From contig NZ_BHZC01000001.1 in assembly GCF_003865135.1 (NCBI RefSeq), forward strand, positions 7,688,001 to 7,752,000: DNA of 64,000 bases. Direction: 5' to 3'. The notes beneath the pieces are model-generated. The model ran no database searches, was not told the origin of the DNA, and worked only from the letters and a program-made list of their open reading frames with translations. The first letter of the stretch is position 1. Every line of letters begins with the position of its first letter. Positions 1-64,000 of the stretch are shown here, piece by piece. The DNA is from Streptomyces chrestomyceticus JCM 4735 (GTDB lineage: Bacteria > Actinomycetota > Actinomycetes > Streptomycetales > Streptomycetaceae). The translations under genes and the position numbers were made by a program.

Positions 1-459
1 GCCGTCCGCGAACTCCAGTCGGCAGGTGCCGTCATCGAGCGGCACGGTGCCGCTGACGGCGCTTCCCCAGCGGACCGTCCCCGGCGCGAGCGAGTCCAGC
101 AGCAGCCCCCGCAGGTGGCCCCGGTCGATTTCCGGCCGGTCCTCGACGCCCGCGCCCTCGTCCCCGGGCGGCCACTCCTGTTCCATGGCGGCCGCGGTGA
201 CGTGATCCACCTTCCGCCACTCCTGGCCCTCGGGGCGGGACAGGGCGTGGAACCGGTCGAGCACCCCCGCCGCGCGCAGCGCCGCCTGGCCCGTCTCGGG
301 GTGCAGGTCGAGCGAGCCGCCCTGCGGGCGGGCGTCGAAGGCCGCCTCGCGCTCGAACACGGTGACGGAACGGCCGTGGAGCTGCAGCACGCGGGCACAC
401 ACCAGGCCACCGGGGCCCGCGCCGACGACGGCGACACGGGCCTCACGGGTGAGGTTCAT
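1..459 (-). CDS. FAD-dependent monooxygenase, N-terminal part (cut by window edge)
   Basis: Reading leftwards from ATG at 459 gives 153 open codons that run off the window. The N-terminus has a Rossmann FAD-binding fingerprint, VGAGPGGLVCARVLQLHG, followed by an acidic end of the second strand (VFERE) and the segment GGSLDLHPETGQAALR typical of TetX/PHBH-type flavin monooxygenases. A GGAGGGG ribosome-binding site lies just upstream. It is divergent from the TetR gene at 587, an arrangement usual for a flavoenzyme controlled by its own repressor. The substrate cannot be told. The C-terminal NADPH/substrate half lies outside the window. Confidence 0.85.
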   Translation of the reverse strand, partial: MNLTREARVAVVGAGPGGLVCARVLQLHGRSVTVFEREAAFDARPQGGSLDLHPETGQAALRAAGVLDRFHALSRPEGQEWRKVDHVTAAAMEQEWPPGDEGAGVEDRPEIDRGHLRGLLLDSLAPGTVRWGSAVSGTVPLDDGTCRLEFADG

Positions 460-534
460 GGTTCCCCTCCGAGGGTGAATGGAACGCCGGACCGACTGCC
501 CGGCGCCTCACCAAAAAAGCACACCCACTAAAAA

Positions 535-565
535 AGCGCAATCGCTAAACTTTTGAACTCGCTAA
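535..565. promoter_or_regulatory. Candidate operator between the divergent monooxygenase and TetR genes
   Basis: The divergent gap holds an unusually A/T-rich stretch with AGCGCAATCGCT (AGCG/CGCT arms, 535-546) and a heptamer TCGCTAA repeated at 542-548 and 559-565. A TTGAAC box (553-558) and a TAAGCT box (575-580) would form a promoter whose start falls on the GTG at 587. The repeats overlap this promoter as expected for a TetR operator. No binding data; inference only. Confidence 0.35.
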
Positions 566-586
566 GCCGTGGAGTAAGCTGCACCC

Positions 587-1218
587 GTGACCGAACCCGC
601 CCCCCGCATCGAGCCGCCCGCCCCCGCCCCGGCCGGTACCGGCGCCCCGGTCGGCCGCCGCGAACGCAAGAAGGCCCAGACCCGACAGGCCCTGGCCGAC
701 GCCGCGCTGCGGCTCTTCCTCGAACGCGGCTTCGAGCAGGTCGGCGTCAAGGAGATCGCAGAAGCCGCCGACGTATCGGTGACGACCCTGTTCAAGCACT
801 TCGCCAGCAAGGAAGCGCTCGTCTTCGACCTGGAGGGGGACATCGAGGCGTCCCTCGTCGCCGCCGTACGCGACCGCGCTCCCGGACAGTCGATCCTTCA
901 GGCGCTCCGCGCGTACGTCCTGCTCACCCAGGAACACGCGGCCTCGCTCGACGTCACCGCGTTCGCCCGCCTGGTGGCCGACACCCCGCGCTACGCGACT
1001 ACGCCCACCGCATGTGGATGCGCCACGAAGCGGCCCTGGCACGCGCCATCGCCCAGGAAGCCGGCGCTCCCGAGGACGACGTCACCTGCGCCGCCCTGGC
1101 CCACTTCGCCCTCGCCTCCCGCACTCTCACGGGCGGGCGGCCCGCACCCCGCCAGGCCACCGAAGAAATCTTCGACCTGCTGGAGCGGGGATGGGCGGCG
1201 GTCCGCCCGGAGAGCTGA
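587..1218 (+). pseudogene. TetR-family transcriptional regulator (one-base frameshift)
   Basis: The first frame from GTG 587 gives an alanine/proline-rich leader, then a classic TetR DNA-binding domain: RRERKKAQTRQALADAALRLF, FEQVGVKEIAEAADVS, TTLFKHFASKEAL. Near 988 the frame is lost; the ligand-binding half (ALRDYAHRMWMRHEAALARA ... LLERGWAAVRPES) continues in the -1 frame to the TGA at 1216-1218. Adding one G in ACCCCGCG restores 210 codons and the family sequence DTPALRDYAHR. Probably a sequencing error. The likely target is the divergent monooxygenase. The mRNA appears leaderless (-10-like TAAGCT six bases before GTG). Confidence 0.85.
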
Positions 1219-1273
1219 CGGGCGCGCCGCAGGCAGGCGCCGGGGCAGCGGAAGTGGCCGGCGCCGGCCATGA

Positions 1274-2059
1274 TCAGGACCGGCGGCGGGGCTTGCCGCG
1301 CCGGGCTCCCTTCGCGGCACCGGTACCCGAGCCGCTGCGCGGGCCCTTACCGGCCGGCTTGCCGGTCCTGCCGACTGCGGGCTTACGGGCACCAGCCTTA
1401 CCCGCGCTCTTGGCCTGCGGCTGAGCCTTGGCCTTGGCCTCGGGCTGGGTACGGCCGCGCGTGCTGTTGACGGTCCGGCCGCGGACGATGCCGATGAAGT
1501 CCTCGACCTGATCGGTGGTCCGCTCCTCCGGCCAGGCCAGCGCGACCTGGGACTGCGGGGCGTCCGTCAGCGTCCGGTACTTCAGATCCTTGCGGTGGTA
1601 CAGCCGGGCCAGCGACTGCGGGACGACCAGCAGGCCGATGCCCGCCGCGACCAGCTCGACGGCGTCGGCCGTCGTCGCGGGCCGCTCGAACGCGGGCTGC
1701 CCCGGCGGGCGCTCCCAGCCGAGGGTGTCGTCGAGGGGATGCAGCACGACCTCGTCGGCCAGATCCTCCGTGGAAACCTCGTCGGCCGCCGTGAAGAGGT
1801 GGTCCTTCGGGACCACGACCACCGTCGTCTCCGTATAGAGGGGGATCGCGCTGAAGAACGTCCGGTCGGCAGGCAGCCGTACGAAACCCGCGTCGGCGCC
1901 GCCGTCCCGCAGGACGTCGTACGCCGCACCGGCGGACGTCGCGACGAGTTCCAGCGGGATGCCGGGCAGCCGCTCGTTCCAGATACGCACCCACTTCGTG
2001 GGCGTCACCCCCGGGACGTACGCGAGCCGGAACGAGAGGGTTTCTTCCGAGCCTGTCAC
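1274..2059 (-). CDS. LysR-type substrate-binding domain protein without HTH, with basic tail
   Basis: A 261-aa protein beginning at GTG 2059. Residues ~8-190 match the periplasmic-binding-protein-like effector domain of LysR regulators (FRLAYVPGVTPTKWVRIWNE, LVAAGIGLLVVPQSLARLYH). The usual N-terminal winged HTH is absent: no LysR HTH is encoded upstream, where instead the divergent DUF5997 gene starts at 2118. The last ~65 residues are a low-complexity Lys/Ala/Pro/Arg/Gly tail resembling histone-H1-like tails. What is seen is a lone effector domain plus basic tail; a role in sensing a small molecule, perhaps with the neighbour, is inference. Confidence 0.85.
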   Translation of the reverse strand: MTGSEETLSFRLAYVPGVTPTKWVRIWNERLPGIPLELVATSAGAAYDVLRDGGADAGFVRLPADRTFFSAIPLYTETTVVVVPKDHLFTAADEVSTEDLADEVVLHPLDDTLGWERPPGQPAFERPATTADAVELVAAGIGLLVVPQSLARLYHRKDLKYRTLTDAPQSQVALAWPEERTTDQVEDFIGIVRGRTVNSTRGRTQPEAKAKAQPQAKSAGKAGARKPAVGRTGKPAGKGPRSGSGTGAAKGARRGKPRRRS

Positions 2060-2117
2060 TCCGCCAGGTTACCGGTCGTGGTCAGCGGTAGCGCACACGA
2101 TCGATACCCTTGACATC

Positions 2118-2522
2118 ATGACGTCGCACCAGAACACCCAGACGATGAAGCCCGCGACCGCGGCGAAGAAGCTGGGTGTGTACCTCGAAGCCACCCCCGC
2201 CGAGTTCCAGGAGGGTGTCGTCTCGCGCGCCGAGCTGAACGCGCTGCAGACCGACCCGCCCGAGTGGCTCCGGGAGCTGCGGCTCAACGGCCCGCACCCG
2301 CGGCCCGTCGTGGCGGCGAAGCTGGGCGTCTCCATCTCGGGCCTCGCCCGCGGCGGAGTCACCGAGGCGCTCACCACCGAGCAGATCGACGCGCTGAAGG
2401 CGGAGTCCCCCGAGTGGCTGCAGAAGGAGCGCGCCACCCAGGCCGAGGTCCGCAAGGAGAACGTGCGGATCAAGGAGAAGCACAAGACGGAACAGGCGAA
2501 GCGCGAGCAGCAGGGCGAGTAA
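2118..2522 (+). CDS. DUF5997 family protein, small HTH-like protein
   Basis: A 134-aa hydrophilic protein (MTSHQNTQTMKPATAAKKLG...). The centre, HPRPVVAAKLGVSISGLARG, looks like a helix-turn-helix, and the sequences PPEWLREL and SPEWLQKE recur, suggesting two related segments. The C-terminus is a charged helix rich in Lys/Glu/Gln. I recognise it as the family called DUF5997, regularly found divergent from a LysR-effector-domain gene in Streptomyces (from memory). The start ATG 2118 has no Shine-Dalgarno, but TACCCT (2105-2110) lies 7 nt upstream, so the mRNA may be leaderless. Function unknown. Confidence 0.8.
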   Translation: MTSHQNTQTMKPATAAKKLGVYLEATPAEFQEGVVSRAELNALQTDPPEWLRELRLNGPHPRPVVAAKLGVSISGLARGGVTEALTTEQIDALKAESPEWLQKERATQAEVRKENVRIKEKHKTEQAKREQQGE

Positions 2523-2727
2523 GGCGGCTGGACCAGTAAGGCAGCAGGACCAGTAAGACAGGAGAACCGGCAAGAAGGAGCGCGGGCGAGGGCGGAGCCC
2601 GCGTTCCCCTCACTTGCCCCGACGGGCCCTCGCGGCCCGCACCCATCCCGCCTTTCCACATCGCCTCTCCCGCCCTTCCCCGGGCGAACGGCCCGCACGA
2701 CGATCTTCTCTTGTCAGGGGTGGAACG

Positions 2728-3332
2728 ATGTCGATCGAGATCGCAGGTGTACGGGCCCCGAGGGGCGGGCCGCGGAGCTGGCGCAGTCGGTGTGTACGGA
2801 ATACACGGACGACGCGCTGTACCACCACTCGATGCGGTCGTACTTCTTCGGCGCGGCCTGGGCACAGGACCGTGGTCTCGCATTCGACCGTGAGCTGCTG
2901 TTCGTCTCGGCGCTGCTGCACGACTTGGGGCTCACCCCGCCGTTCGACAGCCACGCGGTCCCCTTCGAGGAGGCCGGCGGCCACCTGGCGTGGGTCTTCG
3001 CGGCCGGCCTGGACTGGCCGCGCGAACGGCGCGCGCGGGCAGCCGAACTCATCGTGCTGCACATGAGGGACGACGTGGCGCCGGAGGAAGATCTGGAGAG
3101 CCGCCTGCTACAGGTGGGGACCAGCGCGGACGTCTCCGGGGCGGGGCTGGACGCCTTCGACCCTTCCTTCGTCGAAGCCCTCGTCACGGCATACCCCCGC
3201 CTGGGTTTCGCCGAGTCCTTCGTCCGCCTCTTCCGCGACCAGGCGGAACGGAAGCCGCAGTGCGCGGCGGCGAAGCTGGTGGCCGGCACTTGGCCGGACC
3301 GGACCTTGGCCAATCCGATGGAGCGTGCCTGA
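2728..3332 (+). pseudogene. HD-domain phosphohydrolase (one-base frameshift near N-terminus)
   Basis: MSIEIAGVRAP is read from ATG 2728; then the frame breaks at about 2758 (GCCCCGAGGGG) and continues at -1 as EGRAAELAQSVCTEYTDDALYHHSMRSYFFGAAWAQDRG... to the TGA at 3330-3332. One extra G gives 201 codons. The HD-type metal-binding elements are visible: H in YHHSMRSYFF, HD in LLHDLGLTPPF, and H in AAELIVLHMRDD. Such proteins hydrolyse phosphate esters or act on isocyanide/cyanamide compounds; the substrate here is not predictable. The single lost base within a G/C run is more likely an assembly error than decay. Confidence 0.8.
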
Positions 3333-3472
3333 GGGGGCGTGCGGTTGCGCGGCGCCGACGACGCGTCGGGAGCCCGCGGCCCCGGAAGGATTCCCAGAAG
3401 GTTCCCCAGACAGTTCCCTCAGAGGGAAGGGGGAGCCGATCCGTCCGAACCCCCTCCCCACCCCCACCCGCC

Positions 3473-5701
<2,229 letters not shown>

Positions 5702-5705
<4 letters not shown>

Positions 5706-6664
5706 GCACCCGCAAGCACACCGCGCTGCCCAAGGCCCGCACCCTCATCGAGGCGCTGCCCTGGCTGACCCGCCACCACGGCAAGACCGTCGTCATCAAG
5801 TTCGGCGGCAACGCCATGGTCGACGAGGAGCTGAAGGCCGCCTTCGCCCAGGACGTGGTCTTCCTGCGGCACGCCGGGCTGCGGCCGGTCGTCGTGCACG
5901 GCGGCGGCCCGCAGATCAGCGCCCAGTTGGAGCGGCTGGGCCTGGAGTCGGAGTTCAAGGCGGGCCTGCGGGTCACCACGCCCGAGGCCATGGACGTCGT
6001 ACGGATGGTGCTCGCCGGACAGGTGCAGCGCGAACTGGTCGGGCTGCTCAACCAGCACGGCCCGTTCGCCGTCGGCATGACCGGCGAGGACGCCCACCTG
6101 ATGACCGCCACCCGGCACTACGCCGAGGTGGACGGCGAGCGGGTGGACCTCGGACGGGTCGGCGAGGTCACCGCGATCGACCCCGGCGCCGTACGGGCCC
6201 TGCTGGACGACGGCCGCATTCCGGTCATCTCCTCCGTCGCCCGCAGCGCCGACGAGGGCGACGGGACCGGCGTCTTCAACGTCAACGCCGACACCGCCGC
6301 GGCGGCGCTCGCGGCGGCCCTCGGCGCCGAGACGCTGATGGTCCTCACCGACGTGGAGGGCCTGTACGAGGACTGGCCGCACAGCGACGAGGTGATCTCC
6401 CGGCTCACCGCCACCGAGCTGGAGAAGCTGCTGCCCGACCTGGCCAGCGGCATGGTGCCGAAGATGCGGGGCTGCCTGCACGCCGTACGCAACGGGGTGC
6501 ACACGGCCCGGGTCATCGACGGCCGGGTGCAGCACTCGATCCTGCTGGAGATCTTCACCGACGAGGGGATCGGCACGATGGTCGTGCCGGACGAGCCGGC
6601 GGCCGGCGCCGGCATCGCGGACATCAAGGGCAGCAGCGCGAGCGAGAAGGCGGGAGCGGCATGA
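5702..6664 (+). CDS. argB: Acetylglutamate kinase ArgB
   Basis: 320 aa. Phosphorylates N-acetylglutamate, the committed and usually arginine-feedback-inhibited step. The amino-acid-kinase fold is clear: [12 protein letters not shown] (Lys for phosphate), [14 protein letters not shown] (substrate/ATP glycine loop), [18 protein letters not shown] and the Lys of [14 protein letters not shown]. The N-terminal extension ([21 protein letters not shown]) fits the arginine-sensitive class. About 25 extra, Ala-rich residues at the C-terminus are not part of the fold. Overlaps argJ and argD by ATGA at both ends. Confidence 0.97.
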
Positions 6665-7901
6665 GCGACGTGGCCACGGAGACGACGCCCACCACAGCGT
6701 CCAACACCACGCTCACCGAGCGCTGGCAGGACGCCATGATGGACAACTTCGGCACCCCGCGCGTCCCCCTCGTACGCGGCGAAGGCACCCAGGTCTGGGA
6801 CGCCGACGGCAACGCGTACCTCGACTTCCTCGGCGGCATCGCCGTCAACGCCCTCGGCCACGCGCACCCCGCCGTCGTGCGCGCCGTCTCCGAGCAGATC
6901 GCCACCCTCGGGCACGTCTCCAACCTCTTCGTCGCCGAACCCACCGTCGCGCTCGCCGAACGGCTGCTGCGGATCGTCGGCCGCCCCGGCCGCGTCTACT
7001 TCTCCAACTCCGGCGCCGAGGCCAACGAGGCCGCGTTCAAGATCGGCCGACTGACCGGGCGGTCGCACATGGTCTCCACGACCGGCGGCTTCCACGGCCG
7101 CACCATGGGCGCCCTCGCGCTCACCGGCCAGCCCGCCAAGCAGGCCCCCTTCCGGCCGCTCCCCGGCGATGTCGACTTCGTCCCGTACGGGGACGCGGAA
7201 GCCCTGCGCGCCGCCGTCACCACCGACACCGCCGTCGTGATCATCGAACCGGTGCAGGGCGAGAACGGCGTCGTCGTACCGCCCCCGGCTACCTCGCCGC
7301 CGCCCGCGAGATCACCGCCGCCACCGGCACCCTGCTCGTCCTGGACGAGATCCAGACCGGCATCGGCCGTACGGGCCACTGGCTGGCCTCGCAGGCCCAG
7401 GGCGTCGAGGCCGACGTGATCACCCTGGCGAAGGGCCTCGGCGGCGGCCTGCCCATCGGCGCCACCCTCGCCTTCGGCCCGGCCGCCGGTCTGCTGACCC
7501 CCGGCTCGCACGGCTCGACCTTCAGCGGCAACCCGGTCGTGTGCGCGGGCGCGCTCGCCGTCCTCGACACCATCGAGGCCGACGGACTCCTCGACCACGT
7601 CAAGCGGGTCGGCGAGCGGCTGCGTGGCGGGATCGAGGCGTCGGCGCACCCGCTCGTCGGCCAGGTCCGCGGCGTGGGACTGCTCCTGGGTATCGTCTTG
7701 TCCGAGCCCCTCGCACCGCAGGTGCAGCGGGCGGCTCAGGACGCGGGCCTCCTGGTGAACGCGGTCGCGCCGGACGTCGTCCGGCTCGCCCCGCCGCTGA
7801 TCGTCTCGGACGACGAAGCGGATACGTTCCTCCGGGAGCTCCCCGCCGTCCTCGACGCGGCCCTCGCAGGGGCACACGGGGAACAACGATCCGGAGACTG
7901 A
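6661..7901 (+). pseudogene. argD: Acetylornithine aminotransferase ArgD (one-base frameshift)
   Basis: PLP enzyme making N-acetylornithine from the semialdehyde. The N-terminal half from ATG 6661 is normal ([58 protein letters not shown]). At about 7287 the frame shifts and the rest, [29 protein letters not shown] and the PLP-lysine loop [15 protein letters not shown], is read at -1 to 7901. One extra G in CCCCCGGC restores 413 codons and [13 protein letters not shown]. Because the flanking operon is intact and argD is normally needed for arginine prototrophy, this is most likely a sequence error. Confidence 0.93.
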
Positions 7902-7909
7902 CGACAACG

Positions 7910-8452
7910 ATGACCGAGGCGCAGGACAACGAGACGCTGCACGGGGGGCCTGCCGTACCGCAGACCCGCACCGCACGCCACCGCCGGATCGTGGACATCC
8001 TCAACCGGCAGGCCGTCCGCTCCCAGAGCCAGCTCGCCAAGCTGCTCGCCGACGACGGCCTCTCCGTCACCCAGGCCACCCTCTCCCGTGACCTGGACGA
8101 ACTGGGCGCGGTGAAGATCCGCAACACCGGCGGTGAGCTGATCTACGCGGTACCGAGCGAGGGCGGCGACCGCAAGCCGCGGGCGCCGCTGGGGGAGTCC
8201 GCCAAGGAGGAGCGGATGCGCCGCCTCTCCGGCGAACTCCTCATCTCCGCCGAGGCCTCCGCCAACCTCGTGGTCCTGCGCACCCCGCCCGGCGCCGCCC
8301 AGTTCCTCGCCTCCGCCATCGACCAGGCCGAACTGCACGACATCCTCGGCACCATCGCCGGCGACGACACCCTGATGCTCATCAGCCGCGACCCGGCCGG
8401 CGGCCAGGCCCTCGCCGACCACCTGCTGAATCTGGCGCAGAAGGCACGCTGA
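7910..8452 (+). CDS. argR: Arginine repressor ArgR
   Basis: 180 aa. Hexameric arginine-dependent repressor of arginine genes. N-terminal winged HTH at ~20-90 ([40 protein letters not shown]); C-terminal arginine-binding/oligomerisation domain with the diagnostic [15 protein letters not shown]. The first ~20 residues and a Pro/Gly-rich linker are variable. It ends the arg operon, 8 nt after argD, so it represses its own transcription if the argC promoter is its target; the argG promoter at 12671 has a second candidate site. Confidence 0.96.
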
Positions 8453-8504
8453 CCCGGCCGGTCCCCGCCCCGTCACCCACCCGGTCCCTGTGTACTGGGG
8501 CCCC

Positions 8505-8525
8505 GCCCGGCCGCCGCGGCCGGGC
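8505..8525 (+). terminator. Hairpin after the argCJBDR operon
   Basis: GCCCGGCCGC and its reverse complement GCGGCCGGGC are separated by one base; a stem of 8-9 pairs with a small loop is realistic. No U-tract, as is normal in streptomycetes. It lies 53 nt after the argR stop and before the amidohydrolase. Confidence 0.5.
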
Positions 8526-8579
8526 GGCCGAGCAGCCCGGTCCAGCCGGCCGGGCCGGGGACGCGGTACGGGAGGCCCG

Positions 8580-9749
8580 ATGCTGGCGGTACGCGCACGA
8601 GCACTGTTCGACGGGGTGGGACCAGGACTGACCGAACGGCCCACCGTACTGATCGAGAACGGCCGGATCTCCGCCGTCCACCCCGGCGGGGTCCCGCTGA
8701 TCGGCACCGAGGTCCTCGACCTGGGCGCCGCCACCCTCCTCCCCGGCTTCATCGACACCCACACCCACCTGGCGTTCGACGCGAGCGACGACGTCATCGG
8801 CCGGCTCACCACCGCCGACGACCCCACCCTCCTCGACCGCGTCCGAGCCGCCGCGCGGGCCTCGCTGGCCGCCGGAGTGACGACCGTACGAGACCTCGGC
8901 GACCGCGGATACCTCACCCTCCGCCTGCGTGCCGAGACCGCCCGCGACCCCGCCGCCGGCCCCCACGTGATCGCCTCCGGCCCGCCCCTCACCACCACCC
9001 GCGGCCACTGCTGGTTCCTCGGCGGTCAGACGGAGGGCGTCGACGGCGTCCGCGCGGCCGTACGGGAACGGGCCGAACGCGGCGCCGACCTCGTCAAAGT
9101 CATGGTGACCGGCGGCGACCTCACCCCCGGCTCGGACCCGTACAGCGTCCAGTACGGCCGCGACGAACTGCGCGCCATCGTCGACGAGGCCCACCACCAC
9201 GGCCTCCCGGTCACCGCGCACGCCCACGCCGTCACCGGCATCCGCGAGGCCGTGGCGACCGGCTTCGACACCATCGAGCACTGCTTCTTCCTCACGGAAT
9301 CCGGCGTCGACTTCGACCGCCGGGTGATCGAGGAGATGGTCCGCCGAGGCGTCACCGCCTCCCTCACCCTCGGCGCCCTCCCCGGCGGCCCGCCCCCACC
9401 GGCCCACATCGCCCGCCGTATCCCGTCCCTCATCACGGGCCTCGCCACCCTCCGCGCATCCGGCGTCCGGCTTTCCCTCGGCAGCGACTCCGGCATCTTC
9501 CCGGTCAAGGCCCACGGCAGCTACCCGTACGGCATCACCGCCATGGCCGAATTCGGCTTCACCCCGACAGAGGCCCTGCGAGCAGCGACCTCGACGGCAG
9601 CACTGGTCTGCGGCCTGGGCGACCGAAAGGGGCGGATCGCGGCGGGGTACGACGCGGATCTGGTCGCGGTGGGCGGGGACCCGGTGGCGGATGTGGGGGC
9701 GGTGCGTGATGTGGTCGCGGTGATCCGGGGTGGGGTGCGGGTGGGATGA
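8580..9749 (+). CDS. Amidohydrolase family metal-dependent hydrolase
   Basis: 389 aa, start ATG 8580 after GGAGG. TIM-barrel amidohydrolase: the composite-domain start (RARALFDGVGPGLTERPTVL), the metal motif PGFIDTHTHLAFD, the carboxylated-Lys region ADLVKVMVTGGD, metal histidines in HAHAVTG and DTIEHCFF, and the late Asp in LGSDSGI, ending with GRIAAGYDADLVAVGGDP. This pattern fits the imidazolonepropionase/prolidase-like subgroup that often acts on cyclic amides or dipeptides. It is separated from argR by a hairpin, so a link to arginine metabolism is not implied. Confidence 0.88.
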   Translation: MLAVRARALFDGVGPGLTERPTVLIENGRISAVHPGGVPLIGTEVLDLGAATLLPGFIDTHTHLAFDASDDVIGRLTTADDPTLLDRVRAAARASLAAGVTTVRDLGDRGYLTLRLRAETARDPAAGPHVIASGPPLTTTRGHCWFLGGQTEGVDGVRAAVRERAERGADLVKVMVTGGDLTPGSDPYSVQYGRDELRAIVDEAHHHGLPVTAHAHAVTGIREAVATGFDTIEHCFFLTESGVDFDRRVIEEMVRRGVTASLTLGALPGGPPPPAHIARRIPSLITGLATLRASGVRLSLGSDSGIFPVKAHGSYPYGITAMAEFGFTPTEALRAATSTAALVCGLGDRKGRIAAGYDADLVAVGGDPVADVGAVRDVVAVIRGGVRVG

Positions 9750-9775
9750 GCGGCGTCCGGAGAGGGGGCGGGCCC

Positions 9776-9973
9776 CTACACCTGGTCCCGCAAGTCCTCG
9801 CGCAGCATGATCAACGTCAGGCGGTCGGGGCGGCGGGAGGCCCACTGCCCCTGCCCCCACTCCGGCCGCAGCACCCACACGGCCCCGCCGCGCACGTCTG
9901 TGACGATCCCGCGCCGGCGGGTGTCCTCGTCATGGACGAGGTCGCCCACCCATGGGCTCTGCCCGTCGCTCAT
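9776..9973 (-). CDS. Small conserved protein, downstream partner of HATPase kinase
   Basis: 65 aa (MSDGQSPWVGDLVHDEDTRRRG...RRPDRLTLIMLREDLRDQV). A short beta-rich sequence with three Trp; VTDVRGGAVWVLRPEWG suggests an SH3-like or small barrel fold. Its ATG overlaps the TGA of the HATPase gene (ATGA at 9970-9973), so the two are translationally coupled. I do not recognise a function; the coupling suggests a role in the same regulatory cassette. Confidence 0.7.
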   Translation of the reverse strand: MSDGQSPWVGDLVHDEDTRRRGIVTDVRGGAVWVLRPEWGQGQWASRRPDRLTLIMLREDLRDQV

Positions 9974-10335
9974 CCTCGCGCCTTTCCGTGCAACTCCGCC
10001 CACACCCGCTTGCCCCACGGCAGCGGATCGGCGCCCCAGGCCGCCGCCAGGCCGACCACGAGCGCGAGACCACGCCCGTCCTCGTCCCCGCTGCCCGGCT
10101 CCCGAAGTTCCGGCAGCTCCATCGACTTGTCCACGACACTGATACGCACTCGGGCCGCTCCCGGCCGGGTGACCGAGACGCGAATGCAACGGCTCCGCGC
10201 GTGCTGAACGGCATTGCACACCAGCTCGGAAACGACCAGGGCGCTGTCATCGGCCAGTTCCGCCAGTCCCCAGGCGGAGAGCGCGACGTGCACCAACCGT
10301 CTGGCGGTGGCCGCACCCTCGGCAGCGTGAGGCAT
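9970..10335 (-). CDS. ATP-binding protein, RsbW/SpoIIAB-type serine kinase (HATPase)
   Basis: 121 aa. Compact GHKL ATPase fold of the anti-sigma-factor kinase type: N-box DDSALVVSELVCNAVQHA, G1-like box VVDKSMELPELREPGSGDED and G2 box GRGLALVVGLAAAWG. Streptomyces encode dozens of such kinases, mostly orphan; they may phosphorylate anti-sigma antagonists or regulate partner proteins. The start ATG 10335 leaves only 87 nt to the divergent regulator gene at 10423, forming a cassette common in this genus (HATPase beside a TPR-type regulator). Confidence 0.85.
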   Translation of the reverse strand: MPHAAEGAATARRLVHVALSAWGLAELADDSALVVSELVCNAVQHARSRCIRVSVTRPGAARVRISVVDKSMELPELREPGSGDEDGRGLALVVGLAAAWGADPLPWGKRVWAELHGKARG

Positions 10336-10422
10336 TGGAAACAGTTCTTGGCTGTCCTGCCGAGGAGATGGGCTTCACCCCGCGAGCGGGCAGACGGAGC
10401 TCTATCACTACGGAGGCTTTCC

Positions 10423-11420
10423 GTGCGACGACGGGAATTCATTACGGCCACCACCACGATGACGGCTGCAGCGGCCATGCCTCTGATCGCTGCTCGGCCA
10501 TACGCGGTCGGTACCACTGACGTGATCCGACTCCGCAGCGGGTTGGACGCTCTCACAGCTCTGGACGCCACGCGAGGCGGACACGAGGCCCTGGAGCAGG
10601 CCGCACTGGCGGGCTCTGCCGAGGCGTTGGAGTTACAGAAGCGGGCAGCCTCACAGCGCATTCGCCAGCGTCTCTTCAGTCTGGCTGCCAATTACACCGC
10701 CAGTGCCGCTTGGTCGGCTGTGGACGCACGCCAGAGTGACAGGGCCCAGGGGCACCTGAACCGGGCCCTGTACCTGGCGGGGATGGGCAAGGACCCCGTG
10801 GCCGAGCTGCGTGTCTGGAATGCACACGCCATGCTTTCGAATCACCGAGGGGAGTTCTTGCAGGCAGTGGAAGCGGGCAAGGCTGCACAGACCACTGCCG
10901 TCACGCGGCGGGACCCGCTGTTCGCCTCGCTCGCTCAGGCCCGCACGGCGATCGGCTATTCCAAGCTCAGGGACCGGCAGGGTGCCCTGCGTTCCTTGGG
11001 GCGTGCCGAGGAAGCGCTGATGAAAGCTGCGTCCGATGAGTCCCGTCCGTCCTGGGTGGCGTTCTACGGTACTGCCGAACTTCTGGCCATCACCGCGATC
11101 GTTCGCGACGACATCGGCGACCCGGCCGAAGCAGAGGCCGCCTCGCATCGTGCTCTGGCTGCCATCCCTCAGCAGTTCCGCCGTAACCGGGCGCTGGCGA
11201 CGCTCCAGCTCGCCTTGACGCAACTTCACCAGCGCGACATCGACCAGGCGTGTGCTACTGCGGGTGAGATGTTCGCGCTGATGGACGGGTGCCCTCTGCC
11301 CGGGCGCATGCGTTCTTATCTCGGGGACTTTACCGTGACTTGATCTCTGCCGCTCCGGACGCCGATGTCGCACGTGAATGGAAGGACCGCTACCGATCAG
11401 AATGGAGCCTGGGCCAATGA
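10423..11420 (+). pseudogene. TPR-type regulator C-terminal domain protein, HTH absent (one-base frameshift at end)
   Basis: Start GTG 10423 follows CGGAGG. The protein opens with VRRREFITATTTMTAAAAMPL, a Tat-like/hydrophobic segment, then a helical TPR-like region (EALELQKRAASQRIRQRLFS, HLNRALYLAGMGKDPVAELR, RTAIGYSKLRDRQGALRSLG). It matches the C-terminal half of the XRE-TPR regulators common in Streptomyces; no HTH is encoded upstream, where the antisense HATPase lies. At 11329-11331 (TTT) the frame breaks; one more T gives YRDLISAAPDADVAREWKDR...SLGQ ending at TGA 11418-11420, overlapping the GNAT start. Repaired length 332 aa. Confidence 0.75.
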
Positions 11421-11950
11421 ACTTCACTCCGGAACTCCGCCACTTCTCCCACGACGACCTGCCCGATATCCGTCAGACCCTGATCGACGTACATGCCGAT
11501 GTGCACGCAGCCCGGATGGCGGACGACGAGTTCCGGCGGCGGTTTCCGTGGTTCGTGGATCACTGGGGCGGCAACCCCGGATTCTCCTGCGTGATCGCGT
11601 ACGACGGAGGCGAGGCCGTGGGCTTCGCGTACGGTGCTCCCGGCGCATCGGGACGTGAGTGGTGGCGTGGCCACCAGGAGCCCGGACCCAGGGAAGGACG
11701 CACATTCCACTTCTCCGAGCTGATGGTGCGGGAGCGCTGGCGGAAGACGGGCGCGGCCGAGCGGCTGCACCGGGCGCTGATGGGTGCCAGGCGCGAAGAC
11801 CTCTCCGCTCTCCTGGTGGACATCACCCACCCGAGGGTCCAGGCCCTGTACGAGACCTGGGGCTATCGGAAGGTCGGTGAGGACCAGCCGTTCCCGGATT
11901 CCCCGGTGTACGCGGTCATGGTCGCGGACCTGCCGCTGCCGCCGCCCTGA
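11417..11950 (+). CDS. GNAT-family N-acetyltransferase
   Basis: 177 aa, start ATG 11417 overlapping the stop of the preceding regulator (ATGA), which itself supports the repaired frame of that gene. The GNAT core is visible in HFSELMVRERWRKTGAAERLHRALM (acetyl-CoA-binding segment, here with RKTG in place of the usual Q/RxxGxG/A) and in ALYETWGYRKVGE, the late strand-helix of the fold. Substrate unknown. It is the last gene of the cassette before tRNA-Pro. Confidence 0.85.
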   Translation: MNFTPELRHFSHDDLPDIRQTLIDVHADVHAARMADDEFRRRFPWFVDHWGGNPGFSCVIAYDGGEAVGFAYGAPGASGREWWRGHQEPGPREGRTFHFSELMVRERWRKTGAAERLHRALMGARREDLSALLVDITHPRVQALYETWGYRKVGEDQPFPDSPVYAVMVADLPLPPP

Positions 11951-12011
11951 AAATGATCAAGAGGCCGCCCGGATTTCTCCGATACGGCCTCTGACCTGCG
12001 ACTCTCACGAG

Positions 12012-12085
<74 letters not shown>

Positions 12086-12235
12086 GTGCTCGCTTCGGCC
12101 GGGTTTCCCCGGTCGCGGCGTGCACAAGAAAAATACCCTGTCCGGGCCCCTGATTCCAAAGCGGGGTCCTCGTGGGGGTGCATAGCGGTCGAAAAGGGGC
12201 GGGCGGGGGGCTTCGGTGAGTGGTTGCATGGCGGT

Positions 12236-12600
12236 ATGGGTGGTCGTCGTGGAGAGATCCGGCAGCGGCGGGTGTACGAGGCGCCGGAGGCTGCGGACGG
12301 GGTGCGGGTGCTCGTGGACCGGTTGTGGCCGCGGGGGTGGCCAAGGATGCCGCGCGGCTGGACGAGTGGTGCAAGGACGTGGCGCCGTCGAAGGAGCTGC
12401 GTACCTGGTACGGGCACCGGGCGGAGCGGTACGAGGAATTTGCGGAGCGGTATCGGGAAGAGCTGGCCGTTTCGCCGGCTGCCGAGGCGCTGGGGCGGCT
12501 GCGGGGCTATGCGGCGGCCGGGCCGCTGACGCTGCTGACCGCCACCAAGGATGTCGGGTTGAGTCACGTGGGGGTGTTGGCGGAGGTGCTGGGGGAGTAG
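12236..12600 (+). pseudogene. DUF488 family protein (one-base frameshift)
   Basis: From ATG 12236: MGGRRGEIRQRRVYEAPEAA and DGVRVLVDRLWPRG, the usual DUF488 N-terminus. Within CGGGGGTGG (12332-12340) the frame shifts and VAKDAARLDEWCKDVAPSKELRTWYGH... LTLLTATKDVGLSHVGVLAEVLGE continues at -1 to TAG 12598-12600. One more G gives WPRGVAKDAA and 121 codons. DUF488 proteins are small cytosolic proteins of unknown role. Probably intact in the organism. It lies upstream of argG but has its own spacing and no coupling. Confidence 0.8.
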
Positions 12601-12670
12601 GGGCGGAGCCCTCTGAGCTGCGGGGATGGGGGTTGGGGGTGGTGTGGTTGAGCCATTCGGGTGGAGTGCG

Positions 12671-12720
12671 TTGACGAATCATGCGGTGGAGTGCATAGTT
12701 ATACCCATCAGCGTATGCAC
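12671..12720 (+). promoter_or_regulatory. argG promoter and ArgR-type inverted repeat
   Basis: TTGACG (12671-12676), 17 nt, CATAGT (12694-12699). A perfect inverted repeat GTGCATA (12691-12697) / TATGCAC (12714-12720), 16 nt apart, overlaps the -10 and start site. The half-site GCATA recurs at the argC promoter (TTGCATA, 3474-3480). Two promoters of the same pathway sharing it supports an ArgR operator. Confidence 0.6.
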
Positions 12721-12735
12721 CGTAAGGAGAAACCC

Positions 12736-15469
<2,734 letters not shown>

Positions 15470-15500
15470 GCGACCGTGCGCCCGTACGGAGACGGCGGGT

Positions 15501-15570
15501 GCGAGCACCGGACGGCGGTGCTCGCAGCCGGGCCGCGGCCCCTTCGGAGATGTCCGGAGGGGCCGCGGCC
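15501..15570 (+). terminator. Tandem hairpins after argH
   Basis: First hairpin GCGAGCACC (15501-15509) / GGTGCTCGC (15517-15525). Second, much stronger: 15531-15548 pairs with 15553-15570 (18 pairs, one G-T) around the loop GATG. Good intrinsic terminator despite no U-tract. Confidence 0.75.
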
Positions 15571-15587
15571 GTTCTGCGGTAAAGGCG

Positions 15588-15605
15588 TGAGACGTTTGTG
15601 TCTCA
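15588..15605 (+). promoter_or_regulatory. Palindromic operator of the TetR/MFS operon
   Basis: TGAGAC (15588-15593) N6 GTCTCA (15600-15605) is a perfect inverted repeat just upstream of TAGCCT (15612-15617, -10-like). A further half-site GTCTCA (15620-15625) ends on the A of the start codon. The position suits autorepression by the TetR protein encoded immediately after. Confidence 0.6.
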
Positions 15606-15624
15606 TTCGGGTAGCCTGTGTCTC

Positions 15625-16176
15625 ATGGCCGTTGACCGAGAACATGTACTGAAAGAAGCCGCCGGCCTGCTCACCCGTAAGGCGACCGCCGGCATGGACG
15701 AGATCGCCAAGGCCGCCGGCATCAGCCGGGCCACCCTCCACCGGCACTTCGCGGGCCGTGACGCCCTGATCAAGGCGCTGGAGGAGCTGGGCATCCGGCA
15801 GTTCACCGAGGCGCTGGACGCCGCCCGGCTGGACGAGGACGACGCCGTCTCGGCGCTGCGCCGGCTGATCACCGCATCCGAGCCGGTCGCCGGCTTCCTG
15901 GCCTTCCTCTACACCGAGAACCAGCTCTTCGAGGGCGAGGAGGTCAACGACGGCTGGGCGCGGCTGGACGCCCGGATCCACGCCCTCTTCCGGCGCGGCC
16001 AGGAGGAAGGCGACCTCCGGATCGACCTGACGCCCGTCTGGCTCACCGAGGCGCTGTACGGACTGATCGGCGCCGGCGCGTGGGCCGTGCACGAAGGGCG
16101 CGTCGCCCGCAGGGACCTCGACCACTCGATCGCCGAGCTGCTGCTCGGCGGCATCCGACGGAGCATGGAGAAATGA
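15625..16176 (+). CDS. TetR-family repressor of the adjacent MFS transporter
   Basis: 183 aa. Residues ~5-50 are a TetR HTH: VLKEAAGLLTRKATAGMDEI AKAAGIS RATLHRHFAGRDALIKA. The C-terminal half is helical and hydrophobic-rich (FLAFLYTENQLFEG, LTEALYGLIGAGAWAVHEG), suited to drug binding. ATG 15625 has a -10-like TAGCCT 7 nt upstream and no Shine-Dalgarno, so translation is probably leaderless. It overlaps the transporter gene by ATGA (16173-16176), so the two form one operon likely controlled through the palindrome at 15588-15605. Confidence 0.92.
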   Translation: MAVDREHVLKEAAGLLTRKATAGMDEIAKAAGISRATLHRHFAGRDALIKALEELGIRQFTEALDAARLDEDDAVSALRRLITASEPVAGFLAFLYTENQLFEGEEVNDGWARLDARIHALFRRGQEEGDLRIDLTPVWLTEALYGLIGAGAWAVHEGRVARRDLDHSIAELLLGGIRRSMEK

Positions 16177-17765
16177 GCAAGCCCGCCAAGGAGACCGCGG
16201 AGCGCACCGGCGCCACCGCCGAGGACCAGCCCCGCCCCGGACGCTGGCTCGCGCTCGCCGTCCTGGTCCTCGCCGTCCTGCTGGTCGGCGTGGACGCCAC
16301 CGTCCTGGGACTGGCCACCCCGTTCCTCAGTGAGGACCTGCGCCCGTCCGGCACCCAGTTGCTGTGGATCGGCGACGTCTACTCGTTCGTCATCGCCGGT
16401 CTGCTGGTCTCCATGGGCAGCCTCGGCGACCGCGTCGGACGCAAGAAGCTGCTGCTGACCGGATCGGTCGTGTTCGGCGCCATGTCGGTGCTCGCCGCGT
16501 ACGCGGGCAGCCCGGCCATGATGATCGTGGCGCGGGCGCTGCTGGGCGTGGCGGGCGCGACGCTGATGCCGTCCACCCTCGCGCTGATCCGCAACCTCTT
16601 CCACGACCCCAAGGAACGCAGCCTGGCCATCGGCATCTGGGGCGCCATGGCCTCGGCGGGCGCGGCCGTCGGCCCGGTGCTCGGCGGTTTCCTGCTGGGC
16701 CACTTCTGGTGGGGCTCGGTCTTCCTGATCAACCTGCCGGTGATGGCACTGCTGGTGATCATCGGTGCCAAGGTGCTGCCGGAGTCCCGCAACCCGAATC
16801 CGGGGCCGTGGGACCTGCCCAGCGTGGGCCTGTCCCTGGTGGGCATGGTCGGCGTCGTCTACGCGGTCAAGGAAGCGTCGGTGCACGGCTTCCGCTGGGA
16901 CATCGCGGCGGCCGCCGTCCTCGGACTGCTCGCGCTGGTCACCTTCGTCCGCCGGCAGCAGTCCCTGGCCTCGCCGCTGCTGGACATGAAGCTCTTCCAG
17001 CACCGCGGCTTCTCCGGCGCCGTACTGGCCGACCTGCTGACCATCCTGGGCCTGTCCGGCCTGGTCTTCTTCCTCTCGCAGTTCCTCCAGATGGTGCAAC
17101 TGCGCTCGCCGCTCAACGCGGGCCTGGTCGAGCTGCCCGCCGCGATCGGCGCGGTGGGCGCGGGACTGGCGGCCGGATACGTCGCCCGGCGGCTGTCCGT
17201 ACGGCTCGTCGTCGCCGGCGGTCTGGGCGTGGTCGGCCTGGCCCTGGCCGGCTGCATCGGCCTGGGCCAGGACACCAGCACCTTCACCCTCGGCGCGATC
17301 CTGTTCGCCGTCGGCATCGGGGCGGGCTTCGCCTTCACCGTCACCGCGGACGTGATCCTCTCCAGCGTGCCCAAGGAGCAGGCGGGCGCCGCCTCCGCGG
17401 TCTCGGAGACGGCGTACGAGCTGGGCGCGGCCCTCGGCATCGCGCTGCTCGGCTCGATCGTCACCAGCATCTACCGGGACTTCGCGACCCCGCAGGGGGT
17501 GCCGGAGGCGACCGCGGACGCCGCCAGGGAGTCGCTCGGCGGTGCCGTCGAGGCGTCCGGGAGCCTGCCGTCCGACGCCGGGGACGGCCTGCTGAAGGCC
17601 GCTCAGCACGCGTTCGTCGACGGCCTGGACACCGCGGCCGGGGTCGGCGCGGCCGTCCTGATCGCCGCCGCCTGCGCCGCGTGGTTCCTGCTGCGCGGGC
17701 AGCGGCTGGAGGACGGCACCGCCGCGGTGGAGCCCGAACCCGAGCCCGAGGTCGCGCGTCACTGA
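16173..17765 (+). CDS. MFS drug:H+ antiporter, DHA2 (14-TMS) family
   Basis: 530 aa membrane protein. Around 14 hydrophobic segments; loop 2-3 motif GSLGDRVGRKKLL (motif A), TM5 motif C region WGAMASAGAAVGPVLGGFLL, and the TM1 motif LVGVDATVLGLATPFL, all typical of QacA/LfrA/EmrB-type exporters. The N-terminus (~30 residues) and the acidic Glu-Pro C-tail are cytosolic. Translationally coupled to the upstream TetR gene, hence an inducible efflux pump for an unknown, probably hydrophobic cationic or antibiotic compound. Confidence 0.93.
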   Translation: MSKPAKETAERTGATAEDQPRPGRWLALAVLVLAVLLVGVDATVLGLATPFLSEDLRPSGTQLLWIGDVYSFVIAGLLVSMGSLGDRVGRKKLLLTGSVVFGAMSVLAAYAGSPAMMIVARALLGVAGATLMPSTLALIRNLFHDPKERSLAIGIWGAMASAGAAVGPVLGGFLLGHFWWGSVFLINLPVMALLVIIGAKVLPESRNPNPGPWDLPSVGLSLVGMVGVVYAVKEASVHGFRWDIAAAAVLGLLALVTFVRRQQSLASPLLDMKLFQHRGFSGAVLADLLTILGLSGLVFFLSQFLQMVQLRSPLNAGLVELPAAIGAVGAGLAAGYVARRLSVRLVVAGGLGVVGLALAGCIGLGQDTSTFTLGAILFAVGIGAGFAFTVTADVILSSVPKEQAGAASAVSETAYELGAALGIALLGSIVTSIYRDFATPQGVPEATADAARESLGGAVEASGSLPSDAGDGLLKAAQHAFVDGLDTAAGVGAAVLIAAACAAWFLLRGQRLEDGTAAVEPEPEPEVARH

Positions 17766-17789
17766 TCCGGGTGGTCCGGGCGGCCGGTT

Positions 17790-17838
17790 ATCACCGGTCC
17801 GGGTGAACCGTGAAAACGTGCATCACCGGTACGGGTGA
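17790..17838. repeat. Two copies of a 17-bp imperfect palindromic repeat
   Basis: ATCACCGGTCCGGGTGA (17790-17806) and ATCACCGGTACGGGTGA (17822-17838), one mismatch, spaced 32 bp (about three helical turns). Each contains TCACC-N6-GGTGA. They lie 25 nt after the MFS stop and before its terminator hairpin. Confidence 0.6.
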
Positions 17839-17880
17839 TTCCTGAGAAGGTGCCGCAGTGACCCCTGTGGTCCGTGGTAC

Positions 17881-17911
17881 CGGGCGGGGGACGGCAGTTG
17901 TCCCCCGCCCG
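17881..17911 (+). terminator. Terminator after the MFS gene
   Basis: CGGGCGGGGGAC (17881-17892) pairs perfectly with GTCCCCCGCCCG (17900-17911) around a 7-nt loop. Confidence 0.7.
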
Positions 17912-18012
17912 TTCACGTTCCGGCCGCCTCGTGTGGGCCGGGAGGCTCCCATGGCTCGTTTGACTCTCCAGTCGTTCCCCCGCACTCGGGCACTCTCTGG
18001 AGGGTGACGACC

Positions 18013-19965
18013 TTGGCAGAGCTCGGCAGACGCATGTTCCTCACCGCGGCGGGGGCTCTGGCCACCGCCAGCGCGGTCGGCACCCACGCCTTCGCCTCCG
18101 GCCACGCGCGCGACGCGCGGTCCGCGGACGAGTACGTGGACGTGCAACTGCTCAACATCACCGATCTCCACGGATACCTCCAGGCGGCGCCGGGCAGCAG
18201 CTCGGTCATCACCGGCGCCGGTGGCAGGAAGTACACCGTGGGCGGCGTGGCCTACATGGCCGCGCACCTCGAACGGCTGCGGGCGGACCGCGCCAACTCC
18301 CTCTTCTTCGCGCCCGGCGACCTCTTCTCCGGCTGGGAGTTCCCCGCCGAGTCGCTCGCCGACGAGCCGACCATCGAAGCCCTCAACCGGATGGGCATGG
18401 ACTTCGCCTCGGCCGGCAACCACGAGTTCGACAAGTCCCCCGCCTTCCTCTCCCAGCACATGGTGGACGGCATCTCCTACCCGACGGTCGACTGGGACAA
18501 CTCCTTCGTCGACTCCTCCGGACAGCGGTTCCACGGCGCCGACTTCGCGTACTACAGCGCCAACACGGTGTGGGCCCGCAACGGGGAACCGGTCCTGCCG
18601 CCGTACAACATCGAGTGGGTGGACGCCGGACAGGGACGACGGCTGCCGATCGGCTTCATCCACCTGACCGCCATCGGCACCGAGACCATGCCGGCCTCCT
18701 ACCAGCCCGGACTGCGCACCCTCGACCAACTGGCCACCGCAAACCGCTGCGCCGCCGAACTGAAGTCCCGCGGCGTCAACGCGATCGTGCTCAGCATGCA
18801 CGACGGCGCGGTGGCCGGCGGCGACTTCAACAGCGGCACCAACCCCTCGGGCCCCGCCTACGAACTGGCGCTGCGCTGCTCGCCCGACATCGACGCCATC
18901 GTCTGCGGCCACTGGCACACCGCCTTCAACATGATGGTCCCCGACCCCGACGGCGTGCCCCGCCCGTTCGTCGAGGCCGGCTGCCACGGCCAGATCATCA
19001 ACGAGATCAGCCTCCGCCTGGACCCCAGCACCGGCAAGGTCGTCCGCGAGCTGACCACCTCCACCAACCACCCCAACACCCGCGACGTGGCGCCCCATCC
19101 GGAGCTGTCGGACGTCGTCAAGTACTGGGCGGGGTACGGGACCCGGCGCGCCGCGGTGCCCCTCGGCAAGCAGTCCGCCTCCTTCACCCGCACCCGTAAC
19201 GCGGCGGGCGAGAGCACCATGGGCGACCTGGTGGCCGACTGGGCGCTGTGGGCCGGGCGGCAGCCGCAGGGCCCGATGAACGACGCCAACCTCGACCCCG
19301 CCGTCCCCGCCGACCTGGCCCTCATCGCCATCGCGCCGCGCATCGGGCAGGCCATCATCGCCGGGGACCTGCCGTACGACGCCGCGACGAACGGCACGGT
19401 GGCCTTCGGCAAGGCGTGGAACGCGGTCGGCTTCGGCGACCCGATCGTCACGGCCACCGTCACCGGGCAGCAGATCCACGACGCGCTGGAGCAGCAGTGG
19501 ACCGTGCCCGTCGGCGGCGGTCTGAAGTACGCGCCGCTGGCCGTCTCCGGCAACGTCCGCTACAGCTTCGACGCGACAGGCCCGGCGGGGGACCGGGTCG
19601 ACCCGGCCGACGTGTTCATCGACGGCACCGCGCTGGACGTGACCCGTTCGTACCGCGTCGCGGCGCCGTCGTACACGCTGCTGAACCAGGACGGCTATCC
19701 GGCGTTCACCGGCTTCACCCACCCCTTCCGGCACAACCGCGACTTCGAGAGCTTCGTGGCGTACGTCAAGGAGAAGGGACGTATCGAGCCCGCGCCGCTG
19801 GACCGGGTGACGGTGAAGAACGGCAGCGCGCCGGGCGCACGGATCGGCGCGACCACGGTCCCGCCGCGGCTGCGCAGCGCGGAGGGCAAGGTGCTGCCCC
19901 GGGCCGAGGCCGCGATGCTCGCCGCCGGACGGCCGTCGGCGGAAGGGTTCCGCGTGCCCTGCTAG
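18013..19965 (+). CDS. Tat-exported 5'-nucleotidase / metallophosphoesterase
   Basis: About 650 aa. The frame is open from GTG 18004, but GGAGG (17999-18003) touches that codon; TTG 18013 is 9 nt away and in frame, so I prefer it. N-terminus MAELGRRMFLTAAGALATAS is a Tat signal (RRMFL). Metallophosphoesterase motifs: NITDLHG, FAPGDLFSG, SAGNHEFD, SMHDG, CGHWHT. Then a 5'-nucleotidase C-terminal domain (NAAGESTMGDLVADWALW, FGDPIVTATVTGQQI, SYTLLNQDGYPAF). It probably dephosphorylates nucleotides or other phosphoesters outside the membrane for phosphate/nucleoside scavenging. Confidence 0.9.
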   Translation: MAELGRRMFLTAAGALATASAVGTHAFASGHARDARSADEYVDVQLLNITDLHGYLQAAPGSSSVITGAGGRKYTVGGVAYMAAHLERLRADRANSLFFAPGDLFSGWEFPAESLADEPTIEALNRMGMDFASAGNHEFDKSPAFLSQHMVDGISYPTVDWDNSFVDSSGQRFHGADFAYYSANTVWARNGEPVLPPYNIEWVDAGQGRRLPIGFIHLTAIGTETMPASYQPGLRTLDQLATANRCAAELKSRGVNAIVLSMHDGAVAGGDFNSGTNPSGPAYELALRCSPDIDAIVCGHWHTAFNMMVPDPDGVPRPFVEAGCHGQIINEISLRLDPSTGKVVRELTTSTNHPNTRDVAPHPELSDVVKYWAGYGTRRAAVPLGKQSASFTRTRNAAGESTMGDLVADWALWAGRQPQGPMNDANLDPAVPADLALIAIAPRIGQAIIAGDLPYDAATNGTVAFGKAWNAVGFGDPIVTATVTGQQIHDALEQQWTVPVGGGLKYAPLAVSGNVRYSFDATGPAGDRVDPADVFIDGTALDVTRSYRVAAPSYTLLNQDGYPAFTGFTHPFRHNRDFESFVAYVKEKGRIEPAPLDRVTVKNGSAPGARIGATTVPPRLRSAEGKVLPRAEAAMLAAGRPSAEGFRVPC

Positions 19966-19988
19966 CCCGTACGGAAGTGGCCGCACCA

Positions 19989-20028
19989 CGCGCAGGGCCC
20001 CGTCCGGGATCGGACGGGGCCCTGCGCG
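19989..20028. terminator. Bidirectional terminator between convergent genes
   Basis: 18-pair stem: 19989-20006 with 20011-20028, loop GGAT. It serves the nucleotidase (+) and the acyltransferase (-), whose ends are 82 nt apart. Confidence 0.8.
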
Positions 20029-20047
20029 CGGTGTGCCGGGGCGGCGG

Positions 20048-20716
20048 TCAGGCCGCGCGTGCCTTGGTGGCGTACATGTCCACGTACTCCTGGCCGGACA
20101 GCTCCATGACGTCGCTCATCACCTCGTCGGTGACGGCGCGCAGCACGTAGCGGTCCCGGTCCATGCCCTCGTAGCGGGAGAAGTCCAGCGGCTCACCGAA
20201 GCGGCAGGTCACCGGCGCCAGGTGCGGACGGCCCTTGCCGCCGGGCTGCACCTTGTCGGTGCCGATCATCGCGAACGGCACGACCGGCGCGCCGGTCATC
20301 AGGGCGAGCCGGGCGATGCCGGTACGGCCGCGGTACAGCCGGCCGTCGGGGGAGCGGGTGCCCTCGGGGTAGATGCCGAAGATCTTCCCCTCCTCCAAAA
20401 TGCGACGGCCGGTCATCAGCGCGGCCACGCCGCCGTGCCCGCCGTCCCGGTCCACCGGGATCATGCCGGCGGTGGTGAAGAACCAGGCCATCAGGCGGCC
20501 CTTGAAACCCTTGCCGTTCACGTACTCGTCCTTGCCGATGAAGAACACCTGGCGCTTGACGATGAGGGAGAGGAAGAGCGAGTCGATGAAGGTGACGTGG
20601 TTGCCGGCCAGGATCACCGGCCCACTGCCCGGGATGCGCTCCACGCCCTCGACCTTCGGGCGGAACAGGACACGCATGACGAATCCGAGAAACGCCTTCA
20701 GCAGAATGCGGGACAA
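20048..20716 (-). CDS. 1-acyl-glycerol-3-phosphate acyltransferase (PlsC-like)
   Basis: 222 aa, TTG start 20716 behind GGAGGG. Membrane-associated acyltransferase fold: block I NHVTFIDSLFLSL (H-x4-D catalytic pair), block III IFGIYPEGTRSPDGRLYRGR with glycerophosphate-binding EGTR, block IV VVPFAMIGTDK. A short hydrophobic N-terminus (LLKAFLGFVMRVLF) anchors it at the membrane. It probably acylates lysophosphatidic acid in phospholipid synthesis; other acyl acceptors are possible. Head-to-head with the glycerophosphodiesterase, another glycerophospholipid enzyme. Confidence 0.92.
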   Translation of the reverse strand: MSRILLKAFLGFVMRVLFRPKVEGVERIPGSGPVILAGNHVTFIDSLFLSLIVKRQVFFIGKDEYVNGKGFKGRLMAWFFTTAGMIPVDRDGGHGGVAALMTGRRILEEGKIFGIYPEGTRSPDGRLYRGRTGIARLALMTGAPVVPFAMIGTDKVQPGGKGRPHLAPVTCRFGEPLDFSRYEGMDRDRYVLRAVTDEVMSDVMELSGQEYVDMYATKARAA

Positions 20717-20967
20717 CGGGCCCTCCGGTCGTGGGTGGTCTGCGGCGGCCGCCGCGAGCGTGCACGAGTATGCAGCCCAGGACGATACTCGTCGGCCCGC
20801 CTCGATCGCACATCGGGTTCACGGGACCGATACGCAGAGTTGACAGGTGTTTCCCACGCGTTGGGGGCCGGGTCTCCCCTCCGAAAGGTGTACGTGCCTA
20901 GGATCGCCCCGACCCATTGACAGGTGCCGGACACCCTCACCGGCGCCGTGGAGCGAGGAGCGCGATC

Positions 20968-22116
20968 ATGCAGGAACGGCAGCAGCCGGGACGCCGGACG
21001 GTACTGGGCGCGGCGGCCCTCGGCGCGGGTGCGGCGGTCTGGGGCGGCACCGGCACGGCGAGCGCCGCGAGTTCCCGCGGGCGCGGCCACGGCGCGCACG
21101 ACGAGCTGCCCGTACCGCTGATCGTCGGCCACCGCGGCGCCAGCGGCTACCGCCCCGAGCACACCCTCGGCTCCTACCAGCTCGCCCTGGACATGGGCGC
21201 GGACGTCATCGAGCAGGACGTCGTGCCGACCAAGGACGGCCACCTCGTCTGCCGACACGAGAACGACATCACGGCCACCACGGACGTCTCCGCGCACCCG
21301 GAGTTCGCGGACCGCAAGACCACCAAGACGGTGGACGGGGCCAAGCTCACCGGCTGGTTCACCGAGGACTTCACGCTCGCCGAGCTGAAGACGCTCCGGG
21401 CCAAGGAGCGCATTCCGGGCACCCGGCAGCACAACACCCTTTATGACGGCGTGTGGGACGTACCCACCTTCGAAGAGGTGCTGAAGTGGGCCGACCGCGA
21501 GGGCCGCAAGCGCGGCCGCCGCGTCTGGCTGCACATCGAGACCAAGCACCCCACCTACTTCCGCAAGCTGGGCCTGGGCCTGGAGGAACGTCTCACCCGG
21601 CTGCTGCGCAAGTACGGCCGCCACAAGAAGCACTCGCCCAACTTCCTGCAGTCCTTCGAGCCCAGCAGCATCCAGCGGCTCGGCAAGCTCGTCGACTGCC
21701 CCAAGGTCGTCCTGCTGGGCACCCTCAAGGACCGCCCCTGGGACTTCGAGGTGGCGGGCGACCCGCGCACCACCGCCGACCTGGTCAAGCCCGCCGGCCT
21801 GAAGTGGATCTCCGGCTTCGCGGAGGGCATCGGCCCGGACCTGACCGTCATCCTCCCGCGCACCAAGGACGACAAGCTGGGCGCGCCCTCCTCCGTCGTC
21901 AAGGACGCGCACGCCGCCGGACTGGTCCTGCACCCCTACACCGGCCGTAACGAGAACACCTTCCTGCCCGCCGACTTCCGCCGCGGCACCGACCCGAACG
22001 CGTACGGCGACGCGCTGGGCTACTTCAAGAAGTGCCTGGCCACCGGCATCGACGGCCTCTTCTCCGACAACTGCGACACGGCGCTGCTGGCCGCCGCGGA
22101 GTTCCGCAAGCGCTGA
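20968..22116 (+). CDS. Tat-exported glycerophosphodiester phosphodiesterase
   Basis: 382 aa, ATG after GAGGAG. Tat signal PGRRTVLGAAALGAGAAVWG with cleavage near TASAAS. GDPD TIM-barrel: VGHRGASGYRPEHTLGSYQL (catalytic HRG and PEHT), ADVIEQDVVPTKDGHLVCRH (metal-binding E-x-D and H), IETKHPTYF (late metal Glu), and the final GLFSDNCDTALLA. It hydrolyses glycerophosphodiesters or wall teichoic-acid polymer outside the cell to sn-glycerol-3-phosphate, a phosphate/carbon scavenging role, consistent with the neighbouring secreted 5'-nucleotidase. Confidence 0.95.
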   Translation: MQERQQPGRRTVLGAAALGAGAAVWGGTGTASAASSRGRGHGAHDELPVPLIVGHRGASGYRPEHTLGSYQLALDMGADVIEQDVVPTKDGHLVCRHENDITATTDVSAHPEFADRKTTKTVDGAKLTGWFTEDFTLAELKTLRAKERIPGTRQHNTLYDGVWDVPTFEEVLKWADREGRKRGRRVWLHIETKHPTYFRKLGLGLEERLTRLLRKYGRHKKHSPNFLQSFEPSSIQRLGKLVDCPKVVLLGTLKDRPWDFEVAGDPRTTADLVKPAGLKWISGFAEGIGPDLTVILPRTKDDKLGAPSSVVKDAHAAGLVLHPYTGRNENTFLPADFRRGTDPNAYGDALGYFKKCLATGIDGLFSDNCDTALLAAAEFRKR

Positions 22117-22149
22117 CCGGCGGGGCGCCGCACGGCGTCAGCCCGCGAT

Positions 22150-22187
22150 CGCCGGTGCCACGGACGAGTGAGGCCGTGGCACCGGCG
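22150..22187 (+). terminator. Terminator after the glycerophosphodiesterase gene
   Basis: Perfect 14-pair stem, CGCCGGTGCCACGG (22150-22163) with CCGTGGCACCGGCG (22174-22187), 10-nt loop. Confidence 0.75.
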
Positions 22188-22222
22188 AAACCACCCGGCC
22201 GCGCCGCCGCGTCTCGTACGCC

Positions 22223-23026
22223 ATGCGGCACGCCACCACGGACGACGACCTCATTCGTACGTTGCGCCCCCTGCTCGCCGCCGAAGTCGCGGCCGAGGCG
22301 TCCGCCGCCGGAGCCGACGCCGAAGACCTAGAACAAGGCGTGTGGGCCCGGCTGCTGGAACACACCCGCGCGGCCGGGCCGCCCGCCGAACCCGCCCGCT
22401 GGCTGCGCCACGCGGTCCGCGCCGAAGTCCGCGGCGCACGGCGGCTGGCGCAGTGGGAGACCCCGTACGACCCCACCGGACCGCAGCCCCCGATCGCCGC
22501 CGTCGCCGAACGCGCGGCCCTGGAGGCCGAGGCGCGCCGGGCCCTCCTCGCCGTCGCCGAACGGCTCCCCGGACGCTGCCCCGCCCTGGTACGCGCCCTG
22601 TTGTCGCGCTCCGACCTCACCTATCGCGAAATCGCGTCCGCGTTGGGAATGTCACAGGGCAGCTTGGGGCCGGTCCGTTCCCGTTGCCTGGAATGCCTGC
22701 GCAGAATGCTCACGGCGGAGGTTGCCGCTGCGCGAAACCGGGGAGTCCGGAAGCAGCAGCGTCAGTCACGCCACGACGGCGGCGTGCACCCCACGGCGCC
22801 GTCGGTCAGGGCAACCGGTCCGGGCGTACCCTCGCACCCTCTGCGCGCCCGGGCGCACCGAACCGAACAAGGGGAGGCAAACGCGCATGGGCATGAGCGT
22901 GACCGTCTCGGCAGCGACCGACCAGGACGCCGAGCAGATCCTCAAACTCCAGTACCTCTGCTACCAGCCGGAGGCCGCGCTGTACGACGACTACTCGATC
23001 CCGCCGCTCACCCAGACCCTGGATGA
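22223..23026 (+). CDS. Sigma-70-like (region 4) regulatory protein; 3' end uncertain
   Basis: From ATG 22223: EDLEQGVWARLLEHTRAA resembles sigma region 2, and LVRALLSRSDLTYREIASAL GMSQGSLGPVRSRCLECLRRM is a clear sigma region-4 HTH. After residue ~175 the sequence turns into Arg/His/Pro-rich text with no family resemblance, and the frame runs 140 nt into the GNAT gene. A -1 shift, of the kind seen in six other genes here, would end it at TGA 22894-22896, an ATGA overlap with the second GNAT Met; but codon bias does not clearly support that. Treat the end as unknown. Regulon unknown. Confidence 0.6.
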   Translation: MRHATTDDDLIRTLRPLLAAEVAAEASAAGADAEDLEQGVWARLLEHTRAAGPPAEPARWLRHAVRAEVRGARRLAQWETPYDPTGPQPPIAAVAERAALEAEARRALLAVAERLPGRCPALVRALLSRSDLTYREIASALGMSQGSLGPVRSRCLECLRRMLTAEVAAARNRGVRKQQRQSRHDGGVHPTAPSVRATGPGVPSHPLRARAHRTEQGEANAHGHERDRLGSDRPGRRADPQTPVPLLPAGGRAVRRLLDPAAHPDPG

Positions 23027-23405
23027 CCTGCGTGCCGAACTGAGCGACGCCTGCGTGGTGGTGGCCCGGCTCGGCACGGAGGTCGTCGGGGCGGTGCGCG
23101 GCACGGTCGGCGCCGACGGCACCGCCGCCATCGGCACGCTCGTCGTCCACCCGCGGATGCAGCGCCACGGACTCGGCGGACGGCTGCTGTCCGCGGTCGA
23201 GGAGCGGCTGGCCACGGAGCGCTCGGCCAAGCGCTTCCGGCTGACCGCCGGGCACCGCAGCGAGGCCAACCTGCGCCTGTACCGCAGCCACGGCTACGCC
23301 CCCGTCGGCACCGAGCAGGTCAGCCCCCGGCTCAGCCGCATCACGCTGGAGAAGGAGGCGGCCGGCGTGGAAGGCGCGCCGCAGGACTACGTGGCGAGCG
23401 CCTGA
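22887..23405 (+). CDS. GNAT-family N-acetyltransferase
   Basis: 172 aa. ATG 22887 is 9 nt after AAGGGGAGG; a second in-frame ATG at 22893 is less well spaced. GNAT core: GTLVVHPRMQRHGLGGRLLSAVEERLA (acetyl-CoA pyrophosphate loop RHGLGG) and SEANLRLYRSHGYAPVGTEQ. The N-terminal part (AEQILKLQYLCYQPEAALYDDY) is family-specific. Substrate unknown. It follows the sigma-like gene closely, probably in one operon. Confidence 0.88.
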   Translation: MGMSVTVSAATDQDAEQILKLQYLCYQPEAALYDDYSIPPLTQTLDDLRAELSDACVVVARLGTEVVGAVRGTVGADGTAAIGTLVVHPRMQRHGLGGRLLSAVEERLATERSAKRFRLTAGHRSEANLRLYRSHGYAPVGTEQVSPRLSRITLEKEAAGVEGAPQDYVASA

Positions 23406-23441
23406 CCGGCCGGTCCCGTACAGCGGGGGCCTGCCGGCGCA

Positions 23442-23894
23442 TCACGCCCGGCGGGCCCGCCGCAGCCAGAGCAGACCGGTCACCGGCAGGAAGACCGGAA
23501 TGAAGAGGTAGCCCATCCCGAAGTTCGACCAGACGGTGGCGTCCGGGAAGGCGGAGCGGTCCACCAGCGTCCAGGTACCGACGCCGAGCACGCCGGCCAG
23601 CTCCAGCGCACAGCACACGACCGCCGCCCTGCGGGCCCCCTCCCCGCCGCGCACCAGCGAGAACAGGATGAAGGCGTAGACCACCGCGGAGACCGCGGAC
23701 AGGATGTACGCCAGCGGCGCCCGGTCGAACTGCGCGATCAGTTGGTAGGCCGCGCGCGACGCGGCGGCGACGGTGAAGACGCCGTACAGGGCCACCAGCA
23801 GCCGCCCGGGGCCGGTGCCCAGGGAGCGCCGCTGACCGGCGGCGCCCTTCGGAGCGGTCTCGGAGGACCGGGCTCCCTCGGATGTCTCAGGCAT
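23442..23894 (-). CDS. Four-TM integral membrane protein
   Basis: 150 aa. After ~35 hydrophilic residues come four hydrophobic segments: RLLVALYGVFTVAAASRAAYQ, LAYILSAVSAVVYAFILFSL, AAVVCCALELAGVLGVGTWT and GYLFIPVFLPVTGLLWLRRA, the last followed by a positive C-terminus. Its ATG (23894-23892) precedes the stop of the upstream membrane gene by a few nt, so the two are coupled and probably act together. No enzymatic motif. Function unknown. Confidence 0.75.
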   Translation of the reverse strand: MPETSEGARSSETAPKGAAGQRRSLGTGPGRLLVALYGVFTVAAASRAAYQLIAQFDRAPLAYILSAVSAVVYAFILFSLVRGGEGARRAAVVCCALELAGVLGVGTWTLVDRSAFPDATVWSNFGMGYLFIPVFLPVTGLLWLRRARRA

Positions 23895-24255
23895 GGCCGC
23901 CTCCCCAGATGTCGAACAGCCGCACTTCCAGTACGGCGAGGACCACCGCGCCCGCCGCGACGGTGGCCGAGCCCCAGCGGGTCCGCTCCGAGAGCGACAG
24001 GAAACCGGTGGCCGGTACGCAGGCCGCCGCCCCGACCAGATAGGCGACGAAGATCGCCGTACCGTCGCGCGGTGTCTGGCCACCCCCCAACTGCACCAGT
24101 CCGACGATCAGTTGGACCACGCCCAGCAGCGAGACCAGGGCCATGCCGATGAAGTGCCAGTCCTTCGTCGGCTCGTCGCGGTACGCGGCGAAACCGCACC
24201 AGGCGGCCAGGGCGAGCGCGGTCACGCCGATCGCGACCGTCAGCGCGTCGATCAC
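23887..24255 (-). CDS. Four-TM integral membrane protein, partner of the next gene
   Basis: 122 aa, GTG start at 24255 after GCGGAGG. Hydrophobic segments: LTVAIGVTALALAAWCGFAAY, FIGMALVSLLGVVQLIVGLV, AIFVAYLVGAAACVPATGFL and SATVAAGAVVLAVLEVRLFD. Overlaps the downstream four-TM gene by 8 nt, suggesting a two-subunit membrane complex. I do not recognise a family with known function. Confidence 0.75.
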   Translation of the reverse strand: MIDALTVAIGVTALALAAWCGFAAYRDEPTKDWHFIGMALVSLLGVVQLIVGLVQLGGGQTPRDGTAIFVAYLVGAAACVPATGFLSLSERTRWGSATVAAGAVVLAVLEVRLFDIWGGGHA

Positions 24256-24599
24256 CGGGACCTCCGCGCGGCGCGGCTGCGCGCAGTGGAGAAAAGGGGC
24301 ATGAGGTGACTCTAATCGGCGGCCGGGCGGGGGGCGCGCGCGGGCCCGCCGGTCACGGGTGGGTGATCTCCGGAGGCCGGGCGCGGGCACGCGGGGCGGT
24401 CGACCGTGGACGCCGCGACCGGCCGCCTGGGGGCACCCGTAGACGTCGCGACCGGTCGCCTGGGATCACCCGTGGCCGTCGCGACCGGCCGCCTGCGGTC
24501 GCTCCGAACGGCTGCCCGCGGGCGCTCCGGCCGGTCACTCCGAGCAGTTGCCCGCACTTTCTCCGCCCGGTCACCCCCTGTCACGTACCCTGGCGCAGC
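24256..24599. repeat. Gene-free 344-bp gap with three 33-bp tandem repeats
   Basis: Three consecutive 33-bp units occupy 24409-24441, 24442-24474 and 24475-24507; units 1 and 2 match closely, unit 3 diverges in its last third. All share the core CGCGACCGG(C/T)CGCCTG. Open frames through them (65-73 codons on either strand) have repeat-derived low-complexity sequences and no ribosome-binding site, so I do not call a gene. The -10-like TACCCT at 24586-24591 belongs to the next gene. Confidence 0.6.
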
Positions 24600-25247
24600 A
24601 TGAAGATCTCTGCAGCCGCCCTGCTCTTCGACAACGACGGCACCCTCGTCTCCTCCATGGACTCCGTGAACCGCTGCTGGACCAGGTGGGCCGAGGAGTA
24701 CGGCATCACGCCCGGGGAATTCGCCCGGGTCGAGCTGCACGGCCGCCCGGCCGCCGAGATCATCGCTGATCTGCTGCCCGCCGCCCGGGTACCGGAGGCG
24801 CTGGCCCGGATCGATCAACTGGAGGTCGAGGACGTCCCGGGCGGCGTGGTCGCGCTGCCCGGCACCCTCGCGCTGCTGTCGCAGCTTCCGCCGGAGCGCT
24901 GGGCGGTCGTCACCTCCGCCACCGCCCGGCTGGCCGAGGCCCGGCTCGCCGAGGTCGGCATCCGTCCGAAGGCCCTGATAGCCGCCGACGACATCACCCG
25001 AGGCAAGCCCGACCCCGAGCCGTTCCTGCTGGCCGCCCGGCGGCTGGGCGTGGACCCGGCCGACTGCGTGGTCTTCGAGGACGCGCCCGCCGGGCTGCGG
25101 GCCGGCCGTGCGGCGGGCATGACCACCGTGGCGTTGACCACAACCCACCAGGCCGGTGAGCTGTCCGCCGACGTGATCGTCGAGAACCTGTCGGCGGTGT
25201 CCGTGCAGGCCACGGCGGACGGTCTGGAGATCACCACGGCGGACTGA
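24600..25247 (+). CDS. HAD-superfamily phosphatase (beta-phosphoglucomutase/sugar phosphatase-like)
   Basis: 215 aa. HAD motifs: I ALLFDNDGTLVSSMDSV (nucleophile and acid Asp; note DND in place of the commoner DxD/DLD spacing), II WAVVTSATARLA, III Lys in RGKPDPEPFLLAA, IV VVFEDAPAGLRAG. The cap domain with HGRPAAEIIADLLP resembles sugar-phosphate phosphatases. ATG 24600 lies 8 nt after TACCCT with no Shine-Dalgarno; likely leaderless. Cytosolic; substrate probably a small phosphorylated sugar, not provable here. Confidence 0.9.
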   Translation: MKISAAALLFDNDGTLVSSMDSVNRCWTRWAEEYGITPGEFARVELHGRPAAEIIADLLPAARVPEALARIDQLEVEDVPGGVVALPGTLALLSQLPPERWAVVTSATARLAEARLAEVGIRPKALIAADDITRGKPDPEPFLLAARRLGVDPADCVVFEDAPAGLRAGRAAGMTTVALTTTHQAGELSADVIVENLSAVSVQATADGLEITTAD

Positions 25248-25266
25248 CCCGCCGTCCACCCCTCGG

Positions 25267-25297
25267 TCAAGCCTGTCCGCCATACGGACAGGCTTGA
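25267..25297. promoter_or_regulatory. Perfect 13-bp inverted repeat upstream of the met leader ORF
   Basis: TCAAGCCTGTCCG (25267-25279) and CGGACAGGCTTGA (25285-25297) around CCATA. It can terminate the HAD gene, whose stop is 20 nt upstream. Its right arm also overlaps a TTGATC box (25294-25299) that could be the -35 of the leader promoter, so an operator role is equally possible. Confidence 0.55.
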
Positions 25298-25331
25298 TCG
25301 GTCCGTACGCCTGTCTGGTTTACTGGCGGAC

Positions 25332-25418
25332 ATGACCACGACGAGCAACCGCACCCCTGCGACCGAGGCGCTCCTGACGCCCGGTGCTCGTCGTATGTGT
25401 CGAATGTGTGACCGCTGA
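25332..25418 (+). CDS. Putative leader peptide ending in Met-Cys-Arg-Met-Cys, upstream of metNIQ
   Basis: A 28-codon ORF from ATG 25332, ending RRMCRMCDR then TGA (25416-25418). Five of its last seven codons before the stop are Met/Cys (Met22, Cys23, Met25, Cys26) or the Arg between them. A -10-like TTTACT (25319-25324) lies 7 nt upstream, so the ORF would start a leaderless mRNA. It sits about 210 nt before the methionine importer genes. The layout matches ribosome-sensing leaders: stalling at scarce Met or Cys could change folding or termination downstream. Existence as a translated peptide is inference. Confidence 0.5.
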   Translation: MTTTSNRTPATEALLTPGARRMCRMCDR

Positions 25419-25628
25419 GGGCCCCCGCCGAGCCTCGCGCCCCGAAGCGAGACCCGCCGCCTTGCGCCGTGCGAGACGTACACCGCCGTACCCCACGGAC
25501 CCGGCCGCCCCGCGTCACCGGAACCCGAAGCCGGGCCACCGCGCCCACAGCGCCCCCTCTCGGTCCTCCGTGCCGCACTCCGCAATGAATGCCCCGTGCC
25601 CGGCGGGCGAGCCGCCCGGCACACGACA

Positions 25629-26705
25629 GTGACGGAATTCCCAGTGATCACCACAACGGGCCTGACCAAGGTCTACCGCTCAGGAGACCGCGAAGTCACC
25701 GCCCTGGACGGCGTCGATCTGCACGTCCGCGAGGGCGAGGTGTACGGCGTCATCGGCCAGAGCGGCGCCGGCAAGTCCACCCTCATCCGCTGCGTCAACC
25801 TCCTGGAGCGCCCCACCTCCGGCACGGTCACCGTCGCCGGGCAGGAGCTGACCTCGCTGGCCGGCAACGGACAGCGCGCCAACGCCGCGCTGCGTGCCGC
25901 GCGCAGCCACATCGGCATGGTCTTCCAGCACTTCAACCTGCTGTCCTCGCGCACCGTCCAGGACAACATCGAGCTGCCGCTGGAGATCCTCAAGGTCGAC
26001 CGCCGCGAGCGCTCCCGCAAGGCCCTGGAACTGCTCGACCTGGTCGGTCTCGCCGACAAGGCCAAGGCGTACCCCGCCCAGCTCTCCGGCGGCCAGAAGC
26101 AGCGCGTCGGCATCGCCCGCGCCCTGGCCGGCGACCCCAAGGTGCTGCTCTCCGACGAGGCCACCAGCGCCCTGGACCCGGAGACCACCCGCTCCATCCT
26201 CCAGCTCCTGCGCGACCTCAACCGCCAGCTCGGCCTGACCGTGCTGCTGATCACGCACGAGATGGACGTCGTCAAGACGATCTGCGACTCGGCCGCGCTG
26301 ATGAAGAACGGCCGCGTCGTCGAGCAGGGCACCGTCTCCGAGCTGCTCGCCACCCCCGGCTCCGAGCTGGCCCGCGAGCTGTTCCCGGTCGGCGGCGAGC
26401 CCTCCGGACCGGACCGCACCGTCGTGGACGTCACCTTCCACGGCGAGGCCGCCACCCGCCCGGTGATCTCCGAGCTGTCCCGTACGTACAACGTGGACAT
26501 CTCCATCCTGGGCGCCGCCATGGACACCGTCGGCGGCAGGCAGATCGGCCGGATGCGCATCGAGCTGCCCGGCCGCTTCGAGGACAACGTCGTGCCCATC
26601 GGCTTCCTGCGCGAGCAGGGCCTCCAGGTGGACGTGGCCGGCGATCCGGCCGAGCCCGCGACGACGGCGCCCGCCGGCGCGCTGGTGAAGGAAGGTGCCA
26701 AGTGA
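25629..26705 (+). CDS. metN: Methionine ABC transporter ATP-binding protein MetN
   Basis: About 358 aa. ATPase of the D/L-methionine importer. Walker A GQSGAGKSTLIR, Q-loop GMVFQHFNLL, signature LSGGQKQRVGIARALAGD, Walker B VLLSDEATSALD, switch His ITHEMDVV; C-terminal NIL domain (EAATRPVISELSRTYNVDIS ...) that binds methionine for feedback inhibition. Start choices: GTG 25629 or GTG 25644 (VITTTGLTKVY); the latter has GACGGA upstream and fits the family start better, so ~5 residues are in doubt. The 3' end overlaps metI (GTGA). Confidence 0.95.
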   Translation: MTEFPVITTTGLTKVYRSGDREVTALDGVDLHVREGEVYGVIGQSGAGKSTLIRCVNLLERPTSGTVTVAGQELTSLAGNGQRANAALRAARSHIGMVFQHFNLLSSRTVQDNIELPLEILKVDRRERSRKALELLDLVGLADKAKAYPAQLSGGQKQRVGIARALAGDPKVLLSDEATSALDPETTRSILQLLRDLNRQLGLTVLLITHEMDVVKTICDSAALMKNGRVVEQGTVSELLATPGSELARELFPVGGEPSGPDRTVVDVTFHGEAATRPVISELSRTYNVDISILGAAMDTVGGRQIGRMRIELPGRFEDNVVPIGFLREQGLQVDVAGDPAEPATTAPAGALVKEGAK

Positions 26706-27478
26706 CCTGGTCGCAGATGCAGCCGCTGCTGTACAACAACACGCTCGACACGCTCTTCATGGTGTGGTGGTCGACGTTCTACGCCGTCCTGTTCGGCATC
26801 CCGCTCGGCGTCCTGCTGATCCTGACCGACCGCGGCGGCGTCCTGCAGAACGTCGTGGTCAACAAGATCATCGGCGCGGTGGTGAACATCGGCCGGTCCT
26901 TCCCCTTCCTGATCCTGATGGTCGCGCTGATCCCCTTCACGCGTCTGATCGTCGGCGTCTCCATCGGCCCCACCGGCGCGGTCGTCCCCCTGGTGATCGC
27001 CGCCATCCCGTTCTTCGCCCGGCTCGTCGAGGCCGCGCTGCGCGAGGTCGACCACGGGCTGATCGAGGCCGCCCAGTCGATGGGCGGCGGCACCTGGACC
27101 ATCGTCTTCAAGGTGCTGCTGCCGCAGGCGCTGCCCGCGCTGGTCGCGGCCGTCACCACCACCGTCATCACGCTGATCGGCTACTCCGCCATCGCCGGCG
27201 CGGTGGGCGGCGGCGGCCTGGGCAACCTGGCCTACACCTACGGCTACCTCCAGTACGAGACCAACCTCATGGTCATCACCATCGTGCTGCTGATCGTCCT
27301 GGTCGTCGCCGTCCAGTTGCTCGGCGACCTGATCGTGCGCAGGCTGGCCCGCCGCGGCAGCCGCGGCTCCTCCTCCGTACGCGTCGGACTGCGCAAGGCA
27401 CCCGCCCCGGCCACCGCCGCCGGACAGACCGACGGGGCCGCATCCGCCGACACCCCCAAGGAGCGGGTCGGCGCCTGA
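26702..27478 (+). CDS. metI: Methionine ABC transporter permease MetI
   Basis: 258 aa. Inner-membrane permease with five or so TM segments (TLFMVWWSTFYAVLFGIPLG, FPFLILMVALIPFTRLIVGV, VVPLVIAAIPFFARLVEAAL, ALVAAVTTTVITLIGYSAIA, LMVITIVLLIVLVVAVQLLG). The cytosolic coupling loop EAAQSMGGGTWTIVFKVLLP is the EAA motif that docks on MetN. The C-terminal ~45 residues are a hydrophilic, Arg/Ala/Pro-rich tail longer than in E. coli MetI. Starts at GTG overlapping the metN stop. Confidence 0.95.
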   Translation: MTWSQMQPLLYNNTLDTLFMVWWSTFYAVLFGIPLGVLLILTDRGGVLQNVVVNKIIGAVVNIGRSFPFLILMVALIPFTRLIVGVSIGPTGAVVPLVIAAIPFFARLVEAALREVDHGLIEAAQSMGGGTWTIVFKVLLPQALPALVAAVTTTVITLIGYSAIAGAVGGGGLGNLAYTYGYLQYETNLMVITIVLLIVLVVAVQLLGDLIVRRLARRGSRGSSSVRVGLRKAPAPATAAGQTDGAASADTPKERVGA

Positions 27479-27583
27479 GACCGGGTCCAGCGGACCCTCT
27501 TGAGCCCGGACCCTTTGCCGGGCGCACCCCGCGCGGAGCCGCCGGCCCCGCGCGACCGAGAAACCGAGATAGGGGCACTCTTC

Positions 27584-28447
27584 GTGCGTACCACCCGCAA
27601 CATCACCGTGGCCGTCGCCGCCGCGGCAGCCGTCGCCCTCGGCGCGAGCGCCTGCAGCGCGCCCTCCGACGTCTCCTCCTCCGGAGGGGGCAAGAAGGCC
27701 GACAGCAGCGCGCCGCTGACCGTCGCCGCCAGCCCCACCCCGCACGGGGCGATCCTCAACTTCGTCCGCGACAAGCTCGCCGCGAAGGAAGGGCTCAAGC
27801 TGGAGGTGAAGGAGTTCAACGACTACAACCTGCCGAACAAGGTCACCGAGGACGGCCAGGTCGACGCGAACTTCTTCCAGCACAAGCCGTTCCTGGACAC
27901 CTACAACAAGAAGAACGGCACCCACGTCGTGCCGGTCGTCAACGTGGCCATCGAGCCGCTCGGCGTCTACTCCAAGAAGGTCAAGAAGCTCTCCGAGCTG
28001 CAGGCCGGCAACACCGTCTCGGTGCCCAACGACCCGTCCAACGAGGGCCGCGCGCTCAAGCTGCTCGCCGACAACGGCGTCATCACCCTCAAGAAGGGCG
28101 TCGGCTCGGACGCGAAGCTGACCGACGTCGAGGACGCCAAGGGCATCAAGATCACCGAGCTGGAGGCCGGGCAGGTCGCGCCGCGCCTCGCCGACGTGGA
28201 CGCCGCCGTCATCAACGGCAACTTCGCCATCGGCGCCCAGCTCAAGCCCTCCACCGACGCGCTCGCCCTGGAGAAGGCCGAGGGCAACCCGTACGCCAAC
28301 TTCCTGGCCGTCAAGAAGGGCAACGAGGACGACCCGCGGGTCAAGAAGCTGGCGAAGTTGCTGAACTCGCCCGAGGTCAAGAAGTTCATCGAGGACAAGT
28401 ACACGGACGGCTCGGTGATCCCGGCGTTCGGCGCTCCGCAGAGCTGA
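27584..28447 (+). CDS. metQ: Methionine-binding lipoprotein MetQ (NlpA family)
   Basis: 287 aa, GTG 27584 after AGGGG. Signal peptide VRTTRNITVAVAAAAAVALG followed by a lipobox-like ASAC, giving a lipid-anchored Cys, then a Ser/Gly/Lys linker and the NlpA solute-binding domain: VAASPTPHGAILNFVRDKLA, DGQVDANFFQHKPFLDTYNK, VPVVNVAIEPLGVYSKK, NDPSNEGRALKLL, VAPRLADVDAAVINGNFAI. It captures methionine outside the membrane for MetNI. 105 nt separate it from metI, enough for an extra promoter, but none is evident. Confidence 0.95.
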   Translation: MRTTRNITVAVAAAAAVALGASACSAPSDVSSSGGGKKADSSAPLTVAASPTPHGAILNFVRDKLAAKEGLKLEVKEFNDYNLPNKVTEDGQVDANFFQHKPFLDTYNKKNGTHVVPVVNVAIEPLGVYSKKVKKLSELQAGNTVSVPNDPSNEGRALKLLADNGVITLKKGVGSDAKLTDVEDAKGIKITELEAGQVAPRLADVDAAVINGNFAIGAQLKPSTDALALEKAEGNPYANFLAVKKGNEDDPRVKKLAKLLNSPEVKKFIEDKYTDGSVIPAFGAPQS

Positions 28448-28497
28448 TCGCCGTCACCGCAGGTCAGCCCCGTAAGGACGGCTGAGCCGGGCAGTCG

Positions 28498-28536
28498 ACG
28501 GGCCCCGGGAGCGCTCCGTGCGCCACCGGGGCCCGC
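28498..28536 (+). terminator. Terminator after metNIQ
   Basis: Arms 28498-28508 and 28526-28536 make an 11-pair G/C stem with a 17-nt loop. Confidence 0.6.
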
Positions 28537-28640
28537 GTGCGTGGCACATCCCCGGTCGGATGCTGCATCCTGGTGCACTCAAGACGGTCAACAGGGCCCG
28601 AACTTCGGAGCAGCACGGTCAACGGCGTTGGAGCAGCGGC

Positions 28641-29276
28641 ATGACATCCACCTTTCCGGACATCTCCATCAGCACGGATCGGTTGGTGCTTCGCCCTTTC
28701 GAAGAGGCCGACGTGCCCGCGCTCACCGAGATGATGAACGACGAGCTGACCGCCGCCTGGACCGCGCGGCCGCAGCCGTACACCACCGACACCGCCCGTG
28801 ACTGGGCCACCCGCCGGTCCGCCGCGGTCCGCACCGAAGGCCGCGGCATCGCCTTCGCCGTCACCGAGTTCCTCACCCAGCGCCTGGTCGGCACGGTCGA
28901 ACTCGACCGCACCGACTGGCGCATCCTGAGTACCGAGATCGCCTACGTCACCGCCCCCTGGGCGCGCGGCGAGGGCTACGCCTCCGAATCCGTCCTGGCC
29001 GTCGCGCAGTGGCTCTTCAGGGACCAGAAGTTCGAACGGGTCGAGCTGCGCACCGCCGCCGACAACACCGCCGCCCAGCAGGTCGCCCAGAAGGTCGGCT
29101 GCATCAGCGAGGGCGTGCTGCGCAACGCCTGGATAGCCCGCTCGCGCACCGAGGACGGCGGCTGGGCGGACATCCGTACGGACCTGATCGTGTGGAGCCT
29201 GCTGCCCGAGGACCTCGACGGCGTACCGGGCCGGATGGCCGACGCCAACGGCTTCGCCTATCCCGAGTGGAACTGA
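28641..29276 (+). CDS. GNAT-family acetyltransferase, RimJ/RimL-like
   Basis: 211 aa. RimJ/RimL type: TDRLVLRPFEEADVPALTEM at the N-terminus, then EIAYVTAPWARGEGYASESVLAVAQWLF (acetyl-CoA loop with RGEGYA) and ERVELRTAADNTAAQQVAQKVGCISEGVLRN, the characteristic N-A-x-S/A ... GF/GC ... EG-x-L-R signature. Such enzymes acetylate protein N-termini or small amines. Monocistronic between the met operon and cobL. Substrate unknown. Confidence 0.9.
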   Translation: MTSTFPDISISTDRLVLRPFEEADVPALTEMMNDELTAAWTARPQPYTTDTARDWATRRSAAVRTEGRGIAFAVTEFLTQRLVGTVELDRTDWRILSTEIAYVTAPWARGEGYASESVLAVAQWLFRDQKFERVELRTAADNTAAQQVAQKVGCISEGVLRNAWIARSRTEDGGWADIRTDLIVWSLLPEDLDGVPGRMADANGFAYPEWN

Positions 29277-29551
29277 GAGCCGGTGCCGTGACCCGGCCCG
29301 CCGGGGCCCGCGCGGCGGACACGGCCCGGCGGCCCGCGTGACCGGGCGGTTCCGGCCACTGCTGCCCCGGCCCGCCTCGCTGTGGTCCGGACCTCTCGGG
29401 GTAGTCTCGGCCTGCCCGCCGGACGCCGTGAGCGGCTGACCGCCGCCGCGCGAGACGCCCGGCGTGTCCGCGAGAGTGCAGCGTTCCGCAGTTCTGTCCC
29501 GTATTGCCCTGCCCTGTTCCGTAGCAAGCGAAGTTCAGGAGACTGACGACG

Positions 29552-30766
29552 ATGGCCGACCGGGTCACGGTGATCGGGTGGGACGGTTCGCCGTTGACCG
29601 CCGCCGCCCGCTCCGCCCTCGGCGCGGCGACCCTGGTGGCCGGCGCCGCCCACCACCTCGCCCTGCCCGAAGTGCCCCCGCACGCCGAACACATCCGGCT
29701 CGGCAGCGTGGGCCTGGCCGCCCGCCGCATCGCCCAGCACCGCGGCACCGCCGTGGTGCTCGCCGACGGCGACCCCGGCTTCTTCGGTGTCGTACGGACC
29801 CTGCGAGCACCCGAGCACGGCCTGGAAGTCGAGGTGGTGCCCGCCGTCTCGTCCGTCGCGGCCGCCTTCGCCCGCGCCGGGATGCCCTGGGACGACGCCC
29901 AGATCGTCGTCGCCCACAGCCGCGACCTGCGACGGGCGGTCAACGTCTGCCGCGCACACACCAAGGTCGCGGTACTCACCGCGCCAGGCGCCGGTCCCGC
30001 CGAACTCGCCCTGCTGCTGGACGGCGTCCACCGCACCTTCGTCATCTGCGAGGAACTGGGCACCGCGCGCGAGCGGGTGACGGTCCTCACCTCCGACAAG
30101 GTTGCCGACCACGTATGGCGCGACCCCAACGTCGTCATCGTCGTCGGCGGCGCCAACGCCGCCACCCAGGGCAGCGGCTGGCTCGCGGGGCGCGACGTCG
30201 CCTACCCGTCGCCGCCGCGCGGCTGGGGGCTGCCCGCACAGGCGTACGGCGGCGTCCTGGACGAGGGGGAATCCGTCCAGTTGCGCAGCGCCCAGCTCGC
30301 CCGCCTCGGGCCCCGGCCCGGAGACCTCGTCTGGGACATCGGCGCGGGCAGCGGCGCCGCCGCCGTCGAAGCGGCGCGCTTCGGCGCCGCCATCATCGCC
30401 GTCGACGCCGACCCGGACGCCTGCGAACGCACCGCGGCGGTCGCCCGCCGGTACGGCGTCCAGCTCCAGGTCGTCCAGGGGCAGGCGCCCCAGGTGCTGG
30501 AGGACCTGCCGGAACCGGACGTCGTGCGGGTCGGCGGCGGGGGAGCGGCGGTGGTCACCGCCTGCGCGGCCCGCCGGCCCGAGCGCATCGTGACGCACGC
30601 GTCGACCCGCGACGAGGCCGAGGCGATCGGCCGCGCGCTGGCCGACGGCGGCTACGAGACCGAGTGCGCGCTGCTCCAGTCCGTCGAACTGGACACCTCC
30701 GCCTGGGTCGAGCGGGAACGCGCCGTCGTCTTCCTGCTCAGTGGCTACCGGGTTGCTCACCCGTGA
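29552..30766 (+). CDS. cobL: Precorrin-6Y C5,15-methyltransferase (decarboxylating), CbiE-CbiT fusion
   Basis: 404 aa, ATG 29552 with TCAGGAG upstream. Corrin-ring methylation at C5 and C15 with decarboxylation at C12 in adenosylcobalamin synthesis. Residues ~1-195 form the CbiE tetrapyrrole methylase (VTVIGWDGSPLTAAARSAL, VLADGDPGFFGV, VVPAVSSVAAAFARAGMPWD); residues ~210-404 form CbiT, a class-I SAM methyltransferase (GDLVWDIGAGSGAAAVEAAR). Fusion as in CobL. It precedes cobT and cobA, so this is a B12 locus; other cob genes must lie elsewhere. Confidence 0.95.
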   Translation: MADRVTVIGWDGSPLTAAARSALGAATLVAGAAHHLALPEVPPHAEHIRLGSVGLAARRIAQHRGTAVVLADGDPGFFGVVRTLRAPEHGLEVEVVPAVSSVAAAFARAGMPWDDAQIVVAHSRDLRRAVNVCRAHTKVAVLTAPGAGPAELALLLDGVHRTFVICEELGTARERVTVLTSDKVADHVWRDPNVVIVVGGANAATQGSGWLAGRDVAYPSPPRGWGLPAQAYGGVLDEGESVQLRSAQLARLGPRPGDLVWDIGAGSGAAAVEAARFGAAIIAVDADPDACERTAAVARRYGVQLQVVQGQAPQVLEDLPEPDVVRVGGGGAAVVTACAARRPERIVTHASTRDEAEAIGRALADGGYETECALLQSVELDTSAWVERERAVVFLLSGYRVAHP

Positions 30767-30986
30767 CCCGGCCCGCAACCGGCGCGGGGTAGGCTGGCGG
30801 ATCGTTGCGCCGCCGCCCCACGTTCGGTTTCGTACGCCAATATCCGGAACATGCTGTGGTTTTGGCCGTAAATGAAGCACTCAAGGGCGGACGTGCCGCG
30901 AGGCGCGCTCGCTCGTTCTAGCTACAGGGGCGGTCGGCGCGCCGCGGTGGAGCGCGTCGCACGAGCGGTTGGAAGGAGCACTACCA

Positions 30987-31007
30987 ATGGGCGAGGGGTA
31001 CGCATGA
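30987..31007 (+). other. Mini-ORF of six codons overlapping the BluB-CobT start
   Basis: ATG 30987 (MGEGYA, TGA 31005-31007) is preceded at a good distance by GGAAGGAGC, while the downstream gene's ATG 31004 overlaps its stop (ATGA) and has only GAGGGG 6-11 nt away. Translation of the big gene may be coupled to this mini-ORF. Confidence 0.35.
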
Positions 31008-34000
31008 CCGACACCGGCCAGGTCCCGGGCGAGGGACTGCCGGAGAACGCAGGCGCACAGCCCGGACAGCCGCAGCCGGCGGCCGTTCCCCCGCCTGCCG
31101 ATGCCGGCCCGACGCAGCCGCCGGGGACGCCCCAGGCGCCCGACGCGTACACCTTCCTGGACCCCGCCGACGCGGGCACCGAGGACGACGACCTGCTGCT
31201 GATGCCGGGCGCCCAGGGCGCCTGGGGCAGCGAGCAGCAGCACCACCAGCCGCAGTATCCGCAGCAGGCCCAGCCGGCGCCCCAGCAGACCGTGCCCGAG
31301 CAGGCCGGGCCGTACGACTCCGCGCCGCTCGGCGCCATGGCGTACGAGCCGGTGCCGCCGGAGGCCGGCGACCACGAGAGCGGCGGCCGCGACTCCGCCT
31401 CCGTCGACCTGGGCGGCGTACGCGTACCGCCGCCCGCCGCGCCGCAGCAGGCCCCCGCGCCGCCGCGCCGCCCCCTGCACATGGGCCCGCCGGTGCCCGA
31501 CGCGACCGGCGGAGTGGTCCGCTCGCTCGCCGACCGCGGCCCGGCCGGCACGCCGCCGAGCACCCCGGTGCGCGGCAACCCCGGTCCGCCGACGACCGGC
31601 CCCGAGTACCTGGACGTCGAGGAGGGAGCACAGCAGCCGGAAGCCCCCGCTGCCGCCCCCGCCGCACGGCAGGCGTCCGCCGCCGAGGTCTACGCGGCCT
31701 CCGGCACGTCATCGCTGCCCGGGCCGCAGCTCGGCGAGATTCCCGTGCAGATGCCGGCGCAGGTGCCCGCGCAGATGCCCGCGCAGGTTCCGTCCTGGGA
31801 CAGCGCTCCGGCGCAGGCGGCCCCGGTGGCACCGGTCGCCGCGCAGGCCGCTGCGGCGGTTCAGGCTGTTCCGGACGCGGCCGCGGTTGCCGGGGAGGCA
31901 CCGGCTGCCGATGTGGCCGAGGCTGCGGACGTGGCCGAGGCTGCGGATGTGGTCGAGGCTCCGGTTCCGGACGCCGCTCCGGTTGCAGAATCGGTCGATC
32001 GCGGTGCTGAGGAGGCTGCGGTTGCGGATGTGACGGCGGAGTCGGGCGAGGCGCAGGTCGAGGCGGCCGCAGCCGTCGCTCCGGTGGCGCAGCCGGAGGT
32101 CGCTCCGGAAGGCGCCGAGGGTATGCCGGAGGCCGCTCCGGAAGCCGCACCGGAGGAAGCCGCGCCGCAGACGGACGCCGTCGGCGGCGAGCAGGCGGCG
32201 GAGCCCGTGGTGGCGGAGGCCGTGACGGCCGAGCCCGTGGTGGCGGAGCAGCCCGTACCGGCCGGACAGCCGGTCCCGGAAGCCGCGGGTACGCAGCCGG
32301 GGGAGCCGGTCCAGGACGTGACCGACGCGGGGGTGACGACGCACGCCACGGGTTCGGCCGACGGCGCGCAGCCCGCGGAACCGGCCCAGGTGCCGCAGCC
32401 CATACAGGTCGCCGAAGAGGCACCCGCCGCCCCGGCCGCCGAGCCGGTGGAGAGCGCGGCCGAGGCTCGGGAAACCGCGGCCGGTACGGAGCCGCCCGCG
32501 GCCCCCGTGGAGGCCGAAGCCGTCCCGGCCGTACCTGAGCAGGAGCAGGCCGTGGCGGAGCAAGTACAGGCCGTACCTGAGCAGGAGCAGGCCGCTGTGC
32601 CCGTGACCGACGTACCACAGGAGGCCGCGGCCCCGGCCGGAGAGCCGCAGCCGCAGGCAGCCGACGCACCGGTGGCGGTCGCCGAGCAGCAGCAGGCCGA
32701 CGTGCCCGAGGCCGCTCCGGCCGCCGACGCGCAGGCCCCGGCCGCCGAGGCCGTGCCCACGGACGACGGGCAGGCCGCCGCCCCGGTATCCCCGGAGCAG
32801 CAGGCCCCCGAGGCCCCTGCGGAGGCGGCCCCGGCCCCCGAGCAGGCTCAGGCCACCCCGGTGGCGGAGGAAGCCCCTGCGGCCGAGGCCGTCCAGGCCG
32901 CCGAGGCCGAAGTGCCGGAGGACGCCGCCGACCGGCCGGCCCCGGAGCAGGACGCCTCCGAACTCGTCCAGCTCGGCGACGACCAGGACGGTACGGACAC
33001 GGCACCGGATCCCGAGGCCACGGCCGCCCCGATGGACGCCCCCCAGGAGCAGGCGCAGCCCACCGAGGCCCCCGCCGCGGAAGCCGGCACGGGAGCAGAC
33101 GCGGAGCCCGGCCCCGCCGCCGCCCCGGCCGTGCCCACCACTCCTCCCGCCACCGGCTACGACGACTCCGAGCGGGCCGCCGTGCACCGCGTCATGCGCG
33201 AACGCCGCGACATCCGCAACGGCTTCCGCCCCGACCCCATCCCCAACGAGGTGCTGCTGCGCGTCCTGGAGGCGGCCCACACCGCCCCCAGCGTCGGCCA
33301 CTCCCAGCCCTGGGACTTCGTCGTCATCCGCTCCCAGGAGACCCGGGAACGGATGCACCAGCTCGCCGCCGCGCAGCGCGAGGCGTACGCGAAGTCGCTG
33401 CCGAAGGCCCGCGCCAAGCAGTTCCGCGAGCTGAAGATCGAGGCCATCCTCGAAACGCCGGTCAACATCGTGGTGACCGCCGACTCGACCCGCGGCGGCC
33501 GGCACACCCTCGGCCGCCACACCCAGCCCCAGATGGCCCCGTACAGCTCCGCCCTCGCGGTGGAGAACCTGTGGCTGGCGGCCCGCGCCGAGGGCCTGGG
33601 CGTCGGCTGGGTCAGCTTCTTCGACGAGCGCGAGATGGTCCGCGAGCTGGGCCTGCCCGACCACCTGGAGGTCGTCGCGTACCTCTGCGTCGGATTCGTC
33701 GACGAGTTCCCCGACGAGCCCGAGCTGATGCAGGCCGGCTGGGCCAAGCGCCGCCCGCTGTCCTGGGTCGTCCACGAGGAGACGTACGGCCGCCGCGCCC
33801 TGCCCGGCGAGGCGCCCGCCGACCTCCTCCAGGAGACCCTCCAGGGCATCCGCCCGCTGGACGCCAAGGCGCTCGGTGAGGCGTGGGAGCGCCAGAAGCG
33901 GATGACCAAGCCCGCGGGCGCCCTCGGCATGCTGGAGATCATCTCCGCGCAGTTGTGCGGCCTGTCCCGCAAGTGCCCGCCGCCGATCCCGGAGCCGGCC

Positions 34001-34876
34001 GCCGTCGCCGTCTTCGCGGGCGACCACGGCGTGCACGCCCAGGGCGTCACCCCCTGGCCCCAGGAGGTGACCGCGCAGATGGTCGCCAACTTCCTGGGCG
34101 GCGGCGCGGTCTGCAACGCCTTCGCCAACCAGGTGGGCGCCGAGGTCTGCGTCGTGGACGTGGGCGTGGCCGCCGACCTGCCGACCACCCCGGGTCTGCT
34201 GCCGCGCAAGATCCGGCCGGGCACCGCCGACTTCACCGTCGGCCCCGCGATGAGCCACGAAGAGGTGCTGCGCGCCCTCGAAGTGGGCATCGAGACCGCC
34301 CGCGACCTGGTGGCCGCCGGGAACAAGGCGCTGATCACCGGCGAGATGGGCATCGCCAACACCACCACCTCGGCCGCCCTGATCTCCGTCTACACCGAGA
34401 CCGACCCCGCCGAGGTCACCGGCCGCGGCACCGGCATCAACGACGAGACGCACGCCCGCAAGGTCGACGTGGTCCGCCGCGGCCTGGAGCTGCACCGCCC
34501 CGACCCCGCCGACCCCATCGGCGTCCTCGCCGCGGTCGGCGGCCTGGAGCACGCGGCGATGGCCGGCTTGATCCTCGGCGGCGCCTCGCTGCGTACGCCG
34601 GTGATCCTGGACGGCGTCAGCGCCGGAGCCGCCGCCCTGGTGGCCCGCGCCATCGCCCCCGAGGCGCTGGCCGCCTGCATCGCCGGTCACCGCAGCGCCG
34701 AGCCCGGCCATGTCGCCGCGCTCAACAAGCTCGGACTGCGCCCGCTGGTCGACCTCGACCTGCGGCTCGGTGAGGGCACCGGCGCCCTGCTGGCGCTGCC
34801 CGTCGTGCAGAGCGCCGCCCGCGCCATGCACGAGGTCGCCACCTTCGACTCCGCCGGAGTCACGGAGAAGACCTGA
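31004..34876 (+). CDS. cobT: BluB-CobT fusion with long disordered N-terminus (DMB synthase / NaMN:DMB phosphoribosyltransferase)
   Basis: 1290 aa. Residues 1 to ~715 are low-complexity Pro/Ala/Glu/Gln/Val sequence with short repeats (MPAQVPAQ, DVAEAA, VPEQEQA) and no fold. Residues ~716-935 are a nitroreductase-fold BluB (RAAVHRVMRERRDIRNGFRP, HTAPSVGHSQPWDFVVIRS, MAPYSSALAVENLWLAARAE, GLGVGWVSFF), which fragments FMNH2 to 5,6-dimethylbenzimidazole. Residues ~940-1290 are CobT (VAVFAGDHGVHAQGVTPWP, ITGEMGIANTTTSAAL, GTGINDETHARKVDVVRRGL, VILDGVSAGAAALVA), which makes alpha-ribazole phosphate. The fusion would hand the base directly from maker to user. Confidence 0.93.
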   Translation: MTDTGQVPGEGLPENAGAQPGQPQPAAVPPPADAGPTQPPGTPQAPDAYTFLDPADAGTEDDDLLLMPGAQGAWGSEQQHHQPQYPQQAQPAPQQTVPEQAGPYDSAPLGAMAYEPVPPEAGDHESGGRDSASVDLGGVRVPPPAAPQQAPAPPRRPLHMGPPVPDATGGVVRSLADRGPAGTPPSTPVRGNPGPPTTGPEYLDVEEGAQQPEAPAAAPAARQASAAEVYAASGTSSLPGPQLGEIPVQMPAQVPAQMPAQVPSWDSAPAQAAPVAPVAAQAAAAVQAVPDAAAVAGEAPAADVAEAADVAEAADVVEAPVPDAAPVAESVDRGAEEAAVADVTAESGEAQVEAAAAVAPVAQPEVAPEGAEGMPEAAPEAAPEEAAPQTDAVGGEQAAEPVVAEAVTAEPVVAEQPVPAGQPVPEAAGTQPGEPVQDVTDAGVTTHATGSADGAQPAEPAQVPQPIQVAEEAPAAPAAEPVESAAEARETAAGTEPPAAPVEAEAVPAVPEQEQAVAEQVQAVPEQEQAAVPVTDVPQEAAAPAGEPQPQAADAPVAVAEQQQADVPEAAPAADAQAPAAEAVPTDDGQAAAPVSPEQQAPEAPAEAAPAPEQAQATPVAEEAPAAEAVQAAEAEVPEDAADRPAPEQDASELVQLGDDQDGTDTAPDPEATAAPMDAPQEQAQPTEAPAAEAGTGADAEPGPAAAPAVPTTPPATGYDDSERAAVHRVMRERRDIRNGFRPDPIPNEVLLRVLEAAHTAPSVGHSQPWDFVVIRSQETRERMHQLAAAQREAYAKSLPKARAKQFRELKIEAILETPVNIVVTADSTRGGRHTLGRHTQPQMAPYSSALAVENLWLAARAEGLGVGWVSFFDEREMVRELGLPDHLEVVAYLCVGFVDEFPDEPELMQAGWAKRRPLSWVVHEETYGRRALPGEAPADLLQETLQGIRPLDAKALGEAWERQKRMTKPAGALGMLEIISAQLCGLSRKCPPPIPEPAAVAVFAGDHGVHAQGVTPWPQEVTAQMVANFLGGGAVCNAFANQVGAEVCVVDVGVAADLPTTPGLLPRKIRPGTADFTVGPAMSHEEVLRALEVGIETARDLVAAGNKALITGEMGIANTTTSAALISVYTETDPAEVTGRGTGINDETHARKVDVVRRGLELHRPDPADPIGVLAAVGGLEHAAMAGLILGGASLRTPVILDGVSAGAAALVARAIAPEALAACIAGHRSAEPGHVAALNKLGLRPLVDLDLRLGEGTGALLALPVVQSAARAMHEVATFDSAGVTEKT
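31740..32594. repeat. Short internal repeats in the linker of the BluB-CobT gene
   Basis: Three 18-bp units at 31910-31927, 31928-31945 and 31946-31963 encode DVAEAA-DVAEAA-DVVEAP. A 26-bp sequence is duplicated exactly at 32527-32552 and 32569-32594 (encoding VPEQEQA twice). Around 31740-31795, M/V-P-A-Q units repeat four times. These suggest growth by slippage. Confidence 0.7.
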
Positions 34877-35092
34877 CCCCGGCCATCGGCCCTGAGCATG
34901 ACCCCCGGCCCGCAGCCACATAGGCTGTGGGCCGGGCCCGTACCCTCTCACCAGGTACGGAACCCCGGGGCCGAGCCGCCCCGCCCGCCAGCCGCTCCAG
35001 CGCCGTAGCGGCGAACGCGTCCCCGTTCCCCCGCCCGCGAGCGCTGCCCGTACCACAGCGCCCCGCGCCACCGCACAAGGAGCCCTACCGCC

Positions 35093-36313
35093 ATGGCCGA
35101 GCACGCCGAACACGCCGCCTACCCCGTCGGACTGCGCCTGTCCGGCCGCCGCGTGGTCGTCCTCGGCGGCGGCCAGGTCGCCCAGCGCCGGCTGCCCTCC
35201 CTGGTCGCCGCGGGCGCCGACGTCCTGTTGATCTCGCCGTCCGCCAAGCCGTCCGTCGAGGCGATGGCCGACACCGGCGAGATCCGCTGGGAGCGCCGCC
35301 GGTACGAGTCCGGGGACCTCGCGGACGCCTGGTACGCGCTGATCTCCACCGACGACCCCGAGGCCAACGAGGCCGCCTCCCAGGAGGCCGAGGACCGCCG
35401 GGTGTGGTGCGTCCGCTCCGACGACGCCGAGGCCGCCACCGCCTGGACCCCGGCCACCGGCCGCAGCGAGGGCGTCACCGTCGCCGTCCTCACCGGCCGC
35501 GACCCGCGCCGCTCCGCCGCCGTACGGGACGCCATCGTCGAGGGCCTGCGCGACGGCACCCTCGCCGCCCCGCACCACCGTGCCCGCGCCACCGGTGTCG
35601 CCCTGGTCGGCGGCGGCCCCGGCGACCCCGACCTGATCACCGTGCGCGGCCGCCGGCTGCTCGCCGAGGCCGACGTGGTCATCGCCGACCGGCTCGGCCC
35701 GCGCGACCTGCTCGCCGAACTCCCGCCGCACGTCGAGGTCATCGACGCCGCGAAGATCCCGTACGGCCGGTTCATGGCCCAGGAGGCCATCAACAACGCC
35801 CTGATAGAGCACGCCCGCGCCGGGAAGGCCGTGGTCCGCCTCAAGGGCGGCGACCCGTACGTCTTCGGCCGCGGCATGGAGGAGCTCCAGGCCCTCGCCG
35901 AGGCCGGCATCCCCTGCACCGTCGTCCCCGGCATCTCCAGCTCCATCAGCGTGCCCTCCGCCGCCGGCATCCCCGTCACCCACCGCGGTGTCGCCCAGGA
36001 GTTCACCGTCGTCAGCGGCCATGTCGCGCCCGACGACGAGCGCTCCACCGTCGACTGGTCCGCCTTGGCCCGCCTGCGCGGCACCGTCGTCGTCCTCATG
36101 GGCGTCGAGAACAGCGGCGCCATCGCCGCCACGCTCATCGCCCACGGACGCGGCGCCGACACCCCCGTCGCCGTCGTCCAGGAAGGCACCACCGCGGCCC
36201 AGCGCCGGGTGGACGCCACCCTCGGCACCCTCGGCGAGACGGTACGGGCCGAAGGCGTCCGCCCGCCGGCCGTCATCGTCATCGGCGACGTCGTCGCCGT
36301 GAACCCCGCCTGA
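35093..36313 (+). CDS. cobA: Bifunctional siroheme-type uroporphyrinogen-III C-methyltransferase (CysG-like)
   Basis: 406 aa, ATG after AAGGAG. Residues ~10-150: precorrin-2 dehydrogenase/ferrochelatase-like Rossmann domain (RRVVVLGGGQVAQRRLPSLV, YALISTDDPEANEAASQEAE). Residues ~165-406: SUMT methylase (VALVGGGPGDPDLITVRGRR, VIADRLGPRDLLAEL, VVRLKGGDPYVFGRGMEELQ, VPGISSSISVPSAAGIPVTH). It methylates uroporphyrinogen III at C2 and C7 to precorrin-2, feeding B12 and siroheme. The N-terminal domain suggests a siroheme branch too. It follows cobT by 216 nt. Confidence 0.95.
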   Translation: MAEHAEHAAYPVGLRLSGRRVVVLGGGQVAQRRLPSLVAAGADVLLISPSAKPSVEAMADTGEIRWERRRYESGDLADAWYALISTDDPEANEAASQEAEDRRVWCVRSDDAEAATAWTPATGRSEGVTVAVLTGRDPRRSAAVRDAIVEGLRDGTLAAPHHRARATGVALVGGGPGDPDLITVRGRRLLAEADVVIADRLGPRDLLAELPPHVEVIDAAKIPYGRFMAQEAINNALIEHARAGKAVVRLKGGDPYVFGRGMEELQALAEAGIPCTVVPGISSSISVPSAAGIPVTHRGVAQEFTVVSGHVAPDDERSTVDWSALARLRGTVVVLMGVENSGAIAATLIAHGRGADTPVAVVQEGTTAAQRRVDATLGTLGETVRAEGVRPPAVIVIGDVVAVNPA

Positions 36314-36374
36314 CCCGTCTCCAGCTCCCCCTGGCCGGCCTCTTCCGGCCCACCACCGACAAGGCACCCACCCC

Positions 36375-37217
36375 GTGGCTGACATCATCACCGTCGACGA
36401 CCCGGACGACCCGAGGCTCAGCGACTACACCGGTCTGACCGACGTCGAACTGCGCCGCCGCCGCGAACCGGCCGAGGGCCTGTTCATCGCGGAGGGCGAG
36501 AAGGTCATCCGGCGCGCCGAGCACGCCGGTTACGCGATGCGCTCGATGCTGCTGTCCGCCAAGTGGGTCGACGTCATGCGCGACGTCATCGACGAGGTCC
36601 AGGCCCCCGTGTACGTGGTCAGCCCGGCCCTCGCCGAACGCGTGACGGGCTACCACGTCCACCGCGGCGCCCTGGCGTCCATGGCCCGCAAGCCCCTGCC
36701 CACGGCCGCCGAACTCCTGGCCCGTCCCGGCACCCGCCGGATCGCGGTCATGGAAGCCGTGAACGACCACACCAATATCGGCGCGATCTTCCGCAGCGCC
36801 GCCGCCCTCGGCATGGACGCCGTCCTGCTCTCCCCGGACTGCGCCGACCCGCTCTACCGGCGCTCGGTGAAGGTCTCCATGGGCGCGGTCTTCGCCGTCC
36901 CGTACGCCCGCCTGGAGAACTGGCCCCGCGACCTCGAAACGGTCCGCGCGGCAGGCTTCCCCCTCCTGGCCCTCACCCCGGACGCCACGGCCGTCCCCCT
37001 GGACGAGGTGGCGCCCCACCGCCTGGACCGCGCGGCCCTGCTGCTCGGCGCCGAAGGCGACGGCCTCACTCCGCAGGCCCTGCGGGCCGCCGACACCTGG
37101 GTCCGCATCCCGATGGCCCACGACGTCGACTCCCTCAATGTGGGGGCGGCGGCAGCGGTGGCGTTCTACGCGGTGACGGCGGGGCGAGGGGAAACGGGCG
37201 GCTCGCCCACCCGTTAG
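36375..37217 (+). CDS. TrmH/SpoU-family RNA 2'-O-methyltransferase
   Basis: 280 aa, GTG start. N-terminal substrate-binding domain (RRRREPAEGLFIAEGEKVIRRAEHAG) and C-terminal SPOUT knot with the three motifs: VMEAVNDHTNIGAIFRSAAALG (motif 1, N and R), ALLLGAEGDGLTPQAL (motif 2) and VRIPMAHDVDSLNVGAAAAVAFY (motif 3). Full length. The rRNA or tRNA target is not predictable. It converges on the kinase gene with only 6 nt between the stop codons and no terminator. Confidence 0.9.
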   Translation: MADIITVDDPDDPRLSDYTGLTDVELRRRREPAEGLFIAEGEKVIRRAEHAGYAMRSMLLSAKWVDVMRDVIDEVQAPVYVVSPALAERVTGYHVHRGALASMARKPLPTAAELLARPGTRRIAVMEAVNDHTNIGAIFRSAAALGMDAVLLSPDCADPLYRRSVKVSMGAVFAVPYARLENWPRDLETVRAAGFPLLALTPDATAVPLDEVAPHRLDRAALLLGAEGDGLTPQALRAADTWVRIPMAHDVDSLNVGAAAAVAFYAVTAGRGETGGSPTR

Positions 37218-37223
37218 GCGAGG

Positions 37224-38701
37224 TCAACCCCGCCAGGGCTCCGCCGACGGCTCCACGGCCGAGGACGTGACCACGGACCGCTCGGCGCCCATGCCCCGGG
37301 CCGGGCCCTGACACCCCTGGGCCGCCGCGATCCCCAACGCGACCAGCAACGTCACCGTGATGAACACGATGATCCGCTGCCGCAGCAACCGCCGGTCGGG
37401 CCCTGGCCTGCGTCCGCCGGGCGAGGTCCGCGCCCCCGTGCGGGGCGCCCGCGCCGGACGAGAACCGTTACGTCCAGAGGTACGTGCACCCGGTACGGAC
37501 GGCCGCCTGCCGCCACGGGACTTCGGCGCGGCATCTCCCGGAGGCCCCGCCGGAGCGGCCCCGGGGCCGACTGAGGGCGGCCGGGCGCGCTCCCGCGCCC
37601 CGGCACACCGCCGCGCGGCGCCTGCGGACGCGGCGTGGGCGTGCCGGCCGGCCGCCGCTCCGTCCGCTGCCGCGCGTACTCCTCCGCGCGCTTCCCCGTC
37701 GGCCGGTCCGCCTGCGGCCGTACGGGCCTGGACCTGGCCGGAGTGCTCCGCTCGGACGCGGCCCCCCGGTCCGGGGACGCACCACGCTCGGACGACGGCC
37801 CGCGGCCGGCCCGACCGCGCCCGGCCCCGCCGGGCAGCGCCTCGCCGCCGGGCCCGCCCGGCGACGACAGCCCCTGCGCCTCCCGCGCGGCGATCTCCTT
37901 CAGCCGCAGCGACAGCGACAGCGTGGAGGGCCGGTCCGCAGGGTCCTTGGCCAGACAGGCCGCCAGCAGCGGCGCCAGCGCGTCCGGCACTCCGCCCAGG
38001 TGCGCCTCCTCGTGGACGACGCGGTAGAGCATGACCTCCGAACTGCCCTGGCCGAAGGGAGAGTCCGCCGTGCAGGCGTACGCGAGTGTGGCGCCGAGCG
38101 CGAAGATGTCCGTCGCCGGGGTCACCGCGGCGCCCCGCACCTGCTCCGGCGCGAGGAAGCCGGGCGAGCCGACCGCCGTACCGACGTGGGTGAGCGTGCT
38201 CGCGCCGGTGGCCCACGCGATGCCGAAGTCGATGATGCGCGGGCCCTTGGGGGACAGCAGGATGTTGGACGGCTTCAGGTCGCGGTGGACCACGCCCGCG
38301 TCGTGCACCGCCAGCAGGCCCTCGGAGAGCGCGGCGCCGATCGAGGCGACCTGCGCCGGGTACAGCGGCCCCTCGTCGTTGACCTTGTCGTGCAGCGAGG
38401 GCCCGGGGACGTACTGCGTGGCGAACCACGGCCGGTCCGCGTCGAGGTCGGCGGCCACCAGCCGCGCCGTACAGCCGCCGCGGATCCGCCGCGCGGCCGA
38501 CACCTCACGGGCGAACCGGGACCGGAATTCCTGGTCCTCGGCCAGGTCCGGCCGGATGACCTTCAGGGCCACCCGCTGTCCGCGCTTGTCGGAGCCGAGA
38601 TAAACCACACCCATCCCGCCCGCGCCGAGCCGCCGGTGCAGCCGGTACGAACCGACGACACGCGGGTCCTCGCGCCGGAGCCGCATCATCGCCATGTCCA
38701 T
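37224..38701 (-). pseudogene. Membrane Ser/Thr protein kinase (one-base frameshift in linker)
   Basis: From ATG 38701 (MDMAMMRLRREDPRVVGSYR): Hanks kinase domain with G-loop LGAGGMGVVY (25-34), VALKVIRPD, catalytic HRDLKPSNILL, DFG (IIDFGIAW) and APE (FLAPEQVRG). After a Gly/Arg/Pro/Ser linker, the kinase frame would end in junk, while the -1 frame yields RRLLRQRIIVFITVTLLVALGIAAA, a TM helix, and a short outside tail ending EPSAEPWRG (stop 37224-37226). One missing base near 37583 (plus-strand CCGGGCG) explains both; repaired length 492 aa. No PASTA repeats, so the signal sensed is unknown. Confidence 0.88.
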
Positions 38702-38898
38702 CCCCGCTGCCCGGTCCCGTCTGACGTGGCACAGCTTACGGATTGACGGCTCGCTGTGCTGATAGGCCGCGCATGAGTCGGCGGCCGGATTGTCAGTGCC
38801 GGGTGGGATTCTGAAAGAGCGGCAGGAATCCGGGCGCGGCGCGGCCCGGCCGCCTGCGCGTGCTCCCAATGATCCGTTGCGGAAGGGGGATTGGCGCG

Positions 38899-39159
38899 GT
38901 GAAGGGTGACCGAGTCGAGATCGTCGTGGACGCCGGGGACACGACCCGGACGTACGAAGTGGTGGCGAGCAGAGCGGGCCGCAGGGTGGAGACGGCGGTG
39001 CGCAGGGGAGTGGTGGAAGTGAGCGAAGTCACCCGCAGCGGCTCGGTGGTGCGGACGGCCCGGTTCATGGCCAGCCGGGTGCTGGCCCTGGTCGAGCATC
39101 CCGTTCCGCGGGCCGAGGAGTCCGAGACGGCCGCCGGGCGGGCGTCCCCTCCGGGATGA
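38899..39159 (+). CDS. Small hypothetical protein, beta-rich
   Basis: 86 aa, GTG 38899 placed 9 nt after GGAAGGGGG. Sequence KGDRVEIVVDAGDTTRTYEV VASRAGRRVETAVRRGVVEV, then RTARFMASRVLALVEHPV: alternating hydrophobic/charged residues suggest beta strands followed by one helix. Divergent from the kinase gene (197 nt apart). I do not recognise a domain. Confidence 0.65.
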   Translation: MKGDRVEIVVDAGDTTRTYEVVASRAGRRVETAVRRGVVEVSEVTRSGSVVRTARFMASRVLALVEHPVPRAEESETAAGRASPPG

Positions 39160-39360
39160 CCCGGGGTTCCGGGGCGATGTCTCCACCCAGGGGAGTACGC
39201 GGCGCGGCGCACCGTCATCCTCCCGTAGGCCGTCCAAGCGGTACGACGGCATGACGCCCGGGGCCCGCCGGTTCCCTAATGTGGGGTGCAAGCGGCGGGC
39301 GAACGCACTCGTCCCCCGAGGTCAGACGCCCGCCGCCCCAATTCGACGGGGAGCGGGACG

Positions 39361-39567
39361 ATGGCAGACAGCTTCGGGCGCACGGCCGTCCGCACGCAAG
39401 GGCGCAGGGCCGCCTCGGCGTTCGGCGGGCGGCGTTCAGGTACCCGCCATCCGCTGGTCGCGGTGGCCATGGTGCTGCCGCTGGCGGTCCTGCTCGCCGT
39501 GGTGTTCGGCGGCTGGGAGGCCGTCATGACACAGGCGTCGTCCGTGGCCGGAATGCTGGGGCGCTGA
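39361..39567 (+). CDS. Small single-TM membrane protein
   Basis: 68 aa, ATG 39361 after GGGAGCGGGA. Basic N-terminus with Arg-rich segment, one TM helix (HPLVAVAMVLPLAVLLAVVFGG), short tail MTQASSVAGMLGR. No known family. Followed by a strong terminator, so it is expressed as its own unit. Confidence 0.6.
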   Translation: MADSFGRTAVRTQGRRAASAFGGRRSGTRHPLVAVAMVLPLAVLLAVVFGGWEAVMTQASSVAGMLGR

Positions 39568-39655
39568 GGCGCCCCGGTCCTGGGAGAGCGGCCCGGGACG
39601 GGGGATCTTCCGGCCTACAACCCCGTGGGGACGGGGGTGCGGCGGACGGCACGAG

Positions 39656-39685
39656 TGGCCGGGCATCTGGGGAGATGCCCGGCCA
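39656..39685 (+). terminator. Terminator after the small membrane protein gene
   Basis: TGGCCGGGCATCT (39656-39668) pairs with AGATGCCCGGCCA (39673-39685), loop GGGG; 13 perfect pairs. Confidence 0.75.
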
Positions 39686-39757
39686 TCGGTCTGTCCGGGA
39701 CCCGGCCCCGCCCGGCGGCGTACGATCCTCGGCGAACCACTCCGCCCGGGGGGAACG

Positions 39758-40774
39758 ATGTCCGCGACCGCGTCCCGCATCGCCCGCCTGGCCGCCCTGG
39801 CGGCCGAGGCCGACCCCGGTCCCGATCCCGAGGCCGATTCCGGCCCCGACCCCGATCCCGCTCGCCACCCCACCCTCCTCGCCGACCGCCCCGACGCCAC
39901 CCTCGTCCGCCACGGGCGTGTCGTGGCCAAGGCGCACGCTCCCGACTGCGACCCGGCGCGGCTGGCCGTCCGGCTCCGTATCGCCGCACACCCCGCGCTG
40001 CACGGCATCCTGCTGCCGCCCCTGCCCGTCACCGGCCCCGGCGGCCTCCTCACCCTGCTCCCCGACGGCCGCCCCGCGACGCGCTGGCCGTACGGCCGGC
40101 CGGTCTCCCCGGACGTACCCGACGCCGCCCCCTGGGAGGAGACGGCCCGGCTGCTCGCCCGGCTGCACACCGTCGGGCCGTCGCGGCTACCCGGCCCGGT
40201 CCCGCCGATGCGCGGCCCGGCGAAGGCAGCCCGCGCCCTGGCCCGTATGCGGGCCGCGGCCGCTCCCGGAGCTGCCCCCGACCTCCGGCGCGCCGCCACC
40301 ACCGTCGAACGCGCCTGGACGCAGTTGCCCCCGTGGGCCCGCGACGAGTCCCCGCCGCCCCGCGCGACCGTCCTCTGCCACGGCGACCTCCACCTCGGAC
40401 AGCTCGTCAGGCACCCCGTGCCGGACGGCCCCTGGCTCCTCATAGACATCGACGACCTGGGACTCGGCGACCCGGCATGGGACCTGGCCCGCCCCGCCGC
40501 CTGGTTCGCCACCGGCCTGCTGGCCCCCGCCGTCTGGTCCCGCTTCCTCGGCGCCTACCGGGCAGCCGGCGGACCCGCCGTACGCCCTTGCGGTGATCCC
40601 TGGCCGGAACTCGACACCCCGGCCCGCGCCCTGACGGTCCAGACCGCCGCACTCGCCGTCGCCAAGGCCGTCGCGGCGGGCCGGGCGCTGGACGAGGACG
40701 AGGAGGCCGTCGTGGACGCCTGCGGCCGGATGGCTTGCGCCGGACCCGAGTTGGCGGACCGGCCGGAGCCGTAG
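39758..40774 (+). CDS. Aminoglycoside phosphotransferase (APH)-fold protein
   Basis: 338 aa. The APH catalytic loop VLCHGDLHLGQLV (His-Gly-Asp ... ) and the metal-binding LIDIDDLGLGDPAWDLARPAA are clear. The first 40 residues are an Asp/Pro-rich repeat (PGPDPEADSGPDPDPA). The N-lobe is short and ATP-binding Lys may be in RVVAKAHAP. Such proteins phosphorylate small molecules such as aminoglycosides, homoserine, choline or macrolides; nothing here indicates which, and calling it resistance would be unsupported. Confidence 0.85.
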   Translation: MSATASRIARLAALAAEADPGPDPEADSGPDPDPARHPTLLADRPDATLVRHGRVVAKAHAPDCDPARLAVRLRIAAHPALHGILLPPLPVTGPGGLLTLLPDGRPATRWPYGRPVSPDVPDAAPWEETARLLARLHTVGPSRLPGPVPPMRGPAKAARALARMRAAAAPGAAPDLRRAATTVERAWTQLPPWARDESPPPRATVLCHGDLHLGQLVRHPVPDGPWLLIDIDDLGLGDPAWDLARPAAWFATGLLAPAVWSRFLGAYRAAGGPAVRPCGDPWPELDTPARALTVQTAALAVAKAVAAGRALDEDEEAVVDACGRMACAGPELADRPEP

Positions 40775-40838
40775 GGTGACACCGTCACCACCGGACGGAC
40801 GGTCCGGGGAGCCGCCCTCCTGACAGGAGATGAGCGCC

Positions 40839-41126
40839 ATGCACTGTCCCAAGTGCCATGCACCGATGCAGACGTACAACCGCAACGGCGTGCAGATCGA
40901 GCAGTGCGCCGGCTGCCGGGGAATCTTCCTGGACTACGGGGAGCTGGAGGCGCTGTCCCGCCTGGAGACGCAGTGGGCCCAGCAGGCCCCGCCGCCTCCG
41001 CCCGGCCCCCAGGCGTACCCGTCCGCCCCCGCGTGGGGCGCACCGCACCAGGGGCACTACGGCCACCACGGACACCACGGCGGTCACGGACAGCGCGGCT
41101 TCGGCCGGATGCTCTTCTCCTCCTGA
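40839..41126 (+). CDS. Zinc-ribbon (zf-TFIIB type) small protein
   Basis: 95 aa. Start ATG 40839 is 9 nt from GGAG; ATG 40830 abuts the same GGAG and is less likely. Two Cys pairs, CPKCHAP and CAGCRGIFLDYGELEAL, form a zf-TFIIB zinc ribbon. The C-terminal half is Pro/Gln-rich and then Gly/His-rich (HYGHHGHHGGHGQRGFG), which may bind metal. Role unknown; in other genera the domain is linked to nucleic-acid or metal handling. Confidence 0.85.
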   Translation: MHCPKCHAPMQTYNRNGVQIEQCAGCRGIFLDYGELEALSRLETQWAQQAPPPPPGPQAYPSAPAWGAPHQGHYGHHGHHGGHGQRGFGRMLFSS

Positions 41127-41180
41127 GATCCGGGATCCCCTGAGAGCCGGGACCGCGACCGCCCCGGGACGCCACAACGA

Positions 41181-41213
41181 CCGAGGGCCGGAGCAAGAAG
41201 CTCCGGCCCTCGG
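41181..41213. terminator. Bidirectional terminator between zinc-ribbon gene and tRNA cluster
   Basis: CCGAGGGCCGGAGC (41181-41194) pairs perfectly with GCTCCGGCCCTCGG (41200-41213). It ends the + strand gene and lies 11 nt beyond the last tRNA on the - strand. Confidence 0.8.
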
Positions 41214-41223
41214 CCTTACGGTG

Positions 41224-41295
41224 TGGACGATACTGGGATTGAACCAGTGACCTCTTCCGTGTCAGGGAAGCGCTCTCCCGCTGAGCTAATCGTCC
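41224..41295 (-). tRNA. tRNA-Val (anticodon GAC), copy 1
   Basis: 72 nt. Acceptor GGACGAT/ATCGTCC, D-arm TAGCTCAGCGGGAGAGC, anticodon stem CTTCC/GGAAG with loop CTGACAC (GAC), T-arm CTGGTTCAATCCCAG, discriminator A, no encoded CCA. Last gene of the cluster. Confidence 0.96.
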
Positions 41296-41329
41296 TCGGG
41301 ACCGCGGCCGGGGGCCGCGGGGTGCTGCG

Positions 41330-41401
41330 TGCGCGATACTGGGATTGAACCAGTGACCTCTTCCGTGTCAGGGAAGCGCTCTCCCGCTGAGCTAATCGCG
41401 C
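41330..41401 (-). tRNA. tRNA-Val (anticodon GAC), copy 2
   Basis: Same as copy 1 except for the acceptor stem, which here is GCGCGAT/ATCGCGC; both changed positions are compensated on the other arm, so the stem is intact. Confidence 0.96.
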
Positions 41402-41448
41402 GGGTTCCGCCCTGCCCGAAGGCCGGGGGATCGGTCCTTGCGGACCAG

Positions 41449-41520
41449 TGGACGATACTGGGATTGAACCAGTGACCTCTTCCGTGTCAGGGAAGCGCTC
41501 TCCCGCTGAGCTAATCGTCC
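41449..41520 (-). tRNA. tRNA-Val (anticodon GAC), copy 3
   Basis: Identical to copy 1 over its mature length (acceptor GGACGAT/ATCGTCC, anticodon loop CTGACAC). One nucleotide separates it from tRNA-Cys. Confidence 0.96.
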
Positions 41521-41521
41521 T

Positions 41522-41595
41522 TGGAGGTGGAGACGGGATTTGAACCCGTGTAGACGGCTTTGCAGGCCGTTGCCTCGCCTCTCGGCCACTCCACC
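41522..41595 (-). tRNA. tRNA-Cys (anticodon GCA)
   Basis: Acceptor GGTGGAG/CTCCACC, anticodon stem ACGGC/GCCGT with loop CTGCAAA (GCA), T-arm CGGGTTCAAATCCCG, discriminator U, and an encoded CCA at 41522-41524, unlike its neighbours. Confidence 0.96.
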
Positions 41596-41629
41596 AGGAG
41601 TGCGGGGGTCGGGAAGATCCCCCACTTCG

Positions 41630-41702
<73 letters not shown>

Positions 41703-41879
41703 AGGTGCCTTTCCGGACCAAGTCCGGGGAGGAACCCCGTCTCCGTTTCGCTTCCGCGTCCCGGCGACGTGTTGAACTCTAGCGGATTCCCGGGCCAGTA
41801 CAAAAACGCGTTTGTGCAGCGTGCTGCGCTGCTCGCCCGATCGGGGCGGGCGCCCGGCCCCAGCCATAGACTCGATGGC

Positions 41880-42953
41880 GTGAACGACCTCCCTCCGCTG
41901 GCCCGTTTCGGCGGCCGTACAGCCACTGACCTGCGCGATGTCACCCGTGATCCGGAGGCCCTGGACTCGGCGGGGTGGTGGGCCGTCGTCGCCGACTACG
42001 AGGGCGGTCTGCTCTGCGCGCGCTTCGGGGACGTACGGGAGGACGGGGCGGTGCCCCCGCCCGACCCCGCCCGCTGGCGGGGCCCGGCCCCCGGGGACTG
42101 GCGCAGTTCACTGGACCGCGCCGCCTACATCGAGGGCGTACGGCGCATACGCGCCCACATAGCCGCCGGCGAGGTCTATCAGGTGAACCTCTGCCGGATT
42201 CTCAGCGCGCCGCTGCCGGACCCCGCGCGCGCCGACGTCGACGCGCTGTCCGCCGTCCTGGCCCGCGGCAACCCGGCCCCGTACGCGGGCACCGTCCGCC
42301 TCCCCGCGCACGGCACCGAGGTCGCCACCGCTTCCCCCGAGCTGTTCCTGCGCCGCTCCGGGCGCACCGTCGAGTCCGGCCCCATCAAGGGCACCGGCCG
42401 GGTGCCCGAGGACCTGCGGGACAAGGACCGGGCGGAGAACGTGATGATCGTCGACCTGGTCCGCAACGACCTCGGCCAGGTCTGCCGCACCGGCTCCGTC
42501 ACCGTCCCGGCACTCTGCGCGATCGAGGCGCACCCCGGCTTGGTCCACCTGGTCTCCACCGTGCGCGGGGAGCTGGCGGAGGAGCACGAGAAGACCGGCT
42601 GGGCGGACCTCTTCGACGCCACCTTCCCGGCGGGCTCCATCACCGGTGCCCCGAAGCTCGCGTCGCAGCGCGTCATCGAGGAGCTGGAGACCGCGCCCCG
42701 CGGCCCGTACTGCGGCGGCATCGGCTGGGTGGACGCCGACCGCGGCACCGGCGAGCTGGCGGTGGGCATCCGTACGTTCTGGATCGACCGCGCGGCCCCC
42801 GAGGGGCCGGTTCTGCGCTTCGGCGCCGGGGCGGGCATCACCTGGGGTTCGGACCCCGAGGGGGAGTGGGACGAGACCGAGCTGAAGGCCCGCAGACTGC
42901 TGGCGGTAGCGTCGGGCCTGCACGAGCCGAGCGGCGGAGGGACACGACCATGA
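41880..42953 (+). CDS. pabB: Aminodeoxychorismate synthase component I (PabB-like)
   Basis: 357 aa, GTG 41880, 7 nt after TAGACT and without Shine-Dalgarno: likely leaderless. Chorismate-binding enzyme: YIEGVRRIRAHIAAGEVYQV NLCR, ASPELFLRRSGRTVESGPIKG TGR, MIVDLVRNDLGQVCRTGSV, FDATFPAGSITGAPKLASQR, GGIGWVDAD. PIKGT, with Lys rather than the Ala of anthranilate synthase, marks PabB. It makes 4-amino-4-deoxychorismate for folate (or a secondary metabolite); the lyase is the next gene, overlapping by ATGA. Shorter N-terminus than E. coli PabB. Confidence 0.93.
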   Translation: MNDLPPLARFGGRTATDLRDVTRDPEALDSAGWWAVVADYEGGLLCARFGDVREDGAVPPPDPARWRGPAPGDWRSSLDRAAYIEGVRRIRAHIAAGEVYQVNLCRILSAPLPDPARADVDALSAVLARGNPAPYAGTVRLPAHGTEVATASPELFLRRSGRTVESGPIKGTGRVPEDLRDKDRAENVMIVDLVRNDLGQVCRTGSVTVPALCAIEAHPGLVHLVSTVRGELAEEHEKTGWADLFDATFPAGSITGAPKLASQRVIEELETAPRGPYCGGIGWVDADRGTGELAVGIRTFWIDRAAPEGPVLRFGAGAGITWGSDPEGEWDETELKARRLLAVASGLHEPSGGGTRP

Positions 42954-43774
42954 AGATCTGGCTCGACGGAGAGCTGTGCGACGCCGAGGGCGCCCGGGTC
43001 TCGGTCCTCGACCACGGCCTGACGGTCGGCGACGGCGTCTTCGAGACGCTCCGTACCGTCGACGGGCGGGCCTTCGCCCTCACCCGCCACCTGGACCGGC
43101 TCACCGCCTCCGCCCGCGGCCTGGGCCTCCCCGACCCCGACCTCGACGAGGTACGGCGGGCCTGCGCGGCCGTCCTGGAGGCCAATCCCGTACCGCTCGG
43201 CCGGCTGCGCATCACCTATACCGGCGGCCTCTCGCCCCTCGGCTCGGACCGGGGCGAAGCGGCCCCCACGCTGGTCGTCGCGGTCGGCGAGGTGCCGCGC
43301 CGCCCCGACACCACCGCGGTCGTCACCGTCCCCTGGACCCGTAACGAGCGTGGCGCGCTGGCGGGCCTGAAGAGCACCTCGTACGGGGAGAACGTCGTCG
43401 CGCTCGCCCGCGCCCGTGCGGAGGGCGCCTCCGAGGCGCTCTTCGGCAACACCGTCGGGCAGCTCTGCGAGGGCACCGGCTCCAACGTCTTCGTCGCCCT
43501 GGACGGTGTGCTGCACACCCCGCCGCTGTCCTCCGGCTGCCTGGCGGGCATCACCCGCGCCCTGGCCGTCGAGTGGACCGGCGCCAAGGAGACCGACCTG
43601 CCGCTGGACGTCCTGGAGCGCGCCGACGAGGTCTTCCTGACCTCCACGCTCCGCGACGTGCAGGCCGTCACCCGGGTCGACGGACGCCAACTGGGTGACA
43701 TGCCCGGACCGTTGACCGCCGAGGCGATGCGGGTCTTCACGGAGCGCGCCGCCGCGGACTTCGACCCGCGCTGA
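42950..43774 (+). CDS. pabC: Aminotransferase class IV, 4-amino-4-deoxychorismate lyase (PabC-like)
   Basis: 274 aa. PLP enzyme of fold type IV: DHGLTVGDGVFETLRTVDGR, LRITYTGGLSPLGSDRGEA, catalytic Lys in AGLKSTSYGENVVALARARA, and EGTGSNVFVALDGVLHTPPLSSGCLAGITR. Located in an operon directly after pabB (ATGA overlap), it most probably releases p-aminobenzoate and pyruvate from aminodeoxychorismate; branched-chain aminotransferase activity is the alternative. Confidence 0.9.
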   Translation: MKIWLDGELCDAEGARVSVLDHGLTVGDGVFETLRTVDGRAFALTRHLDRLTASARGLGLPDPDLDEVRRACAAVLEANPVPLGRLRITYTGGLSPLGSDRGEAAPTLVVAVGEVPRRPDTTAVVTVPWTRNERGALAGLKSTSYGENVVALARARAEGASEALFGNTVGQLCEGTGSNVFVALDGVLHTPPLSSGCLAGITRALAVEWTGAKETDLPLDVLERADEVFLTSTLRDVQAVTRVDGRQLGDMPGPLTAEAMRVFTERAAADFDPR

Positions 43775-43809
43775 TGACGTACGCCCGGAAAACCGGGTAG
43801 AAAGCCAGC

Positions 43810-44640
43810 GTGACCACGACGCTGCGCCCCGCCGGCCCCGAAGATCGACGCGATGACGGCGGCCGGGCCCGTACGTACGAAGTCTGTGTCAACAGCCGCC
43901 CGGTGGGCCGGATAACTCTGGCCACCGACGCCCGGCTGGGCCTGTCCGCCGGGCGCATCGCGGACCTGCACATCGACGAACGCGACCGGCACCGGGGCCG
44001 CGGCACCGTCGCGGCCCTCGCCGCCGAGGAGGTGCTGCGCGGCTGGGGCTGCCGGCGGATCTCGGTGGACGTGCCGGCCGACGCGGAGCCGGCCCTGCGG
44101 CTGGCCGCCGCCCTCGGCTACACGGAGCACAGCCGCCGGATGCTCAAGGAGCTCACCGCGCCGCCCGGGCTTCCCGCGGGCAGCGCCGTGCGGCCGCTCG
44201 GCGCGGAGGAGTACCCGGCCTGGCTGACCGCGGCGGTCACCACCTACGTCGAAGCGAAGGTGGGCAACGGGATGCCGCGCGAGCGTGCGGAGCGCAACGC
44301 GGCGGAGGACCACGCGACGCTGCTCCCGGACGGGCCGGCCACCGCGCACCAGTCGCTGCGCGTGCTGGCCCACGAGGGCACGGACGTCGGGACGGTCTGG
44401 ACCACGACGTACCACCCGGCCCGGCCCGGCGGCTATGTCATGGACGTCCGGGTGGAGCCGGAGCACCGCGGCCGCGGGCACGGCCGGACGCTCATGCTCG
44501 TCGCCGAGCGGGAGACGCTGGATGCGGGCCGCACCGTCCTGGGGCTCAACGTCTACGTGGACAATCCGCGGGCCCGCGGTCTGTACGAGACCCTGGGCTA
44601 CCGGCCGACCATATACTCCCTGCACAAGCTCCTGCTCTGA
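43810..44640 (+). CDS. Tandem-GNAT acetyltransferase
   Basis: 276 aa, GTG 43810 with TAGAAA 6 nt before and no Shine-Dalgarno. Two GNAT-like halves: residues ~25-115 (RIADLHIDERDRHRGRGTVA ALAAEEVLRG, ALGYTEHSRRM) and ~130-276 (YVMDVRVEPEHRGRGHGRTL, VYVDNPRARGLYETLGYRP). The second carries the intact acetyl-CoA loop RGRGHG; the first has RHRGRG. Unknown substrate. Confidence 0.88.
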   Translation: MTTTLRPAGPEDRRDDGGRARTYEVCVNSRPVGRITLATDARLGLSAGRIADLHIDERDRHRGRGTVAALAAEEVLRGWGCRRISVDVPADAEPALRLAAALGYTEHSRRMLKELTAPPGLPAGSAVRPLGAEEYPAWLTAAVTTYVEAKVGNGMPRERAERNAAEDHATLLPDGPATAHQSLRVLAHEGTDVGTVWTTTYHPARPGGYVMDVRVEPEHRGRGHGRTLMLVAERETLDAGRTVLGLNVYVDNPRARGLYETLGYRPTIYSLHKLLL

Positions 44641-44669
44641 GCGCGTGGGCCGCCCGGGGCGTGGCCGGG

Positions 44670-45194
44670 TCAGCCCTGCTCGGCCAGCAGCCGGTCGGCG
44701 ATCTCCGTGATGCGCTCGCGCAGGCCGTCCTGGCTCTTGCCGCCGTCCAGCAGTTCCCCGCCGATCTCGTACGTGGGCGTGCCGGTCACGCCGATCGCCT
44801 TGCCCTCCGCCTGATCGGCGTCCACGGCCAGCAGGTGCCGGCCGTCGATGAGCGCGGTGTCCATCTCCTCCGCGTCCAGGCCCAGTTCACCGGCCACGGT
44901 GAGCAGCAACTGCTCGCCCTTGGTGCCCAGTTCCTCCGTACGGGCCAGGACGGCCTCCACGAACGGCCAGCCCTTGCCCTGCTCCATGGCTTCCTCGGCG
45001 GCCTGGGCGGCGGCGTAGGCATGCTGGTGCTTGGCCAGCGGGAAGTGCCGCAGCCGGATGTCCAGCCGGTCCCCGTAGTGCTCGCGCAGGGCCCGCAGGT
45101 CGTCGAGCGCGGCGGTGCAGTCCGGGCACTGCAGCTCGCACCACACGTCGAGGACGACGGGGCGGGCGGAACCGGAGGTCGTGGCGTCGTTCAT
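44670..45194 (-). CDS. DsbA-family thiol oxidoreductase (2-hydroxychromene isomerase-like fold)
   Basis: 174 aa, cytosolic (no signal). Thioredoxin-fold active site VWCELQCPDCTAALDDL with CPDC, helical insertion in the middle, and the cis-Pro loop GVTGTPTYEIGG. It probably handles disulfide exchange for cytosolic partners. Divergent from the membrane protein at 45435 across a 240-bp gap. Confidence 0.88.
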   Translation of the reverse strand: MNDATTSGSARPVVLDVWCELQCPDCTAALDDLRALREHYGDRLDIRLRHFPLAKHQHAYAAAQAAEEAMEQGKGWPFVEAVLARTEELGTKGEQLLLTVAGELGLDAEEMDTALIDGRHLLAVDADQAEGKAIGVTGTPTYEIGGELLDGGKSQDGLRERITEIADRLLAEQG

Positions 45195-45333
45195 GCGCCC
45201 AGTCTCCCAGCCCCCGGCACCCCGGCCGAACCGGCACCCGCGGAGCCGGACCGGCACCTGCGGAGGAGCCGGACCCTTAGATGTCCCTGAGCCTGCCCCG
45301 GAACGTGGCACCGGGCGCCCGGGAGGAGGCAGG

Positions 45334-45441
45334 ATGGAGGCAGAGCAGTACAAGAGGGGCGTCGCGCTGCCGCCGCGCGGGAGAGCGGGGCGGGCGCGGC
45401 GGAGGACGAGAACCGATCGGCAGGAGGACCGGGGATGCTGA
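45334..45441 (+). CDS. Possible 35-aa basic small ORF
   Basis: ATG 45334 lies 6 nt after GGAGGAGG and runs MEAEQYKRGVALPPRGRAGR ... to TGA 45439-45441, overlapping the next gene's ATG (45435). A strong ribosome-binding site and coupling geometry are the only support; composition is Arg-rich, which also arises by chance in GC-rich DNA. Confidence 0.3.
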   Translation: MEAEQYKRGVALPPRGRAGRARRRTRTDRQEDRGC

Positions 45442-45899
45442 GCTCGACCATCTGTACCGTGGTGTCGGTGGCCGGCCTGGGCATCGCCGCGCTGACCGCC
45501 TACCGCAAGCGGTTCCTGGCCGCGACCCGTGTCGCGGCCTTCTCGCTGGTCCCCGTGGGCCTGGCGATGACCGGTGTCATCGACTGGCTGACCGGTGTGG
45601 TCTTCAAGCCCGTGGTCTGGGCGGGCTTCGGGGCGCTGGCCCTCTCCGTCGTGCTGTTCATGATCGCGAGGATGGCCGAGCGGCACTCGCTCAAGGCCGG
45701 CGGCAGCCGCAAGGAGCGGCGCGCCGCGGCCCGGCAGCAGGGCCCGGCCGCGGTGGCACCGAAGGCGTCCGCCCCGTCGCTCGGCGCGGGCGCGCGGTCC
45801 CCGGAGCCCGCGCCCCAGGCCAAGGGCCGGGGCAAGGGCGGCGCGCCGGAGGAGGACTTCTCCGACATCGAGGCCATCCTGAAGAAGCACGGCATCTGA
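45435..45899 (+). CDS. Membrane protein with basic/Ala-Pro cytosolic tail
   Basis: 154 aa, ATG after AGGAGG. Three hydrophobic segments (STICTVVSVAGLGIAALTAY, VAAFSLVPVGLAMTGVIDWL, VVWAGFGALALSVVLFMIAR) followed by a Lys/Arg/Ala/Pro-rich tail ending in a conserved-looking acidic helix, EEDFSDIEAILKKHGI. The terminal motif may be a docking element. I do not recognise a functional family. Confidence 0.75.
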   Translation: MLSSTICTVVSVAGLGIAALTAYRKRFLAATRVAAFSLVPVGLAMTGVIDWLTGVVFKPVVWAGFGALALSVVLFMIARMAERHSLKAGGSRKERRAAARQQGPAAVAPKASAPSLGAGARSPEPAPQAKGRGKGGAPEEDFSDIEAILKKHGI

Positions 45900-46095
45900 A
45901 CGAGCGCGGGGCCGTCCGGAGCCGCCCGGCGGCCGGGCCGCCGGAGCCGTTGTACAGCGGATGCCGCACGCTCCCTGCGGGTGACCTCTCGGACACCGTA
46001 GCGATCACGGAAGTGCACGGGATCTGGTGAACTCCCTGCCCTGACGGGTGATCCGGGCCTTCCCGCCTGATCATCTGCGCCATCATCGGCGCGAG

Positions 46096-46269
46096 ATGAA
46101 CGACGAGTGCGCCCTTCCCCGGGACCCCGCCGTCACAGCGGCGGACCCTCCGGCCCCCGAACCGCGTGGCTGTCTTTTCGCGTTGTCCCAGCCGCCGCTG
46201 ATGCTCTTCCTCACCTTCATCGCCGTCCTGCTCCTCATCGGCGCCCTGCACGACCTCCTCGTCCTGTGA
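46096..46269 (+). CDS. Small single-TM protein
   Basis: 57 aa, ATG 46096 (MNDECALPRDPAVTAADPPA...). Pro/Ala-rich N-terminus and one C-terminal TM helix (LMLFLTFIAVLLLIGALHDL). A tail-anchored topology fits. No recognised family. Confidence 0.55.
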   Translation: MNDECALPRDPAVTAADPPAPEPRGCLFALSQPPLMLFLTFIAVLLLIGALHDLLVL

Positions 46270-46314
46270 GGCCGGGCGAGGGGGCGGCGATCCGGGCGGG
46301 CCCCGGCCGTACCG

Positions 46315-46881
46315 TCAGCGGGTGGCTTCGCGGCGGCGTGCCCGGTAGGCCGCGACGTGCAGCCGGTTGCCGCACGTACGGCTGTCGCAGTAGCGGCGCG
46401 AACGGTTGCGGGACAGGTCCACGAAGGCGAACCGGCAGTCCGGCGCCTCGCAGTGCCGCAGCCGCTCCCGTTCCCCGGCGACCACCAGGAACGCCAGCGC
46501 CATGCCCCCGTCCGCCGCCAGGTGCTCGGCGACCGAGGCGCCGGGCGCGAAGTAGTGCACATGCCAGTCGTAGCCGTCGTGGTCGGTCAGCCGCGGTGTG
46601 GTGCCGGCCGCCGCGACCAGGTCGTTGAGCCGCTCGGCGGCCGTACGGTCGTCCGGCGCCGCGAAGACGTCGGCGAAGCGGGTCCGTACGGCCCGTACGG
46701 AGGCCAGGTCACGGTCGCCGAGGGTGCCCACGTCGCTGATCGCGTTACGCGTGACGAACGCCTGCAGCGCCGCGAGGTCGGTCAGGCTGTCGGTGGCTCC
46801 GGGGGCGTCGCCCTCCGGGGCGGTGTTCAACAGGTCGACGACCGCGTCGAGCGCGCACCGGGTGTCGTGGGTGATCATCAC
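46315..46881 (-). CDS. CGNR zinc-finger / ABATE domain stress-type regulator
   Basis: 188 aa, GTG 46881 (or the adjacent ATG 46878) after GGGAG. N-terminal ABATE-type helical region (CALDAVVDLLNTAPEGDAPG ... LAALQAFVTRNAI) and C-terminal CGNR zinc finger: CEAPDCRFAFVDLSRNRSRR YCDSRTCGNRLHVAAYRARR with four Cys and the eponymous CGNR. Presumed DNA-binding regulator; targets unknown. Confidence 0.9.
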   Translation of the reverse strand: MMITHDTRCALDAVVDLLNTAPEGDAPGATDSLTDLAALQAFVTRNAISDVGTLGDRDLASVRAVRTRFADVFAAPDDRTAAERLNDLVAAAGTTPRLTDHDGYDWHVHYFAPGASVAEHLAADGGMALAFLVVAGERERLRHCEAPDCRFAFVDLSRNRSRRYCDSRTCGNRLHVAAYRARRREATR

Positions 46882-47118
46882 GGTTTCGCTCCCTGGCCGG
46901 GTGGGGTCGGACGGCGCCGCCCCGGTGTCCTTGCCGAATGGTCGCCGACTCTAGCGCGTCCAACAAGCCTCGGCGCCGTCTCCGCGGTGGGTCCGCGGCG
47001 ACGGCGCCGGCTCGTGCCGTATGAACTTGTCGGTCCTGTGCCGTCGCCCCGAGTCGGACGGTGCAGGTGTGAGCGGTTCGGTGCGGTGGATGGCTGCGAT
47101 GGGCTGCTGCGCCGCCTT

Positions 47119-47532
47119 TCAGTTCTCCGCGAGGATGTGGGAGAGCTCCGTGTCGAGATCGAAGTGCCGGTGCTCCGTACCGGGTGGAACCGCCGCGTCG
47201 GTCCTCTTCAGGAACGACTCCAGGGCCCGCGCCGGGGCTTCCAGGAGGGCCTCGCCTTCCGGGGAGCTCAGGGCGATGCAGACAACGCCCTGTCCGTGGC
47301 TCCGGGACGGCCATACGCGGACGTCTCCGGTGCCCGTGGGCCGGTGCAGGCCCTCGGCGAGGAGGTCGCGGGCGAAGACCCACTCGACGGTTTCCTCGGC
47401 TCCGGTGTGGAAGGTCGCGTGCACGGCATAGGGATCGGCCGTGTCATACCGCAGGCCCGCGGGTACAGGCAGTGACGACTCGCTCGACACAACGAGGCGC
47501 AGGTGCAGCTCGCAGCTGACCGTGGTGTTCAT
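47119..47532 (-). CDS. ssgB: Sporulation protein SsgB
   Basis: 137 aa (MNTTVSCELHLRLVVSSESS ... FDLDTELSHILAEN). This is nearly the canonical Streptomyces SsgB as I remember it: LPVPAGLRYDTADPYAVHAT, VEWVFARDLLAEGLHRPTGT, GVVCIALSSPEGEALLEAPA. SsgB recruits FtsZ to sporulation septum sites together with SsgA, in the aerial hyphae. Monocistronic; upstream is a 190-bp gap shared with a divergent membrane protein gene. A strong genus marker. Confidence 0.96.
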   Translation of the reverse strand: MNTTVSCELHLRLVVSSESSLPVPAGLRYDTADPYAVHATFHTGAEETVEWVFARDLLAEGLHRPTGTGDVRVWPSRSHGQGVVCIALSSPEGEALLEAPARALESFLKRTDAAVPPGTEHRHFDLDTELSHILAEN

Positions 47533-47722
47533 AAGCGCCAGGGCCTTTCGCTCAGTGTGCGCTCGGGGATTCGCACGTCGGCGAAATCGACATGCCACCT
47601 ACGGTGCCGTTGTAAACCCCTCTGAGGGTTTTGGGTGACTTCCGGTACCTCTTACGGCGGAGTTGCCAATCCTCCTGGGCGGCCATTCCGGTGACCGTTG
47701 TCCGTCGGGTAGGTTGGGCCGC

Positions 47723-48190
47723 ATGAATACGGAGAGTGACGGGGGAGTCGGGATCACCGCCGCGGCGGCGGCCCCGGCTGCACAAGAGGGTGCCGCGGGT
47801 GAGACTGCGAACGTGGAACAGCGGCTCGGCTCGCGGGCGCCGCATTTCATCAAGCGTTCCCGGCCCCTGCATCTGAGCTGGCAGGTCGGCATATTCATCG
47901 TCGGCCTGGCGGTGGTCGTCGGCGGCATCATCATGCTGCCGCTGCCCGGACCGGGCTGGCTGGTGATCTTCGCGGGGATGGCGATCTGGGCGACCGAGTT
48001 CGTCTGGGCCCAGTTGGTGCTGCGCTGGACCAAGCGCAAGGTCACCGAGGCCGCGCAGAAGGCCCTGGACCCGAAGGTGCGCCGCCGCAACATCATCCTG
48101 ACCAGCGTCGGCGCCGTGATCATCGCGGCCGGGCTGGCCGTGTACCTGTGGAAGTTCGGCCTGGTGCTGCCGTGGAACACGGGTGAGTGA
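47723..48190 (+). CDS. TIGR02611-type actinobacterial membrane protein
   Basis: 155 aa. After ~55 hydrophilic residues, SRPLHLSWQVGIFIVGLAVV VGGIIMLPLPGPGWLVIFAG forms a hairpin of two TM helices around the conserved LPGPGW; a third TM (NIILTSVGAVIIAAGLAVYL) ends the protein. This matches the small family TIGR02611. ATG 47723 is 7 nt after TAGGTT with no Shine-Dalgarno. Role unknown. Confidence 0.85.
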   Translation: MNTESDGGVGITAAAAAPAAQEGAAGETANVEQRLGSRAPHFIKRSRPLHLSWQVGIFIVGLAVVVGGIIMLPLPGPGWLVIFAGMAIWATEFVWAQLVLRWTKRKVTEAAQKALDPKVRRRNIILTSVGAVIIAAGLAVYLWKFGLVLPWNTGE

Positions 48191-48275
48191 CCGGCGCGCG
48201 GCCAGGTGACTGCCGCCCGTCCCCACGGGTGGTCACAAGACCCCTCCGACGTGCGGTAATGTTGGCGCTGCGCCC

Positions 48276-48347
48276 GGGCGATTAGCTCAGCGGGAGAGCG
48301 CTTCGTTCACACCGAAGAGGTCACTGGTTCGAACCCAGTATCGCCCA
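48276..48347 (+). tRNA. tRNA-Val (anticodon CAC), copy 1
   Basis: 72 nt. Acceptor GGGCGAT/ATCGCCC, D-arm TAGCTCAGCGGGAGAGC, anticodon stem CTTCG/CGAAG with loop TTCACAC (CAC), T-arm CTGGTTCGAACCCAG, discriminator A, no CCA encoded. Confidence 0.96.
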
Positions 48348-48356
48348 CACCGGACA

Positions 48357-48388
48357 ACGGCCCGGAGGTTTCCAGACCTCCGGGCCGT
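48357..48388 (+). terminator. Terminator after tRNA-Val(CAC) copy 1
   Basis: 13-pair perfect stem, 48357-48369 with 48376-48388, 6-nt loop; starts 9 nt after the tRNA. Confidence 0.8.
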
Positions 48389-48429
48389 CGTCGTTCTCCC
48401 GGTGCCTGCCGGGCGGCAGACTGAGGGGC

Positions 48430-48912
48430 ATGGCCGACTGGCAGCACGTCCTGCACCGGTACCGCTTCCGCAGCGAATGGCGGCTGCCCGCGCCGCCCCC
48501 GGCGGTCTACGCCGTCCTGGAGGACGCCGAGGCGTATCCGCAGTGGTGGCCCCAGGTGCGCCGGGTGACCCGCGTCGACGACCGCAGCGGCACCGCGCAC
48601 TTCCGGTCCCTGCTCCCGTACGTGCTGACCGTCACCGCGACCGAGACGTGCCACGACCCGGACACCGGCGTCCTGGAGATAGCGATGCGCGGCGACCTGG
48701 AAGGCTTCGCGCGCTGGACGGTGGGCGCGGCCGGCGGCGGAACGTGCGCCGTCTTCGAGCAGGAGGTCGAGGTGCGCAAGCCGTCGTTACGCCGGCTCGC
48801 GCTGCCGGGCCGGCCGTTCTTCGTCGCCAACCACACGCTGATGATGCGCGCCGGACACCGGGGCCTGGCCTCCAGACTGAGGGGAGCCGGAATGCGCGGG
48901 CGGGGAATTTGA
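48430..48912 (+). CDS. SRPBCC (polyketide cyclase/START-like) protein
   Basis: 160 aa. Helix-grip fold: RYRFRSEWRLPAPPPAVYAV LEDAEAYPQWWPQVRRVTRV is the typical N-terminal beta1-alpha1-alpha2 with WW, then an antiparallel sheet and a long C-terminal helix (PFFVANHTLMMRAGHRGLAS). It probably binds a hydrophobic small molecule; no catalytic residues are evident. It lies alone between two tRNA-Val genes. Confidence 0.85.
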   Translation: MADWQHVLHRYRFRSEWRLPAPPPAVYAVLEDAEAYPQWWPQVRRVTRVDDRSGTAHFRSLLPYVLTVTATETCHDPDTGVLEIAMRGDLEGFARWTVGAAGGGTCAVFEQEVEVRKPSLRRLALPGRPFFVANHTLMMRAGHRGLASRLRGAGMRGRGI

Positions 48913-48979
48913 TGAATGGGCCCGACGGCCTGTATTGTTCAGGTCGTTCGCGGGGGAAACCCCGGGAGCGGAAAAACCC

Positions 48980-49051
48980 GGGCGATTAGCTCAGTGGGAG
49001 AGCGCTTCGTTCACACCGAAGAGGTCACTGGTTCGAACCCAGTATCGCCCA
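48980..49051 (+). tRNA. tRNA-Val (anticodon CAC), copy 2
   Basis: Identical to copy 1 except for one D-loop base (TCAGTGGGAG here, TCAGCGGGAG in copy 1). Anticodon loop TTCACAC. 72 nt. Confidence 0.96.
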
Positions 49052-49057
49052 CCGGGA

Positions 49058-49095
49058 CCGAGGGCCGGGCTGCCAACAGGCAGTCCGGCCCTCGG
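49058..49095 (+). terminator. Terminator after tRNA-Val(CAC) copy 2
   Basis: CCGAGGGCCGGGCTGCC (49058-49074) pairs with GGCAGTCCGGCCCTCGG (49079-49095) over 17 pairs, one G-T, around AACA. Confidence 0.8.
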
Positions 49096-49145
49096 CGTTG
49101 GCGCACCGGTGCCGTAGGTCGTCGTGCGGGGCCGTACGGCGTCGT

Positions 49146-49871
49146 TCAGGCCGCGGCCGGGAGGTCCGGGCGCATCGGCCAGTGCGGGTCCACCGCCTCT
49201 TCCGTGCCGTTGCGCGCGAACCACGCCTCCAGGCCGCGCGCCTGTGCGGCGTGCCACACGGCCTGCCGGGTGTGGAGCTGCGCCGGGCTCAGCGACTCCA
49301 GCCGCTCCGCGTACCGCTGCCCCAGCGCCCGTACGACCTGGAGCGCGGCGAGGGCGTCCGCGGCGGCCTCGTGCGCGCCGGTCAGCTCGACCCCGTACTC
49401 CGCGCACAGGTCCGTGAGGGTGCGGCGGCCCTTGCGGTAGCGGTCCAGGTGCTTGTCCAGCACCCTCGGGTCCAGCACGGACAGCGGGTGGGCGCCCAGG
49501 TAGTGGGGGAGCGAGGCGGCGCGGTGCCGCCGCAGTTCACGGTCCAGAAGGGTCAGGTCGAACGGCGCGTTCATGACGATGAGCGGCCGTCCGGCGAGCG
49601 ACTGGTCGGTCAGCGCGCGGGCTATCTCCTCCATGACGGGCGCCGGCCAGCGGCCGTACAGGGCGAGGTGCCCGTCCGTCAGGCCGTGCACGGCGGTGGC
49701 CGCTTCGGGGACCGGCACACCGGGATTGACCAGCCACCGGGTGATGCGGGGGACGCTGCGCGGGGTTTCCTGGACGACCAGGGCGGCGGATACGATGCGA
49801 TCTCGCTCCACGTCGATCCCGGTGGTCTCGGTGTCGAAGGAAGCGAGCGGTCCGTCGTACCAGCACGGCAT
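49146..49871 (-). CDS. DEDDh-family 3'-5' exonuclease (DnaQ-like)
   Basis: 241 aa. The open frame begins at GTG 49877, but GAGGAG is only 2 nt from it and 8 nt from ATG 49871, so I choose the latter. Exo motifs: I LASFDTETTGID, II NAPFDLTLLDRELRRH, III HEAAADALAALQV (H-x4-D, the DEDDh class). The C-terminal ~70 residues are helical and end in SPAQLHTRQAVWHAAQARGL, a family-specific extension. Role in DNA repair/proofreading is probable; independent of a polymerase gene here. Confidence 0.9.
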   Translation of the reverse strand: MPCWYDGPLASFDTETTGIDVERDRIVSAALVVQETPRSVPRITRWLVNPGVPVPEAATAVHGLTDGHLALYGRWPAPVMEEIARALTDQSLAGRPLIVMNAPFDLTLLDRELRRHRAASLPHYLGAHPLSVLDPRVLDKHLDRYRKGRRTLTDLCAEYGVELTGAHEAAADALAALQVVRALGQRYAERLESLSPAQLHTRQAVWHAAQARGLEAWFARNGTEEAVDPHWPMRPDLPAAA

Positions 49872-50058
49872 CTTCACAACTCCTCGCGCTCATGCGGCGG
49901 GTGAGCCGACGCGGCCACCCGACCTGGTGATACCCGAGGGTTCCGGTTGTCGAACCGTCCTGGTTTGTTGACCACTTGGGACGGACAAGAACACCACAAC
50001 GGGCCGCCGCCACGACGACGGCCCCTTCGAACGACCCGGCCCGGAAGGCACTTGAGCG

Positions 50059-50625
50059 ATGACGCTCGCGCAGCCCGATCCCGGGGGACTGGTGCCCGCG
50101 CGCACGGCTTCGCTGCGCGGCGCGCTCGCCACCACGGCCTGTATGGAGACGCTCCAGGTGGGCTATCTTCACGCGGTGGCCGCCGCGTCGGGCTGCTCGC
50201 TGGCCCAGCCCTTCCCGGACAACGGCATCGACTGGCACGTCAGCCATGGCGCGCCCGGCCATGCCGTCGACGACGAAGTGACCATCAAGGTGCAGTTGAA
50301 GTGCACGTACCAGGTCGGCCCCCGGCCGCCCGGCGCGAGCTTCGCCTTCACCCTGGACAACGCCCATCTGGTGAAGCTCGCCCGGACGCCCGTGGCGGTG
50401 CACAAGATCCTGGTCGTGATGCTGGTGCCGCGGACCCAGGAGGACTGGCTGCGGGCGGACCACGACCGGCTCGAACTGCGGCACAGCTGCTACTGGATCA
50501 ACCTGGCCGGCCATGAGGTGACCGGACGGCGCAGGACCAACGTGCGGATCCCGACCACGCGGATCTTCGACGACCGCGCGCTCTGCGAGATCATGACGCG
50601 GGTCGGGGCGGGAGGGAGACCCTGA
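50059..50625 (+). CDS. DUF4365 domain protein (PD-(D/E)XK-like)
   Basis: 188 aa. GIDWHV (Asp58) followed after ~20 residues by VTIKVQLKCTY (Gln79-x-Lys81) resembles the D ... (E/Q)xK core of PD-(D/E)XK nucleases, in line with DUF4365. Upstream, GCAVAAA-type helix (METLQVGYLHAVAAASGCSL) fits the usual first helix. The stop overlaps the next start (TGATG), so a two-gene operon. Whether it cuts nucleic acid, and when, is unknown. Confidence 0.75.
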   Translation: MTLAQPDPGGLVPARTASLRGALATTACMETLQVGYLHAVAAASGCSLAQPFPDNGIDWHVSHGAPGHAVDDEVTIKVQLKCTYQVGPRPPGASFAFTLDNAHLVKLARTPVAVHKILVVMLVPRTQEDWLRADHDRLELRHSCYWINLAGHEVTGRRRTNVRIPTTRIFDDRALCEIMTRVGAGGRP

Positions 50626-51815
50626 TGCACCGGCCGACCGACGAGTACGCGTTCCGGCTTCCGGACCCGGCACAACTGGATCCGGCGGTGCTCGGCGCCC
50701 TGCTGGCGCGGCACGGCTGGCGGCGGCGGGGAGGCGCCGCCGGCCACTACGCCCGCTGGACGCCGCCCGGCGGAGCCGCCGGGGGCACCAGTCTGCTCGT
50801 ACCGCAGACCCGGACGTTCCCGGACAGCACCGACCTGATCGCGGAGGCGCTGGCCGCCCTCGCGCACAGCGCCGCGCCGTCCGCGCGTGAGGTCCTGGCG
50901 GCGCTCGCGGTGCCCAGCGACGAGGTGCGCTGGGAGCGCGAGGTCCCGGAGGACGGTATCGGCGGCACCCCGTGGGTCGCGCAGGAGCAGTTGCGTACGG
51001 CGGCCCGCTCGATGCTGATGGCCGGTGCGCTCGGCACGTACGGCAGGGCGGGCTTCTACGGCGCCCGGCACAAGCGCAAGGCCGAGTCCTTCATGGCGGA
51101 CGTGCTGGTCGGGCCCGCGCCGGCCGGGCGGCGGCTGACCGCGTACGTGCCGGTGGCGGCGGGCCGCGCGGCCGTCGCCGGGCTCCAGCGCGCGCTGCAC
51201 GCGACCCGGGACGCCACGGACTACCAGCGGGCGACCGGCGGCATGGAGGCGTTCGACGCCGCCGTGGAACTGGGGGTGTGCCATGAGCTGGCGGAAGCGC
51301 TGATCTCGCTGGTGCGGGACGCGGAGGGGGTGCGGATCTCGGTGGAATGGTCGCCGGGGGCGGGGCCGCCCCCGGGGTTCGCCGCCCGTCCCGAACCGGT
51401 CGAGTTCTCGCCCGGCGACCTGCCCGCGCTCCAGGCGGCCGCCCAGCGCTACGTCCGCGACGAGCCGTCGCTGCCGGTACGGGTCACCGGCGCGGTGGTA
51501 CGGCTGCGGCGCGAGCGCCCCGGCGGCCCCGGCGTGGTGCGGCTGCGGGTGCTGTCCGGGGCCGATGTGCTCCAGGTACGGGTCGCGCTCGACGAGGAGG
51601 ACTACCGCATCGCCGGACACGCCCATCTGGTCGGCCTGCCGATCCGGGTCAGCGGGCGGCTGGAGAGCCGGGGCGGATTCCGCCGGATCACCGGCGCGTC
51701 GGACGTCACACCCGTCCAGGTGGACGAGGCGGAGCGGGACCGGCTGCTGAAGTCGCTCCAGGAGAATCTCGACTTCTTCGAGGAGGCGTGCGGAGGGCCG
51801 CTGCCGGGCGACTGA
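50625..51815 (+). CDS. Conserved hypothetical protein, partner of DUF4365 protein
   Basis: 396 aa. Mostly hydrophilic, no TM or signal. The N-terminal part (YAFRLPDPAQLDPAVLGALL ARHGWRRRGG, TRTFPDSTDLIAEALAALAH) is alpha/beta; the last ~110 residues (LPVRVTGAVVRLRRERPGGP, VRVALDEEDYRIAGHAHLVG, LPIRVSGRLESRGGFRRITG) look like an OB-like or small barrel domain. Coupled to the DUF4365 gene by TGATG. I do not recognise the family. Confidence 0.75.
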   Translation: MHRPTDEYAFRLPDPAQLDPAVLGALLARHGWRRRGGAAGHYARWTPPGGAAGGTSLLVPQTRTFPDSTDLIAEALAALAHSAAPSAREVLAALAVPSDEVRWEREVPEDGIGGTPWVAQEQLRTAARSMLMAGALGTYGRAGFYGARHKRKAESFMADVLVGPAPAGRRLTAYVPVAAGRAAVAGLQRALHATRDATDYQRATGGMEAFDAAVELGVCHELAEALISLVRDAEGVRISVEWSPGAGPPPGFAARPEPVEFSPGDLPALQAAAQRYVRDEPSLPVRVTGAVVRLRRERPGGPGVVRLRVLSGADVLQVRVALDEEDYRIAGHAHLVGLPIRVSGRLESRGGFRRITGASDVTPVQVDEAERDRLLKSLQENLDFFEEACGGPLPGD

Positions 51816-51992
51816 CGGGTGGCGGGCGTACGGCGGGGCCCGGGGCTCGCCGCGCGCCCGCCGCTTCCGTACGGGGCCGTGGCGCGGCTGTGGCACGGGG
51901 CCGGCATAACCGTTTCGCGAGGAAGACCGGTCGCTCGGTACGATTCGCCTGCGCAGCAAACGCTGTCGCGCCCGAGAAGTCAGGAGAGACCG

Positions 51993-53972
51993 GTGTCAGA
52001 CGTCCGTGTGACCATCCAACGCGATTCCGAGCGGGAAGAACGCGTGGTGACCACGGGCACTACGGCCGCCGACCTCTTCCAGGGCGAGCGCTCCGTCGTC
52101 GCCGCCCGCGTCGCCGGGCAGCTCAGGGACCTGGCGTACGAGCTGGCCGAGGGCGACGAGGTCGAGCCCGTCGACATCGGCAGCGAGGACGGCCTGAACA
52201 TCCTGCGCCACTCCACCGCGCACGTGATGGCGCAGGCCGTGCAGGAGCTGTTCCCGGAGGCGAAGCTGGGCATCGGCCCGCCCATCAAGGACGGCTTCTA
52301 CTACGACTTCGACGTCGAGACCCCGTTCACCCCCGACGATCTCAAGCGCATCGAGAAGAAGATGCAGGAGATCCAGAAGCGCGGGCAGAAGTTCGCCCGG
52401 CGCGCGGTGAGCGACGACGACGCCCGCGCCGAGCTGGCCGGCGAGCCGTACAAGCTGGAGCTGATCGGCCTCAAGGGTTCCGCCGCGGAGGCGGCCGAGG
52501 GCGCGTCCGCCGAGGTCGGCGCCGGTGAGCTGACCATCTACGACAACCTCGACGCCAAGAGCGGCGAGCTGTGCTGGAAGGACCTGTGCCGCGGCCCGCA
52601 CCTGCCGAGCACCCGGGTCATCCCGGCCTTCAAGCTGATGCGCTCGGCCGCCGCGTACTGGCGCGGCAGCGAGAAGAACAAGCAGCTCCAGCGCATCTAC
52701 GGCACCGCCTGGCCGACCAAGGACGAGCTGAAGGCGTACCTGGAGTTCCTCGCCGAGGCGGAGAAGCGCGACCACCGCAAGCTGGGCGCCGAGCTGGACC
52801 TGTTCTCCATCCCGGAGGACATCGGCTCCGGCCTGGCGGTCTTCCACCCCAAGGGCGGCATCATCCGCCGGGTCATGGAGGACTACTCGCGGCGGCGCCA
52901 CGAGGAGGCGGACTACGAGTTCGTCTACACCCCGCACGCCACCAAGGGGAAGCTGTTCGAGAAGTCGGGCCACCTGGACTGGTACGCCGACGGCATGTAC
53001 CCGCCCATGCAGCTCGACGAGGGCGTGGACTACTACCTCAAGCCCATGAACTGCCCGATGCACAACCTGATCTTCGACGCGCGCGGCCGCTCGTACCGCG
53101 AACTGCCGCTGCGTCTGTTCGAGTTCGGGACCGTGTACCGGTACGAGAAGTCCGGCGTGGTGCACGGCCTGACCCGCGCCCGCGGCTTCACCCAGGACGA
53201 CGCGCACATCTACTGCACCAAGGAGCAGATGGCGGACGAGCTGGACGCCACGCTCACCTTCGTCCTGGACCTGCTGCGCGACTACGGCCTGACCGACTTC
53301 TACCTGGAACTGTCCACCAAGGACCCGGAGAAGTTCGTCGGCTCGGACGAGGTCTGGGAAGAGGCCACCGAGACGCTGCGCAAGGTCGCCGAGAAGCAGG
53401 GCCTGCCGCTGGTCCCGGACCCGGGCGGCGCCGCGTTCTACGGCCCGAAGATCTCGGTGCAGACCAAGGACGCCATCGGCCGTACCTGGCAGATGTCGAC
53501 CGTGCAACTGGACTTCAACCTGCCGGAGCGCTTCGACCTGGAGTACACCGCGCCGGACGGCTCCAAGCAGCGCCCGGTGATGATCCACCGCGCCCTGTTC
53601 GGCTCCATCGAGCGGTTCTTCGCGGTGCTGCTGGAGCACTACGCGGGCGCGTTCCCGGTGTGGCTGGCCCCCGTGCAGGCCACCGGCATCCCGATCGGCG
53701 ACGACCACGTCCCGTACCTCCAGGAGTTCGCCGCCGAGGCCAAGAAGCAGGGCCTGCGGGTCGAGGTGGACGCCTCCTCGGACCGGATGCAGAAGAAGAT
53801 CAGGAACGCGCAGCGCAGCAAGGTGCCGTACATGATCATCGCGGGTGACGAGGACGTCGCCAACGGCGCGGTGTCCTTCCGCTACCGCGACGGGTCGCAG
53901 AAGAACGGCATCCCGAAGGCGCAGGCGATCGCCGAGATCCTGGACGCGGTGGAGCGCCGGGTCCAGGTGTGA
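51993..53972 (+). CDS. thrS: Threonyl-tRNA synthetase ThrS
   Basis: 659 aa, GTG after CAGGAGAG; a TACGAT box (51939-51944) may be its -10. N-terminal TGS domain ([20 protein letters not shown]), editing domain ([38 protein letters not shown]), class-II core with motif 2 [30 protein letters not shown], zinc-binding Cys in PMNCPMHNL, motif 3 [18 protein letters not shown], then anticodon-binding domain. All parts intact. No T-box leader is apparent. Confidence 0.98.
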
Positions 53973-53986
53973 GGCCACAGCTCTGA

Positions 53987-54023
53987 GCGAGGGGCGGCCC
54001 CGGAGCCCGGGACCGCCCCTCGC
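53987..54023 (+). terminator. Hairpin between thrS and the HIT gene
   Basis: GCGAGGGGCGG (53987-53997) pairs with CCGCCCCTCGC (54013-54023). It separates thrS from the next gene, which has its own -10-like TATGCT. Confidence 0.65.
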
Positions 54024-54059
54024 CGCATGCCCGCGCGACCGGGGAATATGCTGGCCCGC

Positions 54060-54605
54060 ATGACGAGTGAGCCGGAGCAGCAGATCGGAGTCGGGACACA
54101 GGACGCCTTCCAGCGACTGTGGACGCCCCACCGGATGGCGTACATCCAGGGGGAGAACAAACCGTCCGGACCGGGCGCCGAGGACGGCTGCCCCTTCTGC
54201 ACGATTCCGGCCAAGTCGGACGAGGACGGGCTGGTGATCGCCCGCGGCGAGCACGTGTACGCGGTGCTCAACCTCTACCCGTACAACGGCGGCCACCTGA
54301 TGTCGGTCCCGTACCGCCACGTGGCCGACTACACCGAGCTGGACCGGGCCGAGACCCTGGAGCTGGCCGAGTTCACCAAGCGGGCGATGACCGCGCTGCG
54401 GGCCGCCTCCGGCGCGCACGGCTTCAACATCGGCCTCAACCAGGGCGCCGTGGCCGGTGCCGGTATCGCCGCCCACCTGCACCAGCACGTCGTGCCGCGC
54501 TGGGGCGGCGACACCAACTTCATGCCGGTGGTGGGCCAGACGAAGGTACTGCCGCAGTTGCTGGCCGACACCCGCAAGATGCTGGCCGACGCCTGGCCGC
54601 AGTAG
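54060..54605 (+). CDS. HIT-family hydrolase/phosphorylase (mycobacterial AP4A-phosphorylase-like)
   Basis: 181 aa. Zinc-type CPFC (residues ~44-47), then the HIT domain with NLYPYNGGHLMSVPYRHVAD and the catalytic HLHQHVVPRWGGDTNF. In mycobacteria the equivalent gene next to thrS encodes a diadenosine-tetraphosphate phosphorylase (my recollection), and the position after thrS is kept here. ATG 54060 is 7 nt after TATGCT; another in-frame ATG at 54048 lies inside that box. Cytosolic; cleans up AP4A made by aminoacyl-tRNA synthetases. Confidence 0.92.
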   Translation: MTSEPEQQIGVGTQDAFQRLWTPHRMAYIQGENKPSGPGAEDGCPFCTIPAKSDEDGLVIARGEHVYAVLNLYPYNGGHLMSVPYRHVADYTELDRAETLELAEFTKRAMTALRAASGAHGFNIGLNQGAVAGAGIAAHLHQHVVPRWGGDTNFMPVVGQTKVLPQLLADTRKMLADAWPQ

Positions 54606-54692
54606 CCCGGACGTCGCAGCGGCGGCCGAGACACGCCCTGCGATAAATCCGACAAAGCGACAAATGCGGACACGTTGCCCTCTAATAGTGGG

Positions 54693-55517
54693 GTGACTTC
54701 CCTGCCTCGTCGCTCCGTGCTGCGCACCGCCACGGCCGTGGCCGCCGGGGCGCTCGCCCCGGGGTGCGCGACAGCCCGTACGGACACCGCGTCCGTACGG
54801 GCCTCCGGCTCCCCGCCACCGGGCGGGACCGGCCCGCCGGGCCCCGGGGCGCGCCCCTCGGGAACGGCCGCCTCGGGCGCCGCCCGGCGGGCCCGCCCGC
54901 CGACCCGCGCGCCCGGCCTGCCCGTACAGATCCAGCACGGCCCGCAGCGCGGCGACGCGGTCGCCCTCACCTTCCACGGCCAGGGCGACCCGAAGACGGC
55001 CGCCGCGCTGCTCGGCGAGGCCGAGCGGGCCGGTGCCCGGGTGACCGTGCTAGCCGTCGGCAGGTGGCTCGACGAGCAGCCGCTGATGGCCCGCCGCATC
55101 CTCGACGGCGGCCACGAACTGGGCAATCACACCCAGCGCCACCTCGACCTCTGCGCCCTCCCGGCGGCCGAGGCGTACGCCGAGATCACCGGGTGCGCCG
55201 ACCGGCTGCGGAAGCTGACCGGCACGATCGGGAGCTGGTTCCGCCCCTCCCGTACGCAGTACGCCACCGCACTGGTGACCCGGCTGGCCCGTAAGGCCGG
55301 CTATCCGCACGTCCTCTCCTACGACGTCGACTCCCTCGACGCGGACGACCCCGGCGCCCCCGCCGTCCAGCGCACCGTGCTGGACCGGGCCCGCGCGGGA
55401 TCCATCGTGAGCCTCCACCTCGGGCACCCCGGCACGGTTGCCGCGCTGCCCCCGATCCTCGACGGCCTGCACCGGCGCGGACTGCGCGCGGTGACGACAA
55501 CGGAGCTTGTGACCTGA
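54693..55517 (+). CDS. Polysaccharide-deacetylase-like (NodB fold) Tat protein with altered active site
   Basis: 274 aa, GTG 54693, 6 nt after TCTAAT (5/6 match to -10). Tat-type signal SLPRRSVLRTATAVAAGALA followed by PGC, possibly a lipobox. NodB fold: motif 2 GNHTQRHLDL (metal His pair), FRPSRTQYA, VLSYDVDSLDADDP, and GSIVSLHLGHPGT. But motif 1 reads ALTFHGQGDP where active enzymes have TFDDG: the catalytic-base and metal Asp are replaced. So the activity may be lost or changed. Coupled to the lipoprotein gene by TGATG. Confidence 0.88.
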   Translation: MTSLPRRSVLRTATAVAAGALAPGCATARTDTASVRASGSPPPGGTGPPGPGARPSGTAASGAARRARPPTRAPGLPVQIQHGPQRGDAVALTFHGQGDPKTAAALLGEAERAGARVTVLAVGRWLDEQPLMARRILDGGHELGNHTQRHLDLCALPAAEAYAEITGCADRLRKLTGTIGSWFRPSRTQYATALVTRLARKAGYPHVLSYDVDSLDADDPGAPAVQRTVLDRARAGSIVSLHLGHPGTVAALPPILDGLHRRGLRAVTTTELVT

Positions 55518-56725
55518 TGGCTGACCGGACCTCCACCCACGATCGGAAACGTGCCCGTACCGGCCGGCGGGCCGCGCTGCTGGCCGTCGCCTGCGCACTG
55601 ACGGCGGCGGGGTGCGGCGGCGGCAGCGGGCCGGAGGCCGCCGGCGGCAGCCCCGGGGCCTCCACCCCGGCCTCGCCCGCGCAGGCCGCCAAGGCGCTGC
55701 TGCCGGGCATGCCGCCCCCGCTGGACGAGCACGACGTGTACGCGGCCGACCGCCCGAACCGGCTCGCGCCGCAGGTCAGGAACTTTCCCTCGCGCGTGTA
55801 CGTGCCCAACACCGGCTCCGACACGGTCAGCGTCATCGACCCCAAGACGTACAAGGTCATCGAGACCATCCCGGTCGGGGTGCAGCCGCAGCACGTCGTC
55901 CCGTCCTGGGACATGAAGACGCTGTGGGTGAACAACAACCGCGGCCACGACCTGACGCCGATCGACCCGGCGACCGGCAGGTCCGGCCAGGCGGTGGACG
56001 TGCACGACCCGTACAACCTCTACTTCACGCCGAACGGCAAGTACGCCGTCGTGATGGCCTCCATGGACAAGGAACTGGTCTTCCGCGACCCGAAGTCGAT
56101 GGAGGTGCGCAAGACCGTCCCGGTGAGCTGCGCGGGCGTCAACCACGCGGACTTCTCGGCGGACGGGAAGTACTTCATCGTCTCCTGCGAGTTCTCGGGC
56201 GAACTGCTGAAGGTCGACACGGAGCGGATGAAGGTCGTCGGACAGCAGAAACTGCCGTTCCGGGGCGCCATGCCGCAGGACGTGAAGATGTCGCCGGACG
56301 GCCGGACCTGGTACGTCGCGGACATGATGGCCGACGGCCTGTGGGTGCTGGACGGCGACTCGTTCGAACAGCCGAAGCTGATGCCGACCGGCAAGGGCAC
56401 CCACGGCCTCTACGTCAGCCGTGACTCCAAGAAGATGTACATCTCCAACCGCGGCGAGGGCTCCGTCTCCCTGCTCGACTTCAAGAGCGGCAACCTCGTG
56501 GACAAGTGGCACATCCCCGGCGGCGGCAGCCCCGACATGGGCGGGGTGTCCGCCGACGGCAACGTGCTGTGGCTGTCCGGCCGCTACAACTCCGAGGTCT
56601 ACGCGATGGACACCCGGACCGGAAAGACCCTCGCCAAGATCCCGGTGGGCGAGGGCCCGCACGGCCTGGCGGTCTATCCGCAGCCGGGGCGGTACTCACT
56701 GGGGCATACGGGGATCTTCCGGTAG
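55517..56725 (+). CDS. YVTN-type beta-propeller lipoprotein
   Basis: 402 aa. Lipoprotein signal RTGRRAALLAVACALTAAGC (lipobox TAAGC) and a Gly/Ser/Pro linker, then a seven-bladed-type propeller with YVTN-like units: RVYVPNTGSDTVSVIDPKTY, LWVNNNRGHDLTPIDPATG, KYFIVSCEFSGELLKVDTER, KMYISNRGEGSVSLLDFKSG, LWLSGRYNSEVYAMDTRTGK. Exported and membrane-anchored. Its start overlaps the stop of the deacetylase-like gene, so the two probably act together at the envelope. Ligand unknown. Confidence 0.88.
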   Translation: MADRTSTHDRKRARTGRRAALLAVACALTAAGCGGGSGPEAAGGSPGASTPASPAQAAKALLPGMPPPLDEHDVYAADRPNRLAPQVRNFPSRVYVPNTGSDTVSVIDPKTYKVIETIPVGVQPQHVVPSWDMKTLWVNNNRGHDLTPIDPATGRSGQAVDVHDPYNLYFTPNGKYAVVMASMDKELVFRDPKSMEVRKTVPVSCAGVNHADFSADGKYFIVSCEFSGELLKVDTERMKVVGQQKLPFRGAMPQDVKMSPDGRTWYVADMMADGLWVLDGDSFEQPKLMPTGKGTHGLYVSRDSKKMYISNRGEGSVSLLDFKSGNLVDKWHIPGGGSPDMGGVSADGNVLWLSGRYNSEVYAMDTRTGKTLAKIPVGEGPHGLAVYPQPGRYSLGHTGIFR

Positions 56726-56733
56726 CGGTGCGG

Positions 56734-56772
56734 CGGCGGGCGGGCCCGGCAAGACCGCGGGCCCGCCCGCCG
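56734..56772. terminator. Bidirectional terminator between convergent genes
   Basis: CGGCGGGCGGGCCCG (56734-56748) pairs with CGGGCCCGCCCGCCG (56758-56772), 9-nt loop. Confidence 0.8.
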
Positions 56773-56782
56773 CGACCAGCGG

Positions 56783-58462
56783 CTACGCGTTGTATTCGTC
56801 GGCCTTCTTGGGCTCAGCGGCCTGCACCTGGCCGCTCAGCACCAGCGAGCGGCTGTCGAAGCGCGCGATGTCCACACCGTTCTCCTTCAGCACGCTCAGG
56901 GCGGCGGAGTGCACCACGCGCAGCACCGGGGTCGCCGCCCGCAGCGCGTCGTCGGCCATGAAGCGGTGCCGCCAGGGCTTGTCGGCCCAGGCGTGCCGCA
57001 GGCCGAACGGCTCCGGCAGGATCAGCTTCCCGCCCAGGAACTCCAGGAAGCCGGGGAACCACGTCAGCGGGGCGCGGGCGGCGAGCCGCACCACCTCGCT
57101 CGCGTCGACCAGCGGCAGGCTCACGGACTTGGTCTCCCAGAACTTCACCGTCTTGGAGACGCTCTTGCTCTTCGGCGCGGGCTTGGAGGTGAACAGCGGA
57201 TTCACCGGGCCGAGGGCGTGGCCGGTGACCTCCACCCGCAGCGTCTCGTGCAGCACGGTGACCGTGATCAGCAGGGTTATCACCAACTGGCCGTCCCAGA
57301 GCACGAACTGCACGCCGAGGTAGTGCCGGCTGCCGCTGCCGAACTGCTGCTCGTTGCAGATCCGCTCTATCTCGTGCCCGCGCACCTGGAACGCCTCCAC
57401 CTCGGTGCCCTCGGGCCGGGAGACGGAACCGGCCTTCTCGCCCACCGGCACCACGATCCAGTGGCGTACGGAGGGGGCGTCCTTGAAGCCGCCGGTGTGC
57501 AGGGGGCTGCGCTCCAGCAGCCGCAGCCGGTCGTGGATGACGCGGATCACGTCGTAGCTGCGGAACGGGTTGATCTCGCCGCCCTCCACGGCGGGGCGCA
57601 GCTCCTCGGCCATCTGCCAGCTTCCCCAGCGGGTGCCCATGCCGAGTATGCCGTTGGGGCCCGCGTAGAAGGCGACGTTGCTGTGCTGCTCGGCGGTGAG
57701 CTTCGCCAGGCTCTGACGCATCTGTTCGGCGGCGGTCTCGTTCGGGTCCTTGGGGACCGCCTCGGGGATCTTGGCGCCCACGCCGCCGCCTTCGAGCAGC
57801 CCCTTCCACGCGTCCCGCAGGTCCTTCGCGGTGGCCTCACTGATCCGCTTCGCCCACCACCAGCCGATCACCGGCACCACCACCATGGCGCGCAGATACA
57901 CCGACCAGAAACCGGTGAACGGCAGCTTGACCAGGAACAGCACCGCGATGGCGCCGACCGCGAGCATCAGCGCCACCCCGAGCGCCGAGGTGCCGGTGCC
58001 CTGCGCCTTCGACAGCAGCTTCTTGAGCTGGAACGCGCCCAGCCACAGGAGCACGCCGGGCAGGAAGAGCAGCCCGAAGCCCACCATCAGGATGGTCAGC
58101 TTCACATCGCGGATCTTGCGGATGCGGATGGCGGCCAGACAGTGCTCGACGACCGTCTGCGGCTCGATGCCGAAGGACTGGATGAGCGCGCCCCGGGCAC
58201 CGCCGAGCATCCGCAGTTGCAGCGCGCGGGAGAACGCCTCGCCCAGATTCGGCTCGAACAGGGAGAGTTTGGGCGGTTTGATCGTCGACTTCGCGGTGGC
58301 CGAGTCGGCCTTGGAGATGTCGGAGAGCGGATTGTCCCGGTACGCCGCCGAGGCCAACGCCTGGGTGGCCGCGGTCTGTCCGGCACCGCCGGACAGCGGG
58401 ACCTGTGCCCCGGGACTGAAGTCGAAGCCGTCTGCTGCCACTGCCGCCCCCATCACCCGCAC
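56783..58462 (-). CDS. Large conserved membrane protein of unknown function
   Basis: 559 aa from GTG 58462 (ATG 58453 is also possible). Residues ~120-210 hold TM segments: LTILMVGFGLLFLPGVLLWL, LGVALMLAVGAIAVLFLVKL, FWSVYLRAMVVVPVIGWWWA. The rest (~350 residues) is soluble: SNVAFYAGPNGILGMGTRWG SW, RSYDVIRVIHDRLRLLER, HYLGVQFVLWDGQLVITLL, plus a second weak hydrophobic stretch. No catalytic motif recognised. The cytosolic part might sense or bind. Last on the - strand before the terminator at 56734. Confidence 0.8.
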   Translation of the reverse strand: MRVMGAAVAADGFDFSPGAQVPLSGGAGQTAATQALASAAYRDNPLSDISKADSATAKSTIKPPKLSLFEPNLGEAFSRALQLRMLGGARGALIQSFGIEPQTVVEHCLAAIRIRKIRDVKLTILMVGFGLLFLPGVLLWLGAFQLKKLLSKAQGTGTSALGVALMLAVGAIAVLFLVKLPFTGFWSVYLRAMVVVPVIGWWWAKRISEATAKDLRDAWKGLLEGGGVGAKIPEAVPKDPNETAAEQMRQSLAKLTAEQHSNVAFYAGPNGILGMGTRWGSWQMAEELRPAVEGGEINPFRSYDVIRVIHDRLRLLERSPLHTGGFKDAPSVRHWIVVPVGEKAGSVSRPEGTEVEAFQVRGHEIERICNEQQFGSGSRHYLGVQFVLWDGQLVITLLITVTVLHETLRVEVTGHALGPVNPLFTSKPAPKSKSVSKTVKFWETKSVSLPLVDASEVVRLAARAPLTWFPGFLEFLGGKLILPEPFGLRHAWADKPWRHRFMADDALRAATPVLRVVHSAALSVLKENGVDIARFDSRSLVLSGQVQAAEPKKADEYNA

Positions 58463-58608
58463 GCATCCGCTGCTGCGGCCTTCTGCCCAACTACCGTCGG
58501 TCGCACACCTTCTGAGCTGCGATCACAGCGTACCGCCGCCGTCCACCCCGGTGGTGCCGAGGCGGACGGCCGGCGACGTGACGTGCGGCGGAGCCGGTGC
58601 GCGGGCTC

Positions 58609-60807
58609 TCACGAGCCGTTCTCCTCCTGTTCGCGGAGCTTCGCGGCGAGCTGCGGCGGCATCGGCTCGTGCCGCGTGTAGGACCGGTGGAAGCGGCCGG
58701 TGCCGTGCGAGAGGGAGCGCAGGTCCACGGCGTACCGGCTGATCTCGATCTCCGGCACCTCGGCCCGTACGAGCGTGCGCCCGTGCCCGGCCTGATCGGT
58801 CCCCACCACCCGGCCGCGCCGCCCGGACAGATCGCTCATCACCGCCCCGACGAAATCGTCCGGAACCAGTACGGTCACCTCGGCCACCGGCTCCAGCAGA
58901 TGGATACGGGCGTCGGCGGCGGCCTCGCGCAGCGCCAGCGAACCCGCCGTCTGGAACGCGGCGTCGGAGGAGTCGACCGAGTGCGCCTTGCCGTCCAGCA
59001 GCGTGACCCGGACGTCGACCAGCGGATACCCGGCCGCGACACCGCGTGCCGCCTGCGCCCGTACGCCCTTCTCCACGGACGGGATGAACTGCCGGGGCAC
59101 CGCGCCGCCCACGACCTTGTCCACGAACTCGATACCGCTGCCGCCCGGCAGCGGCTCCACCTCGATCTCGCAGATCGCGTACTGGCCGTGCCCGCCGGAC
59201 TGCTTCACATGCCGCCCGCGGCCCGCCGCCTTGCCGCCGAAGGTCTCCCGCAGCGAGACCTTGTACGGCACGGTGTCGACCTGCACGCCGTACCGGGACC
59301 GCAGCCGCTCCAGGGCCACGTCGACATGCGCCTCGCCCAGGCACCACAGCACCACCTGGTGGGTGCCCTGGTTGTGCTCCAGACGCATCGTCGGGTCCTC
59401 GGCGACGAGCCGGGACAGACCCTGGGAGAGCTTGTCCTCGTCCGCCTTGCTGTGCGCCTGGATGGCGACCGGCAGCAGCGGGTCCGGCATCGACCACGGC
59501 TCCATCAGGAGCGGCGCGTCCTTGTCGGAGAGCGTGTCACCGGTCTCGGCGCGGGTCAGTTTCGCCACACAGGCCAGATCCCCGGCGATCGCCTCCGACA
59601 GGGGGCGCTGGGCCTTGCCGAACGGGGCGGACAGGGCGCCGATCCGCTCGTCCACGTCGTGGTCCTCGTGGCCGCGGTCCTCCAGACCGTGCCCGGACAC
59701 GTGCACCGTCTCGTCCGGGCGCAGGGTGCCGGAGAAGACCCGGACCAGCGAGAGCCGGCCCACGTACGGGTCGGAGGAGGTCTTGACCACCTCGGCCACC
59801 AGCGGGCCCGCCGGGTCGCAGGTCAGCGCCGGGCGGGGCTTGCCGTCGGGAGTGGTGACGGCGGGGGCCTCGCGTTCGGCCGGGGTGGGGAAGCCACGGG
59901 CGATCAGGTCGAGCAGCTCGATGGTGCCGAGACCCTGCCGGGCACCCTCCGGGGCCGGAGCGGCGGCCAGCACGGGGTGGAAGGTGCCGCGGGCCACCGC
60001 CGTCTCCAGGTCACCGATGAGCGTCTTCACGTCGATGTCCTCGCCCGCGAGGTAGCGGTCCATGAGGGACTCGTCCTCGCTCTCGGCGATGATGCCCTCG
60101 ATGAGCCGGTTGCGGGCCTCCTCGATCAGCGGCAGCTCGTCGGCCTCCGGTGCGCGCTCGACGCGTTCGCCGGAGGAGTAGTCGAAGACCCGCTGGGTGA
60201 GCAGGCCGATCAGACCGTGCACCGGCGCGTGGCCGTCGGCGCCCGCCGTGCCGTACAGCGGCAGGTACAGGGGGAGGACGGCGTCCGGGTCGTCGCCGCC
60301 CAGCGTGGCGCCGCACAGCCGGGTCATCTGGTCGAAGTCGGCGCGCGCGGCCTCCAGGTGCGTGATGACCAGCGCGCGCGGCATCCCTACCGCCGCGCAC
60401 TCGTCCCAGACCATGCGCGTCGCGCCGTCCACGCCGTCCGCCGCCGAAACGACGAAGAGGGCCGCGTCCGCTGCCCGCAGACCGGCCCTCAGCTCCCCGA
60501 CGAAGTCGGCGTACCCGGGTGTGTCCAATACGTTGATCTTGATTCCGCCGTAGTCCACGGGCACCAGGGAGAGCTGCACCGACCGCTGCTGCCGGTGCTC
60601 GATCTCGTCGTAGTCCGACAGGCAACTGCCGTCCTCGACCCGGCCCGCCCGGTTGACCGCCCCGGTCGCCAGGGCCAGCGCCTCCACCAGCGTCGTCTTC
60701 CCCGCACCACTGTGGCCGACCAGCACCACATTCCTCAGGGACGTGGGCCGGCCGGCCGATGTCGCCCTGCCGGCGGCTCCTGGATGTGTCCTCGTCTTCT
60801 CGCCCAT
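58609..60807 (-). CDS. Elongation factor G-like GTPase (EF-G paralogue)
   Basis: 732 aa. GTPase domain: G1 GHSGAGKT (31-38), G3 DTPG (95-98), but G4, normally NKxD, reads THLE (149-152), and switch I lacks the RGIT motif (QRSVQLS instead). Domains II-V follow EF-G order, including PLSEAIAGDLACVAKLTRAE TGDTL, QFIPSVEKGVRAQAARGVAA, VEVTVLVPDDFVGAVMSDLS GRRG and HGTGRFHRSYTRHEPMP. So it is an EF-G-like translational GTPase not equal to the housekeeping fusA, with unclear guanine specificity. ATG 60807; divergent from pgsA. Confidence 0.9.
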   Translation of the reverse strand: MGEKTRTHPGAAGRATSAGRPTSLRNVVLVGHSGAGKTTLVEALALATGAVNRAGRVEDGSCLSDYDEIEHRQQRSVQLSLVPVDYGGIKINVLDTPGYADFVGELRAGLRAADAALFVVSAADGVDGATRMVWDECAAVGMPRALVITHLEAARADFDQMTRLCGATLGGDDPDAVLPLYLPLYGTAGADGHAPVHGLIGLLTQRVFDYSSGERVERAPEADELPLIEEARNRLIEGIIAESEDESLMDRYLAGEDIDVKTLIGDLETAVARGTFHPVLAAAPAPEGARQGLGTIELLDLIARGFPTPAEREAPAVTTPDGKPRPALTCDPAGPLVAEVVKTSSDPYVGRLSLVRVFSGTLRPDETVHVSGHGLEDRGHEDHDVDERIGALSAPFGKAQRPLSEAIAGDLACVAKLTRAETGDTLSDKDAPLLMEPWSMPDPLLPVAIQAHSKADEDKLSQGLSRLVAEDPTMRLEHNQGTHQVVLWCLGEAHVDVALERLRSRYGVQVDTVPYKVSLRETFGGKAAGRGRHVKQSGGHGQYAICEIEVEPLPGGSGIEFVDKVVGGAVPRQFIPSVEKGVRAQAARGVAAGYPLVDVRVTLLDGKAHSVDSSDAAFQTAGSLALREAAADARIHLLEPVAEVTVLVPDDFVGAVMSDLSGRRGRVVGTDQAGHGRTLVRAEVPEIEISRYAVDLRSLSHGTGRFHRSYTRHEPMPPQLAAKLREQEENGS

Positions 60808-61084
60808 GTGTCTCGCCTCCCGGTCGACACTTTGCGGTGGTTCGAGCTTTCCACCCTGGTCATGGCACGTCCATACATCGCACAAGGGACGATCAGGGAT
60901 CTTGCGGTACGCCCCGCGCACGCGGGCCCGCACCGGTGTGACCGCTGCTGCGTCCACGTCTTGGCCGGTCACAGGTCGTGCCCCGGGCCGTGGTGCGTTC
61001 GCGGTACGCGGGTGCCGCCTGGCTACGATGGGCCAGCCGGTGGCCCCATTGACCGCGCGGCCCGTATCGACCTCCGGGAAGGCC

Positions 61085-61741
61085 ATGCTGAACACGTACG
61101 CGCGTGCTTTCTTCACGCGTGTCCTCACGCCATTCGCCGCCCTGCTCATCCGTCTCGGGGTCAGCCCGGACGCGGTCACCCTCGTCGGCACGGGGGGTGT
61201 GGTGGCGGGTGCCCTGGTCTTCTTCCCGCTCGGCGAGTTCTTCTGGGGCACGATCGTCATCACGCTGTTCGTGTTCTCGGACCTGGTGGACGGCAACATG
61301 GCCCGGCAACTGGGCCGCTCCAGCCGCTGGGGAGCCTTCCTCGACTCCACGCTCGACCGGGTCGCCGACTCGGCGATCTTCGGCGGGCTGGCGCTCTGGT
61401 ACGCCGGGGCCGGTGACAGCCTCTGGCTCTGCGCGGTGGCGATCTTCTGCCTGGCCAGCGGCCAGGTCGTCTCGTACACCAAGGCCAGGGGCGAGAGCAT
61501 CGGGCTGCCGGTGAACGTCAACGGACTGGTGGAACGAGCCGAGCGGCTCGTCATCACACTCGTCGCCGCCGGCCTCGCCGGACTGCACGCCTTCGGCGTC
61601 CCCGGCGTCCAGTACCTGCTGCCGGTCGCCCTGTGGGTGGTCGCCGTCGGCAGCGCGGTCACCCTCGCCCAGCGCGTGGTGACCGTACGCAGGGAGTCCG
61701 CCGAGGCCGACGCCGTCGCACAAGGGGGGAACAGCGCGTGA
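61085..61741 (+). CDS. pgsA: Phosphatidylinositol-phosphate synthase PgsA
   Basis: 218 aa, ATG 61085 (MLNTYARAFFTRVLTPFAAL). CDP-alcohol phosphotransferase motif, intact: D-L-V-D-G-N-M-A-R-x8-G-x3-D-x3-D (starting at the DLVDG after TLFVFS). About six TM helices. In actinobacteria the gene in this position condenses CDP-diacylglycerol with inositol-1-phosphate to give PI-phosphate. First gene of a pgsA-acyltransferase-PimA operon (GTGA and TTGA overlaps). 277 nt separate it from the divergent EF-G-like gene. Confidence 0.93.
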   Translation: MLNTYARAFFTRVLTPFAALLIRLGVSPDAVTLVGTGGVVAGALVFFPLGEFFWGTIVITLFVFSDLVDGNMARQLGRSSRWGAFLDSTLDRVADSAIFGGLALWYAGAGDSLWLCAVAIFCLASGQVVSYTKARGESIGLPVNVNGLVERAERLVITLVAAGLAGLHAFGVPGVQYLLPVALWVVAVGSAVTLAQRVVTVRRESAEADAVAQGGNSA

Positions 61742-62718
61742 AGCGCCCGACCATCGACCGCGAGAAGCTCACCGACGGGGCGTACGCCCTGGGCTGGAGC
61801 GCGGTCAAGAAACTGCCCGAACCGGTCGCGAAGGCGCTCGGGCGCCGGATCGCCGACATGGTCTGGAGACGGCGCGGCAAGGGCATCCTGCGCCTGGAGG
61901 CCAACCTCGCGCGCGTCGTCCCGGACGCCACGCCGCAGCGCCTCGCCCAGTTGTCCCGGGCCGGGATGCGCTCCTATCTGCGCTACTGGATGGAATCCTT
62001 CCGGCTGCCCGCCTGGAGCAAGGACCGGATACGGGGTGGTTTCGCGCCGGCCGACGTGCACCACCTGGTGGACGGTCTGAAGAGCGGCCGCGGCGTGATC
62101 CTCGCCCTGCCGCACATGGGCAACTACGACCTCGCGGGCGCCTGGGTCACCACCAAACTGGGCGTGCCCTTCACCACCGTCGCCGAACGCCTCAAGCCCG
62201 AGACGCTCTACGACCGGTTCGTCGCCTACCGCGAGGGCCTGGGTATGGAGGTGCTGCCGCACACCGGCGGCGCCGCGTTCGGCATCCTCGCCCGGCGGCT
62301 GCGGGCCGGCGGGCTGGTCTGCCTCGTCGCCGACCGGGACCTGTCCGCCTCCGGCATCGAGGTGAAATTCTTCGGCGAGGCGGCCAAGATGCCGGCCGGG
62401 CCCGCGATGCTCGCGGTGCAGACCGGGGCGATGCTCCTGCCGGTCACCCTGTGGTACGACGGGAGCCCCGTCATGCGCGGACGGGTGCACCCGGAGATCG
62501 AGGTGCCGCAGACCGGCACCCGCGCCGAGAAGGCCGCCACGATGACGCAGGAGATGGCCGACGCCTTCGCCTCCGGCATCGCCGACCACCCGGAGGACTG
62601 GCACATGCTGCAACGTCTGTGGCTCGGTGACCTGGAACCGCGGGACCCCGCGGGGCGCGCGGAGGCGGTGGGTGGCGACGGGGCGGGTACCGACGCCCGG
62701 CGGACGGAGCGGTCTTGA
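61738..62718 (+). CDS. Phosphatidylinositol mannoside acyltransferase (PatA-like)
   Basis: 326 aa, GTG 61738 overlapping the pgsA stop. LpxL/HtrB-type lysophospholipid acyltransferase fold: GRGVILALPHMGNYDLAGAW (H-x-G-N-x-D catalytic box), EGLGMEVLPHTGGAAFGILA RRLR, GLVCLVADRDLSASGIEVKF FGE, MPAGPAMLAVQTGAMLLPVT. By position between pgsA and PimA it most likely acylates the mannose of PIM1/PIM2, as PatA does in mycobacteria. A low-complexity C-terminal tail of ~25 residues follows. Confidence 0.92.
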   Translation: MKRPTIDREKLTDGAYALGWSAVKKLPEPVAKALGRRIADMVWRRRGKGILRLEANLARVVPDATPQRLAQLSRAGMRSYLRYWMESFRLPAWSKDRIRGGFAPADVHHLVDGLKSGRGVILALPHMGNYDLAGAWVTTKLGVPFTTVAERLKPETLYDRFVAYREGLGMEVLPHTGGAAFGILARRLRAGGLVCLVADRDLSASGIEVKFFGEAAKMPAGPAMLAVQTGAMLLPVTLWYDGSPVMRGRVHPEIEVPQTGTRAEKAATMTQEMADAFASGIADHPEDWHMLQRLWLGDLEPRDPAGRAEAVGGDGAGTDARRTERS

Positions 62719-63875
62719 GGATCGGGATCGTCTGCCCGTATTCGTGGGACGTCCCGGGCGGCGTCCAGTTCCACATCCGTGACCTCGCCGAGCACCTGAT
62801 CCGGCTGGGCCACGAGGTGTCCGTACTCGCTCCGGCGGACGACGATACCCCCCTGCCGGCGTACGTCGTCTCCGCCGGACGTGCCGTCCCCGTGCCGTAC
62901 AACGGTTCGGTTGCCCGGCTCAACTTCGGCTTCCTGTCGGCGGCCCGCGTCCGCCGCTGGCTGCACGACGGTGCCTTCGACGTCATCCACATCCACGAAC
63001 CCGGCACCCCGTCCGTGGGCCTGCTCGCCTGCTGGGCGGCGCAGGGCCCCATCGTGGCCACCTTCCACACCTCCAACCCGCGCTCCCGCGTCATGATCGC
63101 GGCGTACCCGATCCTGCAGCCCGCGCTGGAGAAGATCAGCGCCCGCATCGCGGTCAGCGAATACGCCCGGCGCACCCTGGTCGAACACCTCGGCGGCGAC
63201 GCGGTCGTCATCCCCAACGGCGTCGACGTCGACTTCTTCGCCGACGCCGCGCCGAAGGAGGAGTGGCAGGGCCGCACCATCGGCTTCATCGGCCGCATCG
63301 ACGAACCCCGCAAGGGCCTGCCCGTCCTCATGCGGGCCCTGCCGCAGATCCTCGCCGCCGTACCCGACGCCCGGCTCCTGGTCGCGGGCCGCGGCGACGA
63401 GGAGGAAGCCGTCGCGGAACTCCCCGCCGACCTGCGCTCCCAGGTGGAGTTCCTCGGCATGGTCAGCGACGAGGACAAGGCGCGGCTGCTGCGCAGCGTG
63501 GACCTGTACGTCGCGCCCAACACCGGCGGCGAGTCGTTCGGCATCATCCTCGTCGAGGCGATGTCGGCGGGGGCGCCGGTGCTGGCCAGCGACCTGGACG
63601 CGTTCGCCCAGGTGCTGGACCAGGGGGAGGCCGGCGAACTCTTCGCCAACGAGGACGCGGAGGCGCTCGCCGCTGCGGCAGTACGGCTCCTGGGTGACCC
63701 CGATCGGCTCGCGGAGCTGCGGGAGCGGGGGAGTCGGCATGTGCGGCGCTTCGACTGGTCGACCGTCGGGGCCGACATCCTCGCCGTGTACGAGACGGTT
63801 ACCGCGGGGGCGGCGATGGTGGCTACGGATGAGCGGACGGGGTTGCGGGCGCGGTGGGGGTTGGCGCGGGACTGA
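62715..63875 (+). CDS. pimA: Phosphatidylinositol alpha-mannosyltransferase (PimA-like, GT4)
   Basis: 386 aa, TTG 62715 overlapping the acyltransferase stop. GT-B fold, GT4: MRIGIVCPYSWDVPGGVQFH (GGVQ loop binding PI head group), FDVIHIHEPGTPSVGLLACW, VATFHTSNPRSRVMIAAYPI, IPNGVDVDFF, TIGFIGRIDEPRKGLPVLMR and the nucleotide-sugar motif GGESFGIILVEAMSAGAPVL. It should move mannose from GDP-mannose to PI, the first PIM step, at the inner leaflet. The last ~25 residues are not conserved-looking. Confidence 0.93.
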   Translation: MRIGIVCPYSWDVPGGVQFHIRDLAEHLIRLGHEVSVLAPADDDTPLPAYVVSAGRAVPVPYNGSVARLNFGFLSAARVRRWLHDGAFDVIHIHEPGTPSVGLLACWAAQGPIVATFHTSNPRSRVMIAAYPILQPALEKISARIAVSEYARRTLVEHLGGDAVVIPNGVDVDFFADAAPKEEWQGRTIGFIGRIDEPRKGLPVLMRALPQILAAVPDARLLVAGRGDEEEAVAELPADLRSQVEFLGMVSDEDKARLLRSVDLYVAPNTGGESFGIILVEAMSAGAPVLASDLDAFAQVLDQGEAGELFANEDAEALAAAAVRLLGDPDRLAELRERGSRHVRRFDWSTVGADILAVYETVTAGAAMVATDERTGLRARWGLARD

Positions 63876-63892
63876 GGCGGCCTTTGGCCGCC
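63876..63892 (+). terminator. Short hairpin after pimA
   Basis: GGCGGCC (63876-63882) and GGCCGCC (63886-63892) around TTT. The remaining ~110 nt to the window end hold no gene that I can support. Confidence 0.5.
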
Positions 63893-64000
63893 GAAGGCCC
63901 GGGTTCCCTCGTGCGCTGCGCGCTTCGCGCGCGTGGTTTTGGGTTGACGTGGGGCTCGCATTGCTTGCGTGGTGGGGGCGGGGGCGCGCAGGGGGCCAAC

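Follow-up and report, generated by a model that had tools for sequence, protein, structure and literature searches.

What is the role of a 28-codon reading frame, its end crowded with methionine and cysteine codons, that lies immediately ahead of an operon for methionine import? The window analysed here, a 64,000-nucleotide stretch of the Streptomyces chrestomyceticus JCM 4735 genome, contains such a frame, and a sequence-only reading of the window had proposed that it is a leader peptide on which ribosomes stall when methionine or cysteine is scarce.

The reading frame and its surroundings

The frame is as that reading described it, running from an ATG at 25332 to a TGA at 25416-25418, and the gene order around it is HAD-type hydrolase, 28-codon ORF, metN, metI, metQ. 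The features of the locus are:

25275..25289, no strand assigned: GTCC-N7-GGAC palindrome GTCCGCCATACGGAC, candidate operator
25319..25324, + strand: -10 box TTTACT, 7 nt before the leader ATG
25332..25418, + strand: leader peptide ORF MTTTSNRTPATEALLTPGARRMCRMCDR, 28 codons, by sequence the ortholog of S. lividans metL (frame-kept lengths, conservation and the metL entry of PMC8079986)
25395..25409, + strand: putative sensor codons Met22 Cys23 Arg24 (CGA) Met25 Cys26 (see the CGA-AUG counts below)
25632..25636, + strand: Shine-Dalgarno-like ACGGA of metN
25644..26705, + strand: metN, ATPase with a C-terminal NIL domain (ABC_tran 1.3e-35, NIL 8.6e-20), GTG 25629 being an alternative start
26702..27478, + strand: metI permease, its GTG overlapping the metN stop, named from its place and tblastn matches
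27500..28447, + strand: metQ ORF, NlpA lipoprotein (Lipoprotein_9 1.4e-85)

An ABC ATPase with an NIL domain (MetN) and an NlpA lipoprotein (MetQ) place the operon in the methionine-importer family. The start of metN is most likely GTG 25644 or GTG 25629, and the true start of metQ probably lies further inside its ORF. No gene intervenes between the leader and metN, again in keeping with the earlier description, and the distance from the leader stop is 225 nt to GTG 25644 and 210 nt to GTG 25629. At Rfam gathering scores eight tRNAs and nothing else were found in the window; no SAM or other riboswitch family reached that score, in agreement with the earlier remark that no SAM riboswitch is obvious in the leader. 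Five of the tRNA genes are consecutive on the minus strand (41224-41702), with the three others elsewhere in the window.

The ending of the frame stands out from its background. Of all ORFs with 15-60 codons in the 64-kb window, 423 in number (one per stop, both strands), the leader ORF is the sole case with at least four Cys or Met in the last eight residues, and it has the clustering of relevant codons near the stop that is expected of an attenuator. Within this genome the pattern of the ORF end occurs exactly once, with 28 matches at three mismatches against 22 in the control, and the hairpin that follows the stop (H2, below) also occurs exactly once, with two more at two mismatches against 2 in the control. 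The leader peptide has no NCBIfam model and the leader element was unmatched in the plasmid collection.

Occurrence and constraint among relatives

A close metN ortholog is present in 143 of 150 genomes of the genus, the other seven giving E 1e-54 at best or weaker matches to related ATPases. The upstream regions of 138 of these 143 were examined and the leader ORF is found in 137, the one miss (L136) lying at a contig end with 152 nt of upstream sequence available. Further metN loci have the leader in 84 of 91 cases (23 of the 84 set by hand, and four belonging to genomes that had been counted before); L172 carries a longer form that was read by eye. With L172 included, all 84 family loci of this further set carry the leader, as does Actinomadura rubrisoli (L224), which together with Kitasatospora (L221, L222) makes up the named carriers outside Streptomyces. 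Six loci are without a leader by the criterion used, those of Agrococcus, Brevibacterium, Sphaerisporangium, Cellulosimicrobium, Cellulomonas and Arthrobacter. Of 17 family genera surveyed the loci cover 15, the remaining two having given no close metN, and the leader is present at each intact metN locus of the family that was examined.

A covariance model built on the ORF end and the hairpin after the stop matched 175 of 197 genomes in the order, 44 of 394 in the class (39 in the own genus, plus three strong matches in one other family and two weak ones) and 9 of 296 in the phylum, all nine of the own genus; these counts are lower bounds, since strict filters and the dependence of the model on the hairpin lose diverged copies. 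The three loci in the other family each lie directly before metNIQ. The two weak class-level matches (G365, G341) have neither the CGAATG-stop motif nor metN and were rejected. Seventeen of the 29 genomes that lack a close metN ortholog were searched, and 15 of these are without the element at E 0.1; the exceptions are G001, a strong match at a contig end beyond which metN would lie, and G177 (E 0.067). As the model misses leaders without H2, absence in two g3 genomes says little.

Most of the counts that follow were made on 217 leaders, a set without L139 (same genome as L020) and without L144, L148, L149 and L167 (genomes already in the first set); L211 and L058, whose contigs are equally long, are probably the same genome, and the set may hold further duplicates. 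The distance from CCCGGT to CGAATG within the ORF takes ten lengths, all of them multiples of three, in 178 of the 179 leaders that have both motifs, an eleventh length (L170) having been dismissed as a false regex match. Between the stop and the H2 loop 21 different lengths occur, distributed over all three phases (183 of 217 leaders). Length changes that are in frame inside the ORF and of any phase after its stop argue that the leader ORF is translated; the test is favoured by the choice of ORFs for openness, yet the contig-end locus is the sole loss among the 138. The evidence for a short translated 5' leader ORF, as attenuators have, is thus evolutionary, consisting of frame-preserving lengths and conservation.

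The constraint extends to the nucleotides. CGA-AUG is in frame in 215 of the 217 leaders (the exceptions are L080 and L125) and lies exactly six codons from the end, stop included, in 202. Among the leaders that are 28 residues long, 109 in all, Arg24 is invariably CGA where Arg occupies that position (106 leaders), TGT encodes Cys23 in 101 of 102, and GGT, GCT and CGT are found at codons 18, 19 and 20 in 105, 104 and 91 cases respectively; third codon positions are near-invariant at most leader codons, rare ones included. It had been suggested that the ORF and its Cys/Met end might be conserved while the flanking DNA varies. Both are indeed conserved in relatives, but the pattern is not that of a conserved peptide in varying DNA, as the conservation is at the nucleotide level, the hairpins covary and the sequence is near-invariant past the stop. 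Judged by these comparisons, both the reading frame and the RNA constrain the leader codons. The RNA features of the leader are:

25338..25394, + strand: H1, intra-ORF hairpin in which codons 3-5 pair with 19-21 around inner stems, which covaries and folds so in the window
25419..25433, + strand: conserved GGGCCCCCGC stretch directly after the stop
25434..25451, + strand: H2, hairpin CTCGC-GCCCCGAA-GCGAG with a near-invariant loop, sole exact copy in the genome
25452..25590, + strand: variable C-rich, G-poor spacer
25596..25622, + strand: H3, hairpin directly 5' of the metN ribosome-binding site
25616..25636, + strand: segment complementary to the sensor-codon region 25392-25412

Covariation was followed in alignments A1 and A2, which hold 74 of 105 representatives and omit nine members of genera g2, g3 and g5 together with a further 22 that are diverged; another alignment, A3, uses 38 of the 41 rows listed for it. 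A 26-pair structure consisting of H1 with its inner stems and H2 has 95.1% of cells paired across the 74 sequences and 11 pairs with two-sided changes, which none of 500 shuffles reached, although the structure was derived from members of the alignment, so that the slid control favours it. H3, with nine pairs, has 91.5% of cells paired and two-sided changes at 8 of 9, again with 0 of 500 shuffles, in a count on A2 that includes one row with wrong coordinates (L208) and that still gives 70.2% when slid by -2 columns; for both structures the shuffle controls ignore relatedness. RNAalifold on A1 returned 10 pairs only, which make up the inner ORF stem and two pairs next to it. When 20 leaders were folded singly the ORF hairpin had z-scores from -3.0 to 1.1, that of the window being -2.9, and the three Kitasatospora-like leaders, in which H1 is weak or absent, were the worst of the 20 (z 0.5 to 1.1).

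H2 is missing in some lineages. Its loop GCGCCCCGAAGCG (25434-25451) is letter-identical in Actinomadura (L224:965-1099) and lost in some closer relatives. In one genus of the family (L173, L174, L179) the RMC ending is kept, the hairpin after the stop is lost and metN lies some 100-120 nt away; these three loci are a natural deletion experiment.

How the leader may control metNIQ

The sequence-only reading had noted a -10-like box close to the leader ATG, and TTTACT at 25319-25324 does end 7 nt 5' of it, a spacing from which a leaderless transcript is predicted. Among relatives TCTG-N-TT[TA]A[CAG]T precedes 194 of the 217 leaders and ends 6-7 nt before the ATG in every one of the 194, the other 23 having mostly TTTACT or a close variant without TCTG. 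The transcript would therefore begin at the start codon and not downstream of 25334, as predicted in this strain from the -10 box and as recorded by RNA-seq for the leaderless S. lividans ortholog in the metL entry of PMC8079986. A strict consensus scan of 25200-25700 gave neither a sigma-70 promoter nor a terminator-like site.

We consider it likely that the leader is a leaderless ribosome-mediated attenuator, in which a stall at Cys/Met codons when charged tRNA is scarce relieves repression of metNIQ. Transcription would start at the ATG of the 28-codon ORF, and the speed of the ribosome over the terminal Cys/Met codons would report on charged tRNA-Cys and tRNA-Met. With charged tRNA in ample supply the ribosome would finish and depart and metNIQ expression would be kept down; with charged tRNA scarce it would stall on the sensor codons, the fold or exposure of the leader would be altered and metNIQ would be expressed. 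We infer the stalling, the amino acid sensed and the direction of control; the conservation, the constraint on translation, the ending, the hairpins and the position are there in the genomes compared.

Three other accounts of the locus have to be set against this attenuator. Control might be exerted mainly at the promoter, with the leader secondary, through the palindrome GTCCGCCATACGGAC, a candidate operator of which versions (GTCC-N6-8-GGAC within 120 nt upstream) are found at 186 of 217 leaders against 1.1% of shuffled upstreams, and start 56-58 nt before the leader ATG in 145 of the 186. In this species it is the core of a perfect 13-bp inverted repeat (25267-25297). SCO1557 and SCO1559 are metNIQ numbers in S. 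coelicolor. In a study of NdgR in that species (PMC4340878) the main text contains none of the words metN, SCO1557 and SCO1559, which counts against the promoter account; the NdgR motif is given there as a 15-bp imperfect palindrome, [GT]T[CT]CAC[CA][CTA][TC][GC][TC]GGAC, with which the window site has GTCC-N7-GGAC in common, but the inner bases differ and the full printed consensus is unmatched. The palindrome is a candidate NdgR-like operator. As 31 of the 217 loci keep the leader yet lack the palindrome by the pattern used, control mainly at the promoter seems distinctly unlikely. An untranslated structured RNA, such as a riboswitch, overlapping an incidental ORF would account for the near-invariant third positions, the covarying hairpins and the near-invariant H2 loop, and conservation of the ORF at the nucleotide level could indeed mean a structured RNA with another ligand; it is hardly probable, however, given that length changes are in frame inside the ORF and not outside it, that the -10 box puts the ATG at the transcript start, that the Cys/Met ending is kept across 99 distinct tails and that no Rfam family reaches gathering score. 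The peptide might itself be the product, thiol- or metal-binding or acting in trans, as its CMCRMC-type ending would allow, but its fixed place before metNIQ, its absence from most genomes without metN and its nucleotide-level constraint make this very improbable indeed.

If the leader is an attenuator, the route from a stalled ribosome to metN could be one of two, and we have a slight preference for pairing at the ribosome-binding site (RBS) over the loading of Rho on the spacer. In the first, which we put forward tentatively, the RNA of the sensor codons would pair just 5' of the metN Shine-Dalgarno, and a stalled ribosome would block this pairing so that H3 forms and metN is translated. Two six-pair blocks are pairable in 92% and 88% of cells, against 5-78% when slid, in 54 main-group Streptomyces representatives (100 of the 105 representatives, chosen at a 90% cut, had the anchor for this count), and H3 covaries and its 3' arm overlaps the partner segment. 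Swapped partners, shuffled tails and RBS openness were examined with the 105 representatives. In the main Streptomyces group real tails are 5.6 kcal/mol better than mononucleotide-shuffled ones at -30..-11, but over dinucleotide-shuffled tails they have no clear advantage at the majority of 40 loci (P from 0.02 to 0.95, with 0.05 or less in four and 0.30 for the window), and 6.5% of swapped-partner permutations are at least as good. Pairing also differs little from shuffled controls (87.7% against 86.8%), its four two-sided pairs being reached by 129 of 500 shuffles, and in the Kitasatospora-like group it is not found at that place; 17% of core cells are paired in the Kitasatospora-like and g3 groups. 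Folding, which had been suggested as a check for terminator or RBS-masking structures, shows a slight opening of the RBS and supports masking weakly: blocking the sensor codons lifts predicted openness merely from 0.426 to 0.454, and by more than 0.05 in 32 of the 105, with a fall in 7. A classical 1:2:3:4 attenuator, in which the 3' arm of the ORF hairpin pairs downstream, was sought by eye and set aside, the matches being short and patchily kept.

In the second route, which is possible if on the doubtful side, a finished ribosome would leave the C-rich spacer naked, Rho would load and transcription would end before metN, with stalling altering the loading. The spacer keeps its composition while its sequence and length vary, and it is C>G throughout, a combination that suggests Rho: C exceeds G in each of the 204 relatives' spacers that reach 40 nt (the remaining 13 of the 217 are too short), with a mean C-G of 0.169, and the three loci of the other family are positive too (0.12-0.16). 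By comparison, among 35 5' intergenic regions of the window (crude gene calls) C exceeds G in 18 and the mean is 0.017. The want of a terminator-like site in 25200-25700 would fit, and Rho is raised as a weak possibility in the discussion of mycobacterial cys leaders in PMC1262725. The case is one of composition only, however; four intergenic regions elsewhere in the window have a higher C-G than the metN leader, the spacers cannot be counted as independent samples, and the spacer would not lie under a ribosome that stalls upstream of it.

Whichever route is taken by the attenuator, there is the question of which amino acid it senses. The earlier proposal was methionine or cysteine, and both kinds of codon are indeed kept at the end of the leader, Cys about as well as Met. 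At least two Cys are found in the last 14 residues of 214 of 220 leaders and at least two Met in 193, and Cys outnumbers Met in 113 of the 220, equals it in 84 and is outnumbered in 23. By position in the 28-residue class (n=109) the counts are 98 for Cys21, 90 for Met22, 102 for Cys23, 106 for Met25 and 77 for Cys26. Met25 lies within the near-invariant CGAAUG, and its constancy may therefore not speak for sensing. Outside the family, the tails of L224 and the three other-family loci contain 3-5 Cys. In L125 the tail holds four Cys, and Met is missing from it. From these tails we lean towards cysteine, or both, rather than methionine alone. Streptomycetes can make cysteine from methionine, and a shortage of cysteine is thus a reason to import methionine. 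A more specific proposal, which at present we regard as possible rather than expected, is a two-amino-acid sensor in which Cys and Met codons alternate on either side of a CGA-AUG that is invariant, presumably slow and set at a constant distance from the stop, on a covarying RNA scaffold, and which would couple both sulfur amino acids to methionine import. If this were true, one leader would serve Cys and Met in an actinobacterial family and in some members of others. The leader offers a sharp test here, namely whether a Cys or a Met codon is the waiting point of the ribosome.

Relation to known leaders

The closest known system is metL (SLIV_29928), listed in Table 4 of the S. lividans TK24 reannotation upstream of metNIQ with the peptide MSTTSDRTPATEATTTPGARCMCRRMCAF (PMC8079986), which recurs letter for letter in L013 and L021. 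In that table and the passages on it metL has a leaderless transcription start, its termination is called unclear, and it is grouped as methionine-dependent with several methionines and threonines noted. The two leaders are alike in place before metNIQ, in length class, in their near-identical peptides and in the leaderless start, which for the window leader is predicted, and by sequence the window leader is the ortholog of metL; since a leaderless attenuator for methionine has been published in metL, the idea of such a leader ahead of metNIQ is not new, and novelty lies below what the sequence-only reading supposed. The open-access full-text literature yielded nothing on this leader beyond S. 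lividans metL. In that table and the passages on metL the Cys codons, nucleotide-level constraint and distribution are not treated, and what is added here is the fixed codons, the compensatory changes in three hairpins, the near parity of Cys with Met, the NdgR-like palindrome and the C-rich spacer. The same source describes a trp leader before trpE in S. lividans which is likewise a leaderless short ORF rich in the regulated amino acid, but for which hairpins and a uridine-rich stretch are given as the terminator; none was found in the metN leader.

Leaders with cysteine codons have been described in other genera. The candidate cys leader peptides of Mycobacterium, Propionibacterium and Bifidobacterium, as set out in the section on them in PMC1262725, resemble the present leader in having Cys codons near the stop and no conserved terminator, with Rho named as possible, and differ in their genes and genera and in their runs of Cys codons, with no metN case among them. 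A precedent is in M. smegmatis, where cysteine attenuation by leaderless ORFs was described by Canestrari et al. 2020, as cited in PMC9031893. As far as that citing account goes, the mycobacterial polycysteine leaders and the metN leader have in common a leaderless ORF that heads the message, Cys codons, ribosome speed as the signal and control of the genes downstream, the last two being putative for metN. The mycobacterial leaders have a contiguous run of Cys, whereas in the window and most of its relatives Met, Cys and Arg codons alternate, and unlike them the leader described here has a fixed CGA-AUG, an importer as its likely target and hairpins that covary in and after the ORF. If the attenuator proposed here is borne out, leaderless attenuation of the cysteine type would extend from the mycobacteria to methionine uptake across the Streptomycetaceae.
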